A stretch of DNA of 64,000 nt from Candidatus Saccharimonadota bacterium. Its GTDB lineage: Bacteria > Patescibacteriota > Saccharimonadia > Saccharimonadales > Saccharimonadaceae. Shown one piece after another: positions 1-64,000 of this stretch (positions are counted from its first letter, which is position 1; every line of letters starts with the position of its first letter). The stretch lies in assembly GCA_017433855.1 (NCBI GenBank), contig JAFRGM010000003.1, positions 1 to 64,000 of the forward strand, given 5' to 3'. The position numbers and the translations under genes were made by a program. The notes below the pieces were generated by a model, which worked only from the letters and a program-made list of their open reading frames with translations, did no database searches and was not told the origin of the DNA.

Positions 1-27
1 CGCACCGACCTGCTCGATGAAATGTAA
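1..27 (+). CDS. 3' end of an unidentified gene (partial)
   Basis: The first 27 bases read as eight sense codons (RTDLLDEM) followed by TAA, and a small GCC-GAAA-GGC hairpin follows at about 34-43. This is compatible with the tail of a plus-strand gene that begins before the window. There is too little sequence to name it and the frame assignment could be chance. Confidence 0.3.
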   Translation, partial: RTDLLDEM

Positions 28-107
28 AAAACGCCGAAAGGCGATCAACAACCCATACCAATGAAAGTAGAAAGGAAGAGAAACATGGGAAAGGTATACG
101 TTTTCGA

Positions 108-668
108 TTATGCCTTTTTTGCATCAGTTATCAGCTTAGACACTGCTTTTAAGTCTGCCGGCGAAATATCAGAATACGCAAAAGTGTATGTCGTTTCGTC
201 ACCCACAGTAGAAAGCCTCAAAGTCCCGTACTTAAAAAGTTTCTGCATGATACCATTCTGATGAAAACTCGCATCTTCAATCGATGCCAAATCAATTATA
301 TTTACAGAAGTTGCAAACGGCGACTTCATCACCATTTGTATAACTCGCTTGTTAGTAACAAATAGCTTGTTCCCGCGGTATACCATCAAAGCCACTAATC
401 CAATTAATATGGCAGCACAAATCATAATTATCAGCATCGTATACATAAAGTTTCTCCCCATGACATCAAGGGTATTCTGCCCTAATAGTACAACTAGAAA
501 AGCCAACAAAATAACCGCCATACCACCAGTTACACCAGCAATAATTAGTGCCACCAAAACCCGCGCTCTGCCAAATGCGTGCTCTACATATTCCCCGTCT
601 TCCAACTTAAGGTTTGGAAAATCTTTTTTACTTCGTTCGTGACGAATCTTAATTAAGCTCTCATCCAT
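108..668 (-). CDS. PH-domain (bPH2/YdbT-like) membrane protein
   Basis: A 186-residue membrane protein. Two hydrophobic segments (about residues 37-64 and 73-95) form a hairpin, and the C-terminal half (about 97-180) reads like a bacterial pleckstrin-homology domain (LFVTNKRVI, then IIDLASIED). Proteins of this type are usually small envelope proteins of unknown function. An extended -10 at 686-691 overlaps the end of ruvB. An AAGGA Shine-Dalgarno lies just before the ATG, so this gene has a short leader rather than being leaderless. It lies downstream of ruvB on the same strand. The function is not known. Confidence 0.8.
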   Translation of the reverse strand: MDESLIKIRHERSKKDFPNLKLEDGEYVEHAFGRARVLVALIIAGVTGGMAVILLAFLVVLLGQNTLDVMGRNFMYTMLIIMICAAILIGLVALMVYRGNKLFVTNKRVIQMVMKSPFATSVNIIDLASIEDASFHQNGIMQKLFKYGTLRLSTVGDETTYTFAYSDISPADLKAVSKLITDAKKA

Positions 669-686
669 AAACAGTCCTTTTTGTAA

Positions 687-1706
687 TTATACCGAATCAT
701 GAACCCCTTGTAAATGTCTCCGCCCTTTTTCAGTCACCACTCTACCTTTTGGAGTACGCGCGAGCAACCCCAATTGCAAAAGATAAGGTTCATAAAAGTC
801 CTCTATTGTCGTAGCTTCATCACCAGTCAATGCCGCAATCGTAGTTAACCCTACTGGCTTATCACCATAATTATCCCACATCAGTTTTAGCATATTTCTA
901 TCTGCTGGATCTAAACCAAGATAATCTATCTCCATAAGTTTCAATGCGCTCTCAGCAATCGGCACATCTATAATTCCATCACCATTCACATCGGCAAAAT
1001 CACGCACGCGCTTAAACAAGCGATTGGCAATACGCGGAGTTAATCGCGACCTCGTTGCTAGCAGCTTTGTAGCTTGCGGTTGAATCTTTGTATTCAAAAT
1101 CCCTGCCGTCCGCTCCAAAATCTGTTCAATCTCCGGCTCTTTATAATATTCCAAACGATGAATAATTCCGAATCTATCCCTTAACGGCCCCGCCAACGAC
1201 CCGGTCCTTGTCGTCGCCCCTATCACCGTAAAATGTGGCAAGTCAAGCCGCACTGATCTTGCCGCCGGCCCTTTACCTATCACGATATCCAATTTATAAT
1301 CTTCCATCGCTGAATATAAAACTTCCTCAACCGCACGTCTCAACCTATGAATCTCATCGATGAACAAGACATCACCATCCTTCAAATTAGTAAGAATGGA
1401 TGCCAAATCACCAGCACGCTCTATCGCCGGACCAGACGTCACTCTAAGTGATGCGCCCAGTTCGTGCGCAATCACACCTGCCATCGTCGTCTTACCCAAT
1501 CCAGGTGGCCCATATAATAATACGTGATCTAGTGTAGAGCCATCGTTGCGCTTGCGCACCGCATCTATCGCAAGCTTCATATTATTTTTAAGATGTGTCT
1601 GCCCAATATACTCATTAAATGTCGTTGGCCGTAGTGATATTTCAATTCGCTCTTCTTCACCGTCACCATTAGCCAACGTTGGCTCCACTAACCTCTCAAT
1701 TGCCAT
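687..1706 (-). CDS. ruvB: Holliday junction branch migration ATPase RuvB
   Basis: This is the AAA+ motor that drives branch migration of Holliday junctions with RuvA. Walker A GPPGLGKT is at about residues 66-73, Walker B LFIDEIH at 114-120, and the sensor region [18 protein letters not shown] follows near 165-182. A winged-helix DNA-binding domain forms the C-terminus ([19 protein letters not shown]). The length of 339 aa is typical. The start is fixed by a -10 box at 1713-1718, which leaves exactly 6 nt before ATG, so the mRNA is predicted leaderless. ruvA and ruvC are not adjacent. Confidence 0.97.
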
Positions 1707-1712
1707 GCCATT

Positions 1713-1718
1713 ATTATA
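1713..1718 (-). promoter_or_regulatory. Extended -10 of ruvB, leaderless spacing
   Basis: Read on the minus strand, TGATATAAT ends 6 nt before the ruvB ATG, so transcription is predicted to begin at the start codon. Confidence 0.65.
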
Positions 1719-1727
1719 TCACACGTC

Positions 1728-3509
1728 TTATGATTCTTCCAAGAACGCCCCACTTTGCCTAGACCAAAGTTTTGCGTATTCGCCATTTTTAGCCAACAAT
1801 TCCTGATGCGAACCATGTTCCACAATCTTACCATCGTTTAGCACTACTATTTCATCTAGCCCCGCAATCGTTGATAACCTATGAGCCACCACAATAGATG
1901 TCCTACCCCGCATTAAGTTTGCTAACGCTTCCTGTATTGCCGCCTCACTTTCTGAGTCCAATGCACTCGTGGCCTCATCCAAAACTAGAATCGGCGCATC
2001 CTTTAATATCGCTCTCGCAATCGCAATCCTCTGCCTTTGGCCACCAGACAATTTAATCCCTCTTTCGCCCACCATAGTATCATAACCATCTGGCAACTTC
2101 CGGATAAACTCATCCGCATTCGCCAATTTTGCAGCCGCCACCACCTCACTTTGCGTCGCACCAACCTTACCATAAGCAATGTTTTCATAAATACTCCGGT
2201 GGAACAATGATGATTCTTGTGGCACATAACTAATTGCTTCGCGTAACGATTTTTGCGTCACATCACGAATATCCTGTCCATCAACATAAATCGCACCCTT
2301 CTTTACATCATCAAACCTAAGCAACAACTTCGTCAAAGTCGTCTTGCCAGAACCACTTACTCCAACCAATCCCACTCTCTGCCCAGAAGGTATCGTCAGC
2401 GTAAAATCCTGGAATAACTTTTCTTTTTGTTTTTCATGGTTAAACGTAATATGTCTAAAATCTATCGTTGCCTCAGTCACTACAAGTGGTTTATCAGTCT
2501 TGTCGTCAATAATGTATGGCAAATCTAATATCTCCGCCATTTCCTTGGCATTGCTAAATGACCGGTTGATTGTTCTTAAAATATGGTTAATACTCCAAAC
2601 GTTTGTCATTAAAGTGTTCGACACAGTCCACAAAAACACTACACTTGCCACCGATATCCCAAACCAATCATGCGAGAACACTACTAGCAACAATATCAAC
2701 GCATAACTTGTTGACTCCACCAAGTTGCACGACATCCCACGCCTAAACGAAGCTTTTGCGGTCCCAATGGTTGCATCATGCGTGCGTCGTGTTGCACGTG
2801 CAAAACGGTATCTCTCAAAATCTTCACGCGCATACGCTTTAATATTCAACTCATTCGTAATCGAATCTGCCAATTGCCCAGTCTGTTTGTTTTCCGCATC
2901 AGCCAACTGCTCGTCATATCTCAAAGTTTTACGATATGACACCGTCGCTACAATCGTGTAAGTTATTGTGAATAGTATCAATATTAACGCAAACGCCGGG
3001 CAAGTCACAAACGCCGCCACCACAGTATAAATCACACTAAGTGCAAGCGGATACATATCCCACACAAAATTAGACTTCAAATCAATAAATGCACCCGCAA
3101 ATTTATTCGCCGCACTTGTAAGTGAGCCAGAAAATCTGTTACTATGAAAGGTCATTGACTGATTTATTACCGCATCAAACGCCAACTTTGATAAGTATTC
3201 GCCACATTTGGCATCCAAGCTCCAATCTACCCAGTCCAAAATTCTCACAATCACCAAGTCTTCAATAAAAAGCGCCGCAAGCTGAAATATCAAAATCCCC
3301 TGATAATGCGCAAGCTCGTAATCGCCTTGCGATAGCATACCAATAATTTCACTACCGCCCCATGGCAAAACGATGCTATTTATCAGCATCCTCACCGGCA
3401 TCAACACGATGATAATAGCAGTCATAACCTTATGCTGCATTAACGCTTTCCAAAAATAATACAGCACACGCCTAAAATTCCCTGTACTCTTCTCTTTTCT
3501 ACCACGCAT
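1728..3509 (-). CDS. ABC exporter, fused permease-ATPase half-transporter
   Basis: A 593-residue type I ABC half-transporter. About six transmembrane helices lie in residues 25-330 and the nucleotide-binding domain runs from about 345. Walker A GVSGSGKTT is near residue 381, the signature LSGGQRQR near 487-494, and Walker B ILVLDEATSA near 505-513, followed by the switch histidine (VVAHRLSTI). It should work as a dimer exporting a lipid, peptide or drug; the substrate cannot be read from sequence. The gene is divergent from glyQS. Its -10 at 3516-3521 leaves 6 nt to ATG, so the mRNA is predicted leaderless. Confidence 0.92.
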   Translation of the reverse strand: MRGRKEKSTGNFRRVLYYFWKALMQHKVMTAIIIVLMPVRMLINSIVLPWGGSEIIGMLSQGDYELAHYQGILIFQLAALFIEDLVIVRILDWVDWSLDAKCGEYLSKLAFDAVINQSMTFHSNRFSGSLTSAANKFAGAFIDLKSNFVWDMYPLALSVIYTVVAAFVTCPAFALILILFTITYTIVATVSYRKTLRYDEQLADAENKQTGQLADSITNELNIKAYAREDFERYRFARATRRTHDATIGTAKASFRRGMSCNLVESTSYALILLLVVFSHDWFGISVASVVFLWTVSNTLMTNVWSINHILRTINRSFSNAKEMAEILDLPYIIDDKTDKPLVVTEATIDFRHITFNHEKQKEKLFQDFTLTIPSGQRVGLVGVSGSGKTTLTKLLLRFDDVKKGAIYVDGQDIRDVTQKSLREAISYVPQESSLFHRSIYENIAYGKVGATQSEVVAAAKLANADEFIRKLPDGYDTMVGERGIKLSGGQRQRIAIARAILKDAPILVLDEATSALDSESEAAIQEALANLMRGRTSIVVAHRLSTIAGLDEIVVLNDGKIVEHGSHQELLAKNGEYAKLWSRQSGAFLEES

Positions 3510-3515
3510 ATCCCT

Positions 3516-3521
3516 ATTATA
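3516..3521 (-). promoter_or_regulatory. Extended -10 of the ABC exporter gene
   Basis: TGTTATAAT on the minus strand, exactly 6 nt from the ATG at 3509. It lies back-to-back with the glyQS promoter. Confidence 0.65.
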
Positions 3522-3535
3522 ACACGAAAATATGT

Positions 3536-3541
3536 TATAAT
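3536..3541 (+). promoter_or_regulatory. Extended -10 of glyQS
   Basis: TGTTATAAT ending 6 nt before the ATG at 3548; a leaderless transcript is predicted. It is divergent from the ABC exporter promoter. Confidence 0.65.
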
Positions 3542-3547
3542 ATATCT

Positions 3548-4900
3548 ATGAGCAAATTAGAAGATATTGTAAGTTTATGTAAGCGCCGTGGGTTCATTTT
3601 TCCAGGCAGTGATGTTTATGGTGGCATGGCCGGCACATGGGACTTTGGCCCGCTTGGCACCATGCTAAAGAAAAATCTCATGGACGCTTGGTGGAACTAT
3701 TTTGTCGAAAAACGCGATGATATATACGGTGTCGACGCCGCCATTATCATGAATCCTAAAACTTGGGTAGCCTCTGGGCACGTTGCCACTTTTGCTGATC
3801 CACTCGTAGAGTGCAAAGAATGTAAATCTCGCTTCCGCGCCGACAAAATTGCCGACGGCATTTCCGAATCAGTCACCACCGATGAGTTTATTGCTACTCA
3901 CACCAAATGCCCAGTCTGCGGTAAAGAAAATTGGGGGCCAATCCGCAAATTCAATATGATGTTTTCTACTCATGTCGGTGCAGTTTTGCCAGAAGACACC
4001 CAGGATAACCCAGAGCTTGCCGCAAAGAACGTTGCTTATTTGCGCCCAGAAACCGCCCAGGGTATCTTCACTAACTACAAAAACGTTATTGATACTATTT
4101 ACCCAAGTCTACCATTTGGCTTAGCTCAGCAAGGTAAGGCTTTTCGCAACGAAATCAGCCCTCGTGATTTTATTCTGCGCGATCGCGAATGTTCTCAAAT
4201 GGAAATCGAGTATTTCGTCGCTCCTGCTACCTGGGAAGAAAATTTCGAAAAAATGCGCGCCGCCCAGCATGACTTTCTTGAAAACATCATCGGCCTTAAC
4301 CCAAATCACATTCATGAGCTAGAAGTTAGCGCCGCAGATCGCGCTCACTATTCTAAACGCACGATTGACTTTATGTTTGACTACCCAAACGGCGAAGAAG
4401 AGCTCATGGGGCTTGCCTATCGCACAGATTTTGACCTCACTAATATTGAGCGTGAGTCTGGTAAGTCTATGGCCTACCGAGATAAAATCACCGGCGAAAC
4501 ATTCATCCCTCACGTTATTGAGCCATCTATTGGTGTAGAGCGCATATTCCTCGCCGTTCTTTCTACTGCCTACACTGAAGACGAAGTTGATGGCAGCGCG
4601 CGCATAGTTTTAAAGCTCCCATCCAACCTAGCTCCATACAAGTTCTGCGTGTCACCTTTGCTCAAAAATAAACCCGAGCTAGTCGCTAAGGCACGCGCAG
4701 TCTATGACCAACTACGTCAAAAATACACTTTCGTAACTTGGGATGATTCCGGCAATATCGGCAAACGCTATCGCAAACAAGATGAAATCGGCACGCCAAA
4801 ATGCATAGTCATCGACTTTGATACACTGACAGACGATACTGTCACCGTACGCGATCGTGACACCGCCGAGCAAGTAAGAATCAAAATAGCAGACCTCTAA
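3548..4900 (+). CDS. glyQS: Glycyl-tRNA synthetase, single-chain (alpha2) type
   Basis: A 450-residue class II synthetase that charges tRNA-Gly. It is the homodimeric archaeal/eukaryal-like form rather than the alpha2-beta2 form of many bacteria. The N-terminal region has the RRGFIFPGSDVYGGMAGTWD signature. A CKEC...CPVC pair, probably zinc-binding, lies at about residues 96-123. Motif 2 FRNEISPRDFILRDRE is near residue 200, and the C-terminal anticodon-binding domain ends in WDDSGNIGKRYRKQDEIGTP. It is one of the few housekeeping genes on the plus strand and is followed directly by a strong terminator. Confidence 0.97.
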   Translation: MSKLEDIVSLCKRRGFIFPGSDVYGGMAGTWDFGPLGTMLKKNLMDAWWNYFVEKRDDIYGVDAAIIMNPKTWVASGHVATFADPLVECKECKSRFRADKIADGISESVTTDEFIATHTKCPVCGKENWGPIRKFNMMFSTHVGAVLPEDTQDNPELAAKNVAYLRPETAQGIFTNYKNVIDTIYPSLPFGLAQQGKAFRNEISPRDFILRDRECSQMEIEYFVAPATWEENFEKMRAAQHDFLENIIGLNPNHIHELEVSAADRAHYSKRTIDFMFDYPNGEEELMGLAYRTDFDLTNIERESGKSMAYRDKITGETFIPHVIEPSIGVERIFLAVLSTAYTEDEVDGSARIVLKLPSNLAPYKFCVSPLLKNKPELVAKARAVYDQLRQKYTFVTWDDSGNIGKRYRKQDEIGTPKCIVIDFDTLTDDTVTVRDRDTAEQVRIKIADL

Positions 4901-4928
4901 AAATAGCCCCATGAAGGGGCTATTTTTT
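4898..4928. terminator. Bidirectional intrinsic terminator between glyQS and ppa
   Basis: The stem AAATAGCCCC / GGGGCTATTT has a 5-nt loop, with a T-tract on the plus side and an A-tract on the other. It serves the convergent genes glyQS (+) and ppa (-). Confidence 0.9.
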
Positions 4929-5563
4929 TACAAGTTTTCTAGTTTTTCTTTAACTTTTTCAACCGTCTCGTTGATCTTGTCTTTTGTATCAGCTGCAAAT
5001 TTTACTGCATCCTTTGCCATCTTTACTTCTGGATGCAAAGTATCATAACGCTCAATTGCGTCCGCAATCACTTTTTTAGCCGCTTTCACATCCTCAAAGC
5101 CTTTAACCTCAGTTGTACCAGGCTTTTTCAAATCTTTATAGTGGCTAAAATGGAACTCAATTTGCTCTAGCATTTTCTTCGGCAAATCTTCCAATTTTTC
5201 ATAACAATCACCATTATTGCGGTCGTCTGCTGGTACACAGATAATTTTATCATCCACTTCACCGCCATCCACAAACTTCATTACGCCAAGGATTTTTGCC
5301 TTCATCCAAACACCGGTCGTAAGTGGCTGATCGGTAATCACTAACGCATCTAGTTCGTCGCCATCTTCGTCGAGAGTTTGCGGAATAAAGCCATAATTGC
5401 ATGGCTTAGCAAACGCCACTGGTTCTACACGGTCAAGCATAAAACATGCTCTCTCGCGATCCCATTCAATCTTATGATTAGAGCCAGTTGGAATCTCAAT
5501 CACTACATTGAGTTCTCCGTTTTCGTAATCTCCTGGCGTCAAAACTTTATTAAAATCTGCCAT
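4928..5563 (-). CDS. ppa: Inorganic pyrophosphatase, family I
   Basis: Hydrolyses pyrophosphate to drive biosynthetic reactions. The conserved block KPCNYGFIPQT and the metal-binding DGDELDALV motif are present. At 211 aa it is longer than the usual ~175, owing to a charged helical C-terminal tail (about residues 180-211) likely to form a coiled coil. The start was set at 5563 (MADFNK) rather than the in-frame ATG at 5581, because AAGGAG sits 6 nt upstream of it. A -10 box at 5585-5590 gives a leader of about 15 nt. Confidence 0.95.
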   Translation of the reverse strand: MADFNKVLTPGDYENGELNVVIEIPTGSNHKIEWDRERACFMLDRVEPVAFAKPCNYGFIPQTLDEDGDELDALVITDQPLTTGVWMKAKILGVMKFVDGGEVDDKIICVPADDRNNGDCYEKLEDLPKKMLEQIEFHFSHYKDLKKPGTTEVKGFEDVKAAKKVIADAIERYDTLHPEVKMAKDAVKFAADTKDKINETVEKVKEKLENL

Positions 5564-5629
5564 ATTATCTCCTTTTCTCACATCATTATATCACATTATT
5601 TGGCAATTTCGTAGGCGCCCAAATGGCCT

Positions 5630-6163
5630 CTATATGTCAGCATTGGCATCAACACCAGTATCAGTGCTAGCCTCAATTTCGTCTTCCACGTCCGCATCTA
5701 TCGTTCCACCTGCCGCCCTCATACTCTCAATGTTTTGTCGTACCATTTCGGTCGTCAATCCATCATATTTAGATTTTAGAACTTCAAAAATTATGTATTT
5801 TCCGTTCTGCTTCTTAACATTAGTCCAATCTTTATTTTTCATATTGATATTATTATTCGCTTCCTTCGCATCTTCTTCGTCCGCATATTCAAAATACACA
5901 CGCGCACCAGTAATACTATCACCGTTATAATAATATACCAAATGTGTCACTTCTGGCTCATACTCCCCCTCTTCAAAAGCCGCCGTCGCCTTATTAAGCG
6001 ACATCACTAACTTCGTACCGTCCGACTTAAAATAATTTTCGTCCAGATTTACCTCCTGACTAACTATCACACCAACCACAATTGTAACTATCGCCACCGC
6101 CACTGCTGCTACAGACAAAATTATTCTTTTTTTATCACTTGTACCTTTTTTCATTCTACTCAT
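5630..6163 (-). CDS. Membrane-anchored protein of unknown function
   Basis: 177 residues with a basic N-terminus, one transmembrane helix at about residues 14-36, and an extracytoplasmic domain ending in an acidic tail rich in Asp, Glu and Thr. The start may be the second Met (6154), which has AAGG at better spacing than the first. It lies 8 bp after recO and probably belongs to the histidine kinase-receiver-recO transcription unit. No family was recognised. Confidence 0.75.
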   Translation of the reverse strand: MSRMKKGTSDKKRIILSVAAVAVAIVTIVVGVIVSQEVNLDENYFKSDGTKLVMSLNKATAAFEEGEYEPEVTHLVYYYNGDSITGARVYFEYADEEDAKEANNNINMKNKDWTNVKKQNGKYIIFEVLKSKYDGLTTEMVRQNIESMRAAGGTIDADVEDEIEASTDTGVDANADI

Positions 6164-6171
6164 CCTTTTTC

Positions 6172-6855
6172 TTATTTTACCACGCTTTCCAGCAACCGCA
6201 AAATCTTTTCCGATACCACTTCTACTCCTTTAACTCTATTTACCATCGCTAGCGGGTTAGTCACCATTAGCCGCATCAATTTAATCTCATTCTCACCGTA
6301 TTCACCACCATCATCCGCCCGAAAAGCCTTCTCCATCATGTCCCAATCATATTTTTGCCCACCTTCCAACTTTTCACCATTTATATCTCTAAAAATATTC
6401 ACTTCCTCACCAATCGCTTTCATTAAATTCAATATGAACCAGCTCTCTACTACAACCTCTTTCACGCCATCGTCCATTCCCGCCAAACTTTCATTCGCAA
6501 TTCTAAAAAACTCCCCAGAATCAGATCCTTCCGCCGCAATACTAATTTTTTTCAAAATATTCGCCGCCAGCTCCATTTTCTTCAAATCTTTCACAATGTT
6601 ACCATAGTGCCTCAACATTTTCGCCCCAGTTACCACTCCCATCTGCGATTTACCATTATGAATAGTAAATGTTACCAGCGTAAACAGTTCGATACTTCCC
6701 GCCATCTTGGCCCGTTCCTTACGCACCCCTTTCGCAATCGCCGCCAGCTTTCCTTGCGTAGTAATTAGCGACAGAATCCTGTCAGCCTCACCATAATTAG
6801 TGCGCCTCAGTATCAAGCCATTCACTTTTATATCATCGCGCATATTTCTCGACAT
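6172..6855 (-). CDS. recO: DNA repair protein RecO
   Basis: RecO loads RecA onto SSB-coated DNA and anneals strands. The N-terminal OB-fold signature is clear (GLILRRTNYGEADRILSLIT, then GKLAAIAKGVRKERAK). The helical C-terminal domain follows, without the zinc-finger cysteines seen in some orthologues. It is 227 aa, near the family norm. The gene overlaps the receiver-domain gene by 23 bp. ATG at 6855 (AGAGG upstream) and ATG at 6843 (GAGA upstream) are both possible starts. Confidence 0.92.
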   Translation of the reverse strand: MSRNMRDDIKVNGLILRRTNYGEADRILSLITTQGKLAAIAKGVRKERAKMAGSIELFTLVTFTIHNGKSQMGVVTGAKMLRHYGNIVKDLKKMELAANILKKISIAAEGSDSGEFFRIANESLAGMDDGVKEVVVESWFILNLMKAIGEEVNIFRDINGEKLEGGQKYDWDMMEKAFRADDGGEYGENEIKLMRLMVTNPLAMVNRVKGVEVVSEKILRLLESVVK

Positions 6856-7180
6856 AGCTAAAAACCTCTTCCGGCAACATTGTATCTTTATTTAATACCC
6901 CCACCACTCCATACGTACTTAAATCTCTCCCCCCAAAGTCAATCGTAGAAATAATTACAATTGGAATTTTTGCCGTATCCTCATACGATATCAACTCATT
7001 CAAAAACGTAAAGCCGTCTGGTCCCATCAACAACACTTCCATCAAAATTAGTTCCGGCATCTCGCCATCGGCAATCGCCATCATCGCCTCAATCGCATTG
7101 CTAAATACGCGCGTTTCCCGCTGGGTAGCCTTCGCTACACAATTCGCCGTTATTTCATCACTATCTATTACAAAAATCAT
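6833..7180 (-). CDS. Stand-alone receiver domain lacking the phosphoacceptor Asp
   Basis: A 115-residue CheY-like receiver with no output domain. The acidic pair is present (VIDSDE, Asp6/Asp8) and the conserved Lys follows VGVLN near residue 99. The phosphorylation-site Asp at the end of strand beta3 is replaced by Glu48 (LILMEVLLMGPDGF). Glu at this site often mimics the phosphorylated state in this family, but that is an inference here. The ATG overlaps the kinase stop codon (TAATG), so translation is coupled to the kinase gene. Confidence 0.85.
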   Translation of the reverse strand: MIFVIDSDEITANCVAKATQRETRVFSNAIEAMMAIADGEMPELILMEVLLMGPDGFTFLNELISYEDTAKIPIVIISTIDFGGRDLSTYGVVGVLNKDTMLPEEVFSYVEKYAR

Positions 7181-7860
7181 TAAAACAGCCTCACTTGCTG
7201 CGAAATCGGCATCTTCACATAAAAACTGGTCCCGTCCCGATGCCGTATTGCACCCACCTCAGCATTCATATATTTCGAAAACCGCGACGCGATAAACAAT
7301 CCCAATCCAGACGTGCCCGGTCGCATAGCAATAGACTTTGGTTTTTCAATAAACCCTCGTCGCATCTCGTTCCAAACATCAGACGGCAACGCTGGCCCGT
7401 AATCTCTAAATTCAATTTTCACCTCATCACGCATAGATTTAACCACCAATCCAGACTGCGTTTCTTCGCTCGTATAATGCAATGCATTTAGCATAAAATT
7501 ATACACAATACTCTTCAAAAGCTCTCTATTGGCTAAAACTGGAGCGATGCGTCGTGGATATTTAATGTATAAGTTTCGGTTATTAAAATGTAGCAGGCTA
7601 TCCACCTCACGCACCACTTCATCACATACCCCACGCACCCCTACGGGCTCCATCTCAAATAGCCCACCCTGCAAGTGCTTCAGTTTTATGAGGTCGTTTA
7701 TCTGTTTAATGGCGCGGTCACTTACGCTAATCATCTTTTCGCGTACTTTTTCATTATTATCGTCTAAATCGTCAAAAGCTAACGCCAACTGTCTCAAATC
7801 CACGAGCGGCTGCTTTAATTCGTGCGCCGCCGCCAAAATATTATCAACCTCCACATCCAT
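7180..7860 (-). CDS. Short cytosolic histidine kinase without a sensor domain
   Basis: 226 residues containing only a dimerisation/phosphoacceptor helix and an HATPase_c domain. His13 lies in an H-box (AHELKQPL). The N-box Asn is at about residue 125 (NFMLNALHYT), the G1 Asp at about 153 (DYGPAL), and G2 GTSGLGL at 182-188. There is no transmembrane or PAS segment, so any input must come from partner proteins. It is transcribed with the receiver gene. The -10 at 7867-7872 is exactly 6 nt from ATG (leaderless). Confidence 0.9.
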   Translation of the reverse strand: MDVEVDNILAAAHELKQPLVDLRQLALAFDDLDDNNEKVREKMISVSDRAIKQINDLIKLKHLQGGLFEMEPVGVRGVCDEVVREVDSLLHFNNRNLYIKYPRRIAPVLANRELLKSIVYNFMLNALHYTSEETQSGLVVKSMRDEVKIEFRDYGPALPSDVWNEMRRGFIEKPKSIAMRPGTSGLGLFIASRFSKYMNAEVGAIRHRDGTSFYVKMPISQQVRLF

Positions 7861-7866
7861 GCCCCC

Positions 7867-7872
7867 ATTATA
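7867..7872 (-). promoter_or_regulatory. Extended -10 of the kinase-receiver-recO unit
   Basis: TGTTATAAT on the minus strand ends 6 nt before the kinase ATG. Confidence 0.65.
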
Positions 7873-7877
7873 ACACG

Positions 7878-8525
7878 TTAAGCGTTGAAGTGCACCGTCT
7901 CAAGCAAGGTATTAAAATCACTTTCAAACAACATGGAGTCAGTTTGCAAAATTGCAGTCTTATCGCGAATCTTAAAAATCACAATTATACCATTCAGATC
8001 AGAATTAGGAATCTTACCAATGTAACGATTCGCCGCCACGCCATTGATAGTAATGGCCTCCACGGACAAATTAGAGTCTTTTCGCTCTACATATCTCTGA
8101 TACTCCGCAGTCACATCATCAAATGCTTTATCACGAATCGTCACCCTTAGTGCATTGATGGTATTATTAGACACCGCATTAACTTCGATAGGGTTAAAAT
8201 ATGCCGCGTAGTCACCACCCTTAGAAGCATCCGACGCCACATAAAGGCTCCAGGTTTTAGGATACTCAAAAGACAATTCACCATAATCCACCGGCCCCGT
8301 GAAATCACGGAATGGTTCTTTTTCTCGCTCCGCAAATTCCGTTTCAAGCTCCATCGTTTTTTCATCCACCGCCGCATTTACCGCCGTAATAATCTGCCCA
8401 TTTACATCCGAACTCACATCGTTATATCTTATAAGCATCCACACAAACAGCCCAATAAATGTTAGTGCTATTAAGCTAAGTATTACAATTGCAATAGTCT
8501 TAATTAAACTTTTATTATTATCCAT
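7878..8525 (-). CDS. Single-pass membrane protein with PsbP-like extracellular domain
   Basis: 215 residues: a transmembrane helix at about 9-32, a charged linker, then a globular domain from about residue 75 with FEYPKTWSLYVAS and a C-terminal pattern (VIFKIRDKTAILQT) reminiscent of PsbP/LpqN-type folds. The resemblance is weak. The protein is probably anchored with its domain outside the membrane. A -10 at 8532-8537 leaves 6 nt to ATG. No role can be assigned. Confidence 0.75.
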   Translation of the reverse strand: MDNNKSLIKTIAIVILSLIALTFIGLFVWMLIRYNDVSSDVNGQIITAVNAAVDEKTMELETEFAEREKEPFRDFTGPVDYGELSFEYPKTWSLYVASDASKGGDYAAYFNPIEVNAVSNNTINALRVTIRDKAFDDVTAEYQRYVERKDSNLSVEAITINGVAANRYIGKIPNSDLNGIIVIFKIRDKTAILQTDSMLFESDFNTLLETVHFNA

Positions 8526-8531
8526 AACCTA

Positions 8532-8537
8532 ATTATA
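8532..8537 (-). promoter_or_regulatory. Extended -10 of the PsbP-like membrane protein gene
   Basis: TGATATAAT on the minus strand, 6 nt from the ATG at 8525. Confidence 0.6.
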
Positions 8538-8540
8538 TCA

Positions 8541-8738
8541 TTATTTACTAAAATCTTCACTCAGCACTTCCACTTCATTTTTCACTTCATCCAAATCTTT
8601 CTTTAGCTCCTGTGCCAATTTAATTGCCTCTTTGTATTTTGCCACTGCTTCATCCAAATTAAAATCATCCGAATAAAACCATTCCGCATTGTCATTTAAT
8701 TCTTCAATCTTCTGATTCAATGTCTTTTGTTCGCTCAT
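8541..8738 (-). CDS. xseB: Exodeoxyribonuclease VII small subunit
   Basis: A 65-residue helical protein matching the XseB pattern (FNLDEAVAKYKEAIKLAQELKKDL). It binds XseA to form the single-strand-specific exonuclease VII. The start has a good AAGGAG, and the gene overlaps the 3' end of xseA by 35 bp, so the pair is co-translated. Confidence 0.9.
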   Translation of the reverse strand: MSEQKTLNQKIEELNDNAEWFYSDDFNLDEAVAKYKEAIKLAQELKKDLDEVKNEVEVLSEDFSK

Positions 8739-9816
8739 GTAACTCCTTTATTTCTGCAATTATTAGATTATCAAACGTCGTAATTTCCACCATCTCCCCA
8801 AGCGAAACTTTTCCAGCTAAAATCGCATAACCTTGCTTTAACACCTTTTCAGGGTTCATCGCTGCAATTATTTTTGCTAACCCATCAATTTTTTGGCGAC
8901 ACTCATTTATCTTTACAATCACCGCTTCACCTACTCGCCTAATAACATCCACAACGTTTTGTTCTTTCGATTCAATCCCATTTAGTAAAACATATTTAAT
9001 CTGCCTTACCGTCGCATCCACTTTTTGTGCCACCGCCGCTCTATCAGGTGTCAACATTTCGGCGGCATTAGATGGCGTAGAAGCTCTCACGTCCGCTGCC
9101 AAATCTGCCAAAGATTCGTCTATCTCATGGCCTATACCAGTAATAACCGGTATTTTACTCGCCGCAATCGCCCGCACCAAAAGCTCATCATTAAAACAAG
9201 CCAAGTCATCGGCACTTCCACCCCCACGCAAAATTGCAATCATCTGCACCTCCCCCTTTTCGTTAAAATAATTAAGTGCTCTTACGATTTGGTCGGCCGC
9301 ATCCACACCCTGCACCTGAGTGTGCGCCACACTTACTTTTATGCCACCCCACCTAGCATTAATAATTTTTATGAAATCCGCATACCCTGCTGCCTGAGTA
9401 GACGAAATTACGCCCAATCTCGTCAAACCTTCCGGTATTCCACGTTTCTTTGCCGCATCAAACAAACCTTCTGCCGCTAGTTTCTTTTTCAGCATCTCAT
9501 AAGCCTTCTTAATGCTCCCATCACCCACTGGCTGCACAGCAGACACCGTAAAAGAAAACTTCCCCCATTTTGTCACCTTTGGAATACCCTTTAACACCAC
9601 CTTCATGCCATCTTCCAGTGGCTGTCTTAGCGACCAAATTGACATAAAGCAAGGCACACTTGTTTCTTCATCTTTAATATCAAAAAACACCCATTTGCCC
9701 TGGTTGACTTTGTAGCTAGACACTTCACCAGTAATCATAGTCATAGGGTAAGCATATTCTAGCGTCTGATTCATCGCCGCAACAAATTCAGTTGGCGTCC
9801 AGGTCTGTTCATTCAT
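8704..9816 (-). CDS. xseA: Exodeoxyribonuclease VII large subunit
   Basis: 370 residues; the catalytic subunit of exonuclease VII. An N-terminal OB-fold nucleic-acid-binding domain (about 1-100) precedes the nuclease core, which shows GVISSTQAAGYADF, RGGGSADDL, and GIGHEIDESLADLAADVRASTPSNAAE. The helical region that binds XseB is shorter than in E. coli XseA (456 aa). The start codon overlaps the end of the upstream flippase-like gene by 8 bp, so the genes form one operon. Confidence 0.95.
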   Translation of the reverse strand: MNEQTWTPTEFVAAMNQTLEYAYPMTMITGEVSSYKVNQGKWVFFDIKDEETSVPCFMSIWSLRQPLEDGMKVVLKGIPKVTKWGKFSFTVSAVQPVGDGSIKKAYEMLKKKLAAEGLFDAAKKRGIPEGLTRLGVISSTQAAGYADFIKIINARWGGIKVSVAHTQVQGVDAADQIVRALNYFNEKGEVQMIAILRGGGSADDLACFNDELLVRAIAASKIPVITGIGHEIDESLADLAADVRASTPSNAAEMLTPDRAAVAQKVDATVRQIKYVLLNGIESKEQNVVDVIRRVGEAVIVKINECRQKIDGLAKIIAAMNPEKVLKQGYAILAGKVSLGEMVEITTFDNLIIAEIKELHERTKDIESED

Positions 9817-10864
9817 TATTCTTGCCCCTAATTGCCTGATTGTAAGGCCAATATCCAGTCGCTATCGTAAATATCAGCGACAATGCTCTCGCCATCACCG
9901 TAATAATCAGCGAGATTGCCACTGCCTCTTCAGAACCGCCAAGCAGTAGCCCCATCACGCCAGCCATCCCCAACTCATACGGTCCATACGGCACTATACC
10001 ATCAAACACCGAACCAATCGCCTCCCCCACCATTATTACCGGCAAAAGCTCTGGTCGCCCCAATGAAATCGCCACAATCCAATACACAGATATCTCACAA
10101 AAACTATAAACCACCCCCCACAGTGCCGGCTTCTTCAAAGATTTTTTGTCTTTTTTTACAATCACCACGCAATCATGAATACTTATAAAATAATTATGAA
10201 TCTTCTCGTATTTCATCATGTGCTTCTTTTTGCCAAAAGTTACAATCCGCATTACCCACCCCAACACATTATCTACTGTCTTCGCAAAAAAATCTATTCG
10301 TTTCTTGCTTACCGCCACATAAATCACTAATGCCAAAGCCACAAAAACCCCAAAATTCATCAATAATGCCACCCAGATAATCCAAATTGCCTCACCCGGC
10401 ACTTGCCCCAAAGCAAGTAGCACTAACACCGCTACTAAGGCCTGCAAATAATTTACTACCGTCGTAATCGCATAACGAAAAATATACAAAAAACTTGCCT
10501 GTCCAGCAGTAATTCCGAATGGATGCAGCCGATAAGTCAAATACGCCAAACCACCAATCCCACCCGCCGGCACTGCTCTATTTACGAAGTTTAATTCTGT
10601 TGAGATTTTCATTTTCTCTTTTCTAGTGAACTTCATTCTGTAACGATCTTCTAGATATGAAAAGAAAATCTGCCCGCACGCATAATACATATACAATTGC
10701 TCTGGCACCAGCAAAATAATCACAAAGATATTTGCCTGATTCAGTGTTTCAAAAGTCTCAACGAAACCATCCCAGTTCTGATACACCACATACCCTACCA
10801 AGGCAAAAGTCGCAAGAGAAATCAATGTCCGCCATGGGAACTTGAACCGTTTTTTCTTAGCCAT
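9809..10864 (-). CDS. LPG-synthase-TM / flippase-like integral membrane protein (UPF0104)
   Basis: About 351 residues with roughly eight transmembrane helices, matching the aminoacylphosphatidylglycerol synthase transmembrane family (FVNRAVPAGGIGGLAYL, then FDGIVPYGPYELGMAG). Members act as lipid-linked substrate flippases or membrane halves of lysyl-PG synthases; only the membrane half is present. The start is 10864 (MAKKKR), since a terminator hairpin and a -10 lie inside the longer frame that begins at 10894. The -10 at 10871-10876 is 6 nt from ATG. It is co-transcribed with xseA. Confidence 0.87.
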   Translation of the reverse strand: MAKKKRFKFPWRTLISLATFALVGYVVYQNWDGFVETFETLNQANIFVIILLVPEQLYMYYACGQIFFSYLEDRYRMKFTRKEKMKISTELNFVNRAVPAGGIGGLAYLTYRLHPFGITAGQASFLYIFRYAITTVVNYLQALVAVLVLLALGQVPGEAIWIIWVALLMNFGVFVALALVIYVAVSKKRIDFFAKTVDNVLGWVMRIVTFGKKKHMMKYEKIHNYFISIHDCVVIVKKDKKSLKKPALWGVVYSFCEISVYWIVAISLGRPELLPVIMVGEAIGSVFDGIVPYGPYELGMAGVMGLLLGGSEEAVAISLIITVMARALSLIFTIATGYWPYNQAIRGKNNE

Positions 10865-10870
10865 AATCAA

Positions 10871-10876
10871 ATTATA
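10871..10876 (-). promoter_or_regulatory. Extended -10 of flippase-like gene and xseAB
   Basis: TGCTATAAT on the minus strand, 6 nt before ATG at 10864. It lies immediately after the T-tract of the rpmA terminator. Confidence 0.65.
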
Positions 10877-10879
10877 GCA

Positions 10880-10907
10880 CAAAAATAGCCCCAAATGGGG
10901 CTATTTT
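10880..10907 (-). terminator. Intrinsic terminator of the tyrS-trm-rpmA operon
   Basis: AAATAGCCCC and GGGGCTATTT arms with a 4-nt loop, followed on the minus strand by a T-tract. Confidence 0.88.
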
Positions 10908-11180
10908 TTAACGAACCTCTACTCTAACGCGAGGTAAACTTTTCCCTGAAAAGTGTGTTTTCTTAGTCTTAACGAACGTAACAACACCATCCTTTGCAGC
11001 ATGAATCGTAAAATTGCGAGACATGTAAGTGCCAGGACCAGCAAGTTTAGTTGCGCCAGTTTGGCGTACGAGCACTTCGCCGTTCTTGACTTTTTGGCCA
11101 CCAAAGCGTTTGACGCCAAGGCGCTGGCCAGCATTGTTATGGACGTTCTTGGCGGTACCGCCAGCTTTTACGTGTGACAT
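10908..11180 (-). CDS. rpmA: 50S ribosomal protein L27
   Basis: 90 residues. It shows the L27 core QRLGVKRFGGQKVKNGEVLVRQTG and a lysine-rich end, and binds 23S rRNA near the peptidyl-transferase centre. The N-terminus (MSHVKAGGTAKN) has no cleavable Firmicutes-type extension. Its start overlaps the methyltransferase stop (TAATG). It is unusual that rpmA is not next to rplU here. Confidence 0.96.
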   Translation of the reverse strand: MSHVKAGGTAKNVHNNAGQRLGVKRFGGQKVKNGEVLVRQTGATKLAGPGTYMSRNFTIHAAKDGVVTFVKTKKTHFSGKSLPRVRVEVR

Positions 11181-12361
11181 TACTTCTTCCTTAAAATTAT
11201 TATATCTCTCGCGACGACTTGCCCTACGCGTGCGTAAATAAGCCCCTCGCGTGTTTTATTACTAACATTATACCCCATATTCTCAATTTCGTCAATAATA
11301 TTTAATCTAGAATAACTACCATTATCTCTTAGCCACGCCGGCGCCGCTATCACCACTGGTGTTCCTACCTTAATCTGCCCAACCAAGTTTTTCAAAAATC
11401 CCACAATTATCGCCTTACACTCTTGCTGCTCAGTTTTCAAAGTAATCATAGACGGCACCTGTGACATCGGTTTACCAAGATACCCCTCGCAAGCCACCGC
11501 GTCTATCGGCTGTTCCCACTGATAAGTCGTAGCATCACCCAAAGAAACCTGAAACCTGCTCTGCACCAAACTTTCCCTTTGATGTTGAGCGTCAATAGGA
11601 GAGTCTGATGATGTCGCACTTAGACGCGAAAACGAATCAGTAATCCAACTCAAGTTTCTATTAGAGTATTCCACCATTCTTTCACTAATATCGGTACCGT
11701 ACGCCCTATACCCCATCAGCAGCGCTTCTTGCAAAACCACACCAGTTCCACAAAACGGATCCAAAATCCTCGCCCCGTCGTTCAATTCGCCACATAGATT
11801 TATTAAGATTTGTGCCAATTTCGGCGGCAACATCCCCACTCTCGCATCCCTCGCCGGCCTCACTTGGTCACGCCTCGCGTAAGCGTCAATATCCTGTACG
11901 CCCACCACCCTATACCAATCTTCTTCTAGTTTTATAAACTCAACTTTTCGCTCATTTTTGCCAGATAGTCCATTATGGAGTGATGTCGCAGTCGTCAGCA
12001 TTGCCTCTTTGTTCTCTACTACCCGCACACTTCTACCATGTCTCACTAAAATTTTCTTTAATTTCAGGGCCTCCGTAGCCGCAGTTTTTCTGGTAGCCTT
12101 CCTAGAACAATCGCTCACACCAAGTGTAATCTTTCCGTCCGGCAAACCTCGCAAATACTCAAGCGGCGCTAAATCAATTTTCTGCGCCAACTTTATAGTT
12201 CCACCCAACCGCTCAATCTCTAATTCCTTTGCATCAAATACCAGCACCGCCCCATTCTTGCTATGATACATCTTCACTAGCCTATAAGAACTGCCGGCCA
12301 CCGCCTCAAGCTCTGCAAGAGAAATTTCTGGTTGTCTTCCTAATATTGCCAAATATCTCAT
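11180..12361 (-). CDS. TRM11/TrmG10-like RNA methyltransferase
   Basis: 393 residues. The C-terminal Rossmann methyltransferase domain has the SAM-binding motif RILDPFCGTGVVLQEALLMG (about residues 197-216) and the acidic loop YGTDISERMV. The N-terminal region is like the THUMP-linked domain of tRNA guanine-N2 methyltransferases. The usual DPPY-type catalytic motif is replaced by ACEGYLGKPMS, as I recall from TRM11-like bacterial relatives. About 25 extra residues rich in Ser, Asp and Gln lie between SWITDSF and VSLGDAT. ATGA overlap with tyrS shows one operon. Confidence 0.82.
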   Translation of the reverse strand: MRYLAILGRQPEISLAELEAVAGSSYRLVKMYHSKNGAVLVFDAKELEIERLGGTIKLAQKIDLAPLEYLRGLPDGKITLGVSDCSRKATRKTAATEALKLKKILVRHGRSVRVVENKEAMLTTATSLHNGLSGKNERKVEFIKLEEDWYRVVGVQDIDAYARRDQVRPARDARVGMLPPKLAQILINLCGELNDGARILDPFCGTGVVLQEALLMGYRAYGTDISERMVEYSNRNLSWITDSFSRLSATSSDSPIDAQHQRESLVQSRFQVSLGDATTYQWEQPIDAVACEGYLGKPMSQVPSMITLKTEQQECKAIIVGFLKNLVGQIKVGTPVVIAAPAWLRDNGSYSRLNIIDEIENMGYNVSNKTREGLIYARVGQVVARDIIILRKK

Positions 12362-13620
12362 TTTATAATAATAAACTTATTCTTGCCCTTCTTCACAATC
12401 GCAGTCTGTTCTATCGCCTTATCTTCCAAGAGTTTCACGCCATTAATTGTAATTGCCCCTTGCCCCACATATTCTCGCGCCTTCTTCTTAGATTCAGCCA
12501 ACCCAGTATTCACCAATGCATCCACCAGCATCGTTCCTTTCGTTACTACTGGCAAATATGCTGCAAACTCTGTCAGTTCTTCCTCTGTAAACTCCGTAAA
12601 GTCAGTGTTTCTGTCAAAAAGCACCGCCGTTAGATTCTCGATCGCCTCTGCCGCAGCCTTACCATGCACCACCTCTGTCACTCCACGCGCCAATGCCCGC
12701 TGCGCGATTCTTTTTTCTGGCTCCGCCATGTGTTGCCGCAAAATATCTTCTATCTCATCTTTGTCAAGCACCGTATACATCTTAATCAAGTCTTCCACCG
12801 CCTCATCCGGCTGATTCAACCAAAACTGATAAAAGTCAAATATCGACGTAAAGTTCCCACCGCCGTTATCAGTACCAGCCAACCAAACCGCATTCCCCTC
12901 CGATTTACCAAACTTCCGACCGGTCACCGGGTCAATGATGAGCGGTGTACTCCACACGTCCACATTGGCATTCTCCAAGCGCTTAATAAGATGCATTCCA
13001 GTAGTACAGTTACCAAATTGGTCGGCCCCACATAGTTGCATCCTCACATCATACTTACGAAAGAGATGCAAAAAATCATATCCCTGTATCAAGGTATAAG
13101 AAAACTCCGCGTAGCTAATACCAGCACCCCCTTCACCAATTCTGTTCTGCACAAACTGTCTATCCAAAAGTTGCGTCATAGAAAAACTCTTCCCCACCTC
13201 ACGCAAGAAATCCAGATAGTTAATGTTTTTGAACCAGTCATAATTATCTACCATCGTCACCTGTGGAGATACCTCATCACAAGATTCCATAGCACTCATA
13301 ATGACATTTTCAACTTGTTTCTTAATGCACTGCTTATTGTGTTCCACCTCATCCAAAGTCTTCAAATCACGTTCGCCATTCTCTTTAGGATCACCAATCT
13401 GCCCAGTCGCACCACCCACCAACAAATACGGCTTATATCCATGCCGTACAAAGCAAGCACACATCATTAGTGCTGCTAAATTACCAATCGTCAACGAATC
13501 AGCTGAAGGGTCAGCACCCCAATAAAACGTCTTATTTTCCCGCGAATCAAGCTCTTCGGGATTCTCAATAGTAGTTTCGGCCTTAAAACCGCGATAGATT
13601 AGTTCCTCAGATAATTTCAT
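12358..13620 (-). CDS. tyrS: Tyrosyl-tRNA synthetase
   Basis: 420 residues, class I synthetase. The HIGH-type motif sits in WGADPSADSLTIGNLAALM, and the KMSKS loop is represented by KFGKSEGNAVWL. The tyrosine-specific QGYDFLHLF and GADQFGNCTTG segments are present. A C-terminal S4 RNA-binding domain (KKKAREYVGQGAITING) completes the protein. The -10 TATGAT at 13627-13632 is 6 nt before ATG. First gene of tyrS-trm-rpmA. Confidence 0.97.
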   Translation of the reverse strand: MKLSEELIYRGFKAETTIENPEELDSRENKTFYWGADPSADSLTIGNLAALMMCACFVRHGYKPYLLVGGATGQIGDPKENGERDLKTLDEVEHNKQCIKKQVENVIMSAMESCDEVSPQVTMVDNYDWFKNINYLDFLREVGKSFSMTQLLDRQFVQNRIGEGGAGISYAEFSYTLIQGYDFLHLFRKYDVRMQLCGADQFGNCTTGMHLIKRLENANVDVWSTPLIIDPVTGRKFGKSEGNAVWLAGTDNGGGNFTSIFDFYQFWLNQPDEAVEDLIKMYTVLDKDEIEDILRQHMAEPEKRIAQRALARGVTEVVHGKAAAEAIENLTAVLFDRNTDFTEFTEEELTEFAAYLPVVTKGTMLVDALVNTGLAESKKKAREYVGQGAITINGVKLLEDKAIEQTAIVKKGKNKFIIIK

Positions 13621-13626
13621 AAGCTA

Positions 13627-13632
13627 ATCATA
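13627..13632 (-). promoter_or_regulatory. Extended -10 of tyrS
   Basis: TGTTATGAT on the minus strand, 6 nt before ATG. Confidence 0.55.
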
Positions 13633-13700
13633 ACATATTTTTCGCAAAAAAACCACTTCAAGCAATAATTAACCTCGCTAGAAATACGCTATATTTAGCA

Positions 13701-13728
13701 CGCTACATCTGGCACACCAGATATAGCG
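13701..13728. repeat. Hairpin downstream of rnhA
   Basis: Inverted repeat CGCTACATCTGG / CCAGATATAGCG (one mismatch, 4-nt loop) just after the rnhA stop. It could stabilise or end the rnhA transcript, but no T-run follows immediately; a T-run appears only about 50 nt further. Confidence 0.45.
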
Positions 13729-13734
13729 GTATCA

Positions 13735-14169
13735 CTACTCAAGATGCGCGCCGGTCCGCGCCTTACCGGCCCATTCATCAGCCATCTCATTTAACCGCAT
13801 ACCAGCATGTCCTCTAACCCACACCAATTCAACATCATTATCCGTGTATAGTTGATATAATTCCTTCACCATTTCTAAATTCTTGATTGGACCATTTTTC
13901 TTACGCCAACCATTCGCTTGCCAACTCGGCGCCCATTTTTTTAGTACGTTCACCCAAAACTCCGAATCGGTGTGAATCTCTACAGCTTCACCCTTCGCAT
14001 ATTTTATCGCCGCAATCAATGCTGACCCTTCCATCCGTATATTAGTAGTGTCAGCTTCAGACCCCAAAACCACAGGGCGCGCCTCACCTCCGCCACAATC
14101 TTCAATTACCGCCCAACCACCAGGTCCAGGGTTAGGTTCGGCACTACCGTCTGTCCAAAGAATCTTCAT
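13735..14169 (-). CDS. rnhA: Ribonuclease HI
   Basis: 144 residues; degrades RNA in RNA-DNA hybrids. The catalytic set is complete: Asp7 (TDGSA), Glu47 (RMEGSAL), Asp68 (HTDSEFW), His121 (VRGHAG) and Asp131. The start overlaps the end of the upstream surface-protein gene by 26 bp, an odd partner that suggests translational coupling to a highly expressed exported protein. Confidence 0.95.
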   Translation of the reverse strand: MKILWTDGSAEPNPGPGGWAVIEDCGGGEARPVVLGSEADTTNIRMEGSALIAAIKYAKGEAVEIHTDSEFWVNVLKKWAPSWQANGWRKKNGPIKNLEMVKELYQLYTDNDVELVWVRGHAGMRLNEMADEWAGKARTGAHLE

Positions 14170-15022
14170 TTGCAGTATCCGTCAAAAGCACATTTGTATC
14201 AACCATCTCATCACTCATTACTGCTGCTTCAATCTCAGTAGTAGCATTAGTTGCCTCTACTTCAGTTATCTCTTCATCAGTTGCAGGTTCCACCACGGAC
14301 TGGCCATTCGTTGTCTCTAGCTCTGCATCTTGCAAGCTAGCCGCCACCGCCTCATTGGCAGTCGCACTAAATGTCAAAGTAACACCCTGATATGACCCTA
14401 CCGGTATATCATTATCTAATTTTGCACCAAAGTAAATCGTCGTAGTATTACTATCTGCAGCCGCATCCGTAGAATCGATCACGGTTGCCGTAGTTGGCAC
14501 CGCCATGTAGCTCGCACCATCATTTACACGATATCCCCACATATTATTATTATCTATCGTCCAACCTAGACAAGTCGTATCAGTCTCCGGTGTAGTCACT
14601 TGATCCACCGTTACAGCACAAGTTACGCTACTCGTAAGTGGCCCAATCGTAGGAGTTACACCGTTTACCGCCGCTGAGCGCGTCAACGTATCAGTATTAG
14701 CAATCATTGTCAAAGTATAACCGTATGCCACGTTCGTCGAAACTGTCACCCCCATCGAAGTCCGTCCAAACACCCCATCTTGCCCCGGTTGCACCGATAG
14801 TACCACCGCATCAGATGATAAGTTCATCGTTAAGCTCTCTTCGTCTTGAATTGCAAAAGTTACCTCAGATTCAGCCCTTGCCCCATCTGTGGCTATTGGA
14901 TTTGCTCCTAATAGCAAAGCCCCCAACATAATAGACGCCACACATACTGGCATAATACTAAAAAACCGTTGCCCCTTTTTGACCCGCATTTTTTGTATTT
15001 TTTTATCTATTATTTTTTGCAT
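14144..15022 (-). CDS. Exported surface protein of unknown function
   Basis: 292 residues. A basic N-terminus is followed by a signal segment (about residues 20-45) ending near GARAES. The body is Thr/Val-rich beta-sandwich-like sequence with a closing DIPVGSYQGVTLTFSATAN block, similar in style to WxL/pilin-like surface proteins of Saccharibacteria. The last ~65 residues are acidic and probably disordered. GAGAGG precedes the ATG, and a -10 at 15063-15068 gives a leader of about 35 nt. No wall-sorting motif was found. Confidence 0.78.
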   Translation of the reverse strand: MQKIIDKKIQKMRVKKGQRFFSIMPVCVASIMLGALLLGANPIATDGARAESEVTFAIQDEESLTMNLSSDAVVLSVQPGQDGVFGRTSMGVTVSTNVAYGYTLTMIANTDTLTRSAAVNGVTPTIGPLTSSVTCAVTVDQVTTPETDTTCLGWTIDNNNMWGYRVNDGASYMAVPTTATVIDSTDAAADSNTTTIYFGAKLDNDIPVGSYQGVTLTFSATANEAVAASLQDAELETTNGQSVVEPATDEEITEVEATNATTEIEAAVMSDEMVDTNVLLTDTANEDSLDRR

Positions 15023-15062
15023 TTTTCCTCTCTAACAATTTGCAATGCCAATTTACATTACC

Positions 15063-15068
15063 ATTATA
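15063..15068 (-). promoter_or_regulatory. -10 box of the surface protein-rnhA unit
   Basis: TATAAT on the minus strand with a leader of about 35 nt and a Shine-Dalgarno, unlike the leaderless genes nearby. Confidence 0.5.
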
Positions 15069-15104
15069 ACGCGTTTAAGTTTTAAATACAATACATTTTT
15101 CATT

Positions 15105-16691
15105 TTATTTTAATTGGATTAATGGCTCTTCCCATTCCCGAGGATAGTTATTTTGTCCAAGCAAAACTGCCAACGTTGCCGCCAAATTCTTCAGCCCAGG
15201 ATTCTTAACCTTTCTTAATTTGTATTTATCACGGTTTTTAGTATTGTCATAAACCATAAACGGCACTTTATTTGTAGTGTGTGCAGTTTTTTTCTCGCCT
15301 GTTTTATCAAGTAGCTCCTCTGCGTTACCATGATCCGCCACAATTACTAACACCCCACCAAGCTCATCTACCTTTTCTGCCAATCGCTTCAAAGATAAAT
15401 CTATTGCCTCCAGCGCCACCACGGTTGCCACCATATCCGCCGTATGCCCAACCATATCACCGCCAGGATAATTTAATCGCACAAAATCGTAATCCGCCAT
15501 CTTCTCTATGACCGTATCCGTAATCTCCGCAGTCTTCATCCACGGGCGCGTTGCGTAGTCTACCTTATCGGACTTTATTTCAATAAAGTCCTCCCCATCC
15601 GCCTTCTCATAGCTATTACCGTTGAAATAATACGTTACATGGCCAAACTTCACCGTTTCACTACACGCCAGTTGTGATATCTTCTGCTTACCTAAGAATT
15701 GATGCAGGGTATCAGTAAACCCAGCCGCCGTAATCAACTGATGTTCCGGCACATGCAAATCTGAATTGTACTCAGTCAACCCCACAAAATACACGTCAGT
15801 TGGTTTATAACCTCCACGATTAAAATATGGAAAATCCCAGTAAGTAAATGCCTGGGCAATTTCAATCGCCCGGTCTGCCCTAAAATCAAAATACACTACA
15901 GAGTCCCCCACTTTCACTTTGCCCACCGGCTCATCCTTATCATCCACAATCACAAAAGCCGGTAGATATTGGTCTTGTACATTTGGGTCAATTCGCCGTA
16001 GAGTTTCTAGTGCTTCGGTCGGTGTTTTGAAATAATAGTCCGCCCGAGCATTCACAATCGCATCCCACCCCCTAGCTACCACCTGCCAATCACTCTCATA
16101 CCGGTCAGCCACAAAGACCATGCGCCCACCACCGGAAGCAATTTTAATATCCGCGTCGGGATATTTCTGTACAAAATCATTAAATCTATCTACATATTCT
16201 TGCGCCGTAAATGGCCCCACGTCGCGCCCATCAAACACCGCATGCACACGCATCTTTTTCACCCCCTCCTGATACGCCGCGTCAATCATTTGTTCAAGAT
16301 AATAAATATCGCTATGCACCCCGCCATCCGAAAATATCCCTGCAAAGTGCAAAACTCCACCTCTTTGAGAACGCGAAACCACTTCCTGCCAAGCCTTTGT
16401 TTTATACACCTCACCATTTGCAAAAGCCTCATTAACTCTTGCAATGCCTTGCTTAACCGGCCTGCCGGCTCCCATCGTATTATGCCCAACTTCCGAATTT
16501 CCCATCTGTCCATCAAGTAGGCCCACCGACTCACCCGATGCTTCAATCGCTTCATGCAAATATCCTTTAGCCACCTTAGCCAAAAACGGCGTTTTTGCCT
16601 TACTTACAGCATTGCCAGCACCATCTGGCGCCAAACCCACCCCATCAAGTATCGCCAAAACTATCGGCCCATCATACGATAATTTATTCAT
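15105..16691 (-). CDS. gpmI: 2,3-bisphosphoglycerate-independent phosphoglycerate mutase
   Basis: Interconverts 3- and 2-phosphoglycerate in glycolysis, Mn-dependent alkaline-phosphatase fold. Metal ligand Asp16 (LDGVG) and nucleophile Ser66 (MGNSEVGH) are visible, with the C-terminal VADHGNAEE metal site. 528 aa, near the family norm. The start was chosen at 16691 (MNKLSY) because a terminator and -10 lie within the longer frame from 16721; the -10 at 16698-16703 leaves 6 nt to ATG. Confidence 0.96.
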   Translation of the reverse strand: MNKLSYDGPIVLAILDGVGLAPDGAGNAVSKAKTPFLAKVAKGYLHEAIEASGESVGLLDGQMGNSEVGHNTMGAGRPVKQGIARVNEAFANGEVYKTKAWQEVVSRSQRGGVLHFAGIFSDGGVHSDIYYLEQMIDAAYQEGVKKMRVHAVFDGRDVGPFTAQEYVDRFNDFVQKYPDADIKIASGGGRMVFVADRYESDWQVVARGWDAIVNARADYYFKTPTEALETLRRIDPNVQDQYLPAFVIVDDKDEPVGKVKVGDSVVYFDFRADRAIEIAQAFTYWDFPYFNRGGYKPTDVYFVGLTEYNSDLHVPEHQLITAAGFTDTLHQFLGKQKISQLACSETVKFGHVTYYFNGNSYEKADGEDFIEIKSDKVDYATRPWMKTAEITDTVIEKMADYDFVRLNYPGGDMVGHTADMVATVVALEAIDLSLKRLAEKVDELGGVLVIVADHGNAEELLDKTGEKKTAHTTNKVPFMVYDNTKNRDKYKLRKVKNPGLKNLAATLAVLLGQNNYPREWEEPLIQLK

Positions 16692-16697
16692 ACTATG

Positions 16698-16703
16698 ATT
16701 ATA
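16698..16703 (-). promoter_or_regulatory. Extended -10 of gpmI
   Basis: TGCTATAAT on the minus strand, 6 nt before ATG and directly after the arc-operon terminator T-tract. Confidence 0.65.
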
Positions 16704-16706
16704 GCA

Positions 16707-16738
16707 CAAAAAACAGCCCACATATAGTGGGCTGTTTT
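16707..16738 (-). terminator. Intrinsic terminator of the arc operon
   Basis: AAACAGCCCAC / GTGGGCTGTTT with a 5-nt loop, then a T-run on the minus strand. Confidence 0.88.
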
Positions 16739-16747
16739 AGTTGTCCG

Positions 16748-18526
16748 CTACAAAGAGAACAGACAGAGCACCACGATGTTCACCACCGCAATGCAAGCTA
16801 CTACGCGAATTCCCCACTTAAACCAAGTCGAGTAATCCACCTTCGCTAATGCTAAGCCACCCATAATAGCACCACAGGTTGGTGTAATCAAGTTTACCAA
16901 ACCATTTGCCGCTACAATTGTCATAGCTGCAACATCTGTACTATAACCAAGGGTAGATGCTACTGGAGCAATAATTGGCGTTGACAAAGTCGCAAGACCA
17001 GAGGATGATGGCACCAGTACTGACAGTACGATGTGTAGCAAGTAGTTAAGCGGCACAAATGCCATTTCCGGTACCGAAGCTAGCAAGTTTGCTGCATTGT
17101 AAACGATAAAGTTATCTAGGCTTGTCTGAGCCATCAATACGGAAGCACCGCGTGCTACTGCGATTACTAGCACTACACCAACCATATCGTCAGCACCATC
17201 TACAAACGCATCCACAAAACCGTGTTCGCCTTCACGATTCACAATCGCAATCAAAATTGACATCAATAGGAACCATAGCGCTGCTTCATAGAACCACCAG
17301 TTGCCAAGCGACGCACCAGTCAACCAACCAGTCCATGAGTCAAAGAAGGTTACACCAAATTCACCCCATGGGATAAACCCAACAATCATCACGATAAAGG
17401 TAATCGCGAAAATCACCAAGGTTGCAATTTGCTTCCCAGAGAGTTTTACTTCCTCATCGTTTGTTTCCATGTACTTACCGTACTTCTTTGTAGCGGCCGC
17501 TTGTTCACGTAAACTTAAGAATGTTGAACCCTTATCACGTTGCACTTTCTTTGCATATTTAATCGTAAAGAATGCTGAAATCGCCAAAGTAGTTAACCAC
17601 AAGACTACTGCAATCAAAATCACAGTTCCTTGGTTATATTCAATTCCAGCATCTTTCATCGCCGAAATCGCTACGCCAGTTGCAAATGGGTTAATCGTAG
17701 AGCCGAGCACACCAGAACCAGCACCTAGCAAAATCGTTGCGACACCAACCAATGGGTCCATGCCGGCTGCAAACATCGTTGCCGCAATCAGTACATAGAA
17801 GCCTACGCTTTCCTCCAAGAAACCATAAGTTGTACCAAAGATTGAAAATAGCAACATCAATAGCACAATCAAGATATATTCTTTACCGTGCAATTTCTTC
17901 ACCAGAAGCTTAATGCCAGTCTCAAGCGCCTTCGTCCTAGCCACTACCGCCAAGAAGCCACCAAGAATCATCACGAAGATACATACATCAATCGCATTCT
18001 CAAAGCCCAGTATCGGTGCGATCAAGACCTGCCAAAGCTCAGCCCCCACTACACCGGAGCCATCTACAATAGCACATCCATCTTCGCCGTAAACTTCTTC
18101 GCAAGCCTCCAAAGTCTCAAACACTTCGGCTTCCGCTTCGTCCGTGGCGTCAAGTTCATTCTCGGCAATCAGCGTTGGCTCACTTTGCTCGCGTGGTTCC
18201 GGTAAGTTTTCGCCATCAATCGTGTCGCCCACAACTGGTGTGAAAGTTTCACCCTCTGGCAAAGCCATCGGCGTTTCGCTACCTAAATCCTCTGGGGCTC
18301 CCATCGGTTCAAGCCCTTCCGGGCCGCCTTCTGGCGCTTCGCCTTCCCATTCACCAGGCCCAACTTCTACTGCAGCCGATTCTTCCTCATTAACAGCCGC
18401 CGTATATTGTGCCTTTGGTAGCACGTGCGACAAAATACCCAGCATAATGATTAAAATCATAATAATCGAATATGCTGACAGCATCGCACGCGTGCGTTTT
18501 TTGCTACGATTTTTCTTTCTAAACAT
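16748..18526 (-). CDS. YfcC-family transporter, probable arginine/ornithine antiporter
   Basis: 592 residues of the YfcC/DcuC-like family with about 12 transmembrane helices. Its place as last gene of arcC-arcB-arcA, with its start overlapping the arcA stop (TAATG), suggests it exchanges arginine for ornithine, as ArcD does; this is inference. Between the first helix (about 15-36) and the second (about 165) is an unusual ~120-residue hydrophilic segment, very rich in Glu, Pro and Gly with one Cys pair (ACEEVYGEDGC), predicted outside the membrane. Confidence 0.85.
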   Translation of the reverse strand: MFRKKNRSKKRTRAMLSAYSIIMILIIMLGILSHVLPKAQYTAAVNEEESAAVEVGPGEWEGEAPEGGPEGLEPMGAPEDLGSETPMALPEGETFTPVVGDTIDGENLPEPREQSEPTLIAENELDATDEAEAEVFETLEACEEVYGEDGCAIVDGSGVVGAELWQVLIAPILGFENAIDVCIFVMILGGFLAVVARTKALETGIKLLVKKLHGKEYILIVLLMLLFSIFGTTYGFLEESVGFYVLIAATMFAAGMDPLVGVATILLGAGSGVLGSTINPFATGVAISAMKDAGIEYNQGTVILIAVVLWLTTLAISAFFTIKYAKKVQRDKGSTFLSLREQAAATKKYGKYMETNDEEVKLSGKQIATLVIFAITFIVMIVGFIPWGEFGVTFFDSWTGWLTGASLGNWWFYEAALWFLLMSILIAIVNREGEHGFVDAFVDGADDMVGVVLVIAVARGASVLMAQTSLDNFIVYNAANLLASVPEMAFVPLNYLLHIVLSVLVPSSSGLATLSTPIIAPVASTLGYSTDVAAMTIVAANGLVNLITPTCGAIMGGLALAKVDYSTWFKWGIRVVACIAVVNIVVLCLFSL

Positions 18527-19755
18527 TACATATCCTCCCGAACTAGCGCCATCGTCATGCAGTGTGAGCCACCACGCCCACGCGAAAGTTCCGAACTCGG
18601 AATTTCGATTACTTTGACGCCATGTTTCTTCAGTGTTTCGTTTGTGACAAAGTTCCGATCATACGCCATCACTACGCCCGGACGAATGCAGAGTAAGTTT
18701 ACTCCATCACTCCATTGTTCGCGCTCGGCATCAATTCTTTTACCGTTGCCACATTTAATTAATTCGACTTTATTTAAGTGCAAATATTTCTCGAGCACCT
18801 TTTGCAAACTCTGGTGTATTTCCACAATTTCAATTTCACCGCCCCGTCCTTCAGTGATCTCATAAATTGTTGAAATATCCATAATTGCATCTTGCACAGC
18901 AAACTTATCAACATCTACCTGCGTCATCACGGTATACAGATGCATGAAACTTCTTTCATCTGGAATATCAATCGCAAGCACATATTTGAATTCATTGTTT
19001 TTGTCTTTAAAGAGTTTACGCGCAAAATTTGCAATCGCATCTGGCTCAGTCCTCTGCGAAATCCCAATTGCCACCACTTCACTTGAGAGCACTTGTATAT
19101 CGCCGCCCTCAATGCTGTATGGTTCGGTACGATCATAATAGAGTTTTGTGTCACTATAAAACGGATGATATCGGAACACGTATTCCATGAAGATTGATTC
19201 ACGCGTCCTTGTCACCGACCACATTTTATGTAGCGTTGCTCCATGCCCAATCGTCGCCATTGGATCGCGCTGGAAATAAATATTCGGGATCGGATCAATA
19301 ATCATCCTGCCGGTATCCCTTGTCGCATAGAAACCAGACACCGCGCCCAATTTCTTCAACTCGGATATATCAATTCCCGCGATGCATTTCTTCACCATAT
19401 CTTTAGTGTCTTTAATTCCATTTAAGAAATCAAAACAATGTTTTGCTACTTTTGGCGAAGTAACTCCAGCTTCAGCTATGAACTGGCGAATAAATTCCTT
19501 TCTTACCGCCGCACCACCATTTTCAAGTGCTTCAGCTACGAGATCCACCAAATACACAACTTCTACGCCTTCTGCCCTTAGCGCATTCGCATACGCATCA
19601 TGTTCTTCCTGTGCAATTTTCAGATATGGAATATCATCAAACAATAGTCTTTCAAGCGTGTTCGGAGTCAAGTTCAAAAACTCATCACCCGGACGATGCA
19701 TCAAGACTTTTTTGAGCCTTCCTATCTCATTAAAATTGCTAATTGTGTTTTTCAT
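18526..19755 (-). CDS. arcA: Arginine deiminase
   Basis: 409 residues; converts arginine to citrulline and ammonia. The start block FNEIGRLKKVLMHRPGDE and the C-terminal catalytic loop GRGGSHCMTM with Cys399 are diagnostic, with further conserved segments IEGGDIQVLSSEVVAIG and HLYTVMTQVD. First step of ATP generation from arginine. Second-last gene of the arc operon. Confidence 0.97.
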   Translation of the reverse strand: MKNTISNFNEIGRLKKVLMHRPGDEFLNLTPNTLERLLFDDIPYLKIAQEEHDAYANALRAEGVEVVYLVDLVAEALENGGAAVRKEFIRQFIAEAGVTSPKVAKHCFDFLNGIKDTKDMVKKCIAGIDISELKKLGAVSGFYATRDTGRMIIDPIPNIYFQRDPMATIGHGATLHKMWSVTRTRESIFMEYVFRYHPFYSDTKLYYDRTEPYSIEGGDIQVLSSEVVAIGISQRTEPDAIANFARKLFKDKNNEFKYVLAIDIPDERSFMHLYTVMTQVDVDKFAVQDAIMDISTIYEITEGRGGEIEIVEIHQSLQKVLEKYLHLNKVELIKCGNGKRIDAEREQWSDGVNLLCIRPGVVMAYDRNFVTNETLKKHGVKVIEIPSSELSRGRGGSHCMTMALVREDM

Positions 19756-19788
19756 TTTCTCATTTCTTTATTATTTAGCTAGAAACAC

Positions 19789-20793
19789 CTAATTATCTTT
19801 TAACGTTAAATACATCACTGCTTTAATAGTGTGCATTCTATTCTCCGCCTCGTCAAACACCACGGAGCGTTCCGACTCAAACACTTCGTTTGTTACTTCC
19901 ATTTCAGTTAATCCATATTTCTCATTTACATCTCTCGCCACCGAAGTATTCAAATCATGAAACGACGGCAAACAATGCAAGAAAATCGCACCGGGTTTCG
20001 CCATCTCCATCATCCGCATATTCACCTGGTATGGCTGCAATTGCTGAATTCTCTCTCCCCACTTCTCCTTATCCTCACCGAGTGATAGCCATACATCGGT
20101 ATAAATAGCATCTGCACCACTTAGCACATTGATATCATCAGAAATCGTAATGGTTGCGCCATTCTTCTCCGCAATTGGCTGACAGGCCGCTACTACTTCC
20201 TCATGAGGCCTTAAAGCTGCTGGCCCACACGCAATATAATTTACACCCATCTTTGCACTCATCGCCATTAAAGAATTCGATACGTTATTATGCGTATCAC
20301 CCACAAATGCCAAGGTCTTACCTTTGAGTGTCCCCAACTTTTCTTCAATCGTCATAAAATCAGCCAACGCCTGCGTTGGATGGCAAGAATCTGTTAATCC
20401 ATTCCACACCGGCACATCAGCGTATCGCGCCAAATCATCTACCGTTTCCTGCTTAAAACCTCTAAACTCAATCCCATCATAAAACCTTGCCAATACTCTC
20501 GCTGTATCCGCGATAGATTCTTTATGCCCCATTTGCGACCCCGTCGGATCAAGATAAGTAACATTCATACCTAAATCATACCCAGCTACCTCAAACGCGC
20601 ATCGCGTCCTAGTTGAAGTCTTTTCAAACACAATTACGATATTTTTATTTGGAAAATATTTATGGTTTTGACCTTTTTGTTTCATTTCTTTGAACGCTTT
20701 TGCTACGTCCAACATATAGCGAAGCTCTGCTTCACTAAAATCTAATATTCTTAAGAAATCTCGTCCTTTTAAGTCCATGTTGCTCCCATCCAT
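19789..20793 (-). CDS. arcB: Ornithine carbamoyltransferase (catabolic)
   Basis: 334 residues; phosphorolyses citrulline to ornithine and carbamoyl phosphate. The carbamoyl-phosphate loop STRTRCAFE (about 60-68), DSCHPTQALAD, and the ornithine loop HCLPSFHD are present. A -10 at 20803-20808 gives only about 3 nt of leader to the ATG at 20793. The internal ATG at 20778 (MDLKG) has GGGAG upstream and is the alternative start. Confidence 0.95.
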   Translation of the reverse strand: MDGSNMDLKGRDFLRILDFSEAELRYMLDVAKAFKEMKQKGQNHKYFPNKNIVIVFEKTSTRTRCAFEVAGYDLGMNVTYLDPTGSQMGHKESIADTARVLARFYDGIEFRGFKQETVDDLARYADVPVWNGLTDSCHPTQALADFMTIEEKLGTLKGKTLAFVGDTHNNVSNSLMAMSAKMGVNYIACGPAALRPHEEVVAACQPIAEKNGATITISDDINVLSGADAIYTDVWLSLGEDKEKWGERIQQLQPYQVNMRMMEMAKPGAIFLHCLPSFHDLNTSVARDVNEKYGLTEMEVTNEVFESERSVVFDEAENRMHTIKAVMYLTLKDN

Positions 20794-20830
20794 ATACTAT
20801 ATATTATAGCATAAGTATTATATTTTATGT

Positions 20831-21769
20831 TTATTTTATGATTATCGTGCCTGCCTTTCCGTCCAAAGCATCCTTCAAGTTATCAATATCCGTTATAATA
20901 CCAATCCCACCACGCCGAGCAAATTCACTCGCCGCCTCCACCTTTGGTAACATCGAACCTGCCTTAAAATAACCATACTTTTTATAGTTATCAATCTCTT
21001 TTGCTTTAACAGTTTCGAGCTTTTCTTGCGTCGGCAACCCATAATTAATAAACACATTCGGCACCGCAGTTACACTCACAAAAACATCCGCCTTCGTGAG
21101 CTCCGCCAATTTTTCCGCTGCAAAGTCTTTGTCAATTACCGCATCTATACCTTTTAATCGCTTCAAGACTTTGGTTCTATACACTGGAATCCCGCCTCCG
21201 CCAGCCGCAATCACAATAATACCATCCTCTACCATTTCAATGATAGAATTTTTTTCCACGATATCAACTGGCTTCGGACTCGGCACTACTCTGCGCCACC
21301 CACGCCCGGCATCTTCTTTTACCGTCCAATTTCTCTCCTTGGCAATTTTCTTCGCCTCAGCTTCAGTATAGAATTGACCAATCGGTTTAGATGGGTTCTT
21401 GAACGCTGGATCCTCTTTGTCTACTACCACCTGCGAAACCACCGTAACAACTTTTGCATTTTTACCCCTTGCTATGAATGCATTATTTATCGCTTGCGAC
21501 AGCCAATACCCAATTTGACCCTGACTCATCGCTACCGCCGTTTCCAACGGCATCGCCGGTGCTTTCTCCGTAGCCGCATTCTCCTCATGTATCAAAATGT
21601 TTCCCACTTGTGGCCCATTACCGTGCGCTAAAATTACTTCATATTTCTGTGCCAACTCTGCCACAATCTCGCCCACAGACTCCGCCACTTTTTTCTGAGC
21701 TTCTGCAGTAGATTCCCCATTTTTTTGTAACGCGTTACCGCCTAGCGCCAAGACAATTCTTTTTTTCAT
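20831..21769 (-). CDS. arcC: Carbamate kinase
   Basis: 312 residues; transfers phosphate from carbamoyl phosphate to ADP, the ATP-yielding step of the pathway. Conserved GGNALQ at the N-terminus, AAGGGGIPVY and DKDFAAEKLA near the C-terminal half. The -10 at 21776-21781 is exactly 6 nt before ATG (leaderless). Confidence 0.96.
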   Translation of the reverse strand: MKKRIVLALGGNALQKNGESTAEAQKKVAESVGEIVAELAQKYEVILAHGNGPQVGNILIHEENAATEKAPAMPLETAVAMSQGQIGYWLSQAINNAFIARGKNAKVVTVVSQVVVDKEDPAFKNPSKPIGQFYTEAEAKKIAKERNWTVKEDAGRGWRRVVPSPKPVDIVEKNSIIEMVEDGIIVIAAGGGGIPVYRTKVLKRLKGIDAVIDKDFAAEKLAELTKADVFVSVTAVPNVFINYGLPTQEKLETVKAKEIDNYKKYGYFKAGSMLPKVEAASEFARRGGIGIITDIDNLKDALDGKAGTIIIK

Positions 21770-21775
21770 GCTTTT

Positions 21776-21781
21776 ATTATA
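21776..21781 (-). promoter_or_regulatory. Extended -10 of arcC / arc operon
   Basis: TGCTATAAT on the minus strand, 6 nt before the arcC ATG. Confidence 0.65.
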
Positions 21782-21799
21782 GCACGAAAAACACTAGCG

Positions 21800-22963
21800 T
21801 TATAATAACTTTTTTAGCTGCGCCTTATATGCTTCTACCCCCGGCTGATCAAACGGATTCACCCCAAACAGTTTTGCACTCATCGCGCACGCCATCTCAA
21901 AGAAATAAATTAATTCACCAAATCCTTTTTCATCAAATGATGAAACCTTAACATTAAGCACCGGTATTCCACCAGCAGCATGTGCAACTTTAACCGCCTT
22001 TACCACTTTTTCGTTCATTTCATCAGTTGGAAAGTCAATAATTGTTTCCCATAGATTTCGTCTGCCGTCTTGCATAAATTGTCCTAGCGAGTGCAAATCT
22101 GTCGAGTATACCACACTAGCCGGCCATACCCCTTGCTTATTTTTACCTTCACTCTCCCCGAACAACTGTTTTAACCATTCGTTAAAATACGTTGTGCTTG
22201 GCTCAAAACTTGCAAACACCTCAGTATCGTAACCTTTTTGACCCAAAAGATACCGCATCCAGGCGTACTTCACGACAGGATTTTCATTCATCACCCCGGC
22301 ATTCACGGCTAAATTTTCATCACTAAATGCAGCCGCCATCTCTGCCGCTCCCGCCAGTAATGTGTCCACGTCCACACCCGCCACACACAGCGGCAATAGT
22401 CCTACCGCCGATAGCACCGAGTATCTTCCACCAATATCATCTGGTACCACAAATCTTGTATAGCCCGCACTCACCGCCTCATCATGCAATGTTCCAGTCT
22501 TCGCATCTGTCGTTGCGTAGATTCTTTGCGCCGCTTCATCCGCACCGTATTTTTCAATGAGTTTCTGTTTGAATACCGCAAAAGCTCTTGCAGGCTCCAA
22601 TGTCGTACCAGATTTCGATATCACATTAACTGTAAAATCTCTATCTCCCACTTGCCGCAAAGCCTTATTTAGCTCCCTTTCACTCAGGCAGTTCCCAGCA
22701 TATACAATTTCTACATCGCTCTTATTGCCCAAAGCCTCAATAATTGCTCGGTGCCCCAAATACGATCCGCCAATTCCAATACACACCATCACCTCTGATT
22801 TTTCGGCAATTTCTTCGGCGCTTGCTTTAATTCTATTAAGCTCCTCCATATTAACCGCACGCGGCAAATCTATCCACCCACCCATAGGATCATTCCTTAG
22901 ATTTCGAATAATCTCCACCGTTCTTTTTATGTCTACTTCTGGGCTAAAATTTACTTCAACCAT
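21800..22963 (-). CDS. pgi: Glucose-6-phosphate isomerase, short form
   Basis: 387 residues, shorter than the usual 450-550 aa. Two SIS subdomains are clear: GIGGSYLGHRAIIEALG, SKSGTTLEPARAF, GGRYSVLSAVG, and HSLGQFMQDGRRNLWETII. It converts glucose-6-P to fructose-6-P. GGAGGT precedes ATG and the -10 lies at 22983-22988, giving a short leader. It is upstream of arcC on the same strand and may read through into the arc genes. Confidence 0.95.
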   Translation of the reverse strand: MVEVNFSPEVDIKRTVEIIRNLRNDPMGGWIDLPRAVNMEELNRIKASAEEIAEKSEVMVCIGIGGSYLGHRAIIEALGNKSDVEIVYAGNCLSERELNKALRQVGDRDFTVNVISKSGTTLEPARAFAVFKQKLIEKYGADEAAQRIYATTDAKTGTLHDEAVSAGYTRFVVPDDIGGRYSVLSAVGLLPLCVAGVDVDTLLAGAAEMAAAFSDENLAVNAGVMNENPVVKYAWMRYLLGQKGYDTEVFASFEPSTTYFNEWLKQLFGESEGKNKQGVWPASVVYSTDLHSLGQFMQDGRRNLWETIIDFPTDEMNEKVVKAVKVAHAAGGIPVLNVKVSSFDEKGFGELIYFFEMACAMSAKLFGVNPFDQPGVEAYKAQLKKLL

Positions 22964-22982
22964 GCTACCTCCATTTGCCTCT

Positions 22983-22988
22983 ATTATA
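22983..22988 (-). promoter_or_regulatory. -10 box of pgi
   Basis: GGTATAAT on the minus strand, with a 13-nt leader and a GGAGGT Shine-Dalgarno. Confidence 0.55.
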
Positions 22989-23000
22989 CCAAAAATGTGC

Positions 23001-23006
23001 TATAAT
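23001..23006 (+). promoter_or_regulatory. Extended -10 of tRNA-Leu
   Basis: TGCTATAAT 11 nt before the tRNA 5' end. Confidence 0.6.
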
Positions 23007-23017
23007 ATACAGTATAG

Positions 23018-23104
23018 GCCCGAGTGGCGGAATTGGCAGACGCGCTAGCTTCAGGTGCTAGTGTCAGCAATGACGTGCAGGTTCAACCCCTGTCTCGGGC
23101 ACCA
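23018..23104 (+). tRNA. tRNA-Leu (anticodon CAG)
   Basis: Class II tRNA, 87 nt including encoded CCA. Acceptor GCCCGAG pairs with CTCGGGC. The anticodon stem CTAGC/GCTAG encloses loop TTCAGGT (anticodon CAG, reads CUG). A long variable arm (GTGTCAGCAATGACGT) and a TTCAACC T-loop are visible. Confidence 0.95.
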
Positions 23105-23126
23105 ATCCCTTTAGTGGGATTTTTTG
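23104..23126 (+). terminator. Terminator of tRNA-Leu
   Basis: AATCCC / GGGATT stem with 6-nt loop and a T-run. It begins on the last A of the tRNA CCA and overlaps the stop codon of the convergent gene. Confidence 0.8.
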
Positions 23127-24025
23127 TTTAGTGTCGTAATTTTATCAAACCGAATTGCTTCTGCTGCTACTCTTAAAGCCTTTTCAGAGCCATAGTGAGT
23201 TTGGTTTCCCGGAGCATCACAAAGCATATGCTGTGCATACGGAAAGCTCACCACCCGATCAATCTTAGCGTCGAACTTACCTATAGACGTTCCCGCCTTT
23301 GCTATTACTACATCGGTCATTGGCACCTCTAGCGCCTCCGCCATCTCTTCTGGCATAAAAGTCAACGAAAACAAGTCCCCGTCCGCTTCCCCAGCCAACC
23401 TACCATACGCAATTGAAGTATTGCCTTCTATCCAAAGCCTCTGGTTCAGCGGCTTCATCTTCGCCTTTCTTAGACTCGCCTCACACTCAACATATTTCTT
23501 TCGGTCAGACGTGTACATCTCACCTATAAACTCACCCTCACAGGTAGTCGTCATTACCGCTCTATTTACATCCGGAGACTTCAAACCGTGTTTCTCATCA
23601 TAAGAAATCGTGTCACTAATATAATCCATCATTACCCAGCTAAGTAATCCGGTCTTCGTGTTCTCAGCCACCAAATAGTATTCTGCTCTCGCTCCCCAAA
23701 ACACACTTGTATGTATCCGGAACATCGATACAATACCATAATATTTCTCTTTATCTGCCTCAAAAATCCCGGTACGAGCTGGCATAAAACCCTCCGGCAT
23801 ATATTTCTCAATCTGTTTTGGGTCCAAAATCTCAAAAAACATAAAAGTACAATACGGCTCCACCACAAACGGCATTTTATTTGCCTTCTTGGTGGCACTT
23901 TTTATAATTTTCCGTTGCAACCATACTGGCATTTTAGCTAGCTGAGTCTGTAAATAATGTGTCTTCCCCACCGCCATCGGGTCAACCAAGCGCTCTACCC
24001 CTTTTGCATACTGATTCACATTCAT
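23111..24025 (-). CDS. Conserved protein of unknown function, possibly acetoacetate-decarboxylase-like fold
   Basis: About 304 residues. The central part (YCTFMFFEILDPKQIEKYMP, then FSLTFMPEEMAEALEVPMTDVVIAKAG) has the rhythm of the ADC/DUF2071 beta-barrel superfamily, but no catalytic lysine motif can be assigned, so function is open. It looks soluble, with no signal peptide. The start was placed at 24025 (MNVNQY) because a very strong AAGGAGGTGA lies 5 nt upstream; the longer frame from 24061 would overlap pepN. It is the last gene of ftsH-pepN-this gene. Confidence 0.75.
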   Translation of the reverse strand: MNVNQYAKGVERLVDPMAVGKTHYLQTQLAKMPVWLQRKIIKSATKKANKMPFVVEPYCTFMFFEILDPKQIEKYMPEGFMPARTGIFEADKEKYYGIVSMFRIHTSVFWGARAEYYLVAENTKTGLLSWVMMDYISDTISYDEKHGLKSPDVNRAVMTTTCEGEFIGEMYTSDRKKYVECEASLRKAKMKPLNQRLWIEGNTSIAYGRLAGEADGDLFSLTFMPEEMAEALEVPMTDVVIAKAGTSIGKFDAKIDRVVSFPYAQHMLCDAPGNQTHYGSEKALRVAAEAIRFDKITTLNKKSH

Positions 24026-24045
24026 CTTGCTCACCTCCTTATCGT

Positions 24046-26430
24046 TTATAACGCATTCCATACCGCCGTTTGATCTGCAGCAATCAATTTTAATCTTGCT
24101 TCAATTTCTCGCTTACCTACTTCAATTGCTCTATTCAGCGCTAAATTGTCTTTCATTGGCTCAAAGAAATCGCACCACGCCCTATATTCAGCTCCATTTC
24201 TGACCGAAGTCGCCGTATAGCGCGGATAATTATCCAACGATTTATCCCCGGCTAAGTTTTTTACATACTCCCAATTATGAGTTAGCCATTCAAACACTTC
24301 CGCTTTTACTGCCGGGTTGCGATAAAGATAAATAAATAGATGGAATTGGTCTTGCGGTTTCACAATTTCCGGCTGCTCCAACAAACTCTTTACTTGGCTC
24401 AAAGCCTCATCGTCCTGCACTAACGTCATCGCAAATAAAAGGTCAAATTTAATTTCTGGGTCTGCAGTTTTCTTATACAACTCAACATATTCATTAATTT
24501 TTGTCGGTTCCAAAAACAACTTCGCATCAAGCACACAGCTTCTTATTTCTGCTGGTATTTTGGCTAAATCTTTATCATATCCTGCAGCCAGCTTGCGCAT
24601 ATTTTCCTGCATAGTCACGTCATCCGTAGATGCATAAAAATCTAGAGCCAACAATATCAGTCGCAATCTAATTATTGTGTCATCCTCATCTTTCTCAGTC
24701 CAAAGCCCCACCTCTGCAATTTTCTCCGCCAACAATTGTTTTATAAACCTCTTAAACTTCCGTTCCTCTTCCGATCCATGTTCGAAAAATATCTTAAGCC
24801 CCGACACAATCGACGCCAAGATTCCCCAAACCGCCGCGCTGGATTCTTTTTCAAATTTTTGTACCAATGGAATCAACGATGCACTTTGCACTAAATCAGT
24901 TTTCGCTAGCAGGTCACGATCAATCAAAAGCCTCAATTTTTCTTCAAGCCCCAGCTCATCAAAACGCTCCAACCTCTCCGCAAATTCTGCATCCGTCAGG
25001 TTTAACACATAGTGGCCACTCATGTCTTCGCGTATTTCTCGTAATGGCCAGCTTTCATCGCGCATCTCACCATCTAGCAAAAATCTCTTCTGCGAAAACT
25101 TCACAAAATCATCATCGCCAGTTATCACCGGGTATCCAGGCTTATCAATAAATGCGTGCATCATCTCACCAACATTAAACGTAGCGTACGGCATGAGTGC
25201 CGCCCACAAATCATCACCTACTGTATTACCATATTGAAACTTCTCGAAATAATCTTTTAACCCCCGACAAAACTCATTCCACCCCATTAGACGAATAATC
25301 ATCAACATCAACCTAGCACCTTTTGCATACACGATTGCCGGATCAAATAATGTTGCAATTTCTTCTGGATTTTCCACATCCTGATGTACCGACTGCACCC
25401 CCTCATAACAATCACGTTTTAAGGCAGCTAGCGCATCACCACAGAAAAAGTTTTCAAAAATCTTAAACTCCGTATAAGCATTGTCCACTGCATAATATTC
25501 CATTATGCTTGCAAAAGACTCATTAAGCCACAAATCATCCCACCATTTCATTGTCACATGGTCACCATACCACTGATGCGATAATTCGTGCGCAACTGTT
25601 AACGCTACACTTTTTTTCGTATCCAGTGTCGCATTTTTCCCAGCCAAAAGCATCGACTCGCGATAGGTCACTAATCCCCAATTTTCCATTGCCCCCGCTT
25701 CAAAATCCGGCAGCGCCACTTGTTCCAATTTGTCCAGTGGATATTTTACACCAAAATTATCATCATAAAACTCTAAACTTCGGGCCGCTACCTCGTTTGC
25801 AAAATCTACCGTCTCAATATCTTGATTTAACGCTGCGTAAGTAGTAATCTCCACACCATGCGTATTTCTAATGGTCTTACCATGGAACTTACCAATCACA
25901 AACGCCAATAAATAAGTTGACATTTTTGGCGTCGGCTCAAAAACAAACGTCCCATTTTCCGCCTTAATTTTCTTCGTATTGGCTAACACCAAATCATCCG
26001 CCCCAGTCTCAATTGTAAGTTCAAATGCTGCCTTTGCCTCAGGCTCATCAATGCATGGAAACGCCTCCCTCGCATAATGACTCTCAAATTGAGTTGCCAC
26101 AATAGTTTCCGTCTTACCATCATACTCATAAGTAGATAGATATGCCCCCTGCATATTCTCATTTAGGTTACCGTGATATTCAATCTCAACCACGCGCCCC
26201 CCATCCATCACATCAAAAACCGTTAAAACATCCCCCTCATGTTCAAACTTTGCATTAACACCATCAACTCTTACTGCATCAATTTCCAGATTCACTGCAT
26301 GGAACTTAATTTTATCAGCTAGCGCCTCTCCATCTACCCTTACGCTTCCACCAATCGTCTTAGCATTTTTATCAATTTTAAGATTAAGTTGATATTTTTC
26401 TGGCACAAAATATTCTAGCAATCGTTCCAT
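24046..26430 (-). CDS. pepN: M1-family zinc aminopeptidase
   Basis: 794 residues; removes N-terminal amino acids from peptides. Substrate motif GAMENWG near residue 245, and zinc motif HELSHQWYGD near 280 with the distal Glu in NESFASIMEYYA. The C-terminal half is the ERAP1-like helical domain. There is no signal peptide, so it is cytoplasmic. It probably supplies amino acids, including arginine, from scavenged peptides; that link is inference. Confidence 0.95.
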   Translation of the reverse strand: MERLLEYFVPEKYQLNLKIDKNAKTIGGSVRVDGEALADKIKFHAVNLEIDAVRVDGVNAKFEHEGDVLTVFDVMDGGRVVEIEYHGNLNENMQGAYLSTYEYDGKTETIVATQFESHYAREAFPCIDEPEAKAAFELTIETGADDLVLANTKKIKAENGTFVFEPTPKMSTYLLAFVIGKFHGKTIRNTHGVEITTYAALNQDIETVDFANEVAARSLEFYDDNFGVKYPLDKLEQVALPDFEAGAMENWGLVTYRESMLLAGKNATLDTKKSVALTVAHELSHQWYGDHVTMKWWDDLWLNESFASIMEYYAVDNAYTEFKIFENFFCGDALAALKRDCYEGVQSVHQDVENPEEIATLFDPAIVYAKGARLMLMIIRLMGWNEFCRGLKDYFEKFQYGNTVGDDLWAALMPYATFNVGEMMHAFIDKPGYPVITGDDDFVKFSQKRFLLDGEMRDESWPLREIREDMSGHYVLNLTDAEFAERLERFDELGLEEKLRLLIDRDLLAKTDLVQSASLIPLVQKFEKESSAAVWGILASIVSGLKIFFEHGSEEERKFKRFIKQLLAEKIAEVGLWTEKDEDDTIIRLRLILLALDFYASTDDVTMQENMRKLAAGYDKDLAKIPAEIRSCVLDAKLFLEPTKINEYVELYKKTADPEIKFDLLFAMTLVQDDEALSQVKSLLEQPEIVKPQDQFHLFIYLYRNPAVKAEVFEWLTHNWEYVKNLAGDKSLDNYPRYTATSVRNGAEYRAWCDFFEPMKDNLALNRAIEVGKREIEARLKLIAADQTAVWNAL

Positions 26431-26455
26431 TTTATTCCTTTCAATTGATGTAAAA

Positions 26456-28384
26456 TTAATGCAATTTTGCCGCTTCGGGCATTTTCGTTTCCTTCAAAAT
26501 TGGCTCCAAATCCTTTTCTTCAAGTGTTTCATGTGCCAATAGTTCTTCTGCCAATTTATCCAAAACTTTTTTATTGGCCTTCAGCACTGCCTCAGCCCTT
26601 TGTGCTGCCTCATCAGAAAGCTTTTTCACTTCCGCATCAATTAACTCCGCCGTTTTCTCAGAATATGGTTTGCCGGTGGTGATGGTGTAGTAGCCAGTTT
26701 CTTCGCCTGGAAATACAATATTTCGCAAACTTGCGCCCATCCCCTCTTCCACAATCATAGATTTCGCAAGCTCAGCCACATTCCTAAGGTCAGAAGACGC
26801 TCCAGTCGTCACAGCATCCGTTCCGAAAATAATTTTCTCCGCCGTACGACCGCCCATAGCACGCGCCAGAATGTCTTTAAGTTCAAAGATATTCTTGTAG
26901 CTTCTATCTTCTGGCGGCAAAAACCAAGTTACGCCTCCAGTCTGTCCACGCGGAATAATCGTCACCTTGTGTACTGGGTCAGAATCAGGCAATACATGCC
27001 CCACAATTGCATGTCCAGCTTCATGATACGCAGTGATTTTACGTTCTTTGTCGTTCATAACTTTTGACTTTCGCTCAGGTCCAATCGCCACTCGCTCAAA
27101 CGCCTCGGTAAGGTCATCGTTGGATATTGCTTTTCGCCCTTCACGCGCCGCCCGAATGGCTGCCTCGTTGGCAATATTTGCCAAATCTGCACCTGAAGAA
27201 CCTGCCGTCTTCTTAGCTAACGATTCCAAGTCCACGTCACTCTCTACTGGTTTGCCCTTAAAGTGCACCTTTAGTATTTCCAACCGATCTTTTCTCTCCG
27301 GTAAAGTCACATTTACATGCCTATCAAATCGCCCAGGCCTCAGCAGAGCTTTATCCAACATATCCACACGGTTCGTTGCCGCCATCACAATCACACCAGA
27401 ATCATTGTCAAATCCATCCATTTCTACCAGAATCTGATTCAAAGTCTGTTCATCTTCGCGCCCTGCACCACCCCTCGCATCTCGTTTATGAGCCACCGCA
27501 TCAATCTCGTCAATAAATATAATCGACGGGGCATTTTTCTTAGCTTTCGAGAAGAGGTCACGCACTCTAGAAGCACCTACGCCCACAAACATTTCAGCAA
27601 ATTCAGAACCAGAAATCGAGAAAAACGGCACATCAGCCTCACCGGCCACAGCCCGCGCCATTAAAGTCTTGCCGGTGCCCGGGTCGCCTGCAAGTAGTAC
27701 ACCACGTGGTATTTTTGCCCCCAGCTTCTCATATTTTTTCGGATTCTTTAGAAAATCTACAATCTCTGTCAAATCCTGTTTAGCCGCTTCATTGCCGGCC
27801 ACATCATTAAAGGTTACTTTTTTCTTGTCTGGACCATAAAGCTGTGCGCGCGCCTTACCAAACGACATTGAAGAATTATTTGCCGCCGTTGCCTGACGCA
27901 TCATCCAAGAAAAGAAAATCACAATTGCAATAATTGGCAATACCGTCAATGCTACATCCAACACAATCGCCCATACGTTCACATCGTCTTCATATTCAAT
28001 CACAGGATAAGTCTCCACGCATTTTGTCAGCGCCGTACCTTCTAACCCATCGCAATGATTAATTAGACCCTGATCATACAACGTCCCTGACGGATCCTTG
28101 CGGGAAGTTTCCGTTGGCGTATCTTTACCTTTCAACGTAATATCTAGAGTATTACCCTTCAAAGTAATTTTTTTGATATCACCATTTGGATCGTTTGCCC
28201 GTGCAATCACCTCAGAAATTGGCACTTCAGTTTTCTTGGCCGCATCAGTGTTTAGATTCATTATAAGAAACGCGCCAAGACAAATCGCCAACACAAGAAA
28301 CAATCCACTTCTGAACATATTGGAACGATTCATATTTACATTTCCCGGCACTCCCGGCACTTGGTTCGGTTTCTTTTCCGCCAC
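26456..28384 (-). CDS. ftsH: ATP-dependent zinc metalloprotease FtsH
   Basis: 642 residues, GTG start preceded by AAGGAG. Transmembrane helices at about 27-43 and 137-160 flank an extracytoplasmic domain. The AAA+ domain has Walker A GDPGTGKT (233-240), Walker B FIDEIDAV, and the second region of homology [20 protein letters not shown]. The peptidase motif HEAGH is near residue 455. It degrades membrane and regulatory proteins. A -10-like TGATAGAAT lies at 28408-28413. Confidence 0.97.
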
Positions 28385-28434
28385 TTTTTTATCTCCTTAA
28401 TAAAACCATTCTATCATATTTTCAAAAACTGTGC

Positions 28435-28440
28435 TATAAT
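28435..28440 (+). promoter_or_regulatory. Extended -10 of the tRNA-Pro cluster
   Basis: TGCTATAAT 10 nt before the first tRNA-Pro. Confidence 0.6.
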
Positions 28441-28450
28441 ATAACTATGG

Positions 28451-28526
28451 CTGGGTGTAGCACAGTTGGTAGCGCGCGACTTTTGGGAAGTCGAGGTCGC
28501 AGGTTCAAGTCCTGTCACCCAGACCA
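28451..28526 (+). tRNA. tRNA-Pro (anticodon TGG)
   Basis: 76 nt with encoded CCA. Acceptor CTGGGTG/CACCCAG; anticodon stem CGACT/AGTCG with loop TTTGGGA; T-arm GCAGG TTCAAGT CCTGT. First of three proline tRNAs in tandem. Confidence 0.94.
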
Positions 28527-28538
28527 TTTTTTTCGTTA

Positions 28539-28614
28539 CTGGGTGTGGCGCAGTTGGTAGCGCGCAGCGTTCGGGACGCTGAGGTCGTCAGTTCAAGTCT
28601 GATCACCCAGACCA
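28539..28614 (+). tRNA. tRNA-Pro (anticodon CGG)
   Basis: 76 nt with encoded CCA. Acceptor CTGGGTG/CACCCAG; anticodon stem CAGCG/CGCTG with loop TTCGGGA. Closely similar to the first copy in the acceptor and D-arm. Confidence 0.94.
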
Positions 28615-28622
28615 CATCATTC

Positions 28623-28697
28623 CTGGGATTAGCGCAGTGGTAGCGCGCACGCCTGGGGGGCGTGAGGTCGCCAGTTCAAATCTGGTATCCCAGACCA
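28623..28697 (+). tRNA. tRNA-Pro (anticodon GGG)
   Basis: 75 nt with encoded CCA. Acceptor CTGGGAT/ATCCCAG; anticodon stem CACGC/GCGTG with loop CTGGGGG (anticodon GGG). Completes the decoding of all four proline codons. Confidence 0.93.
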
Positions 28698-28708
28698 TTG
28701 ATTATTAC

Positions 28709-28728
28709 CCACTCACAGAGTGGTTTTT
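28709..28728 (+). terminator. Terminator of the tRNA-Pro cluster
   Basis: CCACTC-ACA-GAGTGG followed by TTTTT; it overlaps the stop codon of the convergent 28727-29050 gene. Confidence 0.82.
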
Positions 28729-29050
28729 ATATTCCCAATTTTTCGTCGCTCAAAGCATCCGCCGCAAACGGATTTTGGTAAGCATCCACCGCCTTAATTT
28801 CACCGTCCAATTTCTCTAAATATTCGTCCAGGTTTTCCTTCGTCAACATACTATTCTCATCAAAATCATACTCATCTTCATCTATTTCACTGTCGATTTC
28901 TTCTTCGTCCGGCAAAAAACCCGGCCGTGACCTATCCAAATAAATATCACCAGAATTATGATACACCGCCAACGACACTCCCGTTGTGGCAACTGCAATC
29001 ATAATCGCCATCACACCCAAAATCACCAATCTTGCGCCCGCCGTTTTCAT
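28727..29050 (-). CDS. Small membrane-anchored acidic protein
   Basis: 107 residues: a signal or anchor helix at about 7-30, then a very acidic tail (EEEIDSEIDEDEYDFDEN) and a short helical end. No family recognised. Its start abuts the stop of the upstream exported protein, so the two are probably co-translated and may act together at the membrane. Confidence 0.72.
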   Translation of the reverse strand: MKTAGARLVILGVMAIMIAVATTGVSLAVYHNSGDIYLDRSRPGFLPDEEEIDSEIDEDEYDFDENSMLTKENLDEYLEKLDGEIKAVDAYQNPFAADALSDEKLGI

Positions 29051-29553
29051 TATAACTTCCCCCTTAAATCTTTCACCAGCATCACTTGTTCCGTCATTAA
29101 ACTCCGCATTTTCTTAACGTCATTCTCTACTATCTCACGCTTTTCTCGTACCCGCACTAGCTCATCATAAAACTTGCTGGGTTCATTTTTGCAATCCATC
29201 GCTACCAACCCCTCCAAACTCTTTTGATAAGTAATATAATCACTCACAAAATCCCCCCTTTTTAAAGCAAAATTACTCTGATTGTCAATTAGCCCAGTGT
29301 TCGATACATTATGCCCCACCAACCAAATATTTAATGGTGTTATAAAATCCGACAAAATTATCTCGTAATACCGCCCCAAATACACTCGCGTCCGCGAATC
29401 ACTATGCTGCAGAGTCACTAATCTTGCCTTAATCGTCTCACAATTCTCAGCCACACTAGCTTGTTTCTCTTCGGAAATCGCCGATGCTCCAACGCAAGGT
29501 ACCAAAAGCCCAATCATTCCACGGTCAATTACCGCAGCTAAAATCTTCTTCAT
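29050..29553 (-). CDS. Exported protein of unknown function
   Basis: 167 residues with a signal segment in the first ~26 (AVIDRGMIGLLVPCVGASA) and two later Cys (CETIK, CKNEP) that could form a disulfide. Predicted mostly helical, with a charged C-terminus. A -10 at 29560-29565 lies 6 nt from ATG, so it is predicted leaderless. Function unknown. Confidence 0.75.
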   Translation of the reverse strand: MKKILAAVIDRGMIGLLVPCVGASAISEEKQASVAENCETIKARLVTLQHSDSRTRVYLGRYYEIILSDFITPLNIWLVGHNVSNTGLIDNQSNFALKRGDFVSDYITYQKSLEGLVAMDCKNEPSKFYDELVRVREKREIVENDVKKMRSLMTEQVMLVKDLRGKL

Positions 29554-29559
29554 GTCACC

Positions 29560-29565
29560 ATTATA
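29560..29565 (-). promoter_or_regulatory. Extended -10 of the exported-protein pair
   Basis: TGATATAAT on the minus strand, 6 nt before ATG. Confidence 0.62.
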
Positions 29566-29585
29566 TCACAGTTATTTACACATCA

Positions 29586-29611
29586 AAAACCCGCCTCGTG
29601 GCGGGTTTCTT
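29586..29611 (-). terminator. Terminator after the Pro/Gln-rich membrane protein
   Basis: AACCCGCC / GGCGGGTT with a 4-nt loop and T-run on the minus strand. Confidence 0.88.
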
Positions 29612-30427
29612 CTATTCTACGATTACCTCTTCTTCGGTATCTTCGACTACCTCTTCATAAATCCCTAATGGATCAATCAATTCGTAATCGCTAATAATCT
29701 TGGCGCTATCTTCATCCGTAAAACCCGGCAAGCTAAAGCTCCATTCGCCATTTTCATCCTGCTCGAATATCACATTATTGGCCGTTGCTACGCCTTCAGA
29801 GACATTAGTTGGCATATATTTTACCCAATAAGCCACCATATCTTCGTCGCCAACGTACTTTGCAAAAACATTCGCATAAGCCACATCAAAGCCAAGCGAA
29901 TTCACTGCCGCCGATTCTCGTAGCATCGCTAAGGCTTCTTCGCCGGTCAATTCTTCCGTTTCGGCTAGCGTCGCCGATAACTCACTATTCGTTTTTCTTA
30001 AATCTGCAATCTTCTTATCGTAGGCAGCAATATCGTTATTGCGCTGTATCATCATAAACGCACCAAATGCAATCCCAGCCACCGCAAGCACCGCACAACA
30101 CACCATTGCTACTATCATTGTAGTATTTTTCTTCTTAGGAGCTTGCGTCTCTACCGCTACGTCTGCTGGAGCAAACTGCTCAACTGGCAATGGCTCGCTT
30201 AAAATCTCGTCCATCTGCTCAGACATCGTTGCAACTTCTACGGGTTCCGACATCATCGGGTCGGCTGGCGCCACTGGCTGTGTAGCTGGTTGTGCCGGCT
30301 GTACCGGCTGAACTGGTTGAACTGGTTGTGTAGTCTGAAATGGTTGCGTTGGCTGTGCCGGACGCATTGGCGGAACCGGCTGCGCAGGCCGCTGAGGTAT
30401 TTGCGGCATAGCTTGATTTGGTTGCAT
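29612..30427 (-). CDS. Membrane protein with Pro/Gln-rich cytoplasmic tail
   Basis: 271 residues. The N-terminal ~60 residues are low-complexity with repeated QPVQP-like units, followed by an acidic stretch, KKK, one transmembrane helix (about 103-127), a short coiled coil, and an outside domain with an acidic end. AAGGAG lies upstream and the -10 is at 30455-30460. The architecture is common among Saccharibacteria envelope proteins, but I cannot assign a function. Confidence 0.78.
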   Translation of the reverse strand: MQPNQAMPQIPQRPAQPVPPMRPAQPTQPFQTTQPVQPVQPVQPAQPATQPVAPADPMMSEPVEVATMSEQMDEILSEPLPVEQFAPADVAVETQAPKKKNTTMIVAMVCCAVLAVAGIAFGAFMMIQRNNDIAAYDKKIADLRKTNSELSATLAETEELTGEEALAMLRESAAVNSLGFDVAYANVFAKYVGDEDMVAYWVKYMPTNVSEGVATANNVIFEQDENGEWSFSLPGFTDEDSAKIISDYELIDPLGIYEEVVEDTEEEVIVE

Positions 30428-30515
30428 AAAATATCTATTCTCCTTATGCTTATCATTATATCACATTTTTTGCCATCAAAAAATAATTTCTAACATTTTT
30501 TAATACTTTTAGCAC

Positions 30516-32420
30516 CTAATCACGCTTCAGCATAACTGTAAAAGCCTCACTAGGAATATCTATTTTTCCAAACCGTTTCATTCGCGCTTTTCCACGTTTC
30601 TGCTTTTCCAGCAATTTAGCTTTTCTATCCCTATCACCAGTATGAATTTTTACCGTCACATCCTTACGGTATGCTCCAATCGTCTCACGCGCAATTATCC
30701 TCGCCCCAATCGCCGCCTGCAAAGCCACCTCGTAATTCTGTCTCGGTATTACTTCTTTCAGTTTTTTTGTCGTTTCTCTACCTATCGCATCCGCCTCTGT
30801 TCTATGACACATTATTGACAGCGCGTCAATTTTATGTCCACCCACCAAGAAATCTACCCTCACCAAATCTTCTGCCCGGTAACCATTTATCTCATAATTA
30901 AATGACGCATACCCGCTCGTTGCCGATTTCAACTGATCATAAAAATCTGTCAACAAATTAGCCATTGGTGCCTCAAAATCAATCACTGCCCTTTCCTCAA
31001 TGTACGACAAATTCGTCTGATGACCACGCTTACTATTGATTAGGTTTAGCACATTGCCAATCATCTGCTTCGGCAAAATTATTTCCCCTTTCACCCATGG
31101 CTCCCGAATCTCCATAATCTCAGACATATCCGGCAAATCGGCCGCGGATTTTATCTCTATCACCTCACCGTTATTCATCACCACTTCGTAATTAGTGCTT
31201 GGATTCGTCACAATCAAATCCAGCTTAAACTCCCGCTCTAACCGCTCCCGAATAATATCCATGTGTAACAACCCCAAAAACCCAATCCGGAGCCCAAAGC
31301 CCAAAACTGGCGAATTCTCAGGTTCATACCGCAAAGCCGAATCCGACAGACTCAATTTTTCAATCGCCTCTTTTAGCTCCTTATATTGGTCGTTAGACAC
31401 TGGGAAAAACCCTGCGTACACAAACGGCAACACTTCCTTGTACCCAGGCAAAGCTTCATTCGCTGGATTCTTCGTCAAAGTTACCGTATCCCCCACTCGC
31501 GCCTCACGCGTAGTCTTTAGGTTCGTTACAATATATCCAATCTGTCCTTCCGACAACTTTTCCCGCGGCGTCATCTTTGGCGTTAAAATACCCACCTCTA
31601 AGGCTTCACCCTTAGTTCCCGCCGCCATCATACCAATCTCCGCTTTTGCCGGTATCTCCCCCTCAAACACTCGCACATACAAAACCACCCCGCGATAATC
31701 ATCAAAGTACGAATCAAAAATCAATGCGCGAGTGCTACCAGGCAAATCCGGTAGATTCCGTTCATTTCGAGCGAGCCCGAGTGAGTCTCTAGAAGCGCCC
31801 CGAGACGAGTCACGGTACTGAAATACCGGCGCAGTCTCGGCGGCGTTTCTAGAGGCTTGCCCGGCGCGAAGCGAGCTATGAACGGAGTCTACCGGATCTA
31901 ACTCTATCACCGCATCCAATATTTTATCTACATTATATCCAGTTTTCCCACTCACCTCAATAATTTCATCCCTGCCACAACCAAGCAAATTCATTATCTG
32001 CGCCGCCACCCCCTCCACATCTGCCGCAGGCAAATCAATCTTATTAATTACCGGAATAATCTTTAGATCTTGTTCAATCGCAAGATATACATTGGCTAGA
32101 GTTTGCGCTTGTATACCCTGCGTCGCATCTACTACTAGCACTGCCATTTCCACCGCCTGTAATGACCGACTGACTTCGTACGAAAAATCTACATGCCCCG
32201 GCGTATCAATCAAATTTAAAGTAAAACCTTTCCATTGCATAGTTACCGGCGTCAGTTTTATCGTGATGCCTTTTTCGCGCTCCAGCTCCATCGAGTCTAA
32301 TAGCTGCGCCTTCATCTCCCGCTTTTCTACCGTACCAGTCAGTTCCATCATGCGGTCCGCAATCGTAGACTTTCCGTGGTCAATATGTGCAATTATGCAA
32401 AAATTCCGGTTCTTATCCAT
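30516..32420 (-). CDS. lepA: Elongation factor 4 (LepA) with an in-frame palindromic insertion
   Basis: 634 residues, longer than the usual ~600. The GTPase domain shows AHIDHGKST, DTPGH and NKIDLP, and the C-terminal domain ends IPSEAFTVMLKRD. LepA back-translocates stalled ribosomes. At about residues 175-225, in the linker before ALIFDSYFDDYRG, there is a ~50-codon Arg/Ser/Ala-rich stretch encoded by a 152-bp near-perfect inverted repeat. It follows pnp by 5 bp on the same strand, so the two are probably co-transcribed. Confidence 0.95.
   Translation of the reverse strand: MDKNRNFCIIAHIDHGKSTIADRMMELTGTVEKREMKAQLLDSMELEREKGITIKLTPVTMQWKGFTLNLIDTPGHVDFSYEVSRSLQAVEMAVLVVDATQGIQAQTLANVYLAIEQDLKIIPVINKIDLPAADVEGVAAQIMNLLGCGRDEIIEVSGKTGYNVDKILDAVIELDPVDSVHSSLRAGQASRNAAETAPVFQYRDSSRGASRDSLGLARNERNLPDLPGSTRALIFDSYFDDYRGVVLYVRVFEGEIPAKAEIGMMAAGTKGEALEVGILTPKMTPREKLSEGQIGYIVTNLKTTREARVGDTVTLTKNPANEALPGYKEVLPFVYAGFFPVSNDQYKELKEAIEKLSLSDSALRYEPENSPVLGFGLRIGFLGLLHMDIIRERLEREFKLDLIVTNPSTNYEVVMNNGEVIEIKSAADLPDMSEIMEIREPWVKGEIILPKQMIGNVLNLINSKRGHQTNLSYIEERAVIDFEAPMANLLTDFYDQLKSATSGYASFNYEINGYRAEDLVRVDFLVGGHKIDALSIMCHRTEADAIGRETTKKLKEVIPRQNYEVALQAAIGARIIARETIGAYRKDVTVKIHTGDRDRKAKLLEKQKRGKARMKRFGKIDIPSEAFTVMLKRD
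31746..31897. repeat. Palindromic element inserted in lepA
   Basis: The arms start ATCCGGTAGATTCCGTTCAT and close with the near-perfect complement ending CTACCGGAT. Inner matches include CTCTAGAAGCGCC against its partner and GGTA/TACC around the centre near 31821. The element keeps the lepA frame open. Confidence 0.85.
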
Positions 32421-32425
32421 TTTCT

Positions 32426-34597
32426 CTATTTATCCACGCCAATCATCGAAAGCGACAATCTGCCTTTATCAATTGCCACCAAGCGCACGCGCACCTTATC
32501 GCCCACGTGCAAGACCTCTTCTACACTCTTAAGCCTCTTACCTTCTACGATCTGCGAAATATGAAGCATTCCGTCCACCCCTGGCAAAATATTCACGAAA
32601 GCACCAAAATCTTTAATCGTTACCACGGTACCATTATAAATCTTCCCCACTTCCGGTTCTTCTACTAGCCCCTTAATCCAATCTACCGCTGCTTGAATCT
32701 TCGCCGCGTCCGTACCTGCTACCGTCACCAATCCGGTTTCTTCAATATTAATCTCGGCACCAGTCTCGGCTGTGATTTTATTGATAGTTTCTCCACCTTT
32801 ACCAATAATTGTGCCAATCTTCTCCTTAGCCACCTGGATTTTTTCAATTCTTGGCGCATTGTCAGAAATCTTCGCACGTGGTTCACTAATTACAGAAGTA
32901 ATGTGATCCAAAATAAACATTCTACCGTCATGGCTTTGCTTAATTGCCTTCTCCAAAATCTCCACCGGCAACCCATGCACTTTCATATCCATCTGCAAGG
33001 CCGTTACGCCTTCAGTTGTACCAGTTACCTTAAAGTCCATGTCACCAGCAAAATCTTCTGCATCCATCAAATCCGTCAATACGTATGCTTTATCAATATC
33101 TTCAGCTTCCACTGGCTGGCCTTTTGGCACGTCAACCATCAACCCCATCGCCACACCAGATACCGGGCGCTTCAAAGGCACGCCAGCATCCATAAGCGCC
33201 ATACAAGACGAACAAGTCGCCGCCATCGATGTCGAACCATTTTGTGACATAATCTCCGTCACACTTCTAATCGCATATGGGAAATCTTCTTCCGATGGCA
33301 ACACTGGAATCAAGGCTCGCTCCGCCAAATACCCATGCCCCACCTCACGACGCCCAGGCGACCCAATCCTACCACACTCACCCACTGTATAAGAAGGTGC
33401 GTTGTAATGGTGCATATAGCGACGCTTGCCATCCGTCACTTCCATTGTGTCCACTTCTTGTGCATACGACAACGGAGCCAACGTTACAATATTCATCGCC
33501 TGAGTTAGCCCACGAGTAAATAGTGACGACCCGTGCACGCGTGGCAATATACCAACTTGGCTAGATAGAGGTCTCACCTCAGTCAATTTTCGCCCATCCG
33601 GTCGTACGCCATCCTCAATAATCCCCCGCCTCACCTCAGCATGTGTGGCTAGCTCAAATGCTTGGTCATATTCAGCCTTCAAATTCTCATCATACCAAGT
33701 CTGTTTTTCTTCATCTGTTTCACCCTCACCGTGTTTCAAGGCCATTTCGGCATTCATCTGTTCCTGAAGCTCGCTTAGTTTCTCTGCACGCTCCAGCACA
33801 TTACCACGCACTGCAAACCTCTCACCACCCCACTCTTTCACCTCGGCCAAAATCTCATCCTTCGGCAAAACCAATTCATACGGCAATTCTTCCGCCGCCA
33901 CCTTTTCGCGTAGCTCACGCTGCAAATCTAACGCCGGCTGCACTTTTTCCACAGCCCAATGCATCGCCTCAATAATCGTGTCCTCTGGTACCTCGTTCGC
34001 ACCAGCTTCCACCATCATCACCTTACCATCTTTGCAGGCCACCACGAGGTCCAGTGGCGACATTTCACGCTCTGTTGCATTTAGGAATCCCTTAAACTCG
34101 CCCCCAATGCGCCCAATTCTGATTCCGGCCACCGGCCCATCAAATGGCACACCGGCATTCATCAGCGCCGAGCTTGCCGCAATCATCGCCACGCAGTCTG
34201 GGCGGAAATTCGGATCCATCGAAAGCACCGTACATACCACTTGCACCTCTTGACGATACCCCTTCGGGAACAATGGGCGAATTGGCCTATCAATTAGCCG
34301 CCCCACTAGCACCGCCTCATCCGCCGGTTTACCCTCACGCTTAATAAACCGCGACGACGAAATCTTCCCAGCCGCATAGTATTATTCTTCATCATCAATC
34401 GACAATGGGAAAAAGTCTTGCACCACTGGTTTCTTGCTCACCACTACCGAGCCTAGCACCACCGTATCTCCGTAAGTCACCAGTACAGATGAAGTGGTTC
34501 TAAAACCTACCCTATTCACCTCTAACGTCAACTTACGCCCGAGCCATTCAGTCGAGACCTGCAAAGTCTGCTTACCGCTTGGGTTAATTATATCCAT
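32426..34597 (-). pseudogene. pnp: Polynucleotide phosphorylase with an in-frame TAA at codon 72
   Basis: 3'-5' exoribonuclease / RNA phosphorylase. Both RNase PH domains, KH (GTIIGKGGETINKI) and S1 (GTVVTIKDFGAFVNILPGVDG) are intact. The reading frame is broken only by one TAA at 34382-34384, between PLSIDDEE and YYAAGKISSSRF, a place where relatives have Arg or Lys (YEERxYAAGK). No frameshift is needed. Translation could restart at GTG 34312, but that would lose the first strands of domain 1. It may be a true mutation, readthrough or a base error. AGGAAAGG precedes the ATG at 34597. Confidence 0.9.
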
Positions 34598-34784
34598 ATT
34601 TTTCCTTTCCTCGGGAAAACTTCAGGTATAAACCGGCTTATTAAGTAAGCTTATATCTGCCGTCTTCCCATTATTAATATTTTTATCCATTATATCACAT
34701 CACCACCCCAAAATCCACCTTTTCTCTCCCAATCCTTGACTTTTTAACATAAGTGTGATCTAATTAACAATAGGGGGTGATACG

Positions 34785-35123
34785 TTGATAAACGTAGTAC
34801 ACATAGACGTCCATTGTAACGATAATCGCGGAATTACCGCAGTGGACGTTAAATTAAAGTCGGTCGGTGACGACCAGGAGCAGAAGCTCAGTGGTCACGA
34901 ACTGGTCGCCACAGTGTCTGTAGGATTTTTTAAAACCACAATCCTGACAGACATACCCGGCTCCACCCTTGAGGTGAAGCCGAACGAAACTCGCAAGGAC
35001 ATCGTTACACTGGTGATTTCCTTCAGCAAGGAAAATACCCTCACCATTAACGATATTGCGAATTTCATCACAGCCTTTCAGGAGGCCGTCAACGAGGTGA
35101 ACTTGTTTGCCTCCTGCATCTAG
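34785..35123 (+). CDS. Hypothetical protein inserted between rpsO and pnp
   Basis: 112 residues, TTG start with AGGGGGTGA upstream. A promoter-like TTGACT-17-TCTAAT lies at about 34736-34764. Unrecognised; alternating strand-helix pattern, soluble, one His-Val-His segment near the start and a Cys near the end. Unlike plus-strand neighbours such as truB, it is not C-rich but balanced in G and C, which suggests recent arrival. It splits the usual rpsO-pnp pair. Confidence 0.65.
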   Translation: MINVVHIDVHCNDNRGITAVDVKLKSVGDDQEQKLSGHELVATVSVGFFKTTILTDIPGSTLEVKPNETRKDIVTLVISFSKENTLTINDIANFITAFQEAVNEVNLFASCI

Positions 35124-35131
35124 CACCTTGC

Positions 35132-35159
35132 AAAAACCCGCCTCTAAGGGCGGGTTTTT
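35132..35159. terminator. Bidirectional terminator between 34785 gene and rpsO
   Basis: AAAAACCCGCC / GGCGGGTTTTT with a 6-nt loop; it serves convergent transcripts. Confidence 0.9.
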
Positions 35160-35160
35160 C

Positions 35161-35427
35161 CTATTTCCTAAGTCCAAGTTTCTGAACAGTCTTCTTATAC
35201 AGCTCAAAATTGGTTTTTTCCAGATACTTCAGCAATTTTTTACGCTTGCCTACCATCTGCATTAAACCTCTTTTAGCCATAAAGTCATGTTTATTATTCT
35301 TTACGTGCTCAGTCACCTCTTTGATGCGAGCCGTCAGAATAGCCACTTGTACTTCAGGAGAACCAACGTCGTTCTTATTACGAGCAACACTGGCAATAGC
35401 TTGTGTCTTATTCTCTTTTGTTATCAT
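35161..35427 (-). CDS. rpsO: 30S ribosomal protein S15
   Basis: 88 residues with the S15 pattern GSPEVQVAILTARIKEVTEHVKNN and RRGLMQMVGKRKKLLKYL (variant: AKRGLMQMVGKRKKLL). Binds the 16S central domain. The -10 at 35437-35442 is followed by 9 nt containing GAGG and then ATG, so this is a very short-leader transcript. Confidence 0.97.
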   Translation of the reverse strand: MITKENKTQAIASVARNKNDVGSPEVQVAILTARIKEVTEHVKNNKHDFMAKRGLMQMVGKRKKLLKYLEKTNFELYKKTVQKLGLRK

Positions 35428-35436
35428 AACCTCTTC

Positions 35437-35462
35437 ATTATATCACAGTTTTGTGGTATAAT
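35437..35462. promoter_or_regulatory. Back-to-back promoters of rpsO and the 35517 gene
   Basis: ATTATA at 35437-35442 (minus-strand TGATATAAT, rpsO) faces TATAAT at 35457-35462 (plus, TGGTATAAT). They are separated by 14 nt. Confidence 0.6.
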
Positions 35463-35516
35463 CAAGTCGTGGGCGCCTAAAAAGCGCCTCGTATTATTTT
35501 ACAAGGAGGTTACTCT

Positions 35517-36278
35517 ATGTCTACCGCCAAAATGTGTCCGTTCGTCTTAAGCCTTGACGCCATCATCAACCTCGAAGCTGTTTTTTCCAAACTTTCCACT
35601 GTCTACCGTGCTGCGCCCGACTCCGACCATAAGCAGTTTCGCCCGGAGTTCCACCTTCCCACCCAGTTATTCGTCCATGCCTACGGCGATTCTTCGGTCA
35701 ACAACTACGGCCGCCCCGCCAACCTCGATTTCGTGAACAGGATCCTGGCGGACCACGTTTTCGAGCGCACATCCACCAATGATGGCGACATCTGTTACGG
35801 GCTCAAAAACCCCTTCATCCGTCTCGTTCACGACTCTGCCCATGGCATCGCGCGCGACCCCAGTCTGTATGGCGACCGATTCATCCCCACCCAGCTCGTC
35901 CTCGCCCATGCCGCTCGTTTGGCTAAGTTGGCAGCTAAGGATCAGGCCCCCAGTCAATCGTTCCCCAATCAGCAAGAAACCCTCAACCGGCTGAATGTCG
36001 TCATCGTCACCAGCTTCGGCGCCACTATTAGCGCTGCCCGCGCTGAGGGCTACCAGGTTTGGAATTATACCGAGCCCAAAGCGAGCGACACTGCATTGAG
36101 TCCCTACGAGTTCCTCTTGCTGAAACTTAGCCTCGTGGAATTCGACAACTCTACCGACCCGCCGGTTCCCAAGGTCTACCGTGGCATCTCCCTCAAGAAG
36201 TCTCCCCGCGGCGCCAAAAATGCCCCCGTCCCGCCGCCTTACGCCGAAGAAGCCCCTGGCTGGCCCACCCTCGACTAA
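35517..36278 (+). CDS. Hypothetical protein, GC-rich, strong Shine-Dalgarno
   Basis: 253 residues, soluble, not recognised. It has a His-rich mid region (RLVHDSAHGIARDPSLYGD) and a Pro-rich tail (PVPPPYAEEAPGW). ACAAGGAGG lies 9 nt before ATG, and a hairpin GGCGC/GCGCC sits in the leader at about 35470-35488. GC content is above the neighbours. A good terminator follows. The shared TTTTACAAGGAGG leader motif links it to the gene at 49746-50219. Confidence 0.7.
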   Translation: MSTAKMCPFVLSLDAIINLEAVFSKLSTVYRAAPDSDHKQFRPEFHLPTQLFVHAYGDSSVNNYGRPANLDFVNRILADHVFERTSTNDGDICYGLKNPFIRLVHDSAHGIARDPSLYGDRFIPTQLVLAHAARLAKLAAKDQAPSQSFPNQQETLNRLNVVIVTSFGATISAARAEGYQVWNYTEPKASDTALSPYEFLLLKLSLVEFDNSTDPPVPKVYRGISLKKSPRGAKNAPVPPPYAEEAPGWPTLD

Positions 36279-36293
36279 ACCTCCTGCACCTTT

Positions 36294-36320
36294 AGCCCCT
36301 GCTTTACGCGGGGGCTTTTT
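36294..36320 (+). terminator. Terminator after the 35517 gene
   Basis: AGCCCCTGC / GCGGGGGCT stem followed by TTTTT; the truB -10 begins 6 nt later. Confidence 0.88.
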
Positions 36321-36325
36321 AATGT

Positions 36326-36331
36326 TATAAT
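36326..36331 (+). promoter_or_regulatory. Extended -10 of truB
   Basis: TGTTATAAT, 6 nt before ATG. Confidence 0.65.
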
Positions 36332-36337
36332 CACAAA

Positions 36338-37114
36338 ATGAATCCTGAAGACCAAATTATTCTTATTGATAAACCAGCCGGTATCTCTAGTTTTGGTGTA
36401 GTAGCCAAAATCCGTGGCTATCTACGCGCAAAATACGGTCACAAAGTCAAAGTTGGCCACACTGGTACCCTGGACCCTTTCGCTACTGGTCTTCTCATCA
36501 TTCTCACCGGCAAAAACACCAAAAAATCCGACGAGTTTTTGAAGAAAGACAAAGTTTACGAAGCCACCCTAAACCTCGGCTTTGTTTCCACCACCGGCGA
36601 CCCCGAAGGTGAAATTACGGAATATAAAACAGCGGAAGATGTGCTTCCATGGATTCAAGAATGTCCAAGCGACGGGCCTCCGGAGCCTGGCAAGGCGAGG
36701 ATGAGCGCGCCTCGCCCGTGCCGACGGGCCGAGGCGACGCAGCCCGAGCTGGACGTTATTGAATCCACAATTCAAAGTTTCATCGGCAAAATTAAACAAA
36801 AAGTCCCCACCTTCAGCGCCGTAAAAATCAATGGCGAACGCGCCTACAAGCTCGCTCGAGCCGGCAAAGATTTTGAAACCCCAGAAAGAGAAGTCACCAT
36901 TTATAATATTGAAGTCTTAAACTACAACTACCCAGAGCTCAAAATTCGTTGCCATGTCAGCTCTGGCACCTACATCCGTACTCTCGCCGAAGACATCGGC
37001 AAAAAACTCGGCACTGGCGCCTACCTTACTGCTTTGCGTCGCCTCAAGATTGCCGCTTACGACGTCAAAGACGCCAAGAATCTCACAGATTTCACTTCTT
37101 CTCACCAGAATTAA
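36338..37114 (+). CDS. truB: tRNA pseudouridine-55 synthase with an in-frame insertion
   Basis: 258 residues. Catalytic Asp46 in GHTGTLDPFATGLL; GDPEGEITEYKT, FSAVKINGERAYKLAR and the YIRTLAEDIG block are standard. It makes Psi55 in the T-loop of tRNAs. Between EITEYKT and IESTIQSFIGKI (about residues 98-138) is an Arg/Pro/Cys-rich stretch not expected in the family, encoded by GC-rich inverted-repeat DNA. The -10 lies 6 nt from ATG. Confidence 0.95.
   Translation: MNPEDQIILIDKPAGISSFGVVAKIRGYLRAKYGHKVKVGHTGTLDPFATGLLIILTGKNTKKSDEFLKKDKVYEATLNLGFVSTTGDPEGEITEYKTAEDVLPWIQECPSDGPPEPGKARMSAPRPCRRAEATQPELDVIESTIQSFIGKIKQKVPTFSAVKINGERAYKLARAGKDFETPEREVTIYNIEVLNYNYPELKIRCHVSSGTYIRTLAEDIGKKLGTGAYLTALRRLKIAAYDVKDAKNLTDFTSSHQN
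36662..36754. repeat. GC-rich imperfect palindrome inserted in truB
   Basis: The ends GTCCA and TGGAC are complementary. The centre contains GGCGAGG / CCTCGCC around about 36708, plus two direct copies of GACGGGCC. It replaces a short linker in frame. Confidence 0.65.
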
Positions 37115-37125
37115 TGTTTTTATGC

Positions 37126-37131
37126 TATACT
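37126..37131 (+). promoter_or_regulatory. Extended -10 of the PRC-barrel gene
   Basis: TGCTATACT, 6 nt before ATG at 37138. Confidence 0.55.
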
Positions 37132-37137
37132 TAAACT

Positions 37138-37746
37138 ATGTTAGTCTATGCTTCGCGTCTCACTGGCACTCCAGTTCTTAGTATGCAATCAGCCTCTCGC
37201 ATTGGGCAAATCTACAGCCCCATTGTCGACCCAGACACTTTAACGATTATTGCTTTTTACCTCATCGGCCACCAAATTTCTCGTGACACCAACATTCTAG
37301 ACACTAAATCCATCCGCGAGTATTCCCGCTACGGCATGGTCATAGATTCTATTGATGAGCTTGTCAGCAAAACCGACGTCGTCAAAATTAGCAAAATTAT
37401 CGACCTTAATTTCTCACTTCCTGGTCTCAAAGTCGAAACCAAAAAGGGTTCCAAACTCGGACGCATCGCAGACTACACCATTTCTTCCGAAGATTACATT
37501 CTTCAGCAAATCATCGTTAAGCGCCCCATCTTCAAAAGTTTTCTAGACTCTGAGCTTATTATTCCTCGCAAAGAAATCATCGAAGTTACCAATGAAAAAA
37601 TCATCGTCAAGGACGAAGAAAAGGTCATTAGAGAACGCGCTGCCAACGAGGATTTTATCCCCAACTTCGTCAATCCTTTTCGTAAGACCGAACCAGTTCG
37701 CTCACCAGCGCATACGAAAACCCTTGCCGACAAAGATACTGAATAA
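37138..37746 (+). CDS. Tandem PRC-barrel domain protein
   Basis: 202 residues. Two PRC-barrel repeats can be seen: residues about 5-85 (LTGTPVLSMQSASRIGQIYS) and 90-165 (LKVETKKGSKLGRIADYTI). The C-terminal tail is charged. PRC barrels occur in RNA-processing and photosystem proteins; the role here is unknown. The final 77 bp overlap the convergent end of recX. Confidence 0.8.
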   Translation: MLVYASRLTGTPVLSMQSASRIGQIYSPIVDPDTLTIIAFYLIGHQISRDTNILDTKSIREYSRYGMVIDSIDELVSKTDVVKISKIIDLNFSLPGLKVETKKGSKLGRIADYTISSEDYILQQIIVKRPIFKSFLDSELIIPRKEIIEVTNEKIIVKDEEKVIRERAANEDFIPNFVNPFRKTEPVRSPAHTKTLADKDTE

Positions 37747-38272
37747 GTTTATCCTCGTCATACCTTCCCCATTTTTTGGCAATCATTTTTCGTATTTCGT
37801 CAGCATCATCTCGCTCAGATTTCTCTAGGACTTCCTCAATTAACTGGCTACTCACACCTTTCTGTTTTAGCTCTAAGGCAAGCCGCTTTCTAGAAATCCC
37901 TTTTTTTACAAACCGATTTTCTACATAATATTCCGCAAACTTTCGATCATCCACATACCCCCGCTCTGTTAAGCGCGTCACCACAACGTCCGCAAAATCC
38001 GTTTGCTTCCGAAACAAATAATCGCGAAGTTCTTTTCTGGAGCGCGGGCGTATCAACACCCACTCTAACGCACGTTGGTAGATTTTACCCAGTTCCGACG
38101 CTTTTTTTAGTTCTAAAAGCTCCGCTTCCGAGACTACGCGCCCAATCTTCACCCCCAAATCTACCACTTGCGCCACGTCAAGCGAAAACGCGTATTTGTC
38201 ATTCACGAAGACATTAACGCGATTTTCGTTTCTTACCCCCTGTTTCAAATCTGTGATTTTCAGTTCGCTCAC
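37670..38272 (-). CDS. recX: RecA regulator RecX
   Basis: 200 residues, GTG start overlapping the recA stop (GTGA), so translation is coupled. The three-helix repeats are recognisable ([43 protein letters not shown]). RecX limits RecA filaments. Its 3' end overlaps the PRC-barrel gene by 77 bp on the opposite strand. Confidence 0.92.
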
Positions 38273-39285
38273 TGCGCCGCTTTCTCGCGCACCTGCTTTT
38301 CAATCTCAGCCATCAATTCTGGCTTTTCCTTAAACAACTTTTTCACCGCCTCGCGGCCCTGCCCAAGCGTTTCACCGTTATATTTTATAAACGCACCGGC
38401 CTTTTCCAAAATGCCATACTGCACCCCCAAATCCAATACGTCACCAGTTTTAGATACACCCTCGTTATACATAATATCAAATTCTGCCGTCCTAAATGGT
38501 GCCGCAATTTTATTCTTCACTACCTTAATCTTGGTACGGTTACCAGCAATGTTATCACCGTCTTTAATCTGGCCAATCCTCCGAATATCCACCCGCACGC
38601 TCGCATAAAACTTCAGAGCATTACCACCGGTTGTAGTTTCTGGATTGCCAAACATTACTCCAATCTTCATCCTAATCTGATTGATAAATATCACCGTTGC
38701 TCGCGACTTAGAAATAATACCAGTAAGTTTACGCATCGCCTGCGACATTAGACGCGCCTGCAGACCCATCTGTGCATCGCCCATATCGCCATCAATTTCC
38801 GCCTGAGGCACCAAAGCCGCCACCGAATCTACCACAATCAAATCTACTGCGTTTGAGCGTACCAAGGTCTCACAAATCTCTAGCGCTTGCTCACCGTTGT
38901 CTGGCTGCGAAATTAAAAGATTCGCCGTATCTACACCAATTCTTTTCGCATAAGCCGGGTCCAAAGCATGCTCAGCATCAATAAATGCCGCCTGCCCACC
39001 TTGTTTTTGAATTTCCGCAATCGCATGCAGCGCCAACGTAGTCTTACCAGAAGATTCAGGCCCATAGATTTCAATAATTCTACCCTTTGGCCAACCACCC
39101 CCAAGCGCCAAATCAAGTGCTAGCGACCCAGAAGGCAACAGCTCCACATCCATTTTTGGCGCTTCGCCGAGTTTCATAATTGAACCATCACCAAACTGCT
39201 TCGTAATTTGTGCCATCGCCAATTTCAGGGCTTCACTTTTTCCGTCATTTTTAGTATTTTCTTCCACCGCATCTTTTTTCGCCAT
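38269..39285 (-). CDS. recA: Recombinase RecA
   Basis: 338 residues. Walker A GPESSGKT at 75-82, Walker [11 protein letters not shown], loop L1/L2 region [22 protein letters not shown], and the C-terminal domain. Forms the strand-exchange filament. GAAAGG lies before ATG, so it has a leader, unlike many neighbours. Confidence 0.98.
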
Positions 39286-39397
39286 AGTATTACCTTTCTT
39301 CTATCATACTATTATACCTTATTTTACTTAAAAGTAGGCTTAATTTTTATACATTCACCCACTTCTGCGCCGTTTCTACCACACCTCTTTTTTATAA

Positions 39398-39435
39398 TCA
39401 ACTCCCAACCTGCCCAATTTTAGGTAGGGGGTTGA
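39398..39435. repeat. Inverted repeat between recA and murB
   Basis: TCAACTCCCAACCT and AGGTAGGGGGTTGA form an imperfect 14-bp inverted repeat with a 10-nt centre, lying between divergent genes. It overlaps the likely -35 (TTGAAA) of the upstream murB promoter, so it may be an operator. Confidence 0.5.
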
Positions 39436-39474
39436 AAACCATACCCGCATATGTTATAATACCCATCTTTATGG

Positions 39475-39480
39475 TATAAT
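39475..39480 (+). promoter_or_regulatory. Extended -10 of murB (proximal)
   Basis: TGGTATAAT, 6 nt before ATG. A second TATAAT at 39455-39460 has TTGAAA 17 nt upstream and may be an additional start. Confidence 0.62.
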
Positions 39481-39486
39481 TATCCT

Positions 39487-40605
39487 ATGATTATTAGAGA
39501 AAACATTCCTTTAGCTAGTCTTACCACCATGCGTCTTGGTGGCCCTGCTCGCTATGTCATCGAGATTGAGTCCGAAAGCGACATTGAGCCAGCCTTTGAT
39601 TTTGCACGCTCGCATAATCTTCCATTCTTTATCTTGGGTGGTGGCGCCAACACTATCGCGCACGACGAAGGTTTTAATGGTGTCATCATCAAAAACGCCA
39701 TGCAAAGCATAGAAATTCTAGAGGGCGCAGAAGAGACAAAAGGTCAAAAAGACCCTTTCGAAAGGCCTCTATGGACGGGTGACGGAGCTGGGGAAACCCC
39801 CGCTCGAGCCCAGTCGAGAGTGAGGGAAGCTGCGACGGCAGGACCCGTCCAAATTGCCATCATGGGTGGCACTATTTGGGACGATGCCGTCGCTTTCGCT
39901 TGCGCGCACGGTCTCACCGGCATCGAAGCTTTAAGTAAAATCCCTGGCCTTGCCGGCGCCGCTCCCGTTCAAAATATCGGTGCCTACGGCCAAGATATTT
40001 CCGACACTTTTATTTCCGCCCGCGTTTACGACACTAAAACTCACGAGTTCAAAATACTTTCCGCCACCGATTTTCATTTTTCCTACCGCCATTCTATCAT
40101 GAACACCACCGAGCAAAATCGCTATTTTGTTATTTCCGTCACTTTCAGCCTCCACCACGGTCAAATGTCCCGTCCTTTTTATAATTCTGTCGAATCCTAC
40201 ATCGCAGCACATAACATTACAGATTTTTCCCCAGCCAGTATCCGCCAGATTGTCTCCGACATTCGCGCCGACAAACTCCCCGACCCTACCACAAAACCCA
40301 GTGCCGGTTCATTCTTCAAAAATATCTACCTCACCGAAGAAGAGGCCGCCGTCGCCGAATCTAAAGGATATCCAGTTTATCGTGGCCACGACGGCCTCAA
40401 GATTAACTCCGGTTGGCTTATTGAATCTTGTGGGCTAAAAGGCCAGCTCCTCCACGGTTTTCGCATCAATCCCAAATCTGCCCTCGTCCTCATCAACGAA
40501 TCTGCCACATCCTATAACGACCTCGTCGCAGCCCGCACCGAAATTATCAACCAAGTCAAAGCCAAATTTGGCTACACATTAGAACAGGAGCCCATCGAAT
40601 TATGA
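39487..40605 (+). CDS. murB: UDP-N-acetylenolpyruvoylglucosamine reductase with an in-frame insertion
   Basis: 372 residues; FAD enzyme making UDP-MurNAc for peptidoglycan. GGGANTIAHDEGF, PVQNIGAYGQDISDT, YRHSIM, PSAGSFFKN (active-site Ser) and INSGWLIESCGLKG are present. Residues about 79-121, just before VQIAIMGGTIWDDAV, are an extra 43-codon segment rich in Arg, Gly, Pro and Ala, encoded by hairpin-forming DNA. The -10 lies 6 nt from ATG. Stop/start overlap ATGA with folD. Confidence 0.95.
   Translation: MIIRENIPLASLTTMRLGGPARYVIEIESESDIEPAFDFARSHNLPFFILGGGANTIAHDEGFNGVIIKNAMQSIEILEGAEETKGQKDPFERPLWTGDGAGETPARAQSRVREAATAGPVQIAIMGGTIWDDAVAFACAHGLTGIEALSKIPGLAGAAPVQNIGAYGQDISDTFISARVYDTKTHEFKILSATDFHFSYRHSIMNTTEQNRYFVISVTFSLHHGQMSRPFYNSVESYIAAHNITDFSPASIRQIVSDIRADKLPDPTTKPSAGSFFKNIYLTEEEAAVAESKGYPVYRGHDGLKINSGWLIESCGLKGQLLHGFRINPKSALVLINESATSYNDLVAARTEIINQVKAKFGYTLEQEPIEL
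39721..39850. repeat. Palindromic insertion in murB
   Basis: Two hairpins: GAGGGC...AGGTC-AAAAA-GACC...GGCCTC (39721-39769), and GGACGGGT...CTCGA-6-TCGAG...ACCCGTCC (39773-39850). The extra DNA is 129 bp (43 codons) and keeps the frame. Confidence 0.75.
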
Positions 40606-41390
40606 AATCATTAAACGGTTCAGAATTAGCTAGCTTCATTAAAGAACGCCAAGCTTATCAAGTTGCTGCCCTTAACCATAAACCCACACTTTTAATCATT
40701 CGTGACAGCAACAATCCCGTCATTACCAAATACGTCAACCTTAAAATCAACTACGGCAACGACATTGGGGTCACCGTTATTGACCACCTCGCCACATCCA
40801 ACGATGATATTAAAACCACCATTCTCGCTGCCAACCAAGACCCCGCAATTCATGGCATTATTTTGCAACTCCCTTTGCAGGACAAAACCGCAACAGATAC
40901 ATTAACCAATCTTATCGCCCCCACCAAGGATGTCGATGGTTTGTCTACTAGTGGTGTCTATGATTCCGCTACTGCCACTGCTATTTTATGGCTCCTTGCC
41001 GGTTATGACATTAAATTAGAAACTGCCAAAATCGCCATTGTTGGCCGTGGTAAGCTAGTTGGCGCCCCACTTTTCCGGATGTTTTCCGCCTCAAATTATC
41101 AAGTAGAACTCTTCCATCATGGTTCAGACTTGACAAAACTTAAGCAATTTGATATAATCATTACAGCAACGGGCGTACCGGGGCTTATTACAAACGCCCA
41201 CATTTCTCCAGGTGCCACCATTATAGACGCTGGCACTGCTTCCGAAAAAGGCATTCTAAAAGGCGATATCGCCGACGAAGTGCGCACTCGCACTGATCTT
41301 TATGCCATCACCCCCAAAATTGGTGGTGTTGGCCCACTCACAGTTACTTGTCTTTTTGACCACGTTATTCAGGCCGCTGAAAATCTATAA
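40602..41390 (+). CDS. folD: Methylenetetrahydrofolate dehydrogenase/cyclohydrolase
   Basis: 262 residues; bifunctional one-carbon enzyme. Catalytic Lys in TKYVNLKINYG, substrate motif IILQLPLQDK, DVDGLSTSG, the nucleotide motif IVGRGKLVGAPL and the closing KIGGVGPLTVT are visible. Co-translated with murB. Confidence 0.94.
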   Translation: MKSLNGSELASFIKERQAYQVAALNHKPTLLIIRDSNNPVITKYVNLKINYGNDIGVTVIDHLATSNDDIKTTILAANQDPAIHGIILQLPLQDKTATDTLTNLIAPTKDVDGLSTSGVYDSATATAILWLLAGYDIKLETAKIAIVGRGKLVGAPLFRMFSASNYQVELFHHGSDLTKLKQFDIIITATGVPGLITNAHISPGATIIDAGTASEKGILKGDIADEVRTRTDLYAITPKIGGVGPLTVTCLFDHVIQAAENL

Positions 41391-44300
41391 CGTTCTACGT
41401 GGCCCAACATGAGTTGGATCAATCCCGCCAGCTCGCAACGTATTTATTTGTCTTACCGCATCAGGGTTGCGCGCCTTAAATTGTGCCAGCAGAGTCGGAT
41501 TATTTATCAACTGGTCCGAGGCTTTTATTAATGCAGTCTGGTGTGCCGGATTAGCACTATTTACTAGAGCATTTATCGTGCTCGCATCCATCTGCGCCAA
41601 CTGATCGCCCGTAATATTGAGCTGGGGCTTCGATAGAAGCGCTTCGTTAAATTGTGGCAATCCCGTACCTCTTACCCTAGATACCCCTGTTAGTAGTACA
41701 TCCGCATCTACATTCTTAAACATATTTGGTACAGACTGACTATTACTGAATATTGGCTGCCCCATATCCTGAGTCGGCACTGCACCTAGTGGCGGCACTG
41801 TACTGTCAAATGTTGTTCCGCCTCCACCGCCAACAGGTGCACCACCAGTAGGCGCGCTACCAGTAGGTGCACTACCAGTAGGCGTGCCACCAGAACCTCC
41901 GCCACTTGGCGCATTTCCAGTTGGATTACCGTCGCTCGGGCTACCGTCACCAGGATTATTAGGATTATTCCCGCCGCCATTATTACTATTGTTCCCCCAT
42001 ACTAATACCTTTCTGCCAGCCTTCTTACGTAGATCATCGATAATCTTTCTACTCTCTTTATCGATTTTGTTCATTCTATCCTTATCACCAATCAAGTCGT
42101 CAGAAGCACTAACCAATGCAGCTCTACCTTCGTCCGTCGTCTCAAGCCCAGCAATCACGCTAGGCACCACTTTGGTAAGTTGATCGCTAGAAATGCTTAA
42201 GTCTCCACGCTTTTTGATCATGTCTACCATAGCATCCACCGCACTCTGCTCTTTCACCATCGTCAAGCCTTGCATCAAATCAGGCGTACTAATCATATTA
42301 AAATCAGTATTCTTCTGAATTTTAGCAATCTGGCCAATAGTCTTGTCTGTAATTCCATTAAAGAACTCCGCCGCACCTTTGCCCTGCATATATTGTTGTA
42401 GACGCGTCATTTTTACTTCCTTACCATCTCGCATTAACGGCTGCCCATTATCGTCCCTCACCGTCTCCATCTCAGTCATAAATTTAAGCATCGAAAGCCC
42501 GGCACCTTTTTTACCCCACGCCTTAGCCAACTTCTCCGGAGAACTTGCAAATGCCGACCTCACATCCATATCTGCTTCTGGATTGCTGGCAAGCGCCTTA
42601 GCAACGTCATTGTTCATCATCACAGAATACATATCGTTCTCCAAACCTTTAGATGTCATAGCTTGCGTCAACGCAATAAAGCGCTGTGCGCCACCCTTCT
42701 GCCTAAGCATCTCGGAAACATTTTGCGCATTAAGCTGCATTTTACCGTCCGCACCTTGCGTAAACCCAGCCGCCGCCATCAACTGGGCATTAGTATAAGT
42801 GCCATACATGTCAGCAGAGTTCCTAAGTTCTTGTGCCTTAAATGAGGCTAGCGCTCGCGCATCTGCCAACTCACGGTTAATCTCCGCCACACCAACTCGC
42901 TGTTGAGCATTGGTCATTTCTACAGTATTCCTCGCCATAGCATTCAAAGTATCAACACTAAGTTTTGGCGCACCAGCATTAGCCCGTGCCCGCTGCTCCA
43001 TCACATTATTACCTGCCGTATCGCGCTCAAAACTAAAGTCAGCCCTTGCAACTCTAGCCATCTCAGCTGCACGCCCTTCTTGTGTAGCCAATCTACCACG
43101 TGCATCTTGCCGCGCGGCTTCTTGCTCATTATCTCGCGCCCGACGCGCCGCTGCCGCCGTACGACTTTTACGCACCTCTTCATAGGCCCTAGCCTCACCC
43201 AATCTGGCATCCTGCGCCGCGTCATCCCGCGCTCGCTGCGCATTCACTACATCTAGTCTGCTATTATCACGTTCATTTTCAGCCGTATTCCGTGCCATTT
43301 CCGCTTGCATTCGTCGCCTACCCTGCAAACGGTCAAGCCCAGTCGCCCGTCCAAATTTACTTCCAGCCAAATTATTGCGCATCTTACCCCGCCAACTAGT
43401 ATCCTGCTCCCATGCATTAGTCTCACTATTCCAGCGCATACCAGACAGTCTCATATTGCGCCGCTCCGCCGCCTTTTGCTGTGCCATCTGAAATGCCTCG
43501 CTGCGCCTTAAACCGCCAGCCGCGCCTGAACCCAAACGATTCCCAAAGTTAGAAATCCTTGTCCCCAAGTTACCCAACCCCGCCATTGAGCTCCTGAGCA
43601 TCATTGGAATAAAGAATATCGGCACAATCCCCACCAACATTGCTGCAATCCCGCTTGCAAAATTATTATTCGCAAAACCTGTAGATAGCAACAACCTAGA
43701 TACATAATCTCCACCTGCCACCAGCAATCCACAAATTGGATACACCACAAGTAGTGCTTCCATCACCTTCACCCACTTGTCAAACATCTTCTTGGTGTTT
43801 GGTAAAAGATAACACGCAAAGGCTAGTGGTGAAATCACCACCATTACCACCACCGCCGCCTGTCTCGCCGACAGAATAATAAACAAGAAGAAAATCCCTA
43901 TCACCACACTCAGTAGCGTTGGTAATAGCGCAAGTAGTGTTGCTACCGAAAACACCCCCGCGGCCGACGCAACCCAGCCTAAGCCACCGGCCAAAGCCAC
44001 CGTCGTCAAAGTTGACCCTACTGACGACCCCAAATTAAAACTACTATCAATCTCATTTACTGGTAGATTTTCAAACAAACTCTGCAACCCATTACCAGCA
44101 ATATTTGACACATCAACCAATATCAAACAGATATAATACGACAAATTCATTAAAATTGCCACCAAAATGATTTTCGGCAACAACCTTTTAATGCCATAGT
44201 TGTCAATTCCGTACCCAGTTAATTGCGAAATAATCACCAGCAAAAACAACACAATCAGCAGCACATTCGCAATCCCTTGGAATATATCCCAGCCTTGCTT

Positions 44301-45860
44301 AGTACCGCCCCCACCGTTATTACTAAACAACTGTGGTTCAATCGCAAGATTTGGCTTTACTGTATTATTGTATAGTCCCTCTGCCGCACCACTCAACATC
44401 TTCATAATCGGACAAAGCACCCAACCCAGCGAACCAGCCGCATCCTTACAGCTCGTCTCATCAAGCTCATCCGCAGAGCCGTCCATAGCGTCTTCATCAA
44501 TGATCTGATTTGGCACCACTTCGTCAATTTGATCAAGTATCGCACTAATATCTGTCTCGTTCATCCGCTCCACTATCCAATCAAGCGACAAATTAGAACT
44601 ATCAAAAACCGCCAAGTAACCCAACCCACCCACTTTAGTTGCTCCAGTATAGAGTTGCTTATTTGTTTCACTCACATAGCAAGAATCATCCACTGCGCCG
44701 TTTCTTTTTACTCTCACTTTTTTCCAATTACTACCGCTAAACAAGGCTTCTTCGCCACACGCAAACCGTACATAACTACCATTACCAATATATCTAGTAT
44801 AGACGTTAAAGACGTCCGCATCAGTTAAACCTCTGTTCGTTACTCCAGTTAAACCCGTCATCATCTGATCTTCGCTGCTATGCTCAAACTGAGTGTTCAT
44901 CGCCAACACACTGTCAGCCTCAGTATCGGTCGTCTCATTCAGTGTTATTGAGAGCCCACCATTAGCATTAATAATGAACGGTTGATTTACATAATCATCT
45001 ATTACGTCCGTTATTTGTTTAGTTAATTCTTCCCACGTACACGCTCCATTGCCACAATTCGCTGATATCAACGCCGTTCCATTATTACCAAACGAACTGG
45101 CTCCGCTTCGTAGGCTTAGCTGTAGCCTATTATTATCATAAGCACTTACTGCTATAACTACACCTTGTTCACCGGCATTTCCAGTCACTGCAAATGGCCC
45201 CCGTGGCGATTCCAAGTCCACCTTACCATCTTCCGTCAAATTCACACAGACATTATTGGAATGGTATTCTATTGCATCACCATTCGCATTCACATAAGCA
45301 GTACTTTTATACGCGATATCAAAGCATCGCTGCTCCGTTGCCGCTACCTGCTCATACCCAAGATTATTGAGCAGCCTCACTGCATTAGTATAATCTGGCG
45401 TCATGCCAGACCCCTGTGCCACCCAACTCGTATAATAATTTCCTATATTGATAAGTCCTGTCCAATTGTCGTTCCCCAAAATCAAATCTCGACAAGTAAT
45501 GCTCGGACTCGCCTCGGCTGTCCCATTAAACACCGTATTTGGCATCGGCACCGTCATATTTACATCGGAAAACAATGCGTCAAGCTTGCTCGCCGTATCG
45601 GACGAACTCACTATTGCATCCTCCAAAAAAACCGTCTCGCGCAGTGCACCAAAACAGCTTCTTGCATTATTTGCTACTATTTTGTCTAAAGTTGCGTCGG
45701 CGCCAACCCTATAAGTATAAGCCGAAACTTCCGTACTAATCCCTAGACAACTCAGCGCCCATATAATTATTCCCAACAAAATCCCCCAGCGCCTTTTCAC
45801 GCCACCGTCAACTTTCTTAGCCTGCGAGCTAACCTCAGAATCATTGTATGACGGATTCAT
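41385..45860 (-). CDS. Giant TrbL/VirB6-like membrane protein, putative type IV secretion component
   Basis: 1491 residues. After a signal/anchor helix (about 27-46) comes a ~450-residue outside domain with several Cys, then about 7-8 transmembrane helices (about 530-770) containing YGIDNYGIKRLLPKIILVA, similar to VirB6/TrbL-like proteins common in CPR. Next is a long basic, Ala/Arg-rich helical region (about 780-1000), a helical domain, a Gly/Pro/Ser-rich linker (NPTGNAPSGG-like) and a final helical tail. Probably part of a secretion or attachment channel. The -10 at 45867-45872 is 6 nt from ATG. Confidence 0.82.
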   Translation of the reverse strand: MNPSYNDSEVSSQAKKVDGGVKRRWGILLGIIIWALSCLGISTEVSAYTYRVGADATLDKIVANNARSCFGALRETVFLEDAIVSSSDTASKLDALFSDVNMTVPMPNTVFNGTAEASPSITCRDLILGNDNWTGLINIGNYYTSWVAQGSGMTPDYTNAVRLLNNLGYEQVAATEQRCFDIAYKSTAYVNANGDAIEYHSNNVCVNLTEDGKVDLESPRGPFAVTGNAGEQGVVIAVSAYDNNRLQLSLRSGASSFGNNGTALISANCGNGACTWEELTKQITDVIDDYVNQPFIINANGGLSITLNETTDTEADSVLAMNTQFEHSSEDQMMTGLTGVTNRGLTDADVFNVYTRYIGNGSYVRFACGEEALFSGSNWKKVRVKRNGAVDDSCYVSETNKQLYTGATKVGGLGYLAVFDSSNLSLDWIVERMNETDISAILDQIDEVVPNQIIDEDAMDGSADELDETSCKDAAGSLGWVLCPIMKMLSGAAEGLYNNTVKPNLAIEPQLFSNNGGGGTKQGWDIFQGIANVLLIVLFLLVIISQLTGYGIDNYGIKRLLPKIILVAILMNLSYYICLILVDVSNIAGNGLQSLFENLPVNEIDSSFNLGSSVGSTLTTVALAGGLGWVASAAGVFSVATLLALLPTLLSVVIGIFFLFIILSARQAAVVVMVVISPLAFACYLLPNTKKMFDKWVKVMEALLVVYPICGLLVAGGDYVSRLLLSTGFANNNFASGIAAMLVGIVPIFFIPMMLRSSMAGLGNLGTRISNFGNRLGSGAAGGLRRSEAFQMAQQKAAERRNMRLSGMRWNSETNAWEQDTSWRGKMRNNLAGSKFGRATGLDRLQGRRRMQAEMARNTAENERDNSRLDVVNAQRARDDAAQDARLGEARAYEEVRKSRTAAAARRARDNEQEAARQDARGRLATQEGRAAEMARVARADFSFERDTAGNNVMEQRARANAGAPKLSVDTLNAMARNTVEMTNAQQRVGVAEINRELADARALASFKAQELRNSADMYGTYTNAQLMAAAGFTQGADGKMQLNAQNVSEMLRQKGGAQRFIALTQAMTSKGLENDMYSVMMNNDVAKALASNPEADMDVRSAFASSPEKLAKAWGKKGAGLSMLKFMTEMETVRDDNGQPLMRDGKEVKMTRLQQYMQGKGAAEFFNGITDKTIGQIAKIQKNTDFNMISTPDLMQGLTMVKEQSAVDAMVDMIKKRGDLSISSDQLTKVVPSVIAGLETTDEGRAALVSASDDLIGDKDRMNKIDKESRKIIDDLRKKAGRKVLVWGNNSNNGGGNNPNNPGDGSPSDGNPTGNAPSGGGSGGTPTGSAPTGSAPTGGAPVGGGGGTTFDSTVPPLGAVPTQDMGQPIFSNSQSVPNMFKNVDADVLLTGVSRVRGTGLPQFNEALLSKPQLNITGDQLAQMDASTINALVNSANPAHQTALIKASDQLINNPTLLAQFKARNPDAVRQINTLRAGGIDPTHVGPRRTL

Positions 45861-45866
45861 ACAACC

Positions 45867-45872
45867 ATTATA
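45867..45872 (-). promoter_or_regulatory. Extended -10 of the TrbL-like gene
   Basis: TGATATAAT on the minus strand, 6 nt before ATG. Confidence 0.62.
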
Positions 45873-45905
45873 TCATAAGCATCATCAAAAAGTTAAAATA
45901 TCACC

Positions 45906-45939
45906 AAAAAACGAGCTGGCGTAAATACCAGCTCGTTTT
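45906..45939 (-). terminator. Terminator of the DUF11 surface-protein gene
   Basis: AAACGAGCTGG / CCAGCTCGTTT with T-runs on both sides, about 25 bp after the stop codon. Confidence 0.88.
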
Positions 45940-45963
45940 CTTGACCCACCGTGAAGCGGTCAA

Positions 45964-47196
45964 CTATTTCATTAACTTTTTGCGACTAGCGATAAAATAT
46001 CCACCTGCAGTTACCAAGCTACCTGCACCTAGTGCCACGCCCGCTACTTCTGCTGGACCAGTATTTTCGATCCTATCAGTAGTTTCTTCGGTCTTTGATT
46101 TACAGTTTTCAGTCTGCTTCACCATCACAGATGCATCATCTTTGCCGGTTACCGTTGAGTTTACCGTTACGTTTGCCCAGTTTACTAACTGATTATTGCC
46201 ACAAGCCAAAGTCTTATTTACAACTTTAGCCTTAAAGCGTACAAACGCGTTGCCAGTTGGTACATAGCTACCGATATTAATACCAGAAGTTGTTACCGTA
46301 TCCTGGTCAACCTTCAAACCACTTTGGAAAACTGAGTTGTAAAGAATAGTAGAACCTTTCACGTACTCCATATTAGTTGGCAAAATATCGCGAATCATCA
46401 CGTTGTCAACTTGTTTGTCAGTCAAGTTCTTATATTCAATCTGATATTCTACTTCGTCGCCAACTTTTGCGTTTACCGACTCTACGAATTCATCGTGAGT
46501 ACCGGCCATCCGCACCGTCTTAGACAATTTAGAAGTGACAGATTTATGGATTTTAAGTTCAATCGTTACTTCACCATCATAGTTGTAGCAACCTGGTACT
46601 TCGCCGTCCATTGTAGTGTAACCAAGCTGAGCGCCGCTAGATACTACTACTTCGTCAGGTAGGTTAAAGGTACCCTGAGTATTAGTATATTTAGCAGAAC
46701 CTAGTACGTACTCTACATAAAAGTTATCGTCAGAAGTCAATTTAACTTCATCCCAATAACGATTTGGCGTAGCATTGTTTGCCGAAATGTAACCAATAAT
46801 GGTTTGGGTTTTACTTACCGTAGTTGGTAGCGAAATGTTCGCTTTCACACCCTTTGCAATTGCATTGGTGCCAAGCGGACTGTTATTATGTACGTAGACA
46901 CTAATTTTGATAGTATCACCGTCTTTTACATTAATTTCATCGGAGTTCCAAACCGTAGTATTTGAAGCCGCATTCTTAGCGCTCACAAAATTACGCTCGT
47001 CACCGATTTTACCATTGGTAATAGAGTTAAACGTAATGGTGTCACCCAACACACCAGCATTAATCTGCTCAAGTGTATAGGTGTTACGACCATTCGCAGA
47101 ATCACCCCAAGCCAAAACCTTAGCCGGAGCAAATGATGCGCCCGCCACAATCAACGCGGCAGTTGCACCAAGAATAGTTTTATAAACTTTATTCAT
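45964..47196 (-). CDS. DUF11-domain surface protein with C-terminal anchor
   Basis: About 410 residues. Signal peptide (AALIVAGASFAPAKVLA, cleaved near residue 30), beta-rich domains, and a DUF11 repeat at about 240-370 (VGDEVEYQIEYKNLTDKQVDNVMIRDILP). The C-terminus reads ENTGPAEVAG, a hydrophobic helix, then RKKLMK, like a sortase-type wall signal with a degenerate motif. The start is 47196 (MNKVYK), which has AAAGGA upstream; the longer frame to 47235 lacks one. Confidence 0.82.
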   Translation of the reverse strand: MNKVYKTILGATAALIVAGASFAPAKVLAWGDSANGRNTYTLEQINAGVLGDTITFNSITNGKIGDERNFVSAKNAASNTTVWNSDEINVKDGDTIKISVYVHNNSPLGTNAIAKGVKANISLPTTVSKTQTIIGYISANNATPNRYWDEVKLTSDDNFYVEYVLGSAKYTNTQGTFNLPDEVVVSSGAQLGYTTMDGEVPGCYNYDGEVTIELKIHKSVTSKLSKTVRMAGTHDEFVESVNAKVGDEVEYQIEYKNLTDKQVDNVMIRDILPTNMEYVKGSTILYNSVFQSGLKVDQDTVTTSGINIGSYVPTGNAFVRFKAKVVNKTLACGNNQLVNWANVTVNSTVTGKDDASVMVKQTENCKSKTEETTDRIENTGPAEVAGVALGAGSLVTAGGYFIASRKKLMK

Positions 47197-47319
47197 AGTA
47201 TTCCTTTCATAAATTAATAATTGATTGCAACTCAAATTAACATTCCATCGCTAGCCGAATTGTTAATTTGCGTCCACAACCGAATCGTCTCAACCTTCAA
47301 TGTCTTGTTTTTTGGGTGT

Positions 47320-47343
47320 CCCGGCGGTTTTTAAGCCGCCGGG
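47320..47343. repeat. Strong GC hairpin downstream of the 47378 gene
   Basis: CCCGGCGG / CCGCCGGG with an 8-nt A/T-rich loop. No T-run follows on the minus strand, so it may be an RNA 3'-end stabiliser rather than a classical terminator. Confidence 0.55.
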
Positions 47344-47377
47344 CTCTTTGCTAAGGTACATACACCCGTCTATGTCA

Positions 47378-49444
47378 TCAGAGTGGAGGTCCCCCCCAGG
47401 ACTCTTCCGCTCCGCCGGCTTTGTTAGAAGTCGTATTTTTAACACCGGTATCCTGTACAGATCCGGTGACTTCCCCTGACACTTTTGAGGCGGTGTCAGT
47501 TCCGCCATGACCGGTACCGGCAACAGCATTGCCGTCCACTGTGTCGCCATCGGACGTCGGCGTCGTAACGATATTCTGTTCACCCACGTCACGGGTAATC
47601 TTGTTCGTTTTCGTCAAGCTATCCGTCTCTTTTGTGAGATCGCGGATAGTTTTATCGAACTCCGAATTCGCCGAGATTTCCGCCGTGGAATGTCCCGTGG
47701 TGCTCCCCGTAAACGGGTCGTTGTTAATTGTGGGGTTATCATTTACATGAGTGATCCCCTCTTTAACATTTTTTGGGTCATTTCCACTTTTGCCGCCAGT
47801 CGAACCGCCAGTAGACTTGCCGCCAGTCGAACCGCCATTCCCGCCAGTCGAACCGCCATTCCCGCCAGTCGAAGCCCGCGGGTTAGCTTTCGGCGTTACA
47901 CCGAGCTTCTTAGCCATGTTCGTCGGCTGGCCACCACAGTCGTCACGGAACAGCATCGTAACCACCGTGTCACCATTCTTAATACGGTTTTTCACTACGA
48001 AAACCACTCCGCTGTGATTGAGCGACGTCATGACGGTTACGTTCGGAATACCGTCCACAGTATGACCGGCCATAAACATCTGGTCATCCAGGCCAGACGC
48101 ATAGTATTCCAGGTACACCTCGTCGCCATCCTCAACGGCCCCGACAAAAGCTGCGAGCGTGGCATAATAACCTTCCTGGTCATAGCACCACTCGTCAACC
48201 TTGCCGTTAATGAGTTCCATCCGAGCATCCGGGTGATCCTTCAGCTCAGTGGAAAACTGACCAAGGTAGTCGGACCCCATATAGGCATCCCATGTCGCCA
48301 TCCAAGAGGCTCCAAGCGCCGGATCCTTCCCCATGCGCTCCACTACCTTCGCCAGGTACTCCTCGGTGGTTACGAGCTTGATGAGCTCCTTCGGCTCCTT
48401 GGCGATGTCCGTCATCCGAATTTCGCCGGCCTGAACCTTCTCCAACAGGATCTGGTCCAGGATGGAGGTGCCGAAGTTATCGTCATCTTCCTCGATATCG
48501 TTCTGCTCGACTACCTCATGGTAGAAAAACACATCCCACATCTCGGGCGCCGGCTCTTCCGTCGCCTCAATCTGGGTAGTCTCCACCACTTCGGCTACAG
48601 CCGCCACTTCTTCCTCTACTGCTTCCACCCGGCTGGTGAGTTTCTTGATCTCAGCTAAAATTTGCTGAAGAATTTCCGTAAGCGTCGGCGTCTCGGCCTG
48701 GATGTCTTCGGTCCTCTCGGTAGCCGGCGCCTTCTTGGCACTGCCAAAAATCGCCGTAGCCCACTGAGAAACCCAGCGCTCCTCGTCGGTCTTAGTGGCC
48801 TTTTCGGACCCAACCGACTCAGTAGACGACGCGGTATTAACCGGTGTAGCTTCCGCCACGGGCGTTCTCACGGCACCAATCAGCACCAAGAGAAACAGGA
48901 TTCCGGCTATCGCCGCCACAATAATACCACTTATACGGTATTTCTTGTGCGACTCGCCATTCTTCTTACGCCGCTCTGCATGATAGAAGAGCAACACCGT
49001 GCCCATGTATCCTAGGAAGGCGATAAACGCCAACCAATTGGAGTACCGAACAATACCGGTCAACACTGGGATATCCACCAGGTTAGCCAGGCTTCCTGCC
49101 GGACCACCCGCCACCAAGGCGAACATGAGGTCAAGGAGAGCAAACGAAATTGCCTCTTTCCACTCTGTTCCGCCGGTTTTTTTGTTTCCCCACCAGATAA
49201 AAAGACCAACAAACGCCGTGGCCATCACTCCGTAGAGGAACAAACACCACCAGGTGTCCTCGAGGATGGACGCCAGAAAGCTCACCAGCGCCACCGCAAG
49301 CGCCACGCCGCCACCTTCAATCAGCAGCCGCTTGGCAATCTTGCCATCCTTTTTGAACCACTTGGTCCCCTCAAGCTGCATGCTCGCAGCATTGATAAGG
49401 AGGAATACTGTCACAAAAACAACAATCGATGACAACAATTTCAT
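47378..49444 (-). CDS. Polytopic membrane protein with coiled coil and Gly/Ser/Thr repeat tail
   Basis: 688 residues, unrecognised. About six transmembrane helices lie in residues 5-205. They are followed by an acidic coiled coil (ILQQILAEIKKLTSRVEAVEEE), a globular outside domain (about 300-510) with two Cys pairs, repeats of STGGNGG/STGGKS type (about 520-550), and a hydrophilic tail. Codons are GC-rich and C-ending (ATC, CTC, ACC), unlike nearby minus-strand genes, a sign of acquisition. The start at 49444 (MKLLSS) has GGAAGGTGG upstream. Confidence 0.78.
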   Translation of the reverse strand: MKLLSSIVVFVTVFLLINAASMQLEGTKWFKKDGKIAKRLLIEGGGVALAVALVSFLASILEDTWWCLFLYGVMATAFVGLFIWWGNKKTGGTEWKEAISFALLDLMFALVAGGPAGSLANLVDIPVLTGIVRYSNWLAFIAFLGYMGTVLLFYHAERRKKNGESHKKYRISGIIVAAIAGILFLLVLIGAVRTPVAEATPVNTASSTESVGSEKATKTDEERWVSQWATAIFGSAKKAPATERTEDIQAETPTLTEILQQILAEIKKLTSRVEAVEEEVAAVAEVVETTQIEATEEPAPEMWDVFFYHEVVEQNDIEEDDDNFGTSILDQILLEKVQAGEIRMTDIAKEPKELIKLVTTEEYLAKVVERMGKDPALGASWMATWDAYMGSDYLGQFSTELKDHPDARMELINGKVDEWCYDQEGYYATLAAFVGAVEDGDEVYLEYYASGLDDQMFMAGHTVDGIPNVTVMTSLNHSGVVFVVKNRIKNGDTVVTMLFRDDCGGQPTNMAKKLGVTPKANPRASTGGNGGSTGGNGGSTGGKSTGGSTGGKSGNDPKNVKEGITHVNDNPTINNDPFTGSTTGHSTAEISANSEFDKTIRDLTKETDSLTKTNKITRDVGEQNIVTTPTSDGDTVDGNAVAGTGHGGTDTASKVSGEVTGSVQDTGVKNTTSNKAGGAEESWGGPPL

Positions 49445-49603
49445 TTTTGCCACCTTCCTTTCATAATATTCGGGGGCCAAGCCCCCATTTTTTTGGGGGG
49501 GATTGACATAGACTTTATTTTAACAGGTCTCATTGAAACCTGAGATGATTCGGTTGTTAATGGTCTTCGTTGTCTTACCAACTATAAAACTCAGACTACT
49601 TTC
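49445..49603 (-). promoter_or_regulatory. Structured 5' leader with mutually exclusive G/C hairpins
   Basis: The ~155-nt leader of the 47378 gene contains CAGGTTTC/GAGACCTG (49524-49541). Closer to the start, C7 (49494-49500), G5 (49481-49485) and C5 (49471-49475) follow in order. The G-run can pair with either C-run, and the second pairing lies about 20 nt before the Shine-Dalgarno. Confidence 0.5.
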
Positions 49604-49632
49604 ATTATAGCACACATACTCAATTTTGTCAA
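49604..49632 (-). promoter_or_regulatory. Consensus promoter of the 47378 gene
   Basis: Minus strand TTGACA (49632-49627), 17-bp spacer ending TGTGC, then TATAAT (49609-49604). Confidence 0.8.
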
Positions 49633-49691
49633 TAGCATTACCATAATATTGCGCTTATGGCTAAAACATAGAATAAATATCTCCGGCCATA

Positions 49692-49718
49692 GAAAAACCC
49701 AGCGTTGCCGCTGGGCCT
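49692..49718 (-). terminator. Terminator of the 49746 gene
   Basis: CCCAGCG / CGCTGGG with 4-nt loop and TTTTT on the minus strand. Confidence 0.88.
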
Positions 49719-49745
49719 TTCTAAGGTGCGGGGGAGAAAGGGGGA

Positions 49746-50219
49746 TTAAGTGGCGGCGGAATTGCCGTCACTGGGGGAAAGCGATATCTCTTTGTAGGTA
49801 CCGTCTTGCTGCGGTACCACAAACGCCAGGCGGACCTTGTCCAGATCCGCCAGAGTCGAGCGCATCTGCGCTTCCACACGCGTCTTTGCGTACTCGGTTT
49901 TGCCATTCTGGATATAAGCGTACATCCGGACAAATTCGTCATCGTCCGGATCCGGGGTTAAAGCGGTGTCTGCCTTGACCAGGACGCCCTTTGCCTCATC
50001 GGCCAAGGACTCCAGGTTGGACGCAAATGCGAAAAGCTGCGCCCTAACCTCTGCGGTGATAATCGGCACGCCGTCCGTGCCGAACTTCTTTGTGTACTGC
50101 TCGATATGCTCGAGTAAGCACTTACGCGCCTGCTCTTTGTCTTCCAGCCCCCAGTTGAAGGGGTTGGACGGATCCACTGCAGCACGCGCCGCCACCGCGT
50201 CATAATCTTTCCTACTCAT
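49746..50219 (-). CDS. Hypothetical helical protein, compositionally foreign
   Basis: 157 residues, soluble and mainly helical (EVRAQLFAFASNLESLADEA), no recognised family, acidic DPDDDEF loop near residue 92. The start at 50219 (MSRKDY) is set by AAGGAGG 9 nt upstream, not the longer frame to 50318 that runs through the promoter. C- and G-ending codons differ from the core minus-strand genes. A consensus promoter lies upstream and a terminator downstream, so it is a self-contained unit. Confidence 0.72.
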   Translation of the reverse strand: MSRKDYDAVAARAAVDPSNPFNWGLEDKEQARKCLLEHIEQYTKKFGTDGVPIITAEVRAQLFAFASNLESLADEAKGVLVKADTALTPDPDDDEFVRMYAYIQNGKTEYAKTRVEAQMRSTLADLDKVRLAFVVPQQDGTYKEISLSPSDGNSAAT

Positions 50220-50277
50220 AAAATAATCCTCCTTGTAAAAAATCAGTTTTGAGTCCCCAAACTCCCAACCTATCCCC

Positions 50278-50306
50278 ATTATAGCACACTTTTCTAAAAA
50301 TGTCAA
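50278..50306 (-). promoter_or_regulatory. Consensus promoter of the 49746 gene
   Basis: Minus strand TTGACA (50306-50301), 17-bp spacer ending GTGTGC, TATAAT (50283-50278). Confidence 0.8.
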
Positions 50307-50363
50307 TAGTAAAACCACATTTATCTATAATCCGAAACTATTGTCATTTCTCTTCATCTAGTG

Positions 50364-50369
50364 TATAAT
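50364..50369 (+). promoter_or_regulatory. -10 of the tRNA-His/tRNA-Gly pair
   Basis: TATAAT 16 nt before tRNA-His. Confidence 0.5.
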
Positions 50370-50385
50370 AATACTGCAAGTCCAT

Positions 50386-50463
50386 GGTGGGATTAGCTCA
50401 GATGGTTAGAGCGTCTGTTTGTGGTCCAGAAGGTCGTCGGTTCGATCCCGATATCCCACCCCA
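50386..50463 (+). tRNA. tRNA-His (anticodon GTG)
   Basis: 78 nt with CCA. It carries the extra G-1 opposite C73 typical of tRNA-His (GGTGGGAT / ATCCCACC). Anticodon loop TTGTGGT; the last stem pair is a T-C mismatch. Confidence 0.93.
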
Positions 50464-50478
50464 GTATGACTTGCCGCT

Positions 50479-50553
50479 GCGGGTATAGTACAGCGGCTAG
50501 TATATCAGTTTTCCAAACTGAGGATTGGAGTTCGACCCTCCATACCCGCACCA
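50479..50553 (+). tRNA. tRNA-Gly (anticodon TCC)
   Basis: 75 nt with CCA. Acceptor GCGGGTA/TACCCGC, anticodon stem TCAGT/ACTGA with loop TTTCCAA, T-arm GGAG TTCGACC CTCC. Confidence 0.94.
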
Positions 50554-50560
50554 GTAAATT

Positions 50561-50590
50561 AAACCCCTCAAGGGTTTATTTTTATTTTGG
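50561..50590 (+). terminator. Terminator of the tRNA-His/Gly unit
   Basis: AAACCC-CTCA-GGGTTT style stem followed by ATTTTTATTTT; it overlaps the stop of the convergent gene. Confidence 0.78.
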
Positions 50591-51202
50591 CAACAACAAA
50601 AACGCCACTGTTCCTGCCGCCGCCCCAAGAATAATCGTAATGATAATCGTCACAATTAGCCCCACGCGCGAATCTTTTTCTGGCTTTTCAATAATCGTCA
50701 CCGTGCCCTTTGGTTCCTCTTTTGGTACCACCGCCTGACGCACCGGATAAGCATTTCTAGACAGGGGGCGTTTTTCAACCTTTTCAGTGTTCACGAACGG
50801 ACGCCTTGGAATCTGCATTTTCTCTTTGGCCACCTGCTTGCGTGCTTTTTCTATGGTTTCTTTCTCTAGAGCCGCATTTTTTGCCTTACTGGCCTTCACC
50901 TTACCAAGCATCGTCATCCGCGCACCAACCTTCTTAGACTTCGCCTGCTTCACTACCTCGCGCTTCTCACTTAGTGGTCGTTTCTCCACCTTGGTTTTTA
51001 CAAACTTATCAGAATAATCTTCGATTTCGCCCAGCCTCAGCCCTCTTTCATCCGACTCTCTCTCCTCAAAAATCTCCGACATCTCAAACTCAACCGCCGG
51101 CTCCTCCACTGGAGCCTCTATCTTGGCTGGCTTTCTTTTAGCGACTTTTACATTTTTTATATCAGTCGTCTTCGGGACAAAATCGATGTATTTCTTATTC
51201 AT
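50582..51202 (-). CDS. Tail-anchored basic protein of unknown function
   Basis: 206 residues, highly charged and Lys-rich, probably largely disordered, with a single C-terminal transmembrane helix (about 182-204, VGLIVTIIITIILGAAAG). A motif VEKRPLS occurs twice (about residues 72 and 142), suggesting an internal duplication or docking site. The start overlaps the tpiA stop (ATGA). Function unknown. Confidence 0.75.
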   Translation of the reverse strand: MNKKYIDFVPKTTDIKNVKVAKRKPAKIEAPVEEPAVEFEMSEIFEERESDERGLRLGEIEDYSDKFVKTKVEKRPLSEKREVVKQAKSKKVGARMTMLGKVKASKAKNAALEKETIEKARKQVAKEKMQIPRRPFVNTEKVEKRPLSRNAYPVRQAVVPKEEPKGTVTIIEKPEKDSRVGLIVTIIITIILGAAAGTVAFLLLPK

Positions 51203-51969
51203 GACCGCACTCTTTTAGCTATCTCGATTATATCAATAAATTCGCTAAGTATCAAGGAGGAACCCCCCATTAAAACCCCATTTATGCCAGGCACAGTTAA
51301 ATACGCGCCCGCATTAGATGGATTTACGCTTCCGCCAAACAGCACCGGCACTGCCTCTGCCACCTTCTTATCATATAATTCACCCAGCGTTTCCCGAATA
51401 ATTTTCACAGCATCCGCTACGTCATCTGGCGCCGCCAATTTGGCCCCCTTAACCGACGAAATCGCCCACACCGGCTCATACGCCAATATCACCTTGTCGG
51501 CATCTTCTATCGCGATATTCCTTAAACCACTCATTATCTGATCGCGCAATTTGTCACGCGTCTCTCCAAATGTTCGCTCACTCTCAGTTTCACCAATACA
51601 CAGAATCGGCGTGATTTTGTTTCGTACCGCCGCCTCTACTTTCTTTCCAATCATTTTTTCATCTTCACCAAAAATATAGCGCCGTTCAGAATGGCCAATC
51701 AGCACGTAATCCACTAGTCCTCTCAATTGGTTAAACGAAGTCTCGCCCGTATAGGCACCATAATCACAGTAAAAAGCATTCTGTGCCGAAAGTTTCATCT
51801 TATGTCTATCAATCTGCAACGACAAAGGCTGCAACGCAATCAACGGTGGCGCCACCACCACTTCAACATCCCGATAATTCGGCAATTTTTTCTGAATTTT
51901 GTGAAGATAAATCGAAGCCTCGCCGATATTAAAGTTTAACTTCCAATTGCCCACGACATAAGTTTTCAT
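51199..51969 (-). CDS. tpiA: Triosephosphate isomerase
   Basis: 256 residues, TIM barrel. Catalytic Lys10 (NWKLN), His in GHSERR, Glu in AYEPVWAIS, and the phosphate loop GGSVNPSNAG and GVLMGGSS. Interconverts DHAP and glyceraldehyde-3-P. The -10 is 6 nt from ATG, inside a palindrome shared with the divergent HAD gene. Confidence 0.97.
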   Translation of the reverse strand: MKTYVVGNWKLNFNIGEASIYLHKIQKKLPNYRDVEVVVAPPLIALQPLSLQIDRHKMKLSAQNAFYCDYGAYTGETSFNQLRGLVDYVLIGHSERRYIFGEDEKMIGKKVEAAVRNKITPILCIGETESERTFGETRDKLRDQIMSGLRNIAIEDADKVILAYEPVWAISSVKGAKLAAPDDVADAVKIIRETLGELYDKKVAEAVPVLFGGSVNPSNAGAYLTVPGINGVLMGGSSLILSEFIDIIEIAKRVRS

Positions 51970-51975
51970 AATACC

Positions 51976-51993
51976 ATTATAACATGTTATAAT
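51976..51993. promoter_or_regulatory. 18-bp palindromic divergent promoter of tpiA and HAD gene
   Basis: A perfect palindrome from 51976 to 51993 provides TGTTATAAT on both strands. Each -10 is exactly 6 nt from its own ATG (51969 minus, 52000 plus). Confidence 0.75.
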
Positions 51994-51999
51994 GTAATC

Positions 52000-52767
52000 A
52001 TGAAAAAAGTTTTAGCATTCGACATAGACCAAACATTAAACGTCGCCAAGACCCCCATCACCGACGACATCGCCAAATTACTCATTAAGTGTCTCGACCA
52101 TTTCGAGATCTGTCCAATTTCCGGTCAAAAGTTTGATCAATTCTTAATCCAGATTGTTGACCGCCTCCGCGACAACGGTGTAACCGACGACGAGCTCACC
52201 CATCTTCATCTTTTTGTAGCTCAGGGTACACAATACTATCGTTATAACGGCACAGATTGGGAGCAAATCTACAATTATCCGCTTACGAACGAACAGGTCG
52301 CCAAAATCAGCGCCGCTCTAGAGCAAGCCGCACGTGAACTCGGTTTCTGGGAAGAAGACAAGCTCGCAGAAGGTGATGAAATCATCGAAAATCGCCTTTC
52401 CCAAGTGACCTTCTCAGCCCTCGGCCAAAAAGCCGGCACCGAGGCCAAATATGCCTGGGACCCAGATTGTAAAAAACGCGAGCAAATCGTTGCTCGCTGC
52501 AAAGAACTCGCACCAGAGTTCGACTACGAAATCGGCGGTACCACTTCTATTAACGCTATTACTCCCGGCATGAACAAAGTTTTTGGTATGAATCACCTAC
52601 TAGATGAGCTTCACGTAGAAAAAACCGATATTCTATATTTTGGCGACATGACGCAACCTGGTGGCAATGACTATCCAGTTGTCCAGATGGGCATAGACAC
52701 TATCACTGTCCGCAGTCACGAAGACACCGCTTATGCCCTACGTGGTATCCTTGGTGTCATCGCCTAA
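52000..52767 (+). CDS. HAD-superfamily phosphatase/phosphomannomutase-like
   Basis: 255 residues. Motif I FDIDQTL gives Asp7/Asp9, a C2-type cap occupies the middle (about 85-185) with ENRLSQVTFSALGQKA resembling eukaryal-type phosphomannomutase, and motif IV is YFGDMTQPGGND. It probably acts on a sugar phosphate; mutase versus phosphatase cannot be settled by eye. Divergent from tpiA through a shared palindromic promoter. Confidence 0.85.
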   Translation: MKKVLAFDIDQTLNVAKTPITDDIAKLLIKCLDHFEICPISGQKFDQFLIQIVDRLRDNGVTDDELTHLHLFVAQGTQYYRYNGTDWEQIYNYPLTNEQVAKISAALEQAARELGFWEEDKLAEGDEIIENRLSQVTFSALGQKAGTEAKYAWDPDCKKREQIVARCKELAPEFDYEIGGTTSINAITPGMNKVFGMNHLLDELHVEKTDILYFGDMTQPGGNDYPVVQMGIDTITVRSHEDTAYALRGILGVIA

Positions 52768-52778
52768 TCTCGCATCCA

Positions 52779-53435
52779 CTACTTCCGCTTGCGTAAAGTT
52801 TTAATTTTTAGCGTCTTGCAAACGTCATCTAATGTATCTCTAAAACTATCTACTATTCGGGCATTATGGCCAAACACTTCTCTAAATTGTGGTTTTAGTT
52901 CCGTAAATTGGCCACATGCAAGCATTATTTGCTCAGGCAAAAAGTTTTTAAGTTTACTAAGCGCCGCACTTAAATCAGTCTTAACTTTTTCGCTCGTTAG
53001 CTCACCGTCGTCAATGAGGAGTGGCCAACTATCTAGGCAGATTGTTTTGGCTTTAACGCGGTATTTTAGCATTAAGTATTTCCAATTTTTTGTCGTTGCT
53101 TTTGTTGTCATTATTAGTGTAGTTTTACTAAGCATCATTCGCTTTGGCTTCAACGAAAAACCTACAAATTTTTGGTTCTTATATTTTCTCCGAAAATATC
53201 CTAAACTTGTCACAGATAGCATATAATTCGCAAAAACAATTAAGTCCACCTTGCCAAGATATGGTTTCAGAGCTTTTTCTGCAACCTTCCTAGCTAGTTT
53301 TGCATTTGTTAAGATTATCTCCGCATTACGCCAATCTATTACACGGATTACTTCGGTCACAGGTAGCTCCGCTTCTAGCTGATCCGCAAATAATTCTCCA
53401 CCAAACCCACTATCAAATACTACAATTTTTAGCAT
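52779..53435 (-). CDS. Glutamate-racemase-like protein with one catalytic Cys missing
   Basis: 218 residues of the Asp/Glu racemase superfamily. The N-terminal VFDSGFGGELFADQLEAELP matches MurI. The first catalytic Cys region (usually ACNTA) is ANYML, while the second is kept as LACGQFTEL. It is shorter than MurI (~265 aa). Racemisation needs both Cys, so it is likely a non-racemase or a degenerate homologue. It converges on the HAD gene. Confidence 0.75.
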   Translation of the reverse strand: MLKIVVFDSGFGGELFADQLEAELPVTEVIRVIDWRNAEIILTNAKLARKVAEKALKPYLGKVDLIVFANYMLSVTSLGYFRRKYKNQKFVGFSLKPKRMMLSKTTLIMTTKATTKNWKYLMLKYRVKAKTICLDSWPLLIDDGELTSEKVKTDLSAALSKLKNFLPEQIMLACGQFTELKPQFREVFGHNARIVDSFRDTLDDVCKTLKIKTLRKRK

Positions 53436-53572
53436 CTCAAAAACCTTTCTCCTCCGTAGCTTAATTCTATCACCATTTTCGCTACCACTTTCCGTCAGTT
53501 CTCGTTTTACAAAACATCTGTTTTATTTTCTGTACAATCACAAAAATATACCAAAAAATCCAAAAAATGTGT

Positions 53573-53578
53573 TATAAT
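53573..53578 (+). promoter_or_regulatory. Extended -10 of tRNA-Val
   Basis: TGTTATAAT 9 nt before the tRNA. The preceding ~130 bp after 53440 are AT-rich with no gene visible. Confidence 0.6.
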
Positions 53579-53587
53579 GTATAAAGC

Positions 53588-53664
53588 GGGTGATTAGCTC
53601 AGTTGGCTAGAGCGTCTCGTTTACACCGAGAAGGTCGGGGGTTCGAGCCCCTCATCACCCACCA
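53588..53664 (+). tRNA. tRNA-Val (anticodon TAC)
   Basis: 77 nt with CCA. Acceptor GGGTGAT/ATCACCC, anticodon stem TCTCG/CGAGA with loop TTTACAC, T-arm GGGGG TTCGAGC CCCTC. T6 follows directly. Confidence 0.95.
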
Positions 53665-53687
53665 TTTTTTACATAAAGCTTAAAAAA

Positions 53688-53724
53688 ACGGAGCGTCGAA
53701 ACTCGCTTCGCTCGATGCGAGCTA
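53688..53724. repeat. Small palindromic repeat downstream of tRNA-Val
   Basis: Overlapping inverted repeats GAGCG...CGCTC and CTCGC...GCGAG; the GCGAGCTAT end also occurs at the edge of the lepA element. Confidence 0.45.
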
Positions 53725-53751
53725 TATTATTCATTAAAATAGCTTATATTC

Positions 53752-54321
53752 ATGAATATACGAGGAATAAGTACAAAAAAAATTTTAAAGATAATCGGCA
53801 TTATTTTGCTTGCCGTAGTTCCAGTTTTCTTAGCTATTGCCGCGCATGTACTAGCCATTACAAAAGGGGATCCAGTCGCTGAGTCGTGCTGTATGGCTCC
53901 ACCATATGTTCCCGACCAATCCACTATCAATTTTTTCTTGGCGGTTGAGACTGGTGGCTCGATAATCGGAGTATTATATACATTTGTTGTTTTAGTAATA
54001 TTTTGGCAAAAGTTCTGGTTTTGCCGAAAGGCCAATGATAGTATGTCCGCAGTGTATCTTTTTGCGGCACTGTTATTATCTGGACAATTTGTCTTGATGC
54101 TTTGTTGGGCGATGGTATTTTTATATCTGCCATCAAATGACTACGATTCTTACATTGGGACATATATTTCTCCCCTCGTATTGGTTACTAGCGGAACTAC
54201 GGATTACCCGATACTTCTAAAAGCGTTCGATGAGATAGATATAACGATACGCGTAGTATTGCCGTTGTCTTTCACAATTTCTTTGATATACTTAGTATTC
54301 GGTATAAAACGTAAGACATAA
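53752..54321 (+). CDS. Four-helix membrane protein of unknown function
   Basis: 189 residues with hydrophobic segments at about 10-33, 60-83, 100-125 and 162-183, and an outside loop with a CC pair (AESCCMAPPY). Codon choice is balanced in G and C, unlike the C-rich plus-strand core genes, consistent with acquired DNA. No Shine-Dalgarno or clear -10 lies before the ATG. Confidence 0.68.
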   Translation: MNIRGISTKKILKIIGIILLAVVPVFLAIAAHVLAITKGDPVAESCCMAPPYVPDQSTINFFLAVETGGSIIGVLYTFVVLVIFWQKFWFCRKANDSMSAVYLFAALLLSGQFVLMLCWAMVFLYLPSNDYDSYIGTYISPLVLVTSGTTDYPILLKAFDEIDITIRVVLPLSFTISLIYLVFGIKRKT

Positions 54322-54360
54322 AATAAGAGCTATAGCCTCGTTACCCTTGGTATATTTTAA

Positions 54361-54412
54361 AGATTGAAGTCAGTGAAAATTGTACCATTGTTGTGGTCTA
54401 TCTCGTAATCTA
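54361..54412 (-). pseudogene. Remnant of a peptide deformylase C-terminus
   Basis: Minus-strand translation gives YEIDHNNGTIFTDF then a stop, matching the HEVDHINGTIFTD zinc motif of the intact def at 55940-56491. DNA matches it at about 30 of 39 bases. The rest of the gene is absent, so this is a decayed duplicate. Confidence 0.6.
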
Positions 54413-54427
54413 TAAATGTCTGTTAAA

Positions 54428-54456
54428 TCCCCTCGCGAAAATAGGGGGCTATTTTT
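54428..54456 (+). terminator. Possible terminator of the 53752 gene
   Basis: CCCCT / AGGGG stem with 9-nt loop, then GCTATTTTT. Between 54322 and 54536 nothing else coding is visible apart from the def remnant. Confidence 0.45.
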
Positions 54457-54536
54457 GTACCGTTTTTACGACAAAAATAAGCCAAAATTTGAAATTTACC
54501 TCTATAATTTTGGCTATTAAACCCTAGTATTTTGGT

Positions 54537-55079
54537 TTAGTCAATATAGTCTAATATTTCTTCGAATTTGTTAAAGCCGCTCTCTGAATTAATATGGCCA
54601 CCATCCTTTACGATAATCTGTTTATCAGTAATAGTGTCGGCAAATTCTTTTTCGACATCAAACTTTACATATGGGTCATTATCCGAATAGAAGCAAACTA
54701 TATCATCACAATACTTTTTCACGTCTCCAAGATTATCAAAATACATTGGCTCGTTTACTGTGTCGTAGTCGGAATTAATCCCTAAATACTTATTAAAACC
54801 ACAAACGAAAATGAGTTTTTTAACTCTTATGTCATTCTTGATTAGATATTTACAAACAAAAACTGGAGCAATACTATGAGCAATGATTATAGTATTTTCA
54901 TCAATTATCAGTTTATCTAGCTCATTACTCCAAGATTCAAAATTTTGCTTTCCAACGCCAACTGGCATTTGTGGAGCAGAAACTTGCTTGCCCTTACTTT
55001 GCAATTCTTTCTTTAACCATGGGAACCAATTTCCTTTATTAGACCCAAAACTTCCGTGTAGAATTACATATTTCTCCAT
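54537..55079 (-). CDS. RBBP9/YdeN-type serine hydrolase
   Basis: 180 residues, alpha/beta hydrolase. N-terminal VILHGSFGSNKGNWFPWL, nucleophile Ser in IIAHSIAP (GxSxG-like with Ala for the first Gly), Asp in YSDNDPYV and catalytic His in GGHINSESGF. Small cytosolic hydrolases of this family have unclear substrates. A TATAAT lies 8 nt before ATG. Confidence 0.87.
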   Translation of the reverse strand: MEKYVILHGSFGSNKGNWFPWLKKELQSKGKQVSAPQMPVGVGKQNFESWSNELDKLIIDENTIIIAHSIAPVFVCKYLIKNDIRVKKLIFVCGFNKYLGINSDYDTVNEPMYFDNLGDVKKYCDDIVCFYSDNDPYVKFDVEKEFADTITDKQIIVKDGGHINSESGFNKFEEILDYID

Positions 55080-55088
55080 ATAGTGTTA

Positions 55089-55334
55089 TTATACCATTTT
55101 TAATATACTGAAAGTAACCGTTTCTTCGAATGATTTATAGCCCATGAAAAAGTCCGCTTGAAAAGCGGACTTCATCTTGTTTAAAGAGCAAATGTCATCG
55201 GCGGAATCATGCCTACGCTTAAATGCCGTCCATCTCGATGGAGTTACCGATGCAGGCAAACTAATTAGGATCGCGCCCACAACAATCGTTGTTAGGTATA
55301 CCGCGAGTATCCATAGTGTCCAATATGAGGACAT
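55089..55334 (-). CDS. Possible small membrane protein, perhaps frameshifted continuation
   Basis: 81 residues with a convincing transmembrane helix (YWTLWILAVYLTTIVVGAIL) and a basic tail. It has no Shine-Dalgarno, and its last ~25 codons run through a terminator. Its frame is +1 relative to the preceding 51-codon gene at 55261-55416, so it may be the second half of one broken gene. Confidence 0.4.
   Translation of the reverse strand: MSSYWTLWILAVYLTTIVVGAILISLPASVTPSRWTAFKRRHDSADDICSLNKMKSAFQADFFMGYKSFEETVTFSILKMV
55146..55172 (-). terminator. Terminator after the 55430 GNAT-small protein unit
   Basis: AAGTCCGC / GCGGACTT with 7-nt loop and T-run on the minus strand. Confidence 0.8.
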
Positions 55335-55416
55335 CCACGGGGCCGGTTGGGGTTTCTATTATCCCCACCATAGCCATCATTTCGCCGAGGTTACCTTCGT
55401 TCATTTTCTCAGCCAT
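55261..55416 (-). CDS. Small ORF with strong ribosome binding site
   Basis: 51 residues starting MAEKMNEGNLGEMM, preceded by AGGGAGGGCTAGGA. It sits 13 bp after the GNAT gene and is probably in its operon. No family. A +1 shift near the AAACCCC run would join it to the membrane helix of the overlapping frame. Confidence 0.5.
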   Translation of the reverse strand: MAEKMNEGNLGEMMAMVGIIETPTGPVDVLILDTMDTRGIPNNDCCGRDPN

Positions 55417-55429
55417 TTCCTAGCCCTCC

Positions 55430-55792
55430 CTATTCTGAGATTTGAATATTTAGCGGTCCAGTAATAGATTTGCTCCAAGTGCCTTGATTCTCTTCGGTAA
55501 AATGTAGGTTTTTTGCTATTTTGTCGATAGCTTGTGATCCAAATAGATTTGTTAATGTTGCTTTTTTGTAGCCATTCCGTATTCCCCATTTTATCAGTAA
55601 TCTTAGCCCAGTAGTTGCGTAGCCTTTATGTTGATATTTGGGATTTGTTATAACGGTCAAATCTAGTCTGGATTCTGTCGCAATTTCCATTGCCATCAAC
55701 TTGCACATTATCTCTCCATTCTCAACTAGCACAAATTCTTGTTGCGGAAAGAATAGCCCATCTGTTTTCTTACAAACTTCTACCAGCTCCAT
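55430..55792 (-). CDS. GNAT-family N-acetyltransferase
   Basis: 120 residues. The acetyl-CoA motif A is seen in DLTVITNPKYQHKGYATTGLRLLIKW, with the beta-bulge and the NPKYQHKGYAT pyrophosphate loop. The substrate is unknown. A GGGGGTGA leader lies just before ATG, and a consensus TTGACA-17-TATAAT promoter 50 nt upstream, as for the other accessory genes. Confidence 0.85.
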   Translation of the reverse strand: MELVEVCKKTDGLFFPQQEFVLVENGEIMCKLMAMEIATESRLDLTVITNPKYQHKGYATTGLRLLIKWGIRNGYKKATLTNLFGSQAIDKIAKNLHFTEENQGTWSKSITGPLNIQISE

Positions 55793-55847
55793 TTAATCAC
55801 CCCCGTATTTGTTTGTAGTATCAAACACAATGAAGAAACCCATGTTT

Positions 55848-55876
55848 ATTATAGCATGCATATCAAATATTGTCAA
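55848..55876 (-). promoter_or_regulatory. Consensus promoter of the GNAT gene
   Basis: Minus strand TTGACA (55876-55871), 17 bp, TATAAT (55853-55848). Confidence 0.75.
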
Positions 55877-55929
55877 ATTAATGATATGCTGTTAATACCT
55901 GGCCTGTTAAGCCCCATCAGGGATGAAAA

Positions 55930-55950
55930 CAGAAGCCCATTAGGGCTTAT
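55930..55950 (-). terminator. Possible terminator overlapping the def stop
   Basis: AAGCCC-TAAT-GGGCTT hairpin including the last codons of def, followed by a weak T-rich stretch. Confidence 0.45.
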
Positions 55951-56491
55951 TTTGTTGACATTTTTTCCGGTATTCTTCCAACGAAATAGTATTCGATAGC
56001 GGCACAAGATCGGTAAAAATTGTGCCGTTGATATGGTCTACTTCGTGTTGCAAAACATGCGCTAGGAATCCATCAACAATCTCGATATGTTCACAACTCG
56101 ACTCGTCATAATATCTGACCTTGATTTTTCTATACCGCGGAACCTCAGCGTATACGGGGTCACCATTGTCGTCCAGAACACTACAACACCCCTCCCACAT
56201 AGGCACTTTTGTGCCAAATGTCTTAATAATCTCAGGATTAAAATAAACTCTATCAAAATGTTCCAAATTGGGACGATTTGGGGTGGGGCGTATCATGACT
56301 ACGCAAGCTGCGATTGGCTCGCCGACCTGAATTGCACTCATGCCGACGCCATATTCGCCAGCTCTAAGCGTATCATAGATGTCTGAGATAATCGTTTTGG
56401 TTTTAGTGGAACCAATTTCGGAAGGCGTCAGCCTGCGGCTCTTCAGATGGAGCTTTCGATTTGGAGTAGTTAAAACTTTGCGTACTGACAT
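55940..56491 (-). CDS. def: Peptide deformylase
   Basis: 183 residues; removes the formyl group from nascent proteins. The three motifs are GVGMSAIQVGEP, EGCCSV (with the metal Cys) and QHEVDHING (HExxH). EGCLS is changed to EGCCS. AAAGGA precedes ATG. It sits in an accessory block beside small hypothetical genes and has a decayed duplicate at 54361. Confidence 0.93.
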   Translation of the reverse strand: MSVRKVLTTPNRKLHLKSRRLTPSEIGSTKTKTIISDIYDTLRAGEYGVGMSAIQVGEPIAACVVMIRPTPNRPNLEHFDRVYFNPEIIKTFGTKVPMWEGCCSVLDDNGDPVYAEVPRYRKIKVRYYDESSCEHIEIVDGFLAHVLQHEVDHINGTIFTDLVPLSNTISLEEYRKKCQQNKP

Positions 56492-56503
56492 AATTTCCTT
56501 TTG

Positions 56504-56857
56504 TTAAAATAATGAAAAGAATTGCGTATTGGGATTGAAGATAGTTGCATCCTTAAAGAGTTTGAGATATGCAGGGTTGGTAATAATCATGATTCCGCTT
56601 TTTGAAAGCATGTCGTCAAAATCTAAATAGTGAAAATCTGTGTCGGAAGTTTGATTAAAATCATAAAAGCAGATCTCTTTCTTACTCACAAGTGGAGCGA
56701 GAGCGTTTGCGATTTCCTTGCCGTGAGCGCCAAAGCCGATGACGTCAGTAGGCTGGCCGTAAAGTTCGTTCCCAAAGTTTTTCCGAAGTGCAGCGCAAAG
56801 CTCGGCGCTAGTAGAAACTTTTTTTATATTTATATGTTTGCGCTCCGTCTCTTTCAT
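56504..56857 (-). CDS. Small Rossmann-like protein of unknown function
   Basis: 117 residues with VIGFGAHGKEIANAL resembling a dinucleotide-binding GxGxxG loop and YDFNQTSD as a possible second strand; only half of a normal Rossmann domain is present. It is upstream of def by 12 bp and likely co-transcribed. Function unknown. Confidence 0.7.
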   Translation of the reverse strand: MKETERKHINIKKVSTSAELCAALRKNFGNELYGQPTDVIGFGAHGKEIANALAPLVSKKEICFYDFNQTSDTDFHYLDFDDMLSKSGIMIITNPAYLKLFKDATIFNPNTQFFSLF

Positions 56858-56896
56858 ATTGTAGATTTACCGTTCAATAATAGTCTGTACGCCATA

Positions 56897-57340
56897 TTAG
56901 TCATTGTTTCCGTAGATATCAATGAGTTCCATCGGTGCGACAATTCCACTCCTGGCATTTTCGAGCGCGCCAAATAGCAACGTCTTGTTTCTAATTTCCT
57001 TTTCCTTAGCCAAAATTTCGTCGTAGGATAGCCATTTTACGTCCATTATTTCCGCTGGGTCGACCTCTCGCACGGGTTCATTTTTTAATTTTGCCGTGAA
57101 TACAATTACAACAAAAGCATCGTCTTCTACTTTACAATCCACAATCTGGCATACACCGGTCAATTCTACACTGTAGCCAGTTTCTTCAAGGGTTTCACGC
57201 ACCGCCGCATCTTGCACTAACTCATTTGTTTCAACATGCCCAGCTGGCAAATTCCAAAGTCCACGTATATCTTCACGCGCCTCTTGCATTAGTAAGTATT
57301 TGCCATCATTTTCTACAAGAGTTCCAGCAATGATTGTCAT
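56897..57340 (-). CDS. Nudix hydrolase
   Basis: 147 residues. The Nudix box GHVETNELVQDAAVRETLEETGY is complete (G-x5-E-x7-RE-x2-EE-x-G). Hydrolyses a nucleoside diphosphate-linked substrate that cannot be predicted. GGAGG lies upstream of ATG. Confidence 0.92.
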   Translation of the reverse strand: MTIIAGTLVENDGKYLLMQEAREDIRGLWNLPAGHVETNELVQDAAVRETLEETGYSVELTGVCQIVDCKVEDDAFVVIVFTAKLKNEPVREVDPAEIMDVKWLSYDEILAKEKEIRNKTLLFGALENARSGIVAPMELIDIYGNND

Positions 57341-57358
57341 ATTTCCTCCTTAAAGTAA

Positions 57359-57607
57359 TTATAGCTTGGTGGGATTATAGCTTTCCTGAAGTTCAAAACG
57401 ATATTTCTGCCTAGCATCTGGATACTTAACATGGTCCACTTCCTCAAACCACATATCATACGGACGCACCCAGAGACTGCCGTCACCATAAAGAGCACGA
57501 TACAACACCATTTTTTCTTGGGTTTCACTATGAAAAACAATGTCTTCAACTAAATAGTAGTTCCCTTTAAAATGCCGATAGACGCCATGAATCTTAATTT
57601 CCTTCAT
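57359..57607 (-). CDS. DUF1653 protein
   Basis: 82 residues matching the DUF1653 pattern: HGVYRHFKGNYYLVEDIVFHSET, VLYRALYGDGSLWVRPYDMW. Typically a small soluble protein of unknown role. It precedes the Nudix gene by 18 bp. Confidence 0.85.
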   Translation of the reverse strand: MKEIKIHGVYRHFKGNYYLVEDIVFHSETQEKMVLYRALYGDGSLWVRPYDMWFEEVDHVKYPDARQKYRFELQESYNPTKL

Positions 57608-57614
57608 AAAACAA

Positions 57615-58214
57615 TTATATCATTTTTTTCTTGCTGGCTAGGTAATCCGGGATAGGTTTGAATTCGATACGGCTCCAAATACCACGCCCGGCATTGAGAT
57701 CATCTTGCGAGATGTCGTAATATTTCTCATAAACTAAGCCAACCGAACCGTAGAGTGCATCCGACATATTAAACCCAAGCTTCTCAGAAACGGCGGTCAT
57801 ATTTTCTACGGAAGTACCTTCGACCTCAGCGTATGGCGGGAGCCATGGCCAAGTGTCTATATCGATTTCGGCGCCATCTAGCATCCAAGACTCGCGCATG
57901 GATTCTTCGTAGGATTTTTCGCGAAGCCCCAGCACTCGCATTAGCTCGACTGTGGCGTCGTAATCGTCCACTATGATGTTGATTTCCTTTTTACCAATCA
58001 CAATGCCATCATGTACTTCTTTGAAAGTTAAAACAATTTTGTCGCCTTCATCGCGAACGCGCACAAATGAATGTGGGCGTTCGTCCGAAAAATGAAAAAC
58101 CGTCCGAATCATTTTACGTTCTGGTGCAATGAGTTTGGCGCCGAGGGATTTTAGCTTGTCACGCAATGCATTTTTATCTATGTCGCAAAAGACCGCTTCA
58201 ATTTCCAGTTTCAT
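57615..58214 (-). CDS. CYTH-domain protein (class IV cyclase/ThTPase-like)
   Basis: 199 residues. N-terminal LEIEAVF stands where the EXEXK signature occurs, but the Lys is Val. Paired basic residues and ERKMIRTVFHF, then SFVRVRDEGDKIVLTFKE fit the CYTH triphosphate tunnel. Activity is uncertain with the altered motif. Start overlaps the DUF362 stop (TAATG). Confidence 0.8.
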   Translation of the reverse strand: MKLEIEAVFCDIDKNALRDKLKSLGAKLIAPERKMIRTVFHFSDERPHSFVRVRDEGDKIVLTFKEVHDGIVIGKKEINIIVDDYDATVELMRVLGLREKSYEESMRESWMLDGAEIDIDTWPWLPPYAEVEGTSVENMTAVSEKLGFNMSDALYGSVGLVYEKYYDISQDDLNAGRGIWSRIEFKPIPDYLASKKKMI

Positions 58215-59101
58215 TAAAGCTCCACTAATTCGTATTCACGAGTGCCAAGGCCAAGCGACTCAGCATATGGCAAGATTTCGCGTCCTTTGCGCGAGTCGAT
58301 GCGTTCCTTTAGCTCAGCAGCACCTGGATCTGTAGACTTCCAAATCATATCAATAAAGGCTTGGTCATTAGCTACTGGGTCGAGTGATGCCACAATCCCA
58401 AGGTCCTCCATTACCGGAGCACCTTGATGCGCATCGCAGTCGCAATCCAGCGACAAATTATTCATCACCGTAATATAGACAATCGGCTTGCCCTGCTCTT
58501 TTAGATAATCCGCCACCGCCGTTGCCGCCTCTGCCATCGAATGAATGAAATCAATTTGTTCGTATGGCAAATCCCATGCCACATCCGGATCAGCAGACTG
58601 CCCACATGAATGAATGTAAGCTTTACCATTCCTTGAAGCAATTCCGATCGACTGATTTTTAAGATTTGCGCCAAACCCACCCATCGCATGACCTTTACCA
58701 TGCGCAAGATTCACAATCGCATCATAATTTACCAGATTTTTACCTACCAAATCATATTCTAAATGCTTGCCATTCTTCACCGGAATCTTAAATTCACCCT
58801 CGGCATCCATAATATCTACCTCTGCAAAACTAGTAAACCCATGCGCCTCAGCCACTTTCATATGATCTGCCGCCGTATTCCGCGCTCCAGGATATGCCGT
58901 ATTGCATTCCAAAATCGTCCCGTTCAAAGATTTCACGAATGGCCCAATCAAATCTGCCTTCAGATATCCTTTCGCACCATCCTCACCAGTAGACACTTTA
59001 ACACCCACCTTACCAGGTAGCTCCACTCCTAAGGCCTTGTATATTTTAATTAAACTTTCCGCACTGATTTCTTTTATGTAATATACTTTTGGTTTTTCCA
59101 T
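58214..59101 (-). CDS. DUF362 protein
   Basis: 295 residues; DUF362 family (GVKVSTGEDG, AIVNLAHGKGHAMGGFGANLKNQSIG, DCDCDAHQGAPVMEDLGIVAS). Often linked to iron-sulfur proteins, but no ferredoxin motif is within it. AAGGAGG lies before ATG. Function unknown. Confidence 0.85.
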   Translation of the reverse strand: MEKPKVYYIKEISAESLIKIYKALGVELPGKVGVKVSTGEDGAKGYLKADLIGPFVKSLNGTILECNTAYPGARNTAADHMKVAEAHGFTSFAEVDIMDAEGEFKIPVKNGKHLEYDLVGKNLVNYDAIVNLAHGKGHAMGGFGANLKNQSIGIASRNGKAYIHSCGQSADPDVAWDLPYEQIDFIHSMAEAATAVADYLKEQGKPIVYITVMNNLSLDCDCDAHQGAPVMEDLGIVASLDPVANDQAFIDMIWKSTDPGAAELKERIDSRKGREILPYAESLGLGTREYELVEL

Positions 59102-59115
59102 TATACCTCCTTATT

Positions 59116-59547
59116 TTAGATCTTCTTCACTTTTACCATGGCCGGCCTCAAAACTTCCTTCTCGTAATAATACCCTGGCCTCAAAACTTCCTCAATTATT
59201 TCTTTTTCACCTTCGCCGTCTACCATTACCGCATCATGCAAATCTGGATTAAACTCACCCTCTGTGGCTATTTTGCTCAGTCCCAGTTCTTTCAAAGATT
59301 TATCCATCGTCTTTTTTAATGGCTCAAGCTCCGCATAGGTCGCAAACGCCCTATCCAAATCATCCAATAGCCCCAACAAACGATAAATAGTAGCAAGTCG
59401 CGTTGCTTTTTTCTCGTTTTCTTTTTGTGCTTCTACTTGTTTACGGTAATTTTCAAAATCTGCCCGCGTCCGTTGCAAGTCATTTGTAAGTTCTGCAATC
59501 TTTTCCTTCAGCTCCTCTTCTTTTGATAGCATTTTCTTGTCTTTCAT
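59116..59547 (-). CDS. grpE: Nucleotide exchange factor GrpE
   Basis: About 143 residues: a long coiled coil (about 10-70) then the beta-domain (GEKEIIEEVLRPGYYYEKEVLRPAMVKV). Exchanges ADP on DnaK. The start is chosen at 59547 because GGAGGATAAA precedes it; the alternative ATG at 59559 abuts hrcA without a site. dnaK and dnaJ do not follow in this window. Confidence 0.92.
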   Translation of the reverse strand: MKDKKMLSKEEELKEKIAELTNDLQRTRADFENYRKQVEAQKENEKKATRLATIYRLLGLLDDLDRAFATYAELEPLKKTMDKSLKELGLSKIATEGEFNPDLHDAVMVDGEGEKEIIEEVLRPGYYYEKEVLRPAMVKVKKI

Positions 59548-59559
59548 TTTATCCTCCAT

Positions 59560-60279
59560 TTACAAAATCTCCTCTAATAGTTCACCGGCGCGTCGCACTA
59601 GCCCCATCACGCGCGAATAATTTTGTCGCGTTGGCCCTAGCACCCCCACATAGCTCTTATCGGAATACGGTGATCTAAACTTCGAAATAATCAATGAGAC
59701 TTCTGAGTTCTTACCTATTGGATTTTCATGCCCAATAAAAATGTTCAAAGGCTCGCCCGGTGCCGCCTCCCGTAGCCATGGTTCCAACTCATCCAAAAGT
59801 TTTGCCACCGACTGCACTCTTCTAGTATCTACAAACTCTGGCTGCGTAAACAATCGCGATATTCCCGACAGATAAAGTTGCCCGCCAATCGTCGCTAATC
59901 CCAAATTACCAGTTAATTCCACCAAAGCATCCACCGCCCCACGAATTGCCGCATCCGCCCTAGATTGCGCCGATACTCTCACTTCAAGCGCATGCGTTCC
60001 CCGCTCCAGCGCCTTCTGTTCACTTTCCTGCTCTACCTTGTTCCTATCTAAATTATTTACATAATATCTATATCCAGCATCCGTCGGCACGCGTCCCGCC
60101 GAAGTATGTGGTTGCGCAATCAAACCAAACATTTCCAGCCTAGCCATCTCCGCCCGGATAGTTGCAGGCGAAACCTTAAACAACTTCGCCATCGTTACGC
60201 TACCCACCGGTGCGGCCGTCTCGGCGTATTCTTCAATAATTTGACTCAATATTTCTCTTTGACGAGCAGTTAATTCCAT
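59560..60279 (-). CDS. hrcA: Heat-inducible transcription repressor HrcA, short form
   Basis: 239 residues. Winged-helix N-terminus (LTARQREILSQIIEEYAETAAPVGS, then ATIRAEMARLEMFGLI and SAGRVPTDAGYRYYV) and a C-terminal GAF-like effector domain (STKFRSPYSDKSYVGVLGPTRQNYSRVM style). The family is usually ~340 aa, so part of the middle is missing. The start is 60279: the -10 at 60286-60291 leaves 6 nt. A CIRCE operator lies just upstream. Confidence 0.93.
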   Translation of the reverse strand: MELTARQREILSQIIEEYAETAAPVGSVTMAKLFKVSPATIRAEMARLEMFGLIAQPHTSAGRVPTDAGYRYYVNNLDRNKVEQESEQKALERGTHALEVRVSAQSRADAAIRGAVDALVELTGNLGLATIGGQLYLSGISRLFTQPEFVDTRRVQSVAKLLDELEPWLREAAPGEPLNIFIGHENPIGKNSEVSLIISKFRSPYSDKSYVGVLGPTRQNYSRVMGLVRRAGELLEEIL

Positions 60280-60285
60280 AACTAT

Positions 60286-60291
60286 ATTATA
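60286..60291 (-). promoter_or_regulatory. -10 of hrcA-grpE
   Basis: TATAAT on the minus strand, 6 nt before ATG. Confidence 0.62.
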
Positions 60292-60296
60292 CAAAA

Positions 60297-60323
60297 TTAG
60301 CGCTCAAAATGCAAGAGTGCTAA
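60297..60323. promoter_or_regulatory. CIRCE operator
   Basis: TTAGCGCTC-N9-GAGTGCTAA; one base off the consensus left arm. It covers the promoter region of hrcA-grpE, indicating HrcA autorepression. Confidence 0.93.
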
Positions 60324-60360
60324 TTTTCCCCTTGTCTTTCGCATTTTCATTGCTATATGC

Positions 60361-60366
60361 TATAAT
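60361..60366 (+). promoter_or_regulatory. Extended -10 of the adk-like gene
   Basis: TGCTATAAT, 6 nt before ATG at 60373. Confidence 0.65.
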
Positions 60367-60372
60367 AAATAA

Positions 60373-60993
60373 ATGGAAGATCAGCTCAAAACTATCAAAT
60401 CATGGCTTGGCACTGGTAGCATTAATATCTTTGGCCTGCCAATGTCCGGTAAAGACACTCAGGGTCTCAAACTCGCCGAAGCTCTCGGCGCTAAATTTTT
60501 ATCCTCAGGTTTAATCATTCGCGCCATGGAGCAAGAAACTCATCAAAATTACTCCGATAAAGGCGCTCTTATCCCTACCGACATTTTCTACGAATGGGTC
60601 TTACCCTATTTTGAACGCCAAGATTTGCTAGAGTTTCCTCTTGTCTTGTCTTCAATTGGTCGCTGGCACGGCGAAGAAGATGCTGTCATGGACGCCGCCG
60701 CTAACGCTAGCCACCCCATCAAGGCCACCATCCTCTTAAATATCTCCGAAGCCGATGTAGAAAGTCGCTGGCAAGCTGCCAAAATCCTCAGCGACCGTGG
60801 CGAACGTAAAGACGATCAAAATATCGAAACTTTTCGCACCCGCCTTGCTGAATTCCGCACTAAAACTCTCCCCGTTTTAGAGCATTATCAAAATCTCGGT
60901 TTACTCATCAACATTAACGGCGACCAGCCCCGTGATCAGGTTTTTGCGGAAATCATTGCAAAACTCTATCTCTTTGCCACCAAGCAATCATAG
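60373..60993 (+). CDS. Adenylate-kinase-like nucleoside monophosphate kinase
   Basis: 206 residues. P-loop GLPMSGKDTQG at about 20-30 (adenylate kinases usually have GPPGSGKGTQ), then LSSGLIIRAM in the NMP-binding position and a C-terminal LSDRGERKDDQNIETFRTRLAEFRTKTLPV matching the end of Adk. The LID insert is very small. It probably phosphorylates AMP, but the altered P-loop leaves the substrate open. Confidence 0.82.
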   Translation: MEDQLKTIKSWLGTGSINIFGLPMSGKDTQGLKLAEALGAKFLSSGLIIRAMEQETHQNYSDKGALIPTDIFYEWVLPYFERQDLLEFPLVLSSIGRWHGEEDAVMDAAANASHPIKATILLNISEADVESRWQAAKILSDRGERKDDQNIETFRTRLAEFRTKTLPVLEHYQNLGLLININGDQPRDQVFAEIIAKLYLFATKQS

Positions 60994-61026
60994 CCACTAC
61001 TAAAACAATCGCCACCACAACCAGCC

Positions 61027-62403
61027 CTACTTTTTTCTAATCTTTCGCCATATCTTACCAATTTCCACCCTAAACTCATAAACCACATACACCACCCCCA
61101 CTACCACTACGCCAATTATTAAATACACCGCCACAAAAGCCGATTTTTCTTCATAAGTTTCTGTAGCTAGCGCATAATTAGTGCCATTATTTTCTTTAAT
61201 CTTTTTACATCGCCCAGTTTCCGGATTTATCTCATAACCCTCCTTACATTCGGTCGTCGTTTTTTCTTCGATTTTTCTACATCTCCCCGTCAATATATTC
61301 AAATACTGTCCTTCCGCACAAATCTTCTCTGTTATTTCCGTCACCTTCACACAATTTCCAGTCGCTTCATTAATGACTTTACCAGCCTCACAAGTCTTAA
61401 ATTCCTGATAGACATTCGGCTCTCCGGGCGTCACCTTGTAAGTTGTCCGCCATAGCTCCTTCCCGCTCTCGTCATAGCCCAAAAACGCCCAAGACGTCCC
61501 CTTGCGTTGTCCATTCGGATATTCCAAAGTATGTGCCACGCTTCCATCTACGTCTATGATATCTATTTTCCCCACATTAGTCGGATTTTTCGCAATACTA
61601 AAATCCATTAAATAACGCACAAAATATTCTCCCGCCTTTAGCACCCCTTCTAGTGGATAATTTTTATTCTTATATCTCACCATACAACCGTCTAGCAACA
61701 CCTGCTCTGCCCCATTATTATAAATCTCAATAAACTGCTCAGCCTGTGTCTCTTCGTAATAGCTTAAAACTTCCGCCAACATTACACCATTACACTGCCG
61801 CTCCTGTACCTCACCTTTGCCATCTTCTTCTATTATCACATAGTTCTTTGCTTCATAATGTGGCACATAATCATTCACCAAATCAAAATCTAATGTCTCC
61901 AAATTCCTTATCAGCGTGGTCATACTACCAGTCTTAAACTTTGGTTTACACCCTTCTTTACCGGTCCAGCACACCGCATCCACCACCTCATCATTTTTCA
62001 GTATCTCTATCGCTCCCTCATAAGCTAAAGTTTTAGTATAATCCATAGCCGCTAGCTCGCTGTCTGGCGAGCTAGCCAAGCGAAGGAGGATGGACTCGCC
62101 AGCTAGATAACTGTTCTCGGGAAACTCCACTATCGTAGTCTTGTTCCCGCTTGAAGTAGTATAGCGTACAGTTACGCCAGCGAGCGAAATCATTTGTTCG
62201 GCCTCTAGGTCATCGTCGCGCCGAGCTAGTTCTATCATTTCTCCAACATTACTTACCCCATCCACAGTGTATCCGGGATTAACCGCCTTAATGTAAATCT
62301 CCGGTAAAACATTAACTTCGCGTTCTTCCGCAAACACCAAAGCGCCAAACACGATACTATAAGCCAAAATCATCATACCTAATTTAACGAAAAATGTCTT
62401 CAT
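61027..62403 (-). CDS. Lamin-tail-domain surface protein with Cys repeats
   Basis: 458 residues. Signal peptide (about 7-25), two lamin-tail-like domains (about 33-150 and 205-340), then three repeats of C-x2-G-x3-N-x2-TG-x-C near residues 349-425, a transmembrane helix (about 430-450) and a basic tail. Likely displayed on the surface, anchored by the C-terminus. LTD proteins are frequent in Saccharibacteria. Confidence 0.82.
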   Translation of the reverse strand: MKTFFVKLGMMILAYSIVFGALVFAEEREVNVLPEIYIKAVNPGYTVDGVSNVGEMIELARRDDDLEAEQMISLAGVTVRYTTSSGNKTTIVEFPENSYLAGESILLRLASSPDSELAAMDYTKTLAYEGAIEILKNDEVVDAVCWTGKEGCKPKFKTGSMTTLIRNLETLDFDLVNDYVPHYEAKNYVIIEEDGKGEVQERQCNGVMLAEVLSYYEETQAEQFIEIYNNGAEQVLLDGCMVRYKNKNYPLEGVLKAGEYFVRYLMDFSIAKNPTNVGKIDIIDVDGSVAHTLEYPNGQRKGTSWAFLGYDESGKELWRTTYKVTPGEPNVYQEFKTCEAGKVINEATGNCVKVTEITEKICAEGQYLNILTGRCRKIEEKTTTECKEGYEINPETGRCKKIKENNGTNYALATETYEEKSAFVAVYLIIGVVVVGVVYVVYEFRVEIGKIWRKIRKK

Positions 62404-62461
62404 GTTGCGAACCTAGCACAACTCAGTCACAATTTCAACCCCCTACTCAATTTTTCTATGT

Positions 62462-62467
62462 TATAAT
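62462..62467 (+). promoter_or_regulatory. Extended -10 of the 62474 gene
   Basis: TGTTATAAT, 6 nt before ATG. Confidence 0.65.
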
Positions 62468-62473
62468 ATAACC

Positions 62474-63175
62474 ATGAGCATTGTATTCTCTGTTATTATT
62501 GTTACCCTATTTATGCTTATTCAGGCTTTACTGCAGCTAAAGCCGGCCACTTTTTCGCTACTTTATCATAATGCTCTTGCTAAATACAGCATCAAAAAAT
62601 CCGATAACCTCGCCCTCAACTACATCCTTGGCTCCGAACTTTTTATAGTCACTTTGTGGCTCGCCATGTACTATATTTTCTTTAGCATTTTCTACCTATT
62701 TCCCAACTTCCCCACCGCCATTCTATATTGGATCATCGCCGGTATTCTTGCCGCCACTGCCATATCATTCTTTTGCTTTTATTTCAAAAAAAGTCCTTCC
62801 ACCACCCTCTTTCTCTCCCGCCGGCACGCCCGCAGCATTACCGCTCGCACCGCATCAATAAAATCCCCTCGCGATGCTTTCTTGCTCGGCTTTTTCATCA
62901 ATATTCCCGAGTTAATCTTTACTCTACCACTCTATCTCCTCACTGCCGTTCTTATGCAATCTACCACCGTCTTCCCTCGCGCCATCACCGTCATTGCGCT
63001 AGTCATCGCCGCAGTTTTGCCAACCTTCATTATTCTTTTTGCCTTTCATGGTAGCGCCAATCTCGCCAGCATCACACGCACCCGCGTCAAACTAAAACCT
63101 TTTCTAAGAATCATCGTTCCACTCTGCTACATTATCACTTGCGCCATTACCATCATAGGAGTTCTCACATGGTAG
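62474..63175 (+). CDS. Polytopic membrane protein of unknown function
   Basis: 233 residues, about six hydrophobic helices, with a basic loop (SRRHARSITARTASIKSPRD) between helices 3 and 4. No family recognised. It overlaps the next gene by 7 bp. Confidence 0.78.
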   Translation: MSIVFSVIIVTLFMLIQALLQLKPATFSLLYHNALAKYSIKKSDNLALNYILGSELFIVTLWLAMYYIFFSIFYLFPNFPTAILYWIIAGILAATAISFFCFYFKKSPSTTLFLSRRHARSITARTASIKSPRDAFLLGFFINIPELIFTLPLYLLTAVLMQSTTVFPRAITVIALVIAAVLPTFIILFAFHGSANLASITRTRVKLKPFLRIIVPLCYIITCAITIIGVLTW

Positions 63176-63405
63176 ACATTTATAAAACTCTTGAAAAATC
63201 CCTCAAGCACCACGCCAAAGGTCTGCGTTTACCGCCTGGCGCCGCCAATGCTTTTATTGACGAAACCCTCGTCACCGTCCAAAAATCCCTCCGTACCAAA
63301 TCCCTCATTACTGATGCCGACCTTAAGCGCATCACTGCCAAAACCCGCAAAAAATACAAACAAGATGTCGCTTATGTTTACGAAAACTATGATATAATAC
63401 TATAA
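63169..63405 (+). CDS. Small helical protein of unknown function
   Basis: 78 residues (start MVDIYK, inside the preceding gene's end). The closing part (ITDADLKRITAKTRKKYKQDVAYVYENYD) resembles the C-terminal half of an ATP-cone, though too short to be sure. Its end overlaps the -10 of the next gene. Confidence 0.65.
   Translation: MVDIYKTLEKSLKHHAKGLRLPPGAANAFIDETLVTVQKSLRTKSLITDADLKRITAKTRKKYKQDVAYVYENYDIIL
63393..63398 (+). promoter_or_regulatory. -10 of the FAD oxidoreductase gene
   Basis: TATAAT within the end of the 63169 gene; 18 nt to ATG with a GGTAGTTAGG stretch. Confidence 0.5.
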
Positions 63406-63416
63406 AGGTAGTTAGG

Positions 63417-64000
63417 ATGGGCAAAAAATACAATTACGATTACATTATTATTGGTAGCGGGCCAGCGGGCACTACTGTGGCTTTAACGCTCGCACGCAAC
63501 AAAAAAAATCGCGTCGCTATTGTCGAAGGCAATGCTTATGGCGGCAGCAATCTTAATCATCGCGATATTCCCTACGCCGTCAGCCTAGGCTTTTCTCATA
63601 CTTTCGCCAAGCTCGGCGCCTACCCAGAAATCAACACTCGCGATATGCGTTATAATTTCCCTACCGTTGTCGCCCATCAACGTCATATTGTCTCCCTTCT
63701 CGGTGGCAACGACAAAACCATTTACGAATCTGCCGGCATTACCTGCATTGATGGTTATGCCAATTTCCTAGACAATCACACCATCGCCGTCAATGAACAA
63801 AAATACACCGCCACTACTTTTATTCTTGCTACTGGCGCCCACCTCAGAACCGACGAAATAACCGGTCTAGACAAGGTAGATTACCTCACTCCCGATACCG
63901 CCATCAAAGTCCGCCGCTTACCTCGTTTCGTATTTATCATCGGTGGTGGCCCCACTGGTTGTGAACTTGCACAATATTTTGCTGAACTCGGCGCCAAGAC
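63417..64000 (+). CDS. FAD/NAD(P)-dependent oxidoreductase (partial), redox Cys pair absent
   Basis: At least 194 codons, running off the window. FAD motif YIIIGSGPAGTTVAL, a second dinucleotide motif FIIGGGPTGCELAQYF, and ATGAHL between them fit the pyridine nucleotide-disulfide oxidoreductase family. The active-site segment (usually GGTCLNVGCIP) reads GGSNLNHRDIP, so both cysteines are missing and it cannot be a disulfide reductase of the classical type. Confidence 0.85.
   Translation, partial: MGKKYNYDYIIIGSGPAGTTVALTLARNKKNRVAIVEGNAYGGSNLNHRDIPYAVSLGFSHTFAKLGAYPEINTRDMRYNFPTVVAHQRHIVSLLGGNDKTIYESAGITCIDGYANFLDNHTIAVNEQKYTATTFILATGAHLRTDEITGLDKVDYLTPDTAIKVRRLPRFVFIIGGGPTGCELAQYFAELGAK

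Follow-up and report, generated by a model that had tools for sequence, protein, structure and literature searches.

When protein-coding palindromes were first reported, they were regarded as peculiar to Rickettsia; Wolbachia was later found to have them too. The elements known as RPEs are characterized, in the passages cited here, as families of short palindromic repeats that lie between genes or are fused in frame within conserved genes, where the host tolerates them (Ogata 2000/2002; PMC10969869, PMC2229807), and WPEs are presented as in-frame, stop-free palindromic insertions in Wolbachia genes (Ogata 2005, cited in PMC4224334). In the mitochondria of Nematomorpha, coding palindromes are perfect inverted repeats with identical arms that have been gained and lost (PMC6649704). 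REPs are given, in the part of the source cited, as sequences of 20-40 bp that are extragenic by name (PMC3733652), and some of the insertion sequences in the rRNA genes of CPR bacteria encode homing endonucleases (PMC11270868). In the open-access literature, we found no earlier report of protein-coding palindromes in Saccharibacteria.

Our study analysed a 64,000-nucleotide stretch of Saccharibacteria DNA (hereafter the window), in which the murB gene contains an extra segment. With a probability of roughly 85%, judged from sequence comparisons, we consider this insert to be one instance of a short palindromic mobile element of Saccharibacteria, which, when it lies in frame, would be translated into an additional loop of its host protein. 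The closest described kind is the RPE/WPE type, which is alike in anatomy and behaviour; the sequence is not RPE1, whose model (TIGR01045) was not matched over its cut-off in any of 40 genomes, our own included, and no RPE family appeared among the NCBIfam matches of 9 host proteins. As with RPEs, the copies are numerous, fall into several families and occur both between genes and in frame within unrelated conserved protein genes. The differences are that they belong to an unrelated phylum, their nearest named relatives being Saccharibacteria and not Rickettsiales; that the family found in murB, family A, is shorter (80-96 nt); and that its stems stay paired, whereas the repeats of RPEs are said, in the passage cited, to become less identical over time (PMC6649704). 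Locus-specific inverted host flanks are seen in the Saccharibacteria elements. The likeness to WPEs, in-frame insertions without stops in different bacteria, is one of description. Nematomorph palindromes have, on our reading, no shared mobile core, whereas in Saccharibacteria locus-specific arms surround a shared, dispersed one (PMC6649704). The CPR rRNA insertions are likewise intervening sequences in conserved CPR genes, but the Saccharibacteria inserts are short, coding and hairpin-shaped.

The murB gene (39487..40605, forward strand) encodes 372 aa in an intact reading frame, scores 156.7 against TIGR00179 (cut-off 144.5) and gives an AlphaFold2 model with a mean pLDDT of 88, which matches solved MurBs such as 4jay (TM 0.91, on target). 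In an alignment with MurBs from about 80 Saccharibacteria, insert-free relatives are about 330-334 aa long and their ..(M/R)xGI.. runs straight into ..IKIMGGE; by comparison with them, the entire extra segment spans about 42-44 codons (39724..39854, forward strand). It is placed after the strand that ends in ..(K/R)GI(E/T) and before the strand IKIMGGE; by sequence, this corresponds approximately to residues 77-82 of P. aeruginosa MurB, also between two strands. Residues 92-116 of the model, which is confident elsewhere, have pLDDT <50 and are inside a loop linking two strands. Among the 40 MurBs examined, including our own and with insert classes counted by eye, an insert is lacking in 15, while palindromic inserts are found in 23 and other extra sequence in two, all at this position. 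These results bear out two proposals of a first-pass annotation of this DNA: that an ordinary MurB is left once the insert is removed, as the direct joins in insert-free relatives and the score over the TIGR00179 cut-off show; and that in-frame palindromic DNA in conserved genes is tolerated at a surface loop. The second withstands both refuting checks set by that annotation, as insert-free MurBs are common in relatives (15 of 40) and structural mapping places the insert in a beta-hairpin loop, outside the core. The same annotation had described a single element built of two hairpins, and only the second hairpin is the element. Its P1 stem, with arms TGGACGGGT (39772..39780, forward strand) and ACCCGTCCA (39843..39851, forward strand), pairs exactly and folds better than shuffled sequence (z -3.4). 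The other hairpin (TAGAGG...CCTCTA, 39719..39771, forward strand), proposed as GAGG...CCTC, has a 6-bp stem and is no better than chance (z -1.2; 29 of 200 shuffles fold equally well); it is possibly an older insert that has decayed, or no element at all. The insert is thus real, but only its 3' two thirds (39769..39854, forward strand) are the repeat copy, an 86-nt match to the family-A model in sense orientation with 76.7 bits.

The murB copy follows the pattern ACAT-SGRC-GGGTGACG...GGCAG-GACCC-GYCS-AGAG, and the family-A consensus is ACAT-SGRC-GGGTGACG-[P2]-GGGG(G)ACCCCC-[variable hairpin]-GGGGGA-[P2']-GGCAG-GACCC-GYCS-AGAG. A second locus of the same genome matches the murB element with a BLAST E of 8e-17, and the 596-kb genome contains 6 family-A loci by BLAST and 12-13 by covariance model. 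In this genome, the in-frame hosts are murB, ychF, gatA, a DegT-type aminotransferase gene, topA, ileS, leuS and obgE, and copies lie at or near the start of tlyA, miaA, glyA and polA, some of these names having been assigned by reading the sequence. Family-A matches were found in 61 of 116 genomes of the genus, with at most 25 copies per genome; across the class, nearly all matches fall within this genus, with weak ones elsewhere. An ordinary lineage-specific expansion of the MurB loop, with the hairpin as a by-product of composition, would fit a site that is a variable surface loop. Nevertheless, the 80-96 nt sequence recurs at unrelated loci (BLAST E down to that of the second locus), also between genes and in antisense, and the same MurB loop is occupied by palindromic inserts of several families. 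These dispersed copies refute that explanation, to which we assign a practically negligible probability.

Not all copies lie in the middle of genes. In four sequences (L198, L202, L223 in miaA and L225 in polA), the element is at about position 1500 and at a gene start, where it appears to supply the start codon and an N-terminal peptide, as read from the sequence (MTGDGPGGG.. preceding ILGPTGSGKT of MiaA, and MAGDVARG.. preceding PolA). An intergenic family-A copy was also observed just upstream of murB (L016:3696-3775), adjoining a TATAAT-like box, at a site that is empty in L023.

Of 103 distinct family-A copies, 66 lie in frame inside spanning ORFs (at least 150 codons, as the census sorts by ORF length), 42 in sense and 24 in antisense orientation, and among these 66 we saw no frame-breaking or stop-interrupted copy. 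Six further copies with coding sequence on both sides proved on inspection to be gene junctions, and the remaining copies, among them 22 with coding on one side only, adjoin genes or are intergenic by this sorting on ORF length. About four of the six frames of a family-A copy are open, the only systematically closed one being closed by the TGA in GGGTGACG, and the length class 2 mod 3 is found in 42 of 66 coding copies versus 12 of 35 others (p 0.006). Coding copies of this dispersed repeat are open and in frame in both orientations, and essential proteins tolerate them in exposed loops. We propose that it would insert into genes and intergenic DNA alike, that an in-frame copy would be read as an additional loop of the host protein, and that selection would purge frame-breaking insertions; by a simple estimate, the in-gene share is about that expected from random insertion followed by such loss. 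Alternatively, the insert might never reach the protein, being either excised from the RNA or skipped during translation by bypassing, which has been described, according to a secondary mention, for yeast mitochondrial palindromic elements in Magnusiomyces (cited in PMC6649704). Strong mRNA hairpins in essential host genes would suit such a process, but excised or bypassed inserts need be neither in frame nor stop-free, and all 66 in-gene copies are both, with length classes that fit the frame. Since in-gene copies were never seen out of frame or stopped, we infer that they are translated rather than spliced or bypassed, and regard removal as very improbable. Family models are over their cut-offs for most host proteins despite the inserts. 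A mobile palindromic element would thus have spread in frame through essential genes of small-genome Saccharibacteria and is apparently translated.

Empty sites were seen for MurB, TruB and TrmD, and in flank comparisons at 78-88% identity. No obvious direct target duplication was found in these comparisons, whose flanks are at most 88% identical, and the element ends are approximate because this is the value of the best pair of genomes with and without the element. As to its mover, the element could be a MITE or REP of the conventional kind that depends on an enzyme (Y1/RAYT transposase, RT or an unseen DDE enzyme). This would be compatible with the reading as a mobile palindrome, and the short, palindromic, multicopy form with conserved ends (ACAT/AGAG) speaks for it. 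REP/RAYT palindromes are likewise short and have conserved unpaired letters. Against a conventional mover, our search, which covered the Y1 and RT families, found Y1_Tnp (PF01797) in only 2 of 60 genus genomes; it is absent from the other 58, our own and the copy-rich ones tested among the genomes without it. The reverse transcriptase domain PF00078 is missing from our genome (86% complete) and from the copy-rich relatives G004, G074, G082 and G099. A conventional mover of this kind is on balance unlikely in our assessment, and we rejected both a RAYT/REP identity, there being no Y1 transposase in our genome, and a retroelement or group II intron derivative, RT being missing from our genome and the four relatives. 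By inspection of the consensus, the integron attC core sites RYYYAAC/GTTRRRY are absent from the element ends (ACAT..GGGTGACG and GGCAGGACCC..AGAG). Viral carriage was set aside after two exact-pattern scans of IMG/VR returned nothing, a weak test given that the patterns were exact.

Pairing within the stems is maintained while their sequence changes. In 40 family-A copies, 96.5% of stem cells are paired and double changes number 108 versus 30.7 in shuffled data; over 102 copies, stem cells comprise 1482 Watson-Crick, 11 G-U and 14 A-C pairs. Such strong covariation, together with conserved internal-loop letters, is what a functional structured RNA kept for its fold in the mRNA (a riboswitch, ribozyme or regulatory hairpin) would show. 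However, selection on an RNA helix would raise G-U above A-C, which is not seen; the copies stand in either orientation in unrelated genes; and the Rfam covariance models gave no match to the element, even at permissive thresholds. A known structured RNA is rejected on these grounds, and we hold an RNA function in general to be improbable. Because G-U pairs are not enriched, the relevant structure would be a DNA hairpin, single-stranded or cruciform. The pairing could then be kept by selection on a hairpin required for mobility, with no correction by template switching: the loop letters GGGTGACG and GGCAGGACCC hardly change in family A, in contrast to the stems, as in structure-recognising recombination. 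This explanation has to face the fact that pairing in a second family, B, reaches into locus-specific host flanks, which are useless to a shared recogniser, and that the arms follow each species' own codons; we think it plausible but somewhat less than evenly probable. We give about even odds, on comparative sequence evidence, to fold-back template switching as the process by which arms are perfected and, in family B, extended. In this process (quasipalindrome correction), the nascent strand would copy itself and so keep the arms perfect, and family-B arms would extend outward into host sequence. In E. coli, quasipalindromes are known to be made perfect by fold-back template switching (PMC7202029), and template switching has also been proposed for the nematomorph coding palindromes (PMC6649704).

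The first-pass annotation had grouped murB with palindromes in truB and lepA within 8 kb. All three palindromes are upheld, but they belong to different families: truB (36338..37114, forward strand) carries a family-B element (36650..36767, forward strand; outer arms 36650-36670 and 36748-36767; z -7.1 against shuffles) and lepA (30516..32420, reverse strand) a family-C element (31743..31898, reverse strand) with long arms (31880-31898 and 31743-31763) and inner stems, whose region of 177 nt folds as RNA at -90.9 kcal/mol. The neighbouring inserts are consequently hits by three element families. In family B, locus-specific arms of roughly 12-30 nt surround a shared core, and arm complementarity is 14.5 to the locus's own other flank versus 6.3 to other loci. 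Mismatches in these outer arms (14 G-T versus 5 A-C, p 0.06) hint at RNA-level or DNA-wobble tolerance. Extended flank complementarity in family A is above the 5% control in only 9 of 54 loci, so arm growth is unequal among families. In our own TruB, the native EITEY is kept and the extra WIQECPS is an inverted copy of ..DVIEST, the 5' arm (36650-36670) being an inverted copy of the host 3' flank that encodes ..VIEST. In TrmD, the 5' flank of the gene is native (ARxFA codons, found in empty sites too), and the ARxFA codons of the species itself recur in inverted form on the 3' side in 8 of the 13 filled genes tested and in none of the empty sites. Paired stem changes without a G-U excess, taken with the inverted flanks of family B, suggest palindrome copying at the DNA level, and the inverted host flanks plausibly match, from their sequence, the products of fold-back template switching.

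Two accounts of the arms were rejected. First, a pre-existing palindromic target as their source fails in TrmD, whose empty sites lack the inverted arm. Second, a fixed polarity, in which the flank copy is on the element's 5' side (from TruB and one LepA), fails because the TrmD copy is on the gene's 3' side regardless of element orientation. TruB is less clear on the first point: the short-linker TruB of L048, without an insert, retains a short loop enclosed by a perfect inverted repeat of 13 bp, which we read as a scar that an element may have left when it was lost. In the TruB linker of L058, several partial insertion rounds (KIQSHLISDTGR repeated) were observed, each with an inverted copy of the same flank.

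The same loops are occupied more than once. At the MurB site, family A is found in two reading frames among relatives, and in L036 (10230-10330) a family-D core is enclosed by family-A outer stems, which from the sequence would represent nesting or core swapping. In TruB, many families fill the linker that follows GDPEGEI, in about 30 of 44 relative species altogether and with family A in three of them; the LepA site is occupied by family B in L066 and L040; and the TrmD site is filled in 14 cases and short in 14. TruB, TrmD and LepA are hot spots akin to that of MurB, and the several families and frames at these four sites indicate that exposed loops are hit repeatedly and that elements nest or swap. 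A bolder possibility, which we rate as rather doubtful, is that the palindromes extend themselves: after insertion, fold-back would invert one host flank onto the other side, so that they grow, swap cores and remain perfect within essential genes with no dedicated transposase, and the exposed loops of TruB, TrmD, LepA, MnmA and MurB would be repeatedly rewritten. If this were true, replication fold-back would continually supply a reduced genome with new protein segments.

The abundance of coding palindromes in distant epibionts with tiny genomes suggests that they arise repeatedly where genomes are reduced. With insertions in the hundreds, empty sites and loops that have been hit more than once, they lend themselves to comparative study, and the paired stem changes without a G-U excess, together with the inverted flanks, give a way to test how these palindromes form and are maintained, a question since 2000. 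For annotation, loops of 25-45 residues that had no explanation in the housekeeping proteins of Saccharibacteria can now be identified as derived from such elements. It is important to note that a scan of the window for perfect arms of at least 12 nt returned only four intergenic terminator-like hairpins; the arms of the coding palindromes are imperfect at this length, so their detection needs family models. The perfect inverted repeats at 4899-4927, 10881-10908, 16710-16738 and 45908-45939 are flanked by A and T runs and are probably terminators that act both ways. An ORF of 253 aa (35517-36278, forward strand) lies upstream of truB. The strand bias is very strong throughout the window (1-64000), with a GC skew below zero, at about -0.1 to -0.4, in each 2-kb block.
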